In this document: one piece after another, positions 1 to 27,238 of the stretch | How positions within the stretch are numbered: the stretch's first letter is position 1 | Layout: the number at the start of each line of letters is the position of its first letter | Virus record (IMG/VR): IMGVR_UViG_3300042091_000690 | Span: 1-27,238 of that record | DNA: 27,238 nt | Origin: a virus | Reading direction: 5' to 3' (one strand) | Notes under the pieces: generated by a model | What the model saw: the letters and a program-made list of their open reading frames with translations, nothing else | The model's database searches: none | What the model was told of the DNA's origin: nothing | Position numbers and translations under genes: made by a program

Positions 1-1344
1 ACCGTCGCTCATCTTCGCAACGCTCTCGCGCGCTTCAACCAACTCAAAGACGTGCCCGAAGACGTGAAGGCGAAGGCGTGGAAGCGGCTGGTGGGCCTGT
101 GCAAGAAGCATGGCATCGAAGTCTCGGACGATGAGAAGAAGGCGGCCGGGGCGAGCCATGACGGAAGCATGACGTGTCCGAAGTGCGGCGCCGACATCAA
201 GTGCGATGCGGCGAAGTGCCCGGAGTGCGGTTGCGGGTTGCCGGGCGAGCACGAACTTCCGAAGAAGGCTGAAGGTCAGAACTGCCCGACCTGCAACGTG
301 CCGCTTGACGAGAACGGCAAGTGCCCGACGTGCGGCGCGGAAGTCCCACTCGGAGGCGGTGATAAGGCGGCGGCGAAGGGAACGCCGCGGGAGCCGCGCG
401 GACGCTTCACGGCGCGCGGAACGGGCGAAATCCACGATTGCCTGACGGCGGCCGGCTTCGAGCACACGCGCACGGGCACGACGGCGCAAGCGGGATCTCC
501 AGCGCTTCCCGAGGGCACGTTCTGCTACTCGCACAAGGACGGCAAGGCGAAGGTCACAGTGCAGCCGGACGGCTCCTGGGAGCACGAGGATGGCAAGGGC
601 CGGCGGACCAAGGGCAGCGGCAAGGACGCGCTCGCAGAGCACCTGGCCTCCTGCAAAGACAAGAAGAAGAAAGATGCGGACAAGGCTTGCGCGCCGCTTC
701 TGAATGCAGTGCGCAAGCTGAAAGGAGTTCACCATCCAATGCTAACGATCTTGAAAAAGGATCTGACCGCAAACGATTCGTTCGACGCGCTACAGCAGCG
801 GGCGCATCGGGCGTTACAGGCCAAATTCGGTGACGGGTGGAATATCAATTCCATCGGCTGCTACATCCAAGCGATGTTCGATAACGAATTGGTCTACACG
901 CTGGGCAGTCAGCAGTACGCCATCGGCTACAAGGACGATGGGGAGAACTGCACGCTTATCGGGGAGCCTGTTCATGTTGTCGTGACCTACGTTCCCGCCG
1001 AAGCCAAAGCGGCGACGGCGATTACGTTGCGGAAGGACATGAGCCACGTGTCCATCATGTCGCAGATCCTGCAAAGTTCGGCGCAACTGCGGCGCTGGGT
1101 CATGTCCGAAGCCCAGGTGGAAGACGGCGATCCGCGCGATGTGGCGATTGCCGCGCGCATGAAGGACTGGATCGACGAAGGATCGGCCATCCTCTCCGAC
1201 ATCGTGGAAGACGAAACCGACGAATTGACGGACGACGCGAATCTGTCGCCCGGGCCGCTCATGATGGCCGCCAATGCCATTAACGAGCCTGGAACGGTGG
1301 TTGGGGATCTCAATCCCGCCATCGCGGCCCTCAACGCTTTTTAA
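1..1344 (+). CDS. Phage head-assembly-like protein with twin zinc ribbons, 5' truncated
   Basis: The frame is open from the first base, so the gene starts upstream; a GTG at 52 is an internal alternative with no clear ribosome site. The visible start (HLRNALARFNQ, then a Lys-rich helix) resembles the short helical segment (DUF6582-like) seen in phage prohead-protease and minor-head proteins. Counting from the GTG, two zinc ribbons follow: CPKC at 42-45 with CPEC at 56-59, and CPTC at 78-81 with CPTC at 91-94. A Lys-rich linker leads to a globular C-terminal half with an acidic helix near the end. It lies just before a scaffold-like gene and the major capsid gene, so a role in head assembly is likely. 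The exact function is not recognised; a protease fused to a scaffold is possible but the catalytic part would lie upstream. Confidence 0.7.
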   Translation, partial: TVAHLRNALARFNQLKDVPEDVKAKAWKRLVGLCKKHGIEVSDDEKKAAGASHDGSMTCPKCGADIKCDAAKCPECGCGLPGEHELPKKAEGQNCPTCNVPLDENGKCPTCGAEVPLGGGDKAAAKGTPREPRGRFTARGTGEIHDCLTAAGFEHTRTGTTAQAGSPALPEGTFCYSHKDGKAKVTVQPDGSWEHEDGKGRRTKGSGKDALAEHLASCKDKKKKDADKACAPLLNAVRKLKGVHHPMLTILKKDLTANDSFDALQQRAHRALQAKFGDGWNINSIGCYIQAMFDNELVYTLGSQQYAIGYKDDGENCTLIGEPVHVVVTYVPAEAKAATAITLRKDMSHVSIMSQILQSSAQLRRWVMSEAQVEDGDPRDVAIAARMKDWIDEGSAILSDIVEDETDELTDDANLSPGPLMMAANAINEPGTVVGDLNPAIAALNAF

Positions 1345-1348
1345 CCCG

Positions 1349-1364
1349 GCCGCCAGCCGGCGGC
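1349..1364 (+). other. Small intergenic hairpin
   Basis: GCCGCC and GGCGGC form a 6-bp stem with a 4-base loop directly after the stop codon of the preceding gene. There is no T-run, so it is more likely an RNA-stability or pausing element than a terminator. It could also be chance in G+C-rich DNA. Confidence 0.3.
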
Positions 1365-1393
1365 ACTTTCAAAAACAAAGGAGTAACACAACC

Positions 1394-1984
1394 ATGAAGC
1401 CTATTCTCACCCTTGTGAAGGCCGCCCACAAGAGCTTTGCAGCGCATTTCACAAAGTTGGCGGAACATCACGCTTTCAAGGCCGCACATCACGACGGTCT
1501 AGCCGAACACGAAACGGAAATTGCCGAAGCCCACAAAGCCATTGCCGGACACCACAAGGCTGCTGGCGCCGATGGCCTGCACGAAGAGCACATGAAGATC
1601 CACAAGGCGTGCCTTGGCAAGGCGCAGAAGCACGAGAAGTGTGCAAAAGCCGAAGGCAAGCACTGCGAGCACTGCAAGGCGATGGCGGCGGCGCACACCC
1701 AAGCCGAGAAGGCGGTCAATCCCGACGCCACCGAAGGCGATCTGGTGAAGACGCTCACCGACGGCTTGGCCGAGATCAAGGCCGCGCAGGGAACCTTCCC
1801 GACCAACGACGCGCTCAAGGAACTCGTGAAGGGCGTCGTGAAGGAAGTGGTTGCCGAACAGATCACGCCGGACCTCACGAAGGTGGCGGGCTTGCAACTG
1901 ATCTCACGCGACGGCAAGACGCTGACTCCTCCAGCCACGGCCAGCACGCCAGCCACTCCGGCGGCAGACGCCATCATCATCTAA
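1394..1984 (+). CDS. Histidine-rich helical protein, probable scaffold or capsid accessory
   Basis: A 196-residue product. The ATG at 1394 is chosen over upstream starts because an AAAGGAG ribosome site lies just before it and upstream starts would overlap the previous gene. The first ~110 residues are predicted to be a long charged helix with 17 histidines at near-regular spacing (AEHH, AAHH, AGHH) and a KHCEHC motif, which together could bind metal. The rest contains another helical stretch (EGDLVKTLTDGLAEIKAA) and a Thr/Pro/Ala-rich tail. The position immediately before the major capsid gene is where scaffold or decoration proteins usually sit. No catalytic motif is visible. The scaffold assignment is inferred from position and helical character, not from homology. 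Confidence 0.65.
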   Translation: MKPILTLVKAAHKSFAAHFTKLAEHHAFKAAHHDGLAEHETEIAEAHKAIAGHHKAAGADGLHEEHMKIHKACLGKAQKHEKCAKAEGKHCEHCKAMAAAHTQAEKAVNPDATEGDLVKTLTDGLAEIKAAQGTFPTNDALKELVKGVVKEVVAEQITPDLTKVAGLQLISRDGKTLTPPATASTPATPAADAIII

Positions 1985-2067
1985 CCATTTTGCGCAGCGC
2001 TCTCCCGGTTCCCTCTGTCCGGCGAGCCTGTGAAACCACAACAATCCAATAAAGGAGCAATCCAACA

Positions 2068-3960
2068 ATGAAACCTTTGACGAACGTGCTCCCCGATTCG
2101 GCGTACCAGGAGCTGCGCATACAGGGGGCGGAATTAACGAAATCCTGGAAGGCCGGGCTTGCACCGGCGGACATGGCGCGTCTCGACGGCGCGCGTATCC
2201 CGCTGGTGATCCCGCGCGGCAACTGGCGCGATTACCGCGTCCAGGAAGCCATGGAAGTCTTCCTCAACAAGTGCCGCGAGCGCGAAGCCATCGCGCGCGA
2301 GATGGTGAAGGCGATGGTGCTCGCGAAGCATCCGACCGAACCGTCGCTGTTCCAGAAAGCGGGCGTCAGCTCCGCGCTGGGATATAACTTCTACGACCTG
2401 CGGCCTCCGGTCATGATGATCTTCCCGGTCAACACCCCGATGCGGGCGTCAATCCCGCGCGTCGGGCCGGTGAATGCGGGCGTAGGCACGTTCGCGACCT
2501 GGAATGCGGTGACGAGTCCTGGGTACCCCTACGGGGGCGCTTCGGAAGGCCATCGCGTGCAGGCGCGCACGCCGAACCGGATTCCTTACGTCTCTCCGTA
2601 CCGCGAAATCGGGTCGGAAGGCGAAGTGACCCTCACCGCGCAGTTTGCGGGCGAAGGCTATGTGGACAATCTGGCCGACGAGCATTTGCGCGGCCTGTTT
2701 GGCCTCTGGCTTCAGGAAGAGGGCATGATCTGGGGCGGCAACTCCGGCTTCAGCAACAAGGGCAACGGCTTCCAGTTCAACGGGAGCAACGGCCTGACGG
2801 CTACGCCGGTCCCGAGCGGCGGCACTGTCACCACCCACACCGTGGGAGCCGCTGGCAACCTGGGAACCGCAGTGAACGCGGCCGATCTGCCGTACACCGC
2901 GGCCCTCACCAACTCGCAGTACGTTTCCGTGGCTGTCGTTCTTCTGACCGCCATGGGCAATCCAGCCAATGCGCAGTACGGCTACGGCCTGCAACCCACC
3001 ATCTCCACCGGCTTGACCCCGAGCTTCAGCCGGACCAATGCGGACGGCTCGAAGGACACGATCCCTGGCGGCATGAGCGCAATCTCGGCGATTGCCACGC
3101 CGGTGGAAGCCCTCAGCGCCGGTTCGCAGTTGACGGTCAAATTCAGCATCCCAGCCGCCAGCTTGCCGGTCAAGGGCTGCTTCGGCTACGCCTGGTTCGT
3201 GGACGTGGAAGCGACCAACACCGGCTCCCTCGCCAATGCCAAATTCGCCGGCATCACCGAGGTTCCGTACTGCTACGTAAGCGGCACGGCCACCGGTGTT
3301 CAGGTTGGAACCTACTCCGGGCTTTCGACCGACAATAGCTACAACCCGCTCGACTTCGACGGGATGTTCTCGCTCAACATCAACTACAACGCCAACTACG
3401 GAACCGTCACAAACTACGGTTGGACGGACCTCTACGGCGCTTCCCTCACGGCGCAGAAAAACAGCCGCGTGACCGAGATCGAGAACATCCTGCTCTCGGT
3501 CTTCGAAGCCTGGCAGTGCGGCATCGACGAAATCTGGTGTTCGCCGGACGCCGCAGAGAATCTGGATCAGGCGATCCGCTGGCAGGGGACCGACAACAGT
3601 GGGATGCAGATTTTCTTCACGCGCGATCAATTGAACAACTTGGTCGGCGGCTTCGTGGTGTCGGCCTACCAGTCGCGCTACGCAATCAACAACCCGACCG
3701 GCGCCAACGCGATTCCCATCAAGATCCACCCGATGGTTCCTCCGGGCACGATGTACTTCCACATCAAGACCAACCCGTATCCGCATTCGCGGGTTCCGTT
3801 CACCACGGGCATGATCTTGCAGCGGGATTACTACTCGATTGAGTGGCCGCAAGTCACTCGCGAGTGGACGTTCGGTACCTACACTCACGAGGCGCTGGCA
3901 CAGATGCTGCCCGGCATTCCGTGGGTGCTGACCGGGATCGGTCCCTTCGTCGGCGGCTAG
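2068..3960 (+). CDS. Major capsid protein, HK97-fold-like, with large central insertion
   Basis: A 630-residue product preceded by AAAGGAG. It builds the phage head shell. Residues ~100-235 and ~420-630 read like the two halves of an HK97-type capsid subunit: the second half has the usual run of a Ltaq helix, IENILLSVFEAW, a CSPDAAENL segment and a C-terminal strand pair before GPFVGG. Between them lies a Gly/Thr/Ser-rich, beta-type stretch (~235-420) without the helices of the core; it is probably a surface insertion domain. At 630 residues it is much longer than a typical HK97-fold subunit (about 300-400). There is no obvious N-terminal cleaved delta domain within this frame. The following decoration-like pair and the hairpin after the stop fit the capsid assignment. 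Confidence 0.85.
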   Translation: MKPLTNVLPDSAYQELRIQGAELTKSWKAGLAPADMARLDGARIPLVIPRGNWRDYRVQEAMEVFLNKCREREAIAREMVKAMVLAKHPTEPSLFQKAGVSSALGYNFYDLRPPVMMIFPVNTPMRASIPRVGPVNAGVGTFATWNAVTSPGYPYGGASEGHRVQARTPNRIPYVSPYREIGSEGEVTLTAQFAGEGYVDNLADEHLRGLFGLWLQEEGMIWGGNSGFSNKGNGFQFNGSNGLTATPVPSGGTVTTHTVGAAGNLGTAVNAADLPYTAALTNSQYVSVAVVLLTAMGNPANAQYGYGLQPTISTGLTPSFSRTNADGSKDTIPGGMSAISAIATPVEALSAGSQLTVKFSIPAASLPVKGCFGYAWFVDVEATNTGSLANAKFAGITEVPYCYVSGTATGVQVGTYSGLSTDNSYNPLDFDGMFSLNINYNANYGTVTNYGWTDLYGASLTAQKNSRVTEIENILLSVFEAWQCGIDEIWCSPDAAENLDQAIRWQGTDNSGMQIFFTRDQLNNLVGGFVVSAYQSRYAINNPTGANAIPIKIHPMVPPGTMYFHIKTNPYPHSRVPFTTGMILQRDYYSIEWPQVTREWTFGTYTHEALAQMLPGIPWVLTGIGPFVGG

Positions 3961-4003
3961 GCTTGAACCTCCGCTGGGCCATATCCGGCGGCGATTCATT
4001 GGA

Positions 4004-4035
4004 TGGGCGCTGGTCAACAGAGGGGCCGGCGCCCA
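4004..4035 (+). other. Strong hairpin downstream of the capsid gene
   Basis: TGGGCGCTGG (4004-4013) pairs with CCGGCGCCCA (4026-4035), giving a 10-bp stem with one G-U pair and a 12-base loop. It lies between the capsid gene and the ribosome site of the next gene. No T-run follows, so partial transcript end, processing site or 3'-stabiliser are all possible. Such elements commonly set high capsid mRNA levels. Confidence 0.5.
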
Positions 4036-4056
4036 GTTCAAAAAAGGAAGATCAAA

Positions 4057-4635
4057 ATGGGCTACTTACAATTGAGTCAACCCGCGCTTGGCGTCGGTGA
4101 AAACATCGGCGCACGCATGGACGCCCTCGAAGCCTTGCAGCTTTCGGTCAAAGGGACCATCAGTCCGCAAGGCACGCACTTCTACGCCGGCGGATATGTG
4201 CCGGTATCCTTCACGGATGGGAACGATACCACGGATATCACGAACGACATTTGGGTGAACGAGGTCCGCATCCGAGGCAATACGCTCATCACCGGCGTCT
4301 CGTATCTCATCGGATCAGTCGGAACTACCGACACCGTGATCGCCATCCTGTACGATTCCAGTGGGAACGTGCTCGCTTACTCCGCTCTCGCCGGAACGAC
4401 CGTTGGAACCGCCGAAACCTTTCAGCGCCTGCCGTTCGTTACGGCCTATCAAGCCTCGCCCGGCTTGTACTATATCGGCATTTCCACCAACGGCACGCAC
4501 GCGCATCTTCAAACCCAAGTGGCCGGCAACCACAACGCCGGAGTCATCACCGGACAGACTTTCGGCACGCCTACGGCCATCACTCCGCCGAGCACCTTCA
4601 CGGCGAACAAAGGCCCGATTGCAATGTTGTACTAG
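4057..4635 (+). CDS. Putative capsid decoration protein, paralogue A
   Basis: A 192-residue product. The ATG at 4057 is chosen because AAGGAAG lies just upstream and because it aligns with the start of the next gene (MGYLQLSQP versus MSYLQLSQP). After a short N-terminal helix, the protein is beta-rich with phrases such as HFYAG, AILYD, SSGNVLAYS, FQRLPF, YQASPGLYYIGIS and a shared C-terminal GPIAM-Y. The 'LSPGxYYxxI' type phrase is frequent in carbohydrate-binding or lectin-like beta sandwiches on phage particles. Position directly after the capsid gene suggests a head decoration or head fibre. It is a tandem paralogue of the 4678 gene. Function is inferred; no enzyme motif is visible. Confidence 0.7.
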   Translation: MGYLQLSQPALGVGENIGARMDALEALQLSVKGTISPQGTHFYAGGYVPVSFTDGNDTTDITNDIWVNEVRIRGNTLITGVSYLIGSVGTTDTVIAILYDSSGNVLAYSALAGTTVGTAETFQRLPFVTAYQASPGLYYIGISTNGTHAHLQTQVAGNHNAGVITGQTFGTPTAITPPSTFTANKGPIAMLY

Positions 4636-4677
4636 GCCGACAGGCCCAAATTCAGATCAAAGGAGATTCGAAACATT

Positions 4678-5244
4678 ATGTCGTACCTTCAGCTCTCTCA
4701 ACCGACTCCCGAAAGCCTGCTCGACCGCGTGGCCGCTCTGGAAACCTTGGAGGTCACTGCGCGTGCGACCGGGATTGACGGGCAGCATTTCTACGCTGGC
4801 ACCTTCGTGCCGGCCTCCCTTTCAACCGGCGGGACGAATACCCAGGGCGTGGCCAACGCCATTTGGGTTTCCGAACTGCGCATCAGCGGCAATGTCCTGC
4901 TCACCGGAATTTCCGTGCTCTTGGGCGGGACCGGCGGAACCGATCACATCATGGCGATCCTGTACGACCAGTACGGCAACGTATTGGCGCACTCGGCCTC
5001 CACGACGGTCGTTGGCACGCTGCACACCTTCCAACGGCTCGCGTTCACAGCACAGTACCAGGCATCGCCGGGCCTGTACTACGTGGGCATCACCACGGAT
5101 GGGACCACGGCGTACATCCAGACCCAACCGGCCGGGGACCACGCCACTTCGGAGATCACCGGGCAGACGTTCGGGACCCCGACCGCGATCACGCCTCCGC
5201 TGACATTCACGGCGGCAACAGGCCCAGTTGCAATGACCTACTAA
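4678..5244 (+). CDS. Putative capsid decoration protein, paralogue B
   Basis: A 188-residue product preceded by AAAGGAG at 4659-4665. It aligns along its whole length with the preceding gene product, by eye well over half identical beyond residue ~40, with identical blocks YQASPGLYY and ITGQTFGTPTAITPP. Only the N-terminal helix (ESLLDRVAALETL) and the strand around residues 50-60 differ much. The two copies differ at many silent and non-silent sites, so the duplication is old. It probably forms a decoration layer or mixed trimers with paralogue A on the head; this is inferred from position and duplication. Confidence 0.7.
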   Translation: MSYLQLSQPTPESLLDRVAALETLEVTARATGIDGQHFYAGTFVPASLSTGGTNTQGVANAIWVSELRISGNVLLTGISVLLGGTGGTDHIMAILYDQYGNVLAHSASTTVVGTLHTFQRLAFTAQYQASPGLYYVGITTDGTTAYIQTQPAGDHATSEITGQTFGTPTAITPPLTFTAATGPVAMTY

Positions 5245-5311
5245 ACCATTTTCAGAACTTCAATCCGCGAAATCCTCCGCGCGGGATGAGGCGTGCAGTC
5301 GGTAACTGCCA

Positions 5312-5333
5312 GCGCCGGAACGAAGACCGGCGC
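5312..5333 (+). other. Intergenic hairpin after the decoration pair
   Basis: GCGCCGG and CCGGCGC form a perfect 7-bp stem with an 8-base loop in the 111-base gap before the signal-peptide gene. It is followed by ATTCTTT rather than a clean T-run, so it may be a weak terminator or an RNA-processing element that sets off the capsid genes from what follows. Confidence 0.4.
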
Positions 5334-5355
5334 ACCGATTCTTTCGAGGGCAATT

Positions 5356-6651
5356 ATGAAACTCTGGCGAAGTGGCATCCTGCTTTTCGCGCTGGCGATC
5401 CTGGCGTCCGCGCAATCGACGGCGGTTTATCCTGGCGCTATTGCGACAAACACCAACCTGCTCGTGCTCAACGTCGGCCATACCACGCTGGCGAACTTCG
5501 TAGATAATTCGGCGACATCGCTGACGTTTACCGACGGCGGAATCTTCACCGCCCCGACAGCCGTGCTGATCGGAAATGAGGTGATTTACTGCTCGACCGC
5601 GACCGGCAATGGCCTTTCAGGATGTACGCGCGGTTGGAAGGGCACGACCGCGGCGCCGCATTCTGCGGCCACTTCGGTCACGTCCTGGTATAACGATACC
5701 AGCCAAGCTGTGGCCGAGATCATCGCGCTCGAAACGGCGCTAGGGATCAACCTTGCAAACGTAGAGACTACAGCCCAAGCCGGGGCTGCATTGACCCCTA
5801 CGGTGGTTGTTAGTTTGCCGGCCGCCGCCTCCGCGATAGTCGGGCGCCCTTATGAATGGACGGCTTCACTGGCGTCAAACTTCTGCCCGGATTCAGGAGC
5901 GGCAGGGGTTGCGCAAGGAACAGCAGTAGCTACCTGCGTTACGCTCGACGGAGCCACATGGCAACCGATGACGGTAAATCCTGCTGCAACTGCCGGATCG
6001 GAATCGCTTAGCGAGGGAAACTTCACGGCGCACGACAAATGGAGCACCTCCGGTGATTTTGCCTGGTCATCCGGTACGATGGTGTTCACAAAGAGCACCG
6101 GAAGCGGCCAAATCACGCAGACGACGGGCAATATGGCGGTAGCTCCCGTCGGGAACGTCGTGTACAAGTTCACCTATGATCTCACCAGCGCCAATCCGGG
6201 GAACTTGTCCGCTTTCATCACCACTGGAATTCCATTAAGCGCGCCAATTAGCCTGGCCCTCGGAACCGGGAACGTCGTTTACTTCGTAAGCACGGGATCT
6301 CCGGGGAATTTCGTCATTGGAGGGTCTGGCAGTACGTCGGGCGGCACGTTCACGCTAGATAATGTTTCTCTCAAGCAGGTGACGAATGGATTCGCAGGCA
6401 GCGTAACGACCGCCGGAACAAAAGTCAGCGCCGGAACCTGCCAAGCACAGACCGGAATTTCGATCAGCGGAGTGACGCCATCGACTGCGGTGAATTGGTC
6501 TGTCGCGTCGGCGTTAGCCGCAACCTGGCAGACCGGAATTGCAGTCGTACCCGTCGTGACGGCAGGCACGGTAACGCTGAACCTATGCAATGGAACAGCG
6601 GCCGATATCACCCCGGCGGCAACTGTTCTGAATGTTCGCGTAGTCCTGTAG
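5356..6651 (+). CDS. Exported fibre-like virion-locus protein with signal peptide
   Basis: A 431-residue product. The ATG at 5356 has GAGGG five bases upstream and opens a textbook Sec signal peptide: a Lys/Arg n-region, hydrophobic core GILLFALAILA and an ASA/Q cleavage site. An upstream in-frame start at 5293 would bury the signal. The mature part is Thr/Ser/Gly/Ala-rich and beta-type. An early block (residues ~35-115) has the NEVIYCS...GCTRGW pattern seen in tail-tip and fibre modules; the middle (~200-340) resembles a jelly-roll or carbohydrate-binding sandwich; the end is Ig-like. It sits between head decoration and connector genes, so a head-fibre role is possible. A signal peptide on such a protein is odd. 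Function not established. Confidence 0.7.
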   Translation: MKLWRSGILLFALAILASAQSTAVYPGAIATNTNLLVLNVGHTTLANFVDNSATSLTFTDGGIFTAPTAVLIGNEVIYCSTATGNGLSGCTRGWKGTTAAPHSAATSVTSWYNDTSQAVAEIIALETALGINLANVETTAQAGAALTPTVVVSLPAAASAIVGRPYEWTASLASNFCPDSGAAGVAQGTAVATCVTLDGATWQPMTVNPAATAGSESLSEGNFTAHDKWSTSGDFAWSSGTMVFTKSTGSGQITQTTGNMAVAPVGNVVYKFTYDLTSANPGNLSAFITTGIPLSAPISLALGTGNVVYFVSTGSPGNFVIGGSGSTSGGTFTLDNVSLKQVTNGFAGSVTTAGTKVSAGTCQAQTGISISGVTPSTAVNWSVASALAATWQTGIAVVPVVTAGTVTLNLCNGTAADITPAATVLNVRVVL

Positions 6652-6655
6652 ACCA

Positions 6656-7534
6656 ATGTCCCTCCTTACTCCAAATGCGCTCGATCTTACTGTCCTTTCT
6701 TCGGTGCGCGCCTGGGCTCCGATTCAGGGCGGGATAGTGGACACCACAATTGCGGCGGTATCTTCTGGCAATGGCGTGACAGCCACTCCGGCCACAATGG
6801 CGAACATCTCGAAGGGAACAATTCTTTTCGTGGACGCCGGCCTGTTTCGGGAAACCGTGGAAGTGCTCTCCGTGACCGCCAGTACGTTTGTAGCGAACTT
6901 CTCTTATGCTCACGGAGCTGGAACGGCCATCGCGCTTGCGCAGGACGGCATCCTGGCTGGAATGATAACGGGCGCCAGTGTTTACTGGCTGCGGAAAACA
7001 GGACGTACGGACATCAACGGCGATATCCCGCAAACCTCCAGCTTCGTCGAACAGGACAGCTACGGGCCGGAGTGGTACGATGGCCACGGCGGCGACCGTT
7101 TATTCCTGCGGATCTGGCCCATCATCAACGTCTATGCTTTGAGCGTTAATGGGGTTTCAATTCCACAGAGCCAGTCTGTGACCTCTCCTGGCTGGGTGAT
7201 CGATCAGGGAGGCCGGTGTTTGGCGATGCGCGATCTTGGGGCCCCAATGGGGCCGTGGGGCTGGAACTGGAGAAGCCGCCAGATGCAGCCATATCGTTTC
7301 GCGCGTGGCACGCAAAACATCGAAGTAAGCTACATGGCTGGATTTAGCGCCGTGCCGCCGGACGTGAACGAGAAGTGTACGAAGATGGTGGTCCTTACGT
7401 TCAAACGCCGCGGGTATGCGGATCAGAAGACGGCAAACATCCCGACAGCCGGAACGGTCACATATCGTGACTGGGAACTAGACCCAGACATTGAGGCTGT
7501 CATGAAGTTTTACGAGCGCAATTTGGTATTTTGA
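6656..7534 (+). CDS. Head-tail connector protein, gp6-like, with inserted beta domain
   Basis: A 292-residue product. The start (TPNALDLTVLSSVRAW), the ILAGMITGASVYWLRKTGR helix and the C-terminal VPPDVNEKCTKMVVLTFKRR helix followed by a 'YRDWELDPDIEAVMKFYER' stretch match the layout of gp6-like connectors, which form a ring below the portal. Between the first and second helices (residues ~25-85) there is an extra beta segment (GTILFVDAG...ETVEVLSVTASTF) of a kind common in phage tail proteins, making the protein roughly twice the usual length. Its position ahead of an HK97-gp10-like gene supports the connector call. The stop lies one base before the next ATG. Confidence 0.7.
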   Translation: MSLLTPNALDLTVLSSVRAWAPIQGGIVDTTIAAVSSGNGVTATPATMANISKGTILFVDAGLFRETVEVLSVTASTFVANFSYAHGAGTAIALAQDGILAGMITGASVYWLRKTGRTDINGDIPQTSSFVEQDSYGPEWYDGHGGDRLFLRIWPIINVYALSVNGVSIPQSQSVTSPGWVIDQGGRCLAMRDLGAPMGPWGWNWRSRQMQPYRFARGTQNIEVSYMAGFSAVPPDVNEKCTKMVVLTFKRRGYADQKTANIPTAGTVTYRDWELDPDIEAVMKFYERNLVF

Positions 7535-7535
7535 A

Positions 7536-8090
7536 ATGACGGGGCAGGAAACCCAAGGAATCGGAGGCGCCGTGGTGGAGGATAAGCAGTTTCAGCAACT
7601 CCTGGATAGTCAGATTGAGTTAGGCAAGGGCCATGTCGTTCTAGTCAAGGAATTATCACTTCACTCCACGCGCCTCGCCGTGATGGATGAGAAGCTCGAT
7701 CGGCTCGTCAAACACGCGGACGACGTAAACGGCAGTCTCAACCGGGTCCGGGCGCGGCTTGAAGTGCTTGAGCAAACCGCGGCCACGCGCGCCCCGGTGA
7801 TTCAGGATGTTCCGGCCATCGAGACGCGCCTATCGGTTGTGGAGCGGCTGATCGCCGTGCATCCCGGTACTTGCCCCCTGATTGGGCGCATCGAGGCCAT
7901 GGAGACTTCGCTGAAGAGCGGCGAGACGGCGGCCGGAAAACTAGCGCAGAACGCCCTGAAGATCGTGGAGGATTTGCGGCGCTGGAAGGCGTTCGTGACG
8001 GGCGGCCTCGCCGTCATTAGCGTATTGGTCACCTCGTGCGTGGTCCTGTTATCGGTTTTGCTAAACCATATACTGGGGTTGAAGCCCTGA
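7536..8090 (+). CDS. Coiled-coil protein with C-terminal membrane helix
   Basis: A 184-residue product starting one base after the previous stop. Residues ~15-150 are charged and heptad-like (LAVMDEKLDRLVKHAD, RLEVLEQ, LSVVERL), predicting coiled coil. Residues ~152-178 are a single hydrophobic segment (VTGGLAVISVLVTSCVVLL) followed by a short tail. This resembles haemolysin XhlA-like or other one-helix phage membrane proteins, so it could take part in lysis, but it stands within the connector genes, far from any lysis cassette. A small accessory membrane protein acting on the host envelope is equally possible. Function is not recognised. Confidence 0.6.
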   Translation: MTGQETQGIGGAVVEDKQFQQLLDSQIELGKGHVVLVKELSLHSTRLAVMDEKLDRLVKHADDVNGSLNRVRARLEVLEQTAATRAPVIQDVPAIETRLSVVERLIAVHPGTCPLIGRIEAMETSLKSGETAAGKLAQNALKIVEDLRRWKAFVTGGLAVISVLVTSCVVLLSVLLNHILGLKP

Positions 8091-8200
8091 TGCCGCGCAC
8101 ATGGCGGGGATTGATGTACACGCAGGACGGAGCGGTAAGCCTCGGGGCCGTGACGCGGGATGCCGGCGCGGGGCTTTGGCAGGTTTCTTGGCGATTGTGA
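8090..8200 (+). CDS. Possible 36-residue leader or small protein
   Basis: An ATG at 8090 overlaps the preceding TGA (ATGA) and opens a 36-codon frame ending at TGA 8198-8200. The product (starting MPRTWRGLMY) has no recognised motif. The 4-base overlap is the same arrangement used by true genes nearby, but the ribosome site is weak and the frame is short, so it may be chance. It would otherwise leave a gap of 152 bases with no gene. Confidence 0.25.
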   Translation: MPRTWRGLMYTQDGAVSLGAVTRDAGAGLWQVSWRL

Positions 8201-8242
8201 GCACGCGCTAGCCGGCAAGACAGTACCGATGGAACCGTTCTG

Positions 8243-8698
8243 ATGTTTAAGCTCGTCCACAACACCGAGCAGGTGGCCGCCAGGTTGCGCGGACGTGGCG
8301 CGGCCATGCGGGAATCGGTGCGCCAGTGCTTCATCCGCATCGCGCTTTGGCTCCAGCGGGACATTCAGACCAATGCTCTCGAAGGTCAAGCCTTAAAGCA
8401 TCGGTCCGGCAAGTTGATTGGAAGCATTCGGCAGTGGACAGAGTTTGGGGATCGGGAAGCCATCGCTATCGTCGAGGGTGGCGGCGGTGTGGCTCCGTAT
8501 GGCGAGATCCACGAGTTTGGCGGCACGTTCATGATCCCGGCGCACATGAGCACGAGCAGGCTGGGCAAGCCGTTTGAAGTGCGGGCGCATTCCGCAACCT
8601 TCCCCGAGCGGAGCTTCATGCGCTGGCGGCTGCGCGAAGGGGAGGGCATGTTCCTGGACTGGATCGAGCGGGCGGTGAGCGAGGGCATCCAAAAGTGA
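8243..8698 (+). CDS. Tail completion protein, HK97 gp10-like
   Basis: A 151-residue product. The pattern of an N-terminal helical region, then 'HRSGKLIGSIR', a PYGEIHEFGG turn, and FPERSFMRWRL near the C-terminus is characteristic of the HK97 gp10 / minor tail completion family, which closes the head-tail joint. Length is as expected for the family. It follows the connector and in most siphophages is followed directly by the tail terminator; here a glycosyltransferase and a methyltransferase intervene. The stop codon overlaps the GTG start of the glycosyltransferase. Confidence 0.85.
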   Translation: MFKLVHNTEQVAARLRGRGAAMRESVRQCFIRIALWLQRDIQTNALEGQALKHRSGKLIGSIRQWTEFGDREAIAIVEGGGGVAPYGEIHEFGGTFMIPAHMSTSRLGKPFEVRAHSATFPERSFMRWRLREGEGMFLDWIERAVSEGIQK

Positions 8699-9783
8699 AC
8701 GTCTTTCTGGTGACCAAACAGGCGACCGGCTGTTGCAAATGGCGTGGTTCGATCCCGGCGAAGTACTTGGCGAAGCGCGGACACGATGTCCGGTTCTTTA
8801 CGCCAGGCCAGCGCATCGATCAGACGCCGGACGTGGTGGTCTTTTTCCGGCTGGACGCCAAGGACTGCGAGGATGCGGTGCTTTGGTGCAAGAGCGAGGG
8901 AATTGCCATCGTCTACGATGTGGACGACGCGCTCGATCTCGTGCCGGCGGGGAACCCGAGCTACACGGCGGCGCGGGACAGAATGCCGCGGTATCGGTTC
9001 CTGCTGGAGCAAGCCGACGTAGTAACCACGACGACGCCGCAGATTGCAGAACACCTTCGAGCGTTGGCCGGCCGCGATCAAGTCCTGATCTTGCCGAACA
9101 GCGTGGACCCCGACGAATGGCCCATTGCGCCCAGATTGCCGGAGCGCAAGGAGCTGCGCGTCGGCTGGTCCGGCGGGGCGAGCCATTTCACCGATCTCGG
9201 AAACGTGTTGGCGGCGATTCGGGATGCGCAGCGGCGCCGCGGCTTTTCGTTCGCGATTCAGGGATTCTGCGAGGAGGCGAGCCTGGAGGAGATGTACGCC
9301 AAGCACGTCAGCCTATACGGCGATGAGTTCCGGCGCTCCGGCTTTGCTCACGAGATGATGTGGTTTATTCGGACGCTGAAGGAATCCGGGCTCGAGTACG
9401 AGTTCTATCCGACAGTTCCAACGGACCGACACGCGGCGCGCGTCCGGTCGCTCGATCTCGATATCGGAATCACGCCGCTGATGGCCAATCCGTTCAATCG
9501 GTGCAAGTCTGCCGTGAAATTCTACGAACTGGCGATGGTCGGGGCCGCCGTGCTGGCGTCGGACGTGGAGCCCTACAGCGATGAAGTTCCGGCGCTCGCC
9601 AGAAACAATCGACTGGCTTGGACGAATGCGCTCCTTGGCTTAATCGACGTGGACCGCACCCGGCTGGTGCGTGAGCAGCGCGATTGGGTTTTGCAGAACC
9701 GCAATATGGAGCGGAATGTCCAGTCCTGGGAGTTCGCCTATCGGCGGGCGATGGAAAGAGCACAGAAAAGGATCGCTGCTTGA
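8695..9783 (+). CDS. GT-B fold glycosyltransferase (group 1 / GT4-like)
   Basis: A 362-residue product from a GTG start that overlaps the previous stop (GTGA). It would transfer a sugar from a nucleotide-sugar donor to an acceptor not identifiable here. The layout is that of a two-domain GT-B enzyme: an N-terminal domain with 'YDVDDALDL' (residues ~74-82), LPNSVD near 133-138, the hinge and start of the donor domain at VGWSGGASH (156-164), and the C-terminal KFYELAMVGAAVLASD stretch (~275-290), where the Glu (278) is expected to bind the donor. No signal peptide or membrane helix is present, so it acts in the cytoplasm. Being co-translated with virion genes, a capsid or tail protein is a plausible acceptor. 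That is inference. Confidence 0.85.
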   Translation: MNVFLVTKQATGCCKWRGSIPAKYLAKRGHDVRFFTPGQRIDQTPDVVVFFRLDAKDCEDAVLWCKSEGIAIVYDVDDALDLVPAGNPSYTAARDRMPRYRFLLEQADVVTTTTPQIAEHLRALAGRDQVLILPNSVDPDEWPIAPRLPERKELRVGWSGGASHFTDLGNVLAAIRDAQRRRGFSFAIQGFCEEASLEEMYAKHVSLYGDEFRRSGFAHEMMWFIRTLKESGLEYEFYPTVPTDRHAARVRSLDLDIGITPLMANPFNRCKSAVKFYELAMVGAAVLASDVEPYSDEVPALARNNRLAWTNALLGLIDVDRTRLVREQRDWVLQNRNMERNVQSWEFAYRRAMERAQKRIAA

Positions 9784-10325
9784 CCAGGATCAACCTTGGC
9801 TGTAATCGCTGGAAGTTGGCCGGGTTCGTGAACCTCGATATCGACCCGGCGGTCCAACCGGATCAAGTCTGCGACGTGGCGCACCTACATTACGGCGATG
9901 AGACGGTGGATGAGATTTACGCCGGCCACATGCTGGAGCACTTCCATTTCAAGGACCGCGACGCCGTGTTGCAGGAATGGCGGCGGGTGCTGGTCCAGGG
10001 CGGTCGGATTACGGTAACGGTGCCGGATATCGAGAAAGGAATCGAGGAGCAGCGGCGCAGCGCTATCACTGAGGAGTGGCTCCAGCAGATCGCCTTCGGT
10101 TCGATAGACTACGGCGGCCACTGGCAAGTGTTCACGGCCAAGACGATCCTGGCGCTCATGGGAAGGCATTTCCAGGACGTGGACGAACTGGAGACCTGCC
10201 CTTACGTGGTGGCTGCCGTCCGCTGGCAGACCATCGTTACGGGTGTGAAGGGAGGCTTTCCCCAACCGGAGAAAGTCTCCGCCAACGCGCCGAGAAACCT
10301 GAATCCGTTGAAGTTCGATCTATGA
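9780..10325 (+). CDS. SAM-dependent methyltransferase (class I)
   Basis: A 181-residue product. The start is taken as TTG 9780, overlapping the glycosyltransferase stop (TTGA), because motif I follows at once: INLGCNR at residues 4-10, then VNLDID (17-22) with the acidic residue that binds the SAM ribose. A MLEHF motif (51-55) and a 'GGRITVTVPDI' strand (74-84) complete the pattern of small class I methyltransferases of the type often paired with glycosyltransferases in surface-sugar loci. The substrate could be the sugar placed by the neighbour enzyme or a virion protein. The C-terminus carries NLNPLKF, also found at the end of the frameshifted chaperone. There is no DNA-methylase NPPY or PC motif. 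Confidence 0.8.
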   Translation: MTRINLGCNRWKLAGFVNLDIDPAVQPDQVCDVAHLHYGDETVDEIYAGHMLEHFHFKDRDAVLQEWRRVLVQGGRITVTVPDIEKGIEEQRRSAITEEWLQQIAFGSIDYGGHWQVFTAKTILALMGRHFQDVDELETCPYVVAAVRWQTIVTGVKGGFPQPEKVSANAPRNLNPLKFDL

Positions 10326-10972
10326 GACCGCTGGGCACCTGCACCACCGACAGTACGGGCCTGATCGTTACGCTCACGCGTGGCCGATTCTTCGACCCAA
10401 GTTGGGCGACGCTTCCGTTTTGCATTGGTGGGAATGGCGTGGAAGCGAACGCCACGCTTCAATCCGTGCAATCCCAGCGGCAAGTCACGCTTACCGGGCC
10501 GATTGGGCCGTACTTGACGCCGGTGGCCTTCGCACCGACGCGGGAAACCATCTATCAGGCGTTCTACAACAAGATGACGGCCGGCGTGCCAGGCTTGAAG
10601 ACCACCAAACGAAGATCCCTGCTTTTCGGCGATCTTCCGCCGGAACAGCAACCGGCGCTGTTCATCGAAGAGGTCGGGCAGAACCCGGAGTCCAGCCAGC
10701 GCGGGCTGAAGTACAAGTGGGAACTCGATGTGGTGCTGGGTCTCTACGTCTTCAATAGCGACACAGACCAAGTTTTCCCTACCATGAATCCTATCCTCGA
10801 TTGGATTGAGGCGACGTTGCCCGGAGACGATCCACAGAGCCCCGGCGGCAATCCGCAGACGCTAGGCGGCCTGGTGTACTGGGTGCGGCTCACCGGCGAC
10901 GGCAAAGCGTATTCCGGCGCAAAGGGAGGCCAAGGGTTCGCCTACCTGCCCGCGCGCATAACCACGTTCTGA
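10322..10972 (+). CDS. Tail terminator protein with extra N-terminal beta domain
   Basis: A 216-residue product, ATG overlapping the previous stop (ATGA). From residue ~68 on it matches the tail-terminator pattern: a helix (TIYQAFYNKM), TTKRRSLLFGDLPPEQQPALF, KWELDVVLGLYVF, PILDWIEATLPGDD, 'TLGGLVYWVRL' and a final strand. Such proteins cap the tail tube and join it to the head. The first ~67 residues are an added beta module (LIVTLTRGRFFDPSW...CIGGNGV...SVQSQRQVTLTG) of a kind I recognise from phage tail-tip proteins. The position just ahead of the tail tube gene agrees. Confidence 0.8.
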   Translation: MRPLGTCTTDSTGLIVTLTRGRFFDPSWATLPFCIGGNGVEANATLQSVQSQRQVTLTGPIGPYLTPVAFAPTRETIYQAFYNKMTAGVPGLKTTKRRSLLFGDLPPEQQPALFIEEVGQNPESSQRGLKYKWELDVVLGLYVFNSDTDQVFPTMNPILDWIEATLPGDDPQSPGGNPQTLGGLVYWVRLTGDGKAYSGAKGGQGFAYLPARITTF

Positions 10973-11016
10973 AGAAAAATCAGCCGGCGCGTCCGGCAAA
11001 AAGGAGTTTTACAAAA

Positions 11017-11790
11017 ATGAGTGCTCCCATCACGCAGTTGGTACAGGGCGGCGCCGGAGACATGATCTGGGTTCCGAGCGGACCGTATGCAACCACGAGC
11101 GGCGCCACGCCGCGGCGCTTCGGCATCATGCAGGAGGTCTCGGTGGATTTTGCCGGGTCCATGAAGGAGTTGTATGGCAAGAAGCAAATCGCCATCAACA
11201 TCATGAACACCGAGCTGAAGATCACCGGCAAGGCCAAATCGGCCGAGTTCAAGGCGGATCTGCTCAACTTCTTCTTCGGAGTTGCGGCGCCAGTTACGGG
11301 AATGACGCGGCGCGTTGCTCTCGACGAGGCGGCTACGCCATCGAGCGGCACGTACACCGTGGCGCAGACCACGAAGTTCGCCGAAGACCTGGGCGTGTAC
11401 GATACGGTCACCGGCCTCTGGATGCCGGCCGTGACGGCCACGCCGCCGCTCGGTTCGTACATCCCCGGCGCAGCGGGCACGGGAACCTACACGTTCAACG
11501 GCAGCGACTCCAATCCGAAGTTGATAACGTATGCCTACACCGTGGCCGCTACCGGAGTCAACGTACCGTTGCTCAACATTCCGATGGGCAGCGGGCCGCG
11601 GTTTCAAGTCACGATCACCAACGCGCAGATCGACGGGCTGCAATGCACGGTGACCCTGAACAAGTGTGGAAGCACAAAACTCGGAATGGCGTGGAAGTAT
11701 AACGATTTCAACATCCCCGAGTTCGACTTCTTCGCGATGGACGACGGGAGCGGCGCCATCGGTTCCATCAATCTCGACCAGACCGACTAA
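11017..11790 (+). CDS. Major tail (tube) protein
   Basis: A 257-residue product with a strong AAAAAGGAG ribosome site, fitting high expression. The order of segments (RRFGIMQEVSVDF, SMKELYGKKQIAINI, LKITGKAKSAEF, then 'FNIPEFDFFAMDDGSGAIG' near the end) is typical of siphophage tail-tube subunits, in which a beta barrel stacks into hexameric rings. It lies between the tail terminator and the assembly chaperones, the standard place. Cys residues around 216-222 are noted but no disulphide claim is made. The gap after it holds a parS-like site and a terminator-like hairpin. Confidence 0.85.
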   Translation: MSAPITQLVQGGAGDMIWVPSGPYATTSGATPRRFGIMQEVSVDFAGSMKELYGKKQIAINIMNTELKITGKAKSAEFKADLLNFFFGVAAPVTGMTRRVALDEAATPSSGTYTVAQTTKFAEDLGVYDTVTGLWMPAVTATPPLGSYIPGAAGTGTYTFNGSDSNPKLITYAYTVAATGVNVPLLNIPMGSGPRFQVTITNAQIDGLQCTVTLNKCGSTKLGMAWKYNDFNIPEFDFFAMDDGSGAIGSINLDQTD

Positions 11791-11793
11791 GCC

Positions 11794-11809
11794 TGTTTCA
11801 CGTGAAACA
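11794..11809. promoter_or_regulatory. parS: Perfect parS-like ParB binding site
   Basis: The sequence TGTTTCACGTGAAACA is a perfect 16-bp palindrome and matches the well-known consensus of bacterial chromosomal parS (TGTTNCACGTGAAACA), at which ParB loads as a CTP-dependent clamp. It starts four bases after the stop codon of the tail tube gene. No parA or parB is visible in the window. Alternatively the palindrome works only as an RNA hairpin (6-bp stem, ACGT loop) ahead of the terminator-like element. Confidence 0.75.
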
Positions 11810-11812
11810 ACC

Positions 11813-11844
11813 GGAGCGGTCTCAACCGGGCCGCTCCCCATTTT
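11813..11844 (+). terminator. Terminator-like hairpin after the tail tube gene
   Basis: GGAGCGG and CCGCTCC form a perfect 7-bp stem with an 11-base loop, followed by CCA and TTTT. The T-run is short, so it is likely a leaky intrinsic terminator that lowers expression downstream of the abundant tail tube gene. The GGAGGA ribosome site of the chaperone gene begins right after the T-run. Confidence 0.55.
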
Positions 11845-11853
11845 GGAGGAGAT

Positions 11854-12237
11854 ATGGCACAGCAAACAGTGACCTTCGGCGGAAAAGTCTTCCGCCGCGG
11901 CAATTCGTATTTGGTGCTTCCCACGATCAGTTTTGGCGATGCGGAAGCCATGGCGGCCGATCTGGACAAGATCGAGGGGCGCGGGCCGGATGGAAAGTTG
12001 ACGGCGGCGGATCAGAAGGCGCTCATGTGGAAGGTGATTCTGGCTGCCGCGCGTCTGAACTACCCGGATATCACCATCGATCGGCTGAAGGGGCAGTTCA
12101 CCACACTGGGGATCTTCGACGCCTACAATGCCGCCACGGTCGGAGACACGGCCAACGAGGTCTACGAAGCGCCGGGGGAACTGGAGCCCGCGGCAAGTGG
12201 GTCGATGTCCCCTGGCGCGATATCCGCTGGAGCATAG
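11854..12237 (+). CDS. Tail assembly chaperone, short form (gpG-like)
   Basis: A 127-residue product with a GGAGGA ribosome site. It is mostly helical after a beta start (TVTFGGKVFRRGNSYLVLP) and ends with a Gly/Ala/Ser tail. Location between tail tube and tape measure genes, modest size, and an overlapping open frame in the -1 register point to the short member of a gpG/gpGT-type pair. These chaperones coat the tape measure protein during tail assembly and are absent from the mature particle. Assignment rests on position and frame arrangement more than on a sequence motif. Confidence 0.75.
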   Translation: MAQQTVTFGGKVFRRGNSYLVLPTISFGDAEAMAADLDKIEGRGPDGKLTAADQKALMWKVILAAARLNYPDITIDRLKGQFTTLGIFDAYNAATVGDTANEVYEAPGELEPAASGSMSPGAISAGA

Positions 12238-12560
12238 CGACCGCGACCGGCTGGACGCTCGACTACATTCGCCGCGGGCTTACGCTGCGCGATGTCAACG
12301 ATGCGCTGCTGTACTGGCGCGAGAACCCGCCAACGCATGAGGCCATCGGCACTGTGCTGCGCGGATTCTCCGGCGCTGCGCTTCCACCGCGCAAGCGTTC
12401 TTCCAAAGGCAAACCCGTGCGCGAATCCTCCTCAGAAACCGAGACCCGGCCCGCTTCCGTCGCCATGCTGGAGGCTTTTGGCTTTCAGATTGGCGGTCCC
12501 AAACCCAGTACCAACCTCAATCCTTTGAAGTTCCAACCAAAACACAAACGCCATGGCTGA
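11854..12560 (+). CDS. Tail assembly chaperone, long form made by -1 frameshift (gpGT-like)
   Basis: The frame at -1 relative to the 11854 gene stays open to 12560. Its part downstream of ~12178 has protein-like content: DVPWRDIRWSIA, then 'GWTLDYIRRGLTLRDVNDAL', LLYWRENPP, and a basic/Ser-rich linker ending in NLNPLKF. It has no good start codon or ribosome site of its own. A -1 slip at the G5 run (12174-12178) would join 108 residues of the short form to about 127 more, giving a ~235-residue product. The long form is expected to bridge the tape measure protein and the tail tube protein. The stop overlaps the tape measure start by 8 bases. Confidence 0.7.
12172..12180 (+). other. Candidate -1 slippery site in the chaperone gene
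   Basis: In the zero frame the codons are CCG GGG GAA. After a -1 slip the P-site GGG re-pairs with GGG and the next codon read is GGA, entering the downstream frame. It is about 57 bases before the zero-frame stop, the usual distance. It is not a perfect X XXY YYZ heptamer, so another slip position is possible. Confidence 0.45.
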
Positions 12561-15156
12561 TGAAGTTCGCGTACAAATCACCGGTACGGACGACGCGACT
12601 CCGGCTTTTCAGTCGGGCGCTGAAGCTGCGGACGTTTACAGCCAGAAGCTCACATCTCTCGGAGACGTGTTCGAATCTTTCAGCGCCCGGATAAACGACA
12701 ATGTAGCGGCGCAACAGGCTGCGGCGGCTGGCGGGAACAGTTTGGGGGCCTCGTTTGACAGCCTAGCTGATTCGCTTGCCAAGACGAACGCTGTAGCGAA
12801 GGAAACTGCGCCGGCTGTATCTGGCGTGGGAAACGAAGTTGCAAAAGCGAGCGAAAGCGCCGCAGGATTTGGCGATAAGATCGCCAATTTCATCGAGCAT
12901 CCCTTGCAGTCTGCCGGCGAGGCGGCTAAGGGATTCGTAACGGCTATCGGTCCAGTAGGCATCGTGTCTCTGGCGGCTGGCGCTGGGCTGATGGAACTCG
13001 GCAAGCAGGCTTTTGATCTGGTCAACGAGGAGGGCGCCGCTGCTCGTGGCACGCAGAACCTCGCCAACATGCTCAATCTCAGTTACGAGCAAACCAAGAA
13101 ACTCGGAGAGATGGCGCGCTTGGTAGACACTGACATCGGCAGTTTGGCGCGGGCGTCGTTCCGCCTTGCCGAAGCGTTGGATGATCCCACTGGAGCCGGC
13201 AAGAAAGAAGCCGACATTCTGCAAAAGATGGGGATCAGCGCCAAGGACTCTGGCGATGCTCTCTTGCAGGTTCTGCAAAAACTCGCCGAGATGCCAGACA
13301 AAACCAAACGCGTCGAAGAGGCGCATATTCTGCTTGGCCGCGCATCTTTCCAGTTGGAGCCACTGATCGAGAATTACGACCGCCTGAAGAAAGCCATCGA
13401 AGATATGGGCGGCGTGGTGTCCAAAGAGGGCGTTGAAAGCGTGATGGAGGCCCATGAAAAAATAACCCAACTCGGGATCGCCTGGGACCACCTGAAGGAG
13501 CAGATGGCCGCGAAGTTGAGCGGGGTTGTTGAGATTGCGGTCAAACTGGTGACCCCTACTCCCGGCGGAGGCGCGGAGGCGCTGGAAGATCAACTGACGC
13601 GCGCCAAGCAGCTCGTGGCGAGCATGGCTTCCGCTGGATACGCCACCGGAGGCGAGGACATCTTTGGGATCTCGGTTGAAGACGCCAAGGCTAAAGTGGC
13701 TGCGCTTGAGAAGCAAAAGGCAACGCAGGACGATGCTGCTGCGAAGGCCAAAGCTGTTACCGATGCGGCCATCTCCGGGGCCAAACAGTGGCAAGCCGCT
13801 AATGACAAAACCCTGGACGGGATGAAAGAGAAGTTGGAGACTGTCTCCGCGAAAGCCAAGACTCTAGCTGGCGAGCTTGGCAATACGATCAAGCCGCTGG
13901 CGACGGAGGACCGCGCGGCCACTCAGCGGGACTACAACGCGGCGGTGAAAGAGGAGGCCGCGCTGAAACTACAGATCAAGACTGCGGAGCGGGCTGCCAG
14001 CGGGGAGGATGCGAAGGAGGCGCAACGCCAGTTCCAGGAGCAGATGAAGCGGGAAGATGAAGAGGCGAAGCACTGGTGGCGTGACTACGACGAAAAGCGA
14101 AAGGCCATTGAAAAGCAGGGGGATGAGGCTGCGGAAGCGGCTCTCGCACAGATTCGAATCAATGAATTGATGGTGGCCGATCAAGCCAAGATTCTGAAAA
14201 AGAATCCGATGGACGAGATCGACAAGTGGAATCGGGAGGCGGCCGAAAAGACTGCGGACGCCAAAGCCAAAGCCGAAATATCCGCAGCCACCAGCGCCTA
14301 CGAGTTCGGCAAGGCGCAGGCAGAGCGTCGGTTGAAAGACCATCAGATCGACGCGGCGCAGGAGATCAAGATCCTGAAGGATCTGGAGACCGCCAAGTCT
14401 GAAGCGCAGCAAAAGGCCGCACAGGCGGAAGTCGGCGGAAGGATGGACGATGCCGGAGTGATTGAGGTCGAGGCCAAACTCGCCAAACTGCAAGCGGACT
14501 ACAAGCGCACGATGGCGGCATTGGACGAGGACGCCAAGAAAGCGCTCACGACGATGCAGGCAACGACAGTCGGAGCGATTAACAGTATAGGCAACGCGTT
14601 TGACCGCGGTTTCGCGCAGTGGGCTGGACACGGCAAGAGCTTCGGCAAAGCCATGGCCCAGTCGTTCCGCGAGATGGGCGCTTCGATGATGGAGAACGTC
14701 GAGAAGGCCACCGTCAAAATGCTTGAGCAGGCGGCAATTCAGAAAATGATTGGGAAAGAACAGGCTATGTCCCAGGCTTATCAGGCCGCCGCGAAGGCGT
14801 ACAATGCGATGGCCGGCATACCGTACGTTGGACCGATCCTGGGCGCCGCCGCCGCCGCAACGACTTTCGCCGCCGTCGCCGCTTTCGCTGGTTCTGCCGA
14901 GAAGGGCGCGCAGCTTCCTGCCACGGGCGGACCGTTCCCGATGCTCCTTCATAAGAAAGAGCGCGTTTTGACGGCTGAAGAAACCGCCGACTATAATGCG
15001 GGGACCAAACGCGGGGGCGACACGCACAACCACTACTACACCTACAACGCGGCGCAGGGTGAATCGCCGGGCTCCATCATGCAGAACAAGGCGGCGTTCC
15101 GGCAGATGGTGCGCGAGGCGGCGCGGGCTTGGATTCCGGCCGGGCAGGGAGCATAG
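12553..15156 (+). CDS. Tail tape measure protein
   Basis: An 867-residue product, the length ruler of the tail tube. It is largely helical, Ala/Lys/Glu/Gln-rich with long coiled-coil stretches (~residues 380-700). Two hydrophobic segments are visible: near 130-150 (IGPVGIVSLAAGAGLMELG) and near 750-790 (VGPILGAAAAATTFAAVAAFAG), typical of tape measure proteins that contact the host membrane. The C-terminal KGAQLPATGGPFPMLLHKKE phrase is also common in this group. With the rule of about 1.5 Angstrom per residue the tail would be near 130 nm. No muramidase or peptidase domain is seen. No Shine-Dalgarno sequence precedes the ATG, which overlaps the stop of the frameshifted chaperone. Confidence 0.9.
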   Translation: MADEVRVQITGTDDATPAFQSGAEAADVYSQKLTSLGDVFESFSARINDNVAAQQAAAAGGNSLGASFDSLADSLAKTNAVAKETAPAVSGVGNEVAKASESAAGFGDKIANFIEHPLQSAGEAAKGFVTAIGPVGIVSLAAGAGLMELGKQAFDLVNEEGAAARGTQNLANMLNLSYEQTKKLGEMARLVDTDIGSLARASFRLAEALDDPTGAGKKEADILQKMGISAKDSGDALLQVLQKLAEMPDKTKRVEEAHILLGRASFQLEPLIENYDRLKKAIEDMGGVVSKEGVESVMEAHEKITQLGIAWDHLKEQMAAKLSGVVEIAVKLVTPTPGGGAEALEDQLTRAKQLVASMASAGYATGGEDIFGISVEDAKAKVAALEKQKATQDDAAAKAKAVTDAAISGAKQWQAANDKTLDGMKEKLETVSAKAKTLAGELGNTIKPLATEDRAATQRDYNAAVKEEAALKLQIKTAERAASGEDAKEAQRQFQEQMKREDEEAKHWWRDYDEKRKAIEKQGDEAAEAALAQIRINELMVADQAKILKKNPMDEIDKWNREAAEKTADAKAKAEISAATSAYEFGKAQAERRLKDHQIDAAQEIKILKDLETAKSEAQQKAAQAEVGGRMDDAGVIEVEAKLAKLQADYKRTMAALDEDAKKALTTMQATTVGAINSIGNAFDRGFAQWAGHGKSFGKAMAQSFREMGASMMENVEKATVKMLEQAAIQKMIGKEQAMSQAYQAAAKAYNAMAGIPYVGPILGAAAAATTFAAVAAFAGSAEKGAQLPATGGPFPMLLHKKERVLTAEETADYNAGTKRGGDTHNHYYTYNAAQGESPGSIMQNKAAFRQMVREAARAWIPAGQGA

Positions 15157-15158
15157 CC

Positions 15159-15860
15159 GTGAGCAATTCTCTCTTTCCAGTCTTGTTGGGTCAGGCTTAC
15201 CCAGGCATCCGGCGGAAGCAAAATTCTACCGTCGTACAGACGAGCGCGAGCGGCAATGAGGTGCGCGTCGCCAACTACCAGTTCCCACGCTTCCAGTGGG
15301 AGATGCCGTTCAACTGGCTGAGCGGAGATCCGGCCATCGAGGATTTCCAGACGCTGCTCGGTTTCCTCGAATCGCGCGCCGGGGCGTTCGACAGTTTCCT
15401 CTTCGTGGACCCAGACGATTGTTATGTCGCCGCGCAATTTATCGGAACCGGCGACGGAGTTACCAAGAATTTCCAACTTCAGCGCACGTTCGGATCATTC
15501 ACCCAGCCGGTCTATGAGATCAACGGGGTAATTGCGAATTATCCGACCGAGAGCCCGCCAGCGGTCGCCGTCTATATCGACGGCGTGCTGCAATCGTCAG
15601 GCTACACGATCTCTTCGACGGACCCGACGGTTCCAGCGCTTGGCGGCCTCCTCAAGTTCACAGTGGCGCCGCCTGCGCCCAGCACGGGCCATCCTCGTAT
15701 CATCACCGCCGATTTTGCGTACTTCTGGCGTGTGCGGTTGCTCGAAGACGAGTCCGAGTTTTCGGTGATGGGGCAGGAGACGGCCTCTCCGACGGCCGGC
15801 GCGAACATTGGCAGCGCCTGGGAGTGCCGGAAGATCGTTTTGCAGAGCTGCAAGTTCTGA
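15159..15860 (+). CDS. Tail tip protein, DUF2460 family (GTA gp12-like)
   Basis: A 233-residue product from a GTG at 15159, three bases after the tape measure stop, with an AGGGAG ribosome site. Family signs are: FPVLLGQAYPGIRRK at the start, TSASGNEVRV, the FDSFLFVDPDD segment (77-87), 'IGTGDGVTKNFQLQRTFG' (95-112) and a C-terminal strand with YFWRVRLLEDESEF. DUF2460 proteins form a ring at the distal end of the tail tube (gp12 in the Rhodobacter gene transfer agent). The downstream order DUF2163, NlpC/P60, gp15-like confirms the context. Confidence 0.9.
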   Translation: MSNSLFPVLLGQAYPGIRRKQNSTVVQTSASGNEVRVANYQFPRFQWEMPFNWLSGDPAIEDFQTLLGFLESRAGAFDSFLFVDPDDCYVAAQFIGTGDGVTKNFQLQRTFGSFTQPVYEINGVIANYPTESPPAVAVYIDGVLQSSGYTISSTDPTVPALGGLLKFTVAPPAPSTGHPRIITADFAYFWRVRLLEDESEFSVMGQETASPTAGANIGSAWECRKIVLQSCKF

Positions 15861-15869
15861 AAAATCGCC

Positions 15870-17156
15870 ATGCGAGTCAACGTCGATAGCGCGCTCACCA
15901 CCTTCCTCAACAACTTCGTGGAAGGATCGGTGGGCGGAAATTTCGCAGTGGTTGACCTGTTCACCATATCTCTCGTGTCTGGTTCCGTGCTTCGGCTGGC
16001 GAGTTGGGATGTGGACATCGCCTGGAAGGGCAACACCTTCATCTCCGCGTGGCCGTATGTCAATCGGTCGAAACTGAAACAGGCTGTGGGCTTGGAGCCA
16101 GCCGAGATGGAGTTGTCGATCTTTGCGCCGCCGGAAGCCGAGATCGGCACGTCGGCGCTATTGGGTGCGATTGCCATGGGGCAATTCGACGGTGCCACAG
16201 TCCAAGTGGACCGACTGTATCTCGACTACACCTTCGCGCCCATCGGCGCGATCTATAAATGGTTCCTGGGAACGGCGGGGCCGGTCTCGGAACTCGACCG
16301 GGTACATGCGGTACTCGTCTGCAAGGACAAGCGCGAGTTGCTGAACGTGGACGCGCCGCGGAACAAGTTCATGCCTGGCTGCCAGAACACGCTGGGCGAT
16401 GCCAACTGCACGGTGAGCCTGGCGAGCTACGCAGTGAGCGCTACGGTTCAGGCGGGGTCCAACGCCAGCATCATTCAGACAAATCTGAACACCGCGACGT
16501 ACCCCGGTCCGTTGCCAGCGCCAACGGTGGGGCCGACGTTGACGGAGGTCATCGCCTCAACCACGGGTCACAACCTTTACGCCCCAGTGACGTACTACGC
16601 CGTGGTGACGTACACTGGGCCGAACGGCGAAAGTATCGCCGGGCCGGAAACCAGTATTTATATCAATCGCAGCGACGCCTACATCACGGCGACGTTTGAT
16701 CCTGCGAGTCCGCCGAATGGCGCCACCGGCTGGAATCTGTACGTCGGAACGTCCTCGGGCGGGGAGGTCTTGCAGAACAACACGGGCGGCCCGCTGGTCT
16801 TCGGGGCCACATGGACGGAGAACGCCTCCGGGCTTTACCAAGGCCAGCCGGCGCCGGTCATACCGGACAGCGGTTACTTCGCGCTCGGGGTGGTCAAATT
16901 CACCAGCGGCGCGAACAATGGCTATTCGCGCTTCATCAGCCGGTACGGCAACGATGGCTCGCTTACGGTCATCCCGCCGTTGCCAACGCCCCCGGCAAAC
17001 GGCGACTCAATCAGCGTGGTTCCGGGGTGTCCCAAGACGTGGACGGCGTGTGCGAACAAGTTCGTTGGCACGCCAGCGCCGACTTCGATCACCCCTGGGA
17101 ATACAGCCAATCTCAAGGCGTTCCCATTCCTGCCCCAGCCTGAGCAAGGATTATGA
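15870..17156 (+). CDS. Tail hub protein, DUF2163 family (GTA gp13-like) with FN3-like insertion
   Basis: A 428-residue product. The N-terminal ~190 residues follow the DUF2163 pattern (LTTFLNNFVEGSVGGNFAVV, then a strand-rich region with KLKQAVGLEPAEMELS and LDYTFAP). The C-terminal ~45 residues (GCPKTWTACANKF...AFPFLP) are the conserved tail end of the family, whose cysteines may bind a metal cluster, as reported for GTA hubs. Between them (~215-325) is an added fibronectin-III-like module: TYYAVVTYTGPNGESIAGPE then GATGWNLYVGTSSGGE. The ATG of the peptidase gene overlaps its stop (ATGA). Confidence 0.88.
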   Translation: MRVNVDSALTTFLNNFVEGSVGGNFAVVDLFTISLVSGSVLRLASWDVDIAWKGNTFISAWPYVNRSKLKQAVGLEPAEMELSIFAPPEAEIGTSALLGAIAMGQFDGATVQVDRLYLDYTFAPIGAIYKWFLGTAGPVSELDRVHAVLVCKDKRELLNVDAPRNKFMPGCQNTLGDANCTVSLASYAVSATVQAGSNASIIQTNLNTATYPGPLPAPTVGPTLTEVIASTTGHNLYAPVTYYAVVTYTGPNGESIAGPETSIYINRSDAYITATFDPASPPNGATGWNLYVGTSSGGEVLQNNTGGPLVFGATWTENASGLYQGQPAPVIPDSGYFALGVVKFTSGANNGYSRFISRYGNDGSLTVIPPLPTPPANGDSISVVPGCPKTWTACANKFVGTPAPTSITPGNTANLKAFPFLPQPEQGL

Positions 17157-17599
17157 TCGAATCGGAACAACGCGCGGCGGTGTGCAAGATCGCAATGACG
17201 TGGGAGCGGACTGCGTTTCACCAGAACGTCGCGATCAAGCAGGTTGGCGTCGATTGCGCTCATCTCGTTTGCGCGACATACTGTGAGGCTGGACTGCTCG
17301 ATCCGATGGTGTTGGCCACGTTACCGCACCTGGCGCCAGATTGGTGTCGTCATACCTCGGAAGAAGGATTTCTGCGGATTATCCAGCAGCATCTCCGCGA
17401 GGTCTTCGTGCCCCTGCCCGGCGACATGGCGGTGTTCAAGTTGGAGAACATCTTCGGGCATTGCGGTTTGGTGATTGCGTGGCCGACGATCTTGCATGTT
17501 TGCCGGCGCGGGATGCGGGTGAGTTTGGCCAGTGTGGAGCAGGAGCCGCTGTTACGCCGGCGGCCAGTTCGGTTCTTTACGCCGTTTCATCACAAATGA
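17153..17599 (+). CDS. NlpC/P60-family cell-wall peptidase of the tail tip (GTA gp14-like)
   Basis: A 148-residue product that would cut host peptidoglycan cross-links during DNA entry. The nucleophile is probably Cys35 in GVDCAHLVC and the general base His103 in FGHCGLVIAWP; both are in the spacing expected for phage NlpC/P60 peptidases. Other family marks are FHQNVAIKQVGVDC, a PPDW-like APDWCRH segment and the PGDMAVFK turn. There is no signal peptide, as usual for a structural tail-tip enzyme. Starts and stops overlap by 4 bases with the genes on both sides, so it is co-translated with them. Confidence 0.88.
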   Translation: MIESEQRAAVCKIAMTWERTAFHQNVAIKQVGVDCAHLVCATYCEAGLLDPMVLATLPHLAPDWCRHTSEEGFLRIIQQHLREVFVPLPGDMAVFKLENIFGHCGLVIAWPTILHVCRRGMRVSLASVEQEPLLRRRPVRFFTPFHHK

Positions 17600-20500
17600 G
17601 CTTTCTTTCCAAATCCGGCAACACGCAGGCGAACACGCAGACCAAGCTCTTTGGCCTGCATGTTTCGACATCCCTCTACGGCCGCGTGATCCCGATTGTT
17701 TACGGGCGGCGCCGGATAAGCCACAACGTCATCTGGTCTGGCGCCTGGGAATCGAATCCGGTCAACTCGGGCGGCAAGTTGGGCGGAAAGGCGGGCGGGG
17801 CCGGGAAGGCGGGGAGTAATCAACAGTACGATTACACCTGCGCGGTACTGCTCGCGCTGTGCCAAGGGCCAATCGGCGGCATCGTCAATGTCTGGAACGA
17901 CAAGGATCAGTATCAACTCTTTCGCGTCAGCCATACCTTCCTTGTCGGTACGGGAAGCGGCTCCGGCGGTCTGACGTACACCACGCCAGAGTCTGGCTTC
18001 AATCCTTCTGGCAATTCGTGGTATTTGAACAACGGGTGTTCGCGCGCCGACACTATCACGGTGACGGTGAACGACTACGGTTCGCCAGGCCCAACGACCA
18101 TCACGGAGGACGTTCAGACGCCGATGGAGTTGGTCGTCTCCTCTACTCCACCCATCACCATCATCGAAAACGTGACGCCGACACCAGACGGCGTTACGAC
18201 CACCTTCTATCTGTCGCAGCCGGTGACGGAGATTCGCGGCATTCAGTTTTTTGATTCGAATGGGAACGAGCAGGCAGCACAGGAGACATTCGGGACCGGC
18301 GGCGGGAATGCCTGGACGTACACCGTTGGATCGAACGCATTGACGCAGAATCCTGTGTATCCGGCCACCAGCCCAATGGCCGGGACTGCGACGATCACCT
18401 ACACACCAGGCGGTTTCAGCATACCGCCCCAAGGCGGACAGTACACGCTGGAGGTGGACAGCGCCGGGGCGCATTATACTTTCGCCGCGGGCGATACCGG
18501 CAAGACCATGACCATCGACTACGAGGTCATGACGAGCAACCTAAGCACTACGGGCGATCCGTTGGTGCATTTGAACTTGGTTTTGTTACCCGGATTTCAG
18601 GGCCAACAGCCGTGGAACTGGATGGTGTCGAACTTTCCAGGGCCTCAGGCGATTGGATACAGCGGCACGGCTTACTTGGGGAGCGCACTATTCGATCTCG
18701 GGTCCGCGGGGATGCTTCCGAACCTCGGATATGAAGTCATCGGGTTCTGCCCGGTGGGCGGTTCGATCATCGACTGCAATGCAGCGGCGGTGATTCAGGA
18801 TTTGCTCTCCAGCACGCTCTACGGGCCGCTTGGTTGGTCTGCGGCGGACCTGGCCTGTGGAACATGGGTAGCGGGCGCAACCTACGCTGTAGGGCAGGAG
18901 GTCGTCGATTCGTTCTATCACCTGCAACTATGCGTAACGGGGGGCACGGCGCAGACGCCTGGGCCGCCGGCCTGGAACGATTTGGGCGGAAATACCACCG
19001 ACAACACGGTGGAGTGGCTCGATCTGGGTGTGGCTACGTATGGGCTCGGGCCGGCCAGTGAACTATACACGTACTGTGCGGCCAATGGACTGTTCATCTC
19101 GCCGCTGCTTGATTCGGCGCAAACGGCCGCTTCGTTCATCAGGGATATCCTCGATGTCCAGAACGCGAATTGCTTCTGGTCCGAAGGCATCCTGAAGTTT
19201 CGGTCCTACGGCGATACGACAACCGTCGGGAATGGCGCTATCTTCACGCCGAATACCCAGCCGGTTTACGACTTGGACGACGACGACTTCCTGTGCAGGC
19301 CCGGTGAGGCTCCGGTCAAGGTAACCAGGCCATCGGTCCGCGATGCCTACAATCAAGTCTCAGTCGAATGGTGCAACCGCGGCAACAGCTACAACTTCGA
19401 GCCGGTCTACGAGGAAGACGCCTGCCACGTTGGGCTGTACGGTGCGCGGCCAGCCTCGCCGGTGAGCCAACACATGCTCTGCGAAGCCAACGTGGCGGCG
19501 CTCGTCGCGCGCACCATGGTGCAGCGCAAGGTCTACATTGAAGGGGCCGACACCTACCAGTTCAAGCTCGGGCCGCAGTATGCGCTCCTGGAGCCGATGG
19601 ATCTGGTGACCCTCACCGACCCGTATCAGAGCCTCAATCAGCATCCGGTTCGAATCGTTTCGATTGAGGAAGACAACGCGCTGGCATTCACCGTGACGGC
19701 GGAAGAGTTTCCGTGGGGCGTTTCGGCGGCGACGAGTCATCCGAAGCAGATCTCCGGGTCAATGGGGCCGGGCTTCTATGCGGTACCATCGTCAGTGAAC
19801 GCGCCGATCTTTTTGGAGGCAATCGAAGGTATGTCGAGCGTTGCGTTGTACACCCTGCTCATGGCATTGAGTGGGGGCACGAATTGGGGCGGTTGCACGA
19901 TCCACGAGAGTACGGACGGGGTTTCGTACAACGTCGTCGGCCGGCAGACCGGGCCGTCGGTCATGGGCGTGCTCACGGCGACTTTGCCAACCGCGGCGGA
20001 CCCGGACGTGACGGACACGCTGAGCGTGAACCTGACCGAAAGCCTTGGAGTCCTGGATTCCGTCACGAAGGCCCAGGCCGATCAGTTCCAATCGCTCGTT
20101 CTGATCGATCAAGAGTTGATAAGTTACGAGACCGCCACGCTTGTCAGTTCGAACGCCTATAATCTGACGTACCTGCGCCGCGGCTGCCTGGGCACGCCGA
20201 TCCAATCGCACGCCATCGGCGCTCCGTTCTGCTTGGTGAATCTGGCCATGTTCGAGTGGGAATACCAGAACTCGGACGTTGGCCAGACGCGGTACTTCAA
20301 GTTCACGTCATTTAACGCAGCGGGCCAGATGGAGCAAAACGTGTCGCTCGTTCCCGCCTATCAGCACTACGTGAACGGCCCGCGGCTTCCGCGCCCCTGG
20401 CTTCCGGGCACTCAGCCCAGCCTCCAGAGTTCGTTCGCGACGAACAGGGACAATTCGATCACGGCCTCGGTGGACGTCAACGGATATCCCACGATCAATT

Positions 20501-21615
20501 CGTTGTCGCCGTCCGTGCTCCCACCGACGTTCTCTGTTTCCGTGGCGACGACTGGAGGAATCATACCGGGAGGGCAAACCCTCTACCTGGCGATGACATC
20601 GTTTGACGCGGCTGGACTCTCCAGCGACCTGTCCCCGATAGTCCCCGTTTCCATCCCGGTCGGGACGAACACTAACACAATCACAATGACGATCACATGG
20701 CCGACCGGGGCTGTAAGGGGAGATATTTACTATGGAAGCGCGCCCGCTAATGTGGCGTTCTTAAGTCAGCCTCTGTCCAGTACAACGTCATTTTCAATGC
20801 CAGCACCTCCACCGGTCGGATATTATCCCGGTCCACCGGACTACACCGTGTCCGCTTACGCTTTTCAGGCCGCCCAGATCGATCTCGCCGGAGATTATGT
20901 GGGAACCGTTTCGGCCATCGGGACCGCTGGAGGATTTCAGACGATCACCGTCATAGGCATGGATGGCTCGATACCACAGTGGGCGAACGGGCTGTGGGGG
21001 CCATCGAGCGGGAATTACTACGATTTGGACCTGCTTGCACGGGAGCGTTCCGCGGTTCAAAACTATACGGGAGCAGTCGCCACGGGCAACACCGGAAACG
21101 TCATCACCACGAGCATATCTGGTAGTGTCTTCGCCGTCGGGGACGTGATCGCGATCCGTTGCTTGCCTTCCACTCACACCGCGCTCGCGGTGGGAGACTC
21201 AAATCTGGCGATGAGCACGAATCAATACGCCGGGAAAATGCTCTTCGTATTCCGAAATACCGGGGCTGGTCAGTCCGTCCTCATCGCGAGCAACACCGCG
21301 ACCGTGCTGACGTTTTCCACGGCGCTCGCAACCGCCATGGACGCCACGAGCCGTTTCGTGGTGACCGAGCCGAACTGGATGCCGCAGGTCATAGCTCCGG
21401 CTGCGCAATACACCGGATCTCCCGCCCTTTCCGGCCAGATCATCGCCGGCGCCCTGCAAGTATCGAACGCCGTCGGTTTGGCGTTTTTGGTTCAGGTGTT
21501 CACCGTCAACTCGTTCGGGGAATCACTGGCCCAGTACAGCCAGACGCTGCAAATATACCTGGTTGGATCTGCCACCAGGCAGCGGTCTCCGAATTTACAT
21601 GCCATGTTGAACTGA
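17596..21615 (+). CDS. Large tail tip / baseplate hub protein (GTA gp15 / gpJ-like)
   Basis: A 1339-residue product; the ATG at 17596 overlaps the peptidase stop, whereas the frame upstream of it is only an open shadow. The start (LFGLHVSTSLYGRVIPIVYGRRR, split around residue 18-40) is the hallmark of the large tip proteins. Around residues 420-480 there is a carbohydrate-binding-like module (WVAGATYAVGQEV ... TVEWLDLG). Near 810-862 comes the LIDQELISYETATL ... LTYLRRGCLGT segment typical of the gp15 family. The last ~350 residues are fibronectin-like and beta modules for host contact. It caps the tail and probably leads receptor recognition, together with the next four genes. Confidence 0.88.
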   Translation: MSFLSKSGNTQANTQTKLFGLHVSTSLYGRVIPIVYGRRRISHNVIWSGAWESNPVNSGGKLGGKAGGAGKAGSNQQYDYTCAVLLALCQGPIGGIVNVWNDKDQYQLFRVSHTFLVGTGSGSGGLTYTTPESGFNPSGNSWYLNNGCSRADTITVTVNDYGSPGPTTITEDVQTPMELVVSSTPPITIIENVTPTPDGVTTTFYLSQPVTEIRGIQFFDSNGNEQAAQETFGTGGGNAWTYTVGSNALTQNPVYPATSPMAGTATITYTPGGFSIPPQGGQYTLEVDSAGAHYTFAAGDTGKTMTIDYEVMTSNLSTTGDPLVHLNLVLLPGFQGQQPWNWMVSNFPGPQAIGYSGTAYLGSALFDLGSAGMLPNLGYEVIGFCPVGGSIIDCNAAAVIQDLLSSTLYGPLGWSAADLACGTWVAGATYAVGQEVVDSFYHLQLCVTGGTAQTPGPPAWNDLGGNTTDNTVEWLDLGVATYGLGPASELYTYCAANGLFISPLLDSAQTAASFIRDILDVQNANCFWSEGILKFRSYGDTTTVGNGAIFTPNTQPVYDLDDDDFLCRPGEAPVKVTRPSVRDAYNQVSVEWCNRGNSYNFEPVYEEDACHVGLYGARPASPVSQHMLCEANVAALVARTMVQRKVYIEGADTYQFKLGPQYALLEPMDLVTLTDPYQSLNQHPVRIVSIEEDNALAFTVTAEEFPWGVSAATSHPKQISGSMGPGFYAVPSSVNAPIFLEAIEGMSSVALYTLLMALSGGTNWGGCTIHESTDGVSYNVVGRQTGPSVMGVLTATLPTAADPDVTDTLSVNLTESLGVLDSVTKAQADQFQSLVLIDQELISYETATLVSSNAYNLTYLRRGCLGTPIQSHAIGAPFCLVNLAMFEWEYQNSDVGQTRYFKFTSFNAAGQMEQNVSLVPAYQHYVNGPRLPRPWLPGTQPSLQSSFATNRDNSITASVDVNGYPTINSLSPSVLPPTFSVSVATTGGIIPGGQTLYLAMTSFDAAGLSSDLSPIVPVSIPVGTNTNTITMTITWPTGAVRGDIYYGSAPANVAFLSQPLSSTTSFSMPAPPPVGYYPGPPDYTVSAYAFQAAQIDLAGDYVGTVSAIGTAGGFQTITVIGMDGSIPQWANGLWGPSSGNYYDLDLLARERSAVQNYTGAVATGNTGNVITTSISGSVFAVGDVIAIRCLPSTHTALAVGDSNLAMSTNQYAGKMLFVFRNTGAGQSVLIASNTATVLTFSTALATAMDATSRFVVTEPNWMPQVIAPAAQYTGSPALSGQIIAGALQVSNAVGLAFLVQVFTVNSFGESLAQYSQTLQIYLVGSATRQRSPNLHAMLN

Positions 21616-21619
21616 TTCC

Positions 21620-22966
21620 ATGAGCACTTACGACAGAACCGGCAACCTATACGTACAGGGGCGTTACCTCTACGTCACGTCGGACTCTGGGCCAAACAAT
21701 GACGGGGCATTCTCGATCATCGACATCTCTTCACCCGTCTCTCCGGTTCTTATCTCGCAAATAAACTCCGACGTGCGCTTGAAATTCGCTGAAGGGGTCA
21801 TTGTCGTTGGAAACTACGCCTTCGTAGCAGGTTACAATGCGACATCCCTGGTCGTCATCGATGTAAGCGACCCGTACGCCCCGTCTATCGTCGCCGTTCT
21901 CACTGACGCAAATAACCTGATTTTGCCGGTGGAGATGGCGATCTCCGGGCAATACCTTTTTATCGCGTGCTCCCATACAATTTCTGGCAAATCGAACCTC
22001 ACGGTCGTGAGCATTGCCAACCCACTTGCCCCGGTCGTTGTTGGAACGCTTGTCAATTCCGGTATCGCGGGTGCCGTGTGGCCAGAAATCCAGGGAAAGT
22101 ATTTGTTCCTTGCGGCTCGCGGTTCCGTCGCGACCTTCTCCGCCATCGATATTTCCAACCCTACGGCCCCCACTCTCGTGAGCACTTTCGGTACTACGTG
22201 GCCCGGTGGCGGCAACTCGATCACTGGGGTAGCAGTGCGCGGCAAGTACGCTTACCTGGGAGTCGGGAACGCGAACGCCGTCGTGGTCGTGGACATCTCG
22301 AACCCGGCCAGCATGACCTCGCCGGGGAACTACACGAGCGCTACCTACTTGCCGGACGTGAGCAATGTCCATATAGCGGGCACGTTGCTTTATGTGACAA
22401 CGTACGGTAACTCGCTAGTGGTTCTTGACGTTACGGTCCCTACCACTCCAACATTCGTCAGTGCTATGACGTTTGTGGCGACGGTGCAAACTGATCATCT
22501 GGAGATCGACGGGAACTACGCCTATATCGCCGACACCAGTTATCCGAATCTCGGCGGAGTCATCGCCTTAGAGATTGGTGGAGCGGTACAACCGACCGCG
22601 AGTTTCGGAAAGCTCTACGCCGACGAGATCCACGTCGGCAAGGATGTCAGGGTCGCGCGTAACCTATTGGTGGGAGGCGGGTTCAGCGCGAACACGCAGC
22701 AGCTCTGTTGCATCGTCCCGGCCGGATCGTACTTCGAATTTGTCGCTACCGGAGCCGCTACGTTTCGGATTGGGTGGCAGTGGTACGGGACTTCTTTTGG
22801 AACCGGGGCAACCGTCGGAACACTTGTCTCCGGCACAGCCTACGGGCCTACCGCTACCAACACTTTTCTTGCCCTTTGCTTCAACGTGCCGCTCGGCTCC
22901 AGCATCACGTTCTACATGGACACGTCCAATCCTCCCACCACGGAGGTAGGATTCATTTCCTTTTGA
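21620..22966 (+). CDS. LVIVD beta-propeller tail protein, putative receptor-binding protein
   Basis: A 448-residue product. Residues ~5-330 contain seven repeats of the LVIVD type, each with a G-x-Y-x-Y/F-V/I strand, a hydrophobic V-V-D-I/V strand and a D-x-x-x-P-x-x-P turn (for example SLVVIDVSDPYAPSIV, AVVVVDISNPASM, SLVVLDVTVPTTPTFV). Seven repeats predict a seven-bladed propeller. Residues ~338-370 (KLYADEIHVGKDVRVARNLL) look like a fibre shaft or trimerising segment, followed by a ~75-residue C-terminal beta domain. No signal peptide is present, unlike its three downstream neighbours. Position just after the tip hub gene suggests a receptor-binding protein. The ligand is unknown. Confidence 0.75.
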   Translation: MSTYDRTGNLYVQGRYLYVTSDSGPNNDGAFSIIDISSPVSPVLISQINSDVRLKFAEGVIVVGNYAFVAGYNATSLVVIDVSDPYAPSIVAVLTDANNLILPVEMAISGQYLFIACSHTISGKSNLTVVSIANPLAPVVVGTLVNSGIAGAVWPEIQGKYLFLAARGSVATFSAIDISNPTAPTLVSTFGTTWPGGGNSITGVAVRGKYAYLGVGNANAVVVVDISNPASMTSPGNYTSATYLPDVSNVHIAGTLLYVTTYGNSLVVLDVTVPTTPTFVSAMTFVATVQTDHLEIDGNYAYIADTSYPNLGGVIALEIGGAVQPTASFGKLYADEIHVGKDVRVARNLLVGGGFSANTQQLCCIVPAGSYFEFVATGAATFRIGWQWYGTSFGTGATVGTLVSGTAYGPTATNTFLALCFNVPLGSSITFYMDTSNPPTTEVGFISF

Positions 22967-22984
22967 GGTGATCTGAGGTGATCT
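22965..22984 (+). promoter_or_regulatory. Doubled Shine-Dalgarno sequence
   Basis: GAGGTGATCT occurs twice in direct tandem. GAGGTGATC is fully complementary to the 3' end of bacterial 16S rRNA (GATCACCTC). The second copy is placed to serve ATG 22990; the first could serve GTG 22978, which lies inside the second. The first copy begins within the stop codon of the propeller gene. Confidence 0.7.
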
Positions 22985-22989
22985 CGACA

Positions 22990-24570
22990 ATGAGCACGAC
23001 AATCAAAGCGCTGGCGCTGATGGCTCTGGGAGTTATTGCTGGCGCTCAGACTACGACCATATCTTCGGTAGTGAATGGGCCTGACGGGAATCCGGCGGCA
23101 GGCACAGCTACGATCACGTTGAGCGGTCCCTGTCAATCTGGTTCGACTTATGTTATTCCGCGGCAGATCCAAGTTCCTTTCACGGCCGGCGTGTTCTCTG
23201 TGAATCTATACCCTAACACCACTTGCATTCCAAGCACGACAAGCTATGCAGTTCAGTGGCAGCTCACCACGCCAGGCAGGATTCCAAATCAAGTGTGGAT
23301 TGTTCCGGCAAGCACTACGCCAATTCAGATCGATGCAGTCCTCGTTCCCTCGCCTCCTTCACCGTCGTATGCGATCCCGTACACTCAAATAACGGGACTG
23401 TCCTCAGGCTATGCGCCTGTGGGAAGCGTTAGTGGAACGGTTCAATCTGAGCTGGCGCTCACGGACAATTCTCCATCGATCTTTTCCCTGTCTCTCGGGG
23501 ATGCGATCCTACACAATGCGCAGCAGGAGTATGGCGTCACCGGCGCGAACACCTATGTAGGCTATCACCAGATGTCCACGCCGAACGTGTTTGGCCCCTA
23601 CAATACGTCGGTTGGGTTCGAGTCCATGAACTCGATTACGACGGGCTTCGATAATACGTCGGTGGGCGTGCAGACGATGCCAAATCTGGTTGACGGATTT
23701 GCAAATTTAGCTCTTGGGTTCCAGGCCGGCATAGCATTGACTCACGGTTCGCGCAACGTCTTTGTGGGGCCGAATGCCGGATTCCAGACCAACGGGAGCA
23801 CATCAAATCTCCCCGAGGGAACCGTGGCGGTGGGCGTAGAAGCCTGCTACTCGGGATGCAACGGGTCCGAAGATACGGCGGTGGGCGTTGACGCATTGGA
23901 GCACTCGGCCAACGCGGCCGACGTTACGGCGGTTGGCGCTTATGCCATGCAGCACGCTACCGACGCGGCCGCCAATGCAACGGCCCTGGGGACGTTCTCC
24001 TTAGACAATGCTAATGGGCCTGGAGATACTGGCCTTGGGTTTCAGTCTTTGCAGTCCAACGGGACTGGCAGCTACAACACCGCCGCCGGATACAACGCTT
24101 TCCAGGCCAATACGACAGGTTCCGGCAATGCCGGGCTTGGGGCGAACGTCGCAGTGAATAACACGACTGGATCGGACAATGCTGCCCTGGGCCAGCTTGC
24201 CCTCGGGAACAACGTTGGCGGATCGAATAACGTTGCGGTGGGGTACGGAGCCGGATACATCCAAAACAACGTGAACAACTCCGTCTTTCTCGGCTACCAG
24301 GCGGACGAGAGCGCGAATAATCTGAGCAACGTGGTGGCTATCGGCTATCAGGCGCAAGCGACACAAAGCAACGAGGTAGTGATCGGGAATGCTTCGATTT
24401 CCCAGACGGTGCTGCATGGGGCTTTGGTCGATAGCGCACTGGTCGCAACTCCTGCGTCTTCTACTTCGGCGTGTTCGACTGGGCAGTTCTCGTTCGATGA
24501 TGGCTATTTTTACGCCTGTGTGGCGACAGACACTTGGACCCGGGTGGCGATGACGCATTCGGGTTGGTAA
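22990..24570 (+). CDS. Exported fibre/adhesin with YadA-head-like repeats
   Basis: A 526-residue product from ATG 22990; an in-frame GTG at 22978 would add four residues. Residues 1-20 form a Sec signal peptide with core ALALMALGVIA and an AGA/Q cleavage site. Residues ~21-115 are an Ig-like beta domain (TATITLSG, FTAGVFSVNLYPN, PIQIDAVLV). Residues ~205-467 are tandem repeats of the G-x-N-x-A-x-G-x-x-A type found in the heads of trimeric autotransporters and in some tail fibres. The end (CSTGQFSFDDGYFYACVATDTW split by a turn) is a C-terminal module I recognise from phage tail proteins. There is no YadA membrane anchor, so it is more a fibre than a true autotransporter. Trimerisation is inferred. 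Confidence 0.75.
   Translation: MSTTIKALALMALGVIAGAQTTTISSVVNGPDGNPAAGTATITLSGPCQSGSTYVIPRQIQVPFTAGVFSVNLYPNTTCIPSTTSYAVQWQLTTPGRIPNQVWIVPASTTPIQIDAVLVPSPPSPSYAIPYTQITGLSSGYAPVGSVSGTVQSELALTDNSPSIFSLSLGDAILHNAQQEYGVTGANTYVGYHQMSTPNVFGPYNTSVGFESMNSITTGFDNTSVGVQTMPNLVDGFANLALGFQAGIALTHGSRNVFVGPNAGFQTNGSTSNLPEGTVAVGVEACYSGCNGSEDTAVGVDALEHSANAADVTAVGAYAMQHATDAAANATALGTFSLDNANGPGDTGLGFQSLQSNGTGSYNTAAGYNAFQANTTGSGNAGLGANVAVNNTTGSDNAALGQLALGNNVGGSNNVAVGYGAGYIQNNVNNSVFLGYQADESANNLSNVVAIGYQAQATQSNEVVIGNASISQTVLHGALVDSALVATPASSTSACSTGQFSFDDGYFYACVATDTWTRVAMTHSGW
23602..24390 (+). repeat. YadA-head-like coding repeats
   Basis: Degenerate tandem repeats of about 14-24 codons with the core N-x-(A/S)-(L/V)-G-x-x-(A/S), e.g. 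NTSVGFESM, NLALGFQAG, NVFVGPNAG, NAALGQLAL, NNVAVGYGAG, NVVAIGYQA. At least a dozen cores can be counted by eye. In YadA such repeats stack as a left-handed parallel beta-roll in a trimer. Confidence 0.75.
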
Positions 24571-24583
24571 ATTGGAGGTTCTG

Positions 24584-25090
24584 ATGAAACGATTTCTTCT
24601 CTTCGCGGTTCTCGCGCTCTTGGCGGCACCGCTTTTCGCTCAACCGCAGCCGCCGCGCGTTTACACGGCATACTGTTCCGGCAGTTTGATAAGCGCAGGC
24701 ACCACGATGACGCTGCAATTGCCAGCGAACTCAAGCGTCACCGTTACCCCTGTTGCTTGGTACGCAGCCACCTCGGTGGCCGACACCGCTACGGCGGTGC
24801 GAACCGGGACGGCCGCTTCGGGGACGGTAACGGCCAGCAGCCCAGGCTCCGCTGTAACTCCGCCGGCGACGGCCCAAGTGTACTGCGGTTCTAATGGCGG
24901 CGCGAGCGGAGTGACAATTGGGGCTCCATTCCCAACGAGCGCTTCCGGCTTGACGGTTCCGATGACTACAGCCCAAGGAACGGCCGGCACGGTATTGTCG
25001 AGGTTCAACACAGCGGCTGACAATTTCAATGTGTCGCTGGCCTCCATGACCGGGTCCTATACGCTGGTCTTCCAGTGGCAGGAGAACTAA
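24584..25090 (+). CDS. Small exported beta-rich protein of the fibre cluster
   Basis: A 168-residue product. ATG 24584 is chosen because GGAGG lies five bases upstream and because it opens directly on a signal peptide: KR, then FLLFAVLALLAAPLFA, cleavage LFA/Q. An in-frame TTG at 24572 would lie within the ribosome site. The mature protein is small, Thr/Ser/Ala-rich and beta-type, with two cysteines and the phrase SYTLVFQWQEN at the C-terminus. It sits between two exported fibre-like genes and may be a fibre-associated or periplasmic accessory protein. No family recognised. Confidence 0.65.
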   Translation: MKRFLLFAVLALLAAPLFAQPQPPRVYTAYCSGSLISAGTTMTLQLPANSSVTVTPVAWYAATSVADTATAVRTGTAASGTVTASSPGSAVTPPATAQVYCGSNGGASGVTIGAPFPTSASGLTVPMTTAQGTAGTVLSRFNTAADNFNVSLASMTGSYTLVFQWQEN

Positions 25091-25091
25091 C

Positions 25092-27238
25092 ATGCGACGC
25101 ATGGCACTTCTTTTGATTCTCCCGCTGGCCCTGTTCGCGCAACTTCCAGCGCCTGAGGGCAATGGCGGAGGCAGTAGCCCCTGCACCCTCTCCGGCTCAC
25201 AGACGGCCGGCTACGTCCTCACGGCCAGCGCTACGGCTGGCCAATGTTCCTGGCAGGCTTCTGGAGCCGCGTCCGTGACGATCAATTCCATCGCGGCTGC
25301 AAACTATGTGGCCGATGGCGGATCGACCAACGCGATCACAGGTACGACCACGACGGCTTTTACGAGCTACGCGCCGGGGCAAGCCGTTGTCGTGAAAATG
25401 GCTCACTCCAACACCGGACCCGTCACGATCAACATCAACTCCATCGGGACGGTGAACGTCACCAAGTTTGGCACAACGGTGCTGGCGACTGGAAATTTGA
25501 TCGCGGAGCAAGAATATGCCTTCGTATCAGATGGTTCAGAGTTTCAGGTACTTAATCCGACGTTGGTTCCTGCTGATCTTCCATCGCAGGCCTGCCAATC
25601 CCTTAGCGGGTCCGTAACGCCCAACCTCGAGCTTGGGAGGTGCTTCATCGTCACCGGATCTTCCGGGGGTACGACAACGATCAGCGCTCCCACAAATCCG
25701 CCGGATGGCGGTCCCTATATGTTCGCGTTCTGCAATGGGGCGACTCCTACTACATGGTCATTGCCCGGTACGTTTCAGCAGATCGGGACGCCTATCCTTG
25801 CATCAAAGTGCGTCTACAACGGAGGCGTGGCTTACGACGGGAGCAATTATCAGGGCATAGGCAGCAACGAGACCCCGACCATCTTGCGCGGCATCGAGCG
25901 GGCGGCTCCGGGCACGACTGTATCGGGCGCGTTTGCTTGCTGGTGGGACAGCACAAACCACATCTTGACCTGCAACGAGAATGCCTCTGGCAGCAATTCC
26001 AACACGGCATTCCCGCAATCAGCGCAGACACACAAATTCCTGACCGACTTCCTCGGATCCGGGACCTTTGATGCGGCGCAGCCTACCCCTACGGACGTGA
26101 GCCTTGGAAACGTGACAAACGATGCGCAGACAAAGGCTGCGATCATGCCGAATACGGCCCCAAGCGCCGGGCAGGTGGCCGTAGGCAATGCGGGGGGTAC
26201 TGCTTATGCGCCGGTTACGATCAGCGGATCATGCACCATGGCTTCTACCGGCGCAATGACCTGCACGGTGCTGAATCTGAATGTCGCCAACGCCGCGAGC
26301 ACAGGCACGACTACAAACAAACTGGTAAAATTGACGGGCGCTCCGTCCACTGCCGTCATCGCGGCCACTACCGACACGGGTGGGATTGTGGGAATCTGCA
26401 CGGCGAATTGCGGAGTTGCGGGTACATACGCTACTGCTACTATTCAGACTGCCGGACCCGCATCTTGCGTCTTTGCCGGAGCTACAACGGCGGGCGATTA
26501 CGTGCAGATCAGTTCTGGCACCGGAGGAGACTGCGCCGACGCGGGGGCTACCTATCCTACTAGCGGGCAGGTCCTTGGGCGCGTGCTGAGCACAAATGGC
26601 GGCGGCGGAACCTACGCGCTTGATCTCTTCCCGTCCGAGATGCAGGCGTCGTCCGGCAGCGGCGGCGTTGCCTCCGTGGCGCTTCAAAACAACGGCTCGG
26701 CCTATGGCAGCATGACGAGCGGGCAGAACGGGACGCTGAACTTCACGAATTGCACCGTGACCGGCACGGCTCCGTCGTTCACTATAGCCTGCCCGTCTTC
26801 CTCCGGCATGACGTGGCCCGGAGGCCCTGGCATTACGGTCTGTACGGGAAGTCCATGCAGCGCGTGGGGGTCTTCTCTCACCGCGCCATCGGGCACGATT
26901 GTCGGGACTACGGACACGCAGACCCTCACTAATAAGCGGAATACCCCGCGCGTCGTGACTTGCGCCAGCGGGTCTCCAGCCGGAAACTGCGTACAGACCG
27001 GATCAAGCACTGCCTACACAATCACGCCAGATTCAGACAACGCCGATGTGGTTTACTACAGCGATACCGATAGCTCGGGCGGACTAACTATTGCGGCGGA
27101 TAGTGGAGCGCCAACCAACGGACAGAAGATGATAATGAATCTCAACTGCCCGAATTTCGCCTTGAACTTGACCTTTGCCACGGGATCTACCAATGATTAT
27201 GAAGCCAGCAGCAACCTGGCTTTCCCGACAACCTGCAC
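25092..27238 (+). CDS. Exported tail-fibre-like protein, 3' truncated by window end
   Basis: The frame from ATG 25092 is open to the last base, giving at least 715 residues. GGAG lies seven bases before the start. It opens with a signal peptide (RR, core ALLLILPLALFA, cleavage LFA/Q). The mature part is Ser/Thr/Gly/Asn-rich with many cysteines. Two phrases mark it as a tail fibre: LGNVTNDAQTKAA (about 26105-26140) and TTDTQTLTNKR (about 26907-26939), both common in long tail fibres ahead of a C-terminal tip. A possible chaperone or receptor-binding end lies outside the window. Confidence 0.8.
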   Translation, partial: MRRMALLLILPLALFAQLPAPEGNGGGSSPCTLSGSQTAGYVLTASATAGQCSWQASGAASVTINSIAAANYVADGGSTNAITGTTTTAFTSYAPGQAVVVKMAHSNTGPVTININSIGTVNVTKFGTTVLATGNLIAEQEYAFVSDGSEFQVLNPTLVPADLPSQACQSLSGSVTPNLELGRCFIVTGSSGGTTTISAPTNPPDGGPYMFAFCNGATPTTWSLPGTFQQIGTPILASKCVYNGGVAYDGSNYQGIGSNETPTILRGIERAAPGTTVSGAFACWWDSTNHILTCNENASGSNSNTAFPQSAQTHKFLTDFLGSGTFDAAQPTPTDVSLGNVTNDAQTKAAIMPNTAPSAGQVAVGNAGGTAYAPVTISGSCTMASTGAMTCTVLNLNVANAASTGTTTNKLVKLTGAPSTAVIAATTDTGGIVGICTANCGVAGTYATATIQTAGPASCVFAGATTAGDYVQISSGTGGDCADAGATYPTSGQVLGRVLSTNGGGGTYALDLFPSEMQASSGSGGVASVALQNNGSAYGSMTSGQNGTLNFTNCTVTGTAPSFTIACPSSSGMTWPGGPGITVCTGSPCSAWGSSLTAPSGTIVGTTDTQTLTNKRNTPRVVTCASGSPAGNCVQTGSSTAYTITPDSDNADVVYYSDTDSSGGLTIAADSGAPTNGQKMIMNLNCPNFALNLTFATGSTNDYEASSNLAFPTTC

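Follow-up and report, generated by a model that had tools for sequence, protein, structure and literature searches.

A glycosyltransferase-methyltransferase pair inserted between two tail genes of an uncultivated phage, a candidate cassette for virion glycosylation

The window, i.e., the whole stretch of 27,238 bases that was analysed, is a viral record of IMG/VR and a genome fragment of an uncultivated tailed phage. It carries a siphovirus-type late operon, of which the head half encodes a capsid-type protein, decoration-like proteins, a head-tail adaptor and the tail completion protein (TC). These are followed by a glycosyltransferase (GT), a methyltransferase (MT), the tail terminator (TT), the major tail protein (MTP) and two tail assembly frames, and by the tape measure (phrog_2854) and distal tail proteins. 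The major-capsid-type protein (MCP, 2068..3960, plus strand as all the other genes with coordinates in this form) matches an unnamed family (phrog_13692, 2.4e-53), and its capsid role was assigned by synteny. Two tandem paralogues, about 55-58% identical, lie immediately 3' of the capsid gene (4003-5244); they are kept in the relative L006 and are likely decoration-type proteins. Between the head-tail adaptor (6656..7534; phrog_442, 6e-11) and TC there is a second lineage-specific insertion (7536-8242), missing from L006, which is made of a 36-codon frame and the gene (7536..8090) of a coiled-coil-like protein of 184 aa, whose C-terminal segment is hydrophobic. Among the loci compared, homologues of this protein were found only in a near-identical contig (IMGVR_UViG_3300014165_000042).

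The left flank of the enzyme pair is TC (8243..8698), a Neck1-type protein whose match to phrog_26 (E 0.0014) is weak alone; TC was also aligned to its syntenic orthologues. The right flank is TT (10322..10972), which matches phrog_8150 (3.1e-20) and the tail terminator family phrog_4204 (4e-5). TT has an N-terminal extension of ~72 aa (10322-10540) that is common to L006 and missing in the Acinetobacter and Brevundimonas phages (alignment A2). MTP, the tail tube protein (11017..11790), was recognised by its position and by matches to an unnamed family (phrog_8234, 3.5e-38) and to TIGR01603 (E 0.025, below the cut-off). The initial annotation had described two enzymes between TC and TT, joined by GTGA, TTGA and ATGA overlaps, and this is what we read directly in the DNA: the 4-bp start-stop overlaps of TC/GT, GT/MT and MT/TT are AAAAGTGAACG, GCTGCTTGACC and TCTATGAGACC (GTGA, TTGA and ATGA). 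GT thus starts with GTG (8695..9783) and MT with TTG (9780..10325); the list of open reading frames starts MT at 9684, and 9780 is the coupled start. The overlaps with both neighbours argue for co-translation of the pair rather than for a promoter and terminator of its own, in support of the earlier proposal that the enzymes are produced with the virion proteins.

That TC and TT are normally adjacent had also been claimed, and it holds in related phages. We scanned viral contigs with a six-member MTP profile, which retrieved 80 loci, and located both TC and TT in 69 of them with iterated profiles of the window proteins. The two genes overlap, with spacings of -8, -4 or -1 bp, in 64 of these 69 loci. 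The exceptions are L027 (+10), L066 (+100), L024 (+274, with a small ORF), L057 (+1300, with other cargo) and the window itself, for which the spacing is listed as 1377 because the ORF caller chose an upstream TT start; the real cargo is GT plus MT (8695-10325). In L057, TT is fused to a repeat domain of roughly 420 aa (L057:6172-7860). L093 (JACTVF010000085.1), whose capsid gene is likewise related (45%), has a 4-bp TC/TT overlap too; its contig was assigned to the bin of a Methanoregulaceae archaeon from SPRUCE, which may reflect an archaeal host or mis-binning.

The nearest relatives of the window, L006 (70% identity in MCP, 53% in TC and 64% in TT) and L014 (61% in MTP), are empty sites, in which TC and TT overlap by 4 bp. 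Neither a GT of the window family nor a Methyltransf_11 domain was found in these two contigs, which are possibly fragments. At both sides of the junction the proteins of the window and L006 can be aligned up to their final residue, TC ending in EGIQK or EGIQR and TT beginning with MRPLGTCTTD or MRHLGTCTTD. Hence, nothing was lost at the insertion. Taken together, the empty sites, the aligned ends and the prevalence of overlapping TC/TT pairs point to a precise gain: the cassette appears to have entered the window lineage by exact insertion, with the overlaps preserved and no loss. As in morons and other late-operon cargo, extra genes separate two genes that adjoin each other in relatives, and the flanks are intact. 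The near-identical contig encodes the pair too (13,957 bp at 99.96%, 5 SNPs), and no further locus of the tail-module survey has a GT of this family. Two of the five SNPs (8840 and 8845) fall in GT, where two residues differ. Base composition was uninformative as a sign of foreign origin, GC being 0.59-0.65 in the pair vs 0.55-0.64 in its surroundings.

The sequences of both enzymes agree with the sugar-modifying type assigned initially. GT (362 aa) is GT4-like, putatively of the GT-B type. It matches the glycosyltransferase family phrog_7162 over most of its length (residues 2-323, E 2.6e-33) and Glyco_trans_4_4 of Pfam (1.7e-8). In the window protein, Pfam matches are to GT4 N-terminal domains only; the C-terminal domain Glycos_transf_1 was matched in the relative L102. 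Every residue that is at least 95% conserved across 81 members of the family is present in the window GT. The near-invariant residues that it keeps are R17, P21, D77, D78, N135, D256, F267, N268, K271, S272, K275 and E278, and these include the invariant DD, N and FNxxKSxxKxxE pattern. MT (181 aa) is a class I SAM-dependent methyltransferase, with matches to Methyltransf_11 (1.2e-8; 35.9 bits vs a cut-off of 21.2) and phrog_6636 (4.6e-8). Its motif I and the acidic residue that follows are in place, G7, D20 and D32 being invariant in alignment A6; the motif reads LGCN, where most relatives have LGCG or GPG. Single-sequence structure models, made without alignments, had a pLDDT of 34 (GT) and 39 (MT), too low to assign a fold, and a sequence search of the PDB gave nothing useful. 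Within the tail-module family the cassette is confined to the window lineage, as might be expected of selfish or neutral cargo that has no current virion function, but the open frames, conserved residues and coupled starts have all been kept, which makes such an explanation scarcely credible.

We then placed GT in its wider family. Two scans with different alignments (A4 and A7), after removal of repeats of the same contigs, yielded 155 viral loci in 104 groups at 70% identity. Capsid genes were sought with the profiles of three capsid clusters, which are major head proteins by PHROGs (phrog_267, phrog_1328, phrog_1357, phrog_10), with a profile of the window capsid and with the L102 capsid. 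A capsid gene was detected in 100 of the GT loci (65 groups), and in all 100 it is upstream of GT on the same strand. The median distance over the 65 groups is 582 bp; 55 groups fall within 2 kb and 39 within 1 kb, vs about 11 of 65 expected within 1 kb (p about 5e-15) if GT were placed uniformly over the 6 kb that follow the capsid gene. The reference is uniform placement rather than unrelated cargo families, the flanks span 6-7 kb, and the capsid profiles were drawn from clusters around the GTs. Genes next to family members encode, among others, major head proteins, other GTs, MTs and nucleotide-sugar epimerases. Small coiled-coil-like proteins also adjoin GT: a 124-aa cluster occupies position +1 or +2 in 28 loci (e.g., L130:6869-7243), and in the closest relatives proteins of about 70 aa separate GT from the capsid gene (L180:5581-5793, L184:6737-6952).

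One of the checks suggested at the outset was to look for the same pair in related structural operons, and it was answered positively: GT relatives lie just 3' of the major capsid gene, several of them with an overlapping MT. An MT of the window type is within 1 kb of GT in 20 loci (15 groups). The order is capsid-GT-MT in L180, L181/L182 and L184, where GT and MT overlap by ATGA, and MT-GT in L100 and L102, with GTGA and ATGA. The L102 operon reads terminase, portal, protease-like gene, capsid, MT, GT, connector and tail genes, and tape measure. In L116 and L174, GT2-MT fusions adjoin GT. The best near full-length relative of MT that we found (L189:5784-6272, 29% over 163 columns, E 3.7e-25) belongs to a phage that also has a GT and a capsid gene inside about 1.6 kb. 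L184 (IMGVR_UViG_3300035698_005595, 2029-12922) has a sugar-synthesis island inside the head operon: from the capsid gene to a SU10-type adaptor it encodes GT, MT, one further protein, a radical SAM-SPASM protein, and Polysacc_synt_2 and GDP_Man_Dehyd-type enzymes, and a DegT aminotransferase precedes the gene in the portal position. From its gene content, this island is plausibly an amino-deoxy sugar pathway within the virion operon.

We favour the reading in which the pair attaches a sugar to a virion protein and O-methylates this sugar, with a probability of about 0.57. A two-gene glycan cassette would have entered precisely where the stop of TC and the start of TT overlap and, because it sits there, the enzymes would be made from the late virion message. 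GT would attach an activated sugar to a virion protein of the particle under assembly; this sugar would be host-derived for the window and made by the phage itself in some relatives. The acceptor would be an abundant surface protein, most likely the capsid, decoration or tail tube protein, which makes MCP and MTP candidates. MT would then O-methylate the attached sugar, capping it or altering its surface. We infer the activities of the enzymes, the virion acceptor, the methylation of the glycan and any benefit from the genes and their order. The initial annotation had likewise gone on to suppose a glycan on the virion, on which MT would act and which might mask virions or aid attachment; its interpretation overall is partly supported.

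The capsid linkage of the GT family suggests that the acceptor is a head protein. Since the relatives adjoin the capsid gene, the position of the pair next to TT does not point to a tail acceptor, and may reflect merely a permissive overlap junction. Ser/Thr content and C-termini singled out no acceptor candidate: compared with their orthologues in L006, which lacks GT, the MCP, MTP and decoration proteins of the window have no distinguishing Ser/Thr-rich or C-terminal tail. This counts against the proposal, as do the poor models of both enzymes and the GCN in motif I of MT.

The role of MT is where the proposal could be only half right, with GT glycosylating the virion and MT methylating something else, such as a small metabolite or a residue of a virion protein. 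MT belongs to a generic family, and its best NCBIfam match, a mycofactocin oligosaccharide methyltransferase (8.3e-6), is far below the cut-off. Yet the start-stop coupling of GT and MT is repeated in both orders, and the two activities are fused in L116, L174 and gp108 of mycobacteriophage Che8 (see below), so that we regard separate substrates as improbable.

The main alternative is that the pair is a late-expressed moron that alters host surface glycans (LPS, capsule or teichoic-type polymers) and thereby prevents superinfection or binding to debris. Enzymes of the GT4 and Methyltransf_11 types are characteristic of surface-polysaccharide loci, cargo genes do occur in late operons and need not act on the virion, and the cassette is missing from near relatives. 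Members of the GT family that lie outside structural operons, as in phi92, also count against a virion target. In diverse phages the family is nonetheless concentrated directly 3' of the capsid gene, and a seroconversion-type set was not recognised in the window: it has no recognisable membrane-bound GT, flippase or lipid-carrier enzyme, though in a genome fragment such partners may lie elsewhere. On balance, an action on the host surface seems unlikely. A third possibility is hypermodification of the phage DNA by base glycosylation and methylation against host nucleases. DNA glycosylation by phage GTs is known from work cited in PMC12619734. Against this, no base-synthesis partners were recognised in the part of the genome that the window covers, and the relatives of GT adjoin capsid genes and sugar-nucleotide enzymes; we hold DNA modification to be very improbable.

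If the preferred reading of a glycosylated and methylated virion protein holds, it may extend well beyond this phage. We put at a little short of even the chance that virion glycosylation, with common methylation of the glycan, is widespread in environmental tailed phages through a capsid-adjacent GT family that has no relation to the mycobacteriophage enzymes and of which the window would be the tail-module variant. Firm documentation of glycosylated phage particles is, to our knowledge, limited to few phages. Within its coverage, which takes in few subscription papers, a literature search on phage GTs beside the capsid gene turned up no description of such an arrangement. The GT family described here accompanies the capsid gene in about 65 groups, frequently together with a coupled MT and in some cases with sugar-synthesis genes. 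The named genes now allow tests of how common glycosylated virions are, and of their possible roles in adsorption, stability and shielding from binding molecules.

The best-known comparison is with the mycobacteriophages Che8, Corndog and Myrna, whose virion proteins are glycosylated by phage-encoded GTs (Freeman et al. 2023, as relayed in PMC12363180 and PMC12619734). The window resembles them in having a phage-encoded GT with a virion acceptor, shown there and proposed here; a glycan has been reported for the mycobacteriophages, whereas in the window the genes alone are read. It also resembles Che8 in its methyltransferase partner. Gp108 of Che8 (L178:4172-5347), annotated as a glycosyltransferase, has a GT2 domain followed by a C-terminal half that matches TylF/Methyltransf_24, of the sugar O-methyltransferase type. 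Hence, the combination of GT and MT does occur in a phage with reported virion glycosylation. The GT genes of Che8 are at the right end of the genome, outside the virion operon, in contrast to those of the window, which are within it. As BLASTP and HMM comparisons found no similarity between the window GT and gp108-110 of Che8, we class the window as working alike and not as a member of that system. By sequence, the window GT belongs with gp164 of phi92 (phrog_7162; about 26% identical along most of its length) and gp5 of Streptomyces phage Zuko (27%), both from outside head operons. In phi92-like phages, a cluster of four GTs lies between the endolysin and DNA polymerase genes and has no MT neighbour, unlike in the window. 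Gp5 of Zuko adjoins a UDP-glucose dehydrogenase gene and also differs from the window, having no MT partner and lying upstream of, and close to, the terminase gene rather than inside the tail module. The IMG/VR loci L180, L181/L182 and L184 differ from the window in that their cassette is inserted just after the capsid gene and not between tail genes, and L184 adds its sugar-synthesis island; like the window, they have a GT of the same family (33-36% identity), the order GT then MT, the start-stop overlap and a place in the late virion operon.

Follow-up and report, generated by a model that had tools for sequence, protein, structure and literature searches.

Tailed phages are generally considered to put their virions together in the cytoplasm, a compartment in which disulfide bonds normally do not form. 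An exported protein encoded in a phage tail region is known in lambda: Lom, a small outer-membrane protein. The gene studied here (the target) likewise lies in a tail region and is predicted to be exported, but Pfam and NCBIfam find no Lom-type domain in it. Trimeric autotransporters of the YadA type have a signal peptide as the target does, and the VG motif of their head repeats, which have a period of 14 residues, resembles the repeat motif of the target; they differ from it in that the target has no anchor barrel, almost no helix, no Pfam match to the YadA head, a repeat period of 17 residues and the C-terminus of a phage fibre.

Similar in fold to the N-terminal domain of the target (N-domain) are the neck fibre gp5 and the tail fibre of cyanophage A-1(L) (PDB 8keg, 8kec), virion fibre or attachment parts in which the shared fold is N-terminal in the chain. 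The tail tips of Bxb1 and Ur-lambda, the neck of XM1 and the collar of DEV also resemble the N-domain by fold; sequence identity to all these parts is 12-25%. Common phage fibres in IMG/VR share with the target a YxCxATNTWKR C-terminal module, and sometimes the head repeats too; they differ in that few are signalled and few have the module's partner cysteine (counts below). Among cultured phages, Tunturi_1 to Tunturi_5 are described as plaque-forming phages of Acidobacteriota in the available part of PMC11924767; two of them resemble the window in gene arrangement. As stated in the available part of PMC6199706, phage proteins diversified by DGRs lack the transmembrane regions and signal peptides of surface-displayed bacterial ones, which was taken to support a phage origin. 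In a literature survey covering titles and the beginnings of abstracts, with few subscription journals and preprints, we found neither signal-bearing tail fibres nor a precedent of docking from outside the cytoplasm.

The stretch of DNA analysed here, called the window as a whole, is a viral contig 27,238 bases long. Its target gene looks like that of an ordinary tail fibre with an added export signal; phages of soil Acidobacteria have several genes of this kind.

The target gene and its neighbours

The head and tail genes of the window form a block on one strand, with a capsid-like gene, head-tail adaptor, neck, tape measure, DUF2460, Gp84/BR0599 and an Rcc01698-type hub recognized by Pfam and PHROG (Table 1); the gene at 2068-3957 is called 'capsid-like' from its place in the gene order, and the PHROG family that it matches bears no functional name. 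The target (22990-24570, plus strand; 526 amino acids, ATG at 22990) is located in the tail module, 3′ of the hub, as is usual for tail-fibre genes, and Shine-Dalgarno-like boxes stand close before the starts of the three genes 3′ of the hub.

Table 1. Positions of the target, its parts and neighbouring genes in the window (a slash marks the predicted cleavage site)
Feature	Position	Strand	Basis
Fourth signal-bearing gene, head/connector block, MKLWRSGILLFALAILASA/QSTAV, 6 Cys	5356..6651	+	sequence; relative in contig G001
Tail hub (Phage-tail_3 + Rcc01698_C), no signal peptide	17590..21615	+	Pfam E 1.3e-27 and 5e-16
LVIVD-repeat gene, no signal peptide, between hub and target	21620..22966	+	Pfam LVIVD E 1.7e-35
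Shine-Dalgarno-like GAGGTG, 9 bases 5′ of the target ATG	22975..22980	+	sequence
Target signal peptide, MSTTIKALALMALGVIAGA, residues 1-19, predicted cleavage before Q20	22990..23046	+	sequence rule; background rate counted
N-terminal beta-sandwich, predicted virion-docking domain, residues 20 to about 122	23047..23355	+	AlphaFold2, VIA-align, relatives
Low-confidence linker	23356..23538	+	pLDDT mostly <50 at residues 108-163
Head-like repeats, predicted beta-solenoid, residues about 184-471	23539..24402	+	motifs, model, PHROG matches
Fibre C-terminal module, residues 484-526, Cys pair mature 476/491	24439..24567	+	PHROG, IMG/VR; pLDDT about 90
Target stop codon	24568..24570	+	sequence
Second signal-bearing gene, MKRFLLFAVLALLAAPLFA/QPQPP, 2 Cys	24584..25090	+	sequence
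Third signal-bearing gene, fibre-like, truncated by contig end, MRRMALLLILPLALFA/QLPAP	25092..27236	+	sequence

An earlier note on this DNA, made from the sequence, had described the target as a signal peptide, an Ig-like domain, YadA-head-like repeats and a tail-fibre C-terminal module, with no membrane anchor. Most of this description held. The predicted cleavage context, MSTTIKALALMALGVIAGA/QTTT, is of Sec type and follows an ATG preceded by a GAGGTG box. The Ig-like domain appears in the AlphaFold2 model as a beta-sandwich; no anchor was matched in Pfam or NCBIfam; and the C-terminal module is found in phrog_17312, phrog_21017 and phrog_37350 and in many IMG/VR ORFs. As to the repeats, the resemblance to YadA heads stood at the level of the motif and not beyond it (see below). 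The model of the whole target has a mean pLDDT of 65, with residues 250-470 and 484-522 as its confident parts.

Several searches for relatives were negative. The hub alignment gave no match among genome contigs, and the target is absent from the hub relatives G001 and G002; a scan of viral contigs with the whole target found no relative; neither the target N-terminus nor the N-domain of a prophage relative matched the phage collection. Hub matches were found in 8 of 392 Acidobacteriota genomes. Judging by these and by the N-domain relatives described below, with Acidobacteriota as the one phylum scanned, the host of the window was probably an acidobacterium. A record named Verrucomicrobia shared its sample with Acidobacteriota genomes, so the comparison stays within Acidobacteriota.

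Signal peptides in the window and in control sets

Signal peptides were called by a home-made rule set rather than by SignalP, with thresholds varying from 38 to 44 between counts; its false-positive background was 408 of 20000 random internal 50-mers. Under one fixed rule, 4 of the 18 window ORFs bear a signal, compared with 17 of 802 ORFs in control viral loci (Fisher p 8e-4). The earlier note had treated the target as a single oddity, a view at odds with the finding that at least four genes of the window bear a signal. Fibres of the target's type are rarely signalled: a signal is present in 2 of 93 distinct complete IMG/VR fibre ORFs with the C-terminal motif of the target, and a smaller count at a lower threshold, covering part of the same loci, gave one of 61 (L021). 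Two other viral contigs each have a fibre ORF that combines a signal with the C-terminal module (L097:10219-11475 and L125:5281-6405).

The fourth signal-bearing gene is situated between the capsid-like gene and the head-tail adaptor. Contig G001, with a hub 55% identical to that of the window, has a relative of this gene (54% identity overall) with its own signal and also six cysteines, as well as another signal-bearing gene behind the hub. An IMG/VR contig identical to the window across the fourth gene (L128) reaches further upstream. The third gene found no relative among viral contigs; a signal-bearing prophage gene located directly after a capsid-like gene (L309:9449-10558) matches it with E 6e-8.

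Fold of the N-terminal domain

Modelled alone (AlphaFold2, residues 20-137, 29 sequences), the N-domain reached a pLDDT of 85.7, and about 92 over its first 103 residues. The six best VIA-align rows for this model were all phage virion parts (Z 8.4-11.7): the neck fibre (Z 11.7) and tail fibre (Z 11.1) of A-1(L), the tail tips of Bxb1 (Z 10.0) and Ur-lambda (Z 9.5), the neck of XM1 (Z 9.4) and the collar of DEV (Z 8.4); the first non-phage row had Z 8.0, so the sixth row ties with it. These alignments begin at residue 1 or 2 of the phage chains; once its signal was cut off, the target would thus begin with a domain of the docking type. Foldseek gave weak matches to the N-domain (best E 2.3e-3). 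At the sequence level, its profile matched no phage chain in the PDB (one chance match, E 0.11), and the target sequence had no PDB match.

Relatives of the N-terminal domain in Acidobacteriota

The N-domain profile matched 36 of 392 Acidobacteriota genomes, one copy in each. Wider regions were taken from 26 of these 36 genomes and, with two viral contigs, made a set of 28 regions. A terminase relative is located nearby in 27 of the 28, indicating that these copies are (pro)phage genes; most regions also contain portal, HipA-like and capsid-like relatives (terminase and portal were named by PHROGs). A signal was called, with no score threshold, in 29 of 32 N-domain copies, and the remaining three have an N-terminus that is hydrophobic by eye. 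By a stricter criterion, the N-domain protein itself is signalled in 20 of the 28 regions, other genes only in two and none in six.

The mature N-domain proteins are 452 to 3,026 residues long. A comparison of 19 related proteins showed conservation over roughly the first 900 residues (mean pair identity about 0.5-0.7) and less of it further on (0.27-0.44 beyond residue 1050); such a conserved N-terminal part followed by a variable C-terminus is usual in fibres. In a pair of prophages (L294, L297) the gene beside the N-domain gene ends in the fibre module of the target; its N-terminus, missed by the rule, is signal-like by eye. A prophage block of one genome (L358:13885-14931) has a signal-bearing M28 peptidase beside the terminase (Pfam E 3.6e-22); export in such clusters thus goes beyond fibres.

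Cysteine parity

The six cysteines of the mature target are at positions 29, 60, 267, 271, 476 and 491; the first pair is in the N-terminal beta-sandwich and the second in the repeat region. The target thus has both a predicted signal peptide and paired cysteines, the two marks by which it was judged as a Sec-exported, disulfide-bonded protein. Cysteines 29 and 60 are present in the target alone in the N-domain alignment, as if they had been gained together. The partner cysteine of the C-terminal module is found in the target and two prophage relatives, as compared with 3 of 115 IMG/VR modules; one of the three belongs to the signal-bearing ORF of L097.

The mature cysteine count is even in all 27 complete N-domain proteins, often with close pairs, while the 28 proteins taken together have 12 different totals; since these copies share ancestry, the counts are given as a pattern, with no formal probability attached. 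Other signal-bearing phage proteins have even counts in 16 of 18 cases and odd counts in two. For unsignalled fibres with the C-terminal module of the target the count is even in 33 of 91. In the same prophage regions, even counts were observed in 10/24 TerL, 11/23 HipA-like and 7/11 portal proteins and in 12/17 and 13/17 of the proteins labelled UPST and X4136; the capsid-like protein is almost devoid of cysteine. The 13/20 obtained for the protein labelled GIANT is not comparable with the 27/27 mature counts, as its alignment start includes residues before the cleavage site. We take the paired and even cysteines as a sign of selection for predicted disulfides, which would fit periplasmic folding.

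Repeats and C-terminal module

Thirteen [AVFG][VLIA]Gxx[AS] motifs occur in the target at residues 241-464, with spacing mostly of 17 residues. Pfam gave no YadA head match at E <= 1. Among the Foldseek matches listed, beta-helical phage tailspikes give the best alignments to the model of the repeats (Z up to 16.7), and YadA is absent from these matches. With the likeness confined to the motif and tailspikes aligning best, membership in the YadA family is not shown. No coiled-coil stalk was found, a single 9-residue helix being present in the whole model, and no match to the C-terminal YadA anchor barrel was found in Pfam or NCBIfam, the C-terminus being the fibre module. For the whole target model, Foldseek returned nothing from the PDB at E <= 0.001; its matches among viral models were repeat-containing proteins, both from phages and from large viruses (E down to 9e-11), as well as short close matches of about 40 residues.

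The repeats and the C-terminal module occur together in three viral contigs (L124, L063, L009). Target matches were found in 48 of 396 genomes, partly through chromosomal secreted head-repeat proteins. Such secreted proteins with head-like repeats are encoded on Acidobacteriota chromosomes (L256, L261, L253, L258 and others), and their C-terminus is usually chaperone-like.

Cultured phages

Tunturi_1 and Tunturi_2, podoviruses with clear plaques and 88% nucleotide identity to each other according to the available part of PMC11924767, each have five signal-bearing genes among six consecutive genes behind a tail gene. Among these genes are some annotated as tail fibre, tail spike, pectin lyase or virion structural protein. 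Gp18 of Tunturi_1, with 44 residues, also scores as a signal; it resembles a membrane segment. The likeness to the window is in the cluster of signal-bearing genes after a tail gene and in cysteine counts, even in most. Fibre genes in the first 40-50 kb of Tunturi_3, Tunturi_4 and Tunturi_5 had no signal, so the trait is present in some lineages. The term 'signal peptide' does not occur in the available part of the paper describing these phages (PMC11924767).

Proposed assembly route and alternative readings

The balance of evidence tips, by a modest margin of belief, towards the target being a virion fibre that is exported, folded and oxidized in the periplasm, and docked when the cell lyses. 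The Sec signal would move the protein across the inner membrane and be cut before Q20; the protein would then fold in the periplasm into a beta-rich fibre and, given its paired cysteines, form disulfides. Cleavage would put the beta-sandwich at the very N-terminus, the place of virion-docking domains in solved phage fibres. At lysis the fibre would meet virions assembled in the cytoplasm and dock to them by the N-terminal domain, with the C-terminal part presumably binding or degrading surface structures of the next host. Other genes of the window and several Acidobacteriota (pro)phages appear to share this export route.

The steps of this route differ in strength. Export of the target is well supported as a prediction, and so is its fibre-like nature; docking to virions from outside we infer from how the N-domain is predicted to fold, from conservation at the N-terminus and from the isolates that form plaques. 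The earlier note had left a choice between a phage fibre and a secreted adhesin, and both words found support: 'secreted' in the conserved predicted signal peptides and the even numbers of cysteines, 'phage fibre' in the gene's place after the hub and its relatives in (pro)phages, as well as in the C-terminal module and the N-domain fold.

The main rival to the fibre reading, one that we consider unlikely but serious, is that the target is a phage-borne adhesin or enzyme which is secreted, never becomes part of the virion and works on the surface of infected cells or lysogens (attachment, receptor masking, matrix degradation), with lambda Lom as a parallel for an exported protein from a tail region. 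Conserved signals and even cysteine counts agree with it as well, a secreted protein needs no membrane anchor, clusters of this kind can hold an exported peptidase (the M28 gene above), and with most N-domain copies residing in bacterial genomes lysogenic conversion is conceivable. However, the N-domain has a virion-attachment fold and is the conserved part while the C-termini vary, and the clear-plaque phages Tunturi_1 and Tunturi_2 carry clusters of signal-bearing genes themselves.

It is improbable that the hydrophobic N-terminus, instead of directing export, is a membrane or self-association segment of a virion fibre made in the cytoplasm. Ordinary tail assembly is cytoplasmic, and hardly any other fibres of this type bear a signal; but a charged n-region, a hydrophobic core and a small-x-small cleavage motif are kept in relatives despite differing residues, and the even, clustered mature cysteines are a feature of the signalled set and not of the unsignalled fibres. 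A shade more improbable is the acquisition by the phage of a secreted head-repeat protein of the host, for although Acidobacteriota encode such proteins, which are among the target matches, most of those inspected have a chaperone-like C-terminus, absent from the target, the fetched relatives with signal and N-domain lie in (pro)phage regions, the N-domain has a phage-attachment fold, and repeats and module already occur together in viral contigs; the host-adhesin origin considered in the earlier note thus found no backing, while repeats could have been exchanged between the target and host genes.

Returning to the exported fibre, the observations suggest that in some phages the fibres first fold outside the cytoplasm and are joined to the particle afterwards. 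A wider statement, that several lineages of Acidobacteriota phages make tail and head fibres in the periplasm, cleaved, oxidized and fitted at lysis, has in our opinion slightly less than an even chance of being true. If the proposed route is true, a portion of the virion arises in a separate compartment and is added when the cell lyses, which would amount to a second assembly compartment for tailed phages; fibres stabilized by disulfides would be possible, and free fibres would be left in the periplasm of infected cells. Tunturi_1, being cultured, makes the idea of periplasmic fibres directly testable. Signal-bearing phage genes like the target would also fail the rule, given in the available part of PMC6199706, that absence of a signal supports a phage origin.

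Additional observations

In the window, a glycosyltransferase gene is located within the head-tail connector block (8695-9783; phrog_7162, E 2.6e-33). Two similar small genes (4057-4635 and 4678-5244, MGYLQLSQP and MSYLQLSQP) stand in tandem behind the capsid-like gene, with no family match above the cut-off.

Among the regions with N-domain relatives, a prophage-like block (L298, L295, L343-L353) occurs once per genome, with a capsid-like protein mostly 83-95% identical across Acidobacteriota genomes; its fibre-like protein, about 50% identical, is far less conserved. Either strong conservation of a prophage or domestication of the element could explain this. In one of these blocks and its relatives (L298:13049-14086), a gene for a HipA-like kinase lies between terminase and portal (Pfam HipA_2, E 9e-9).
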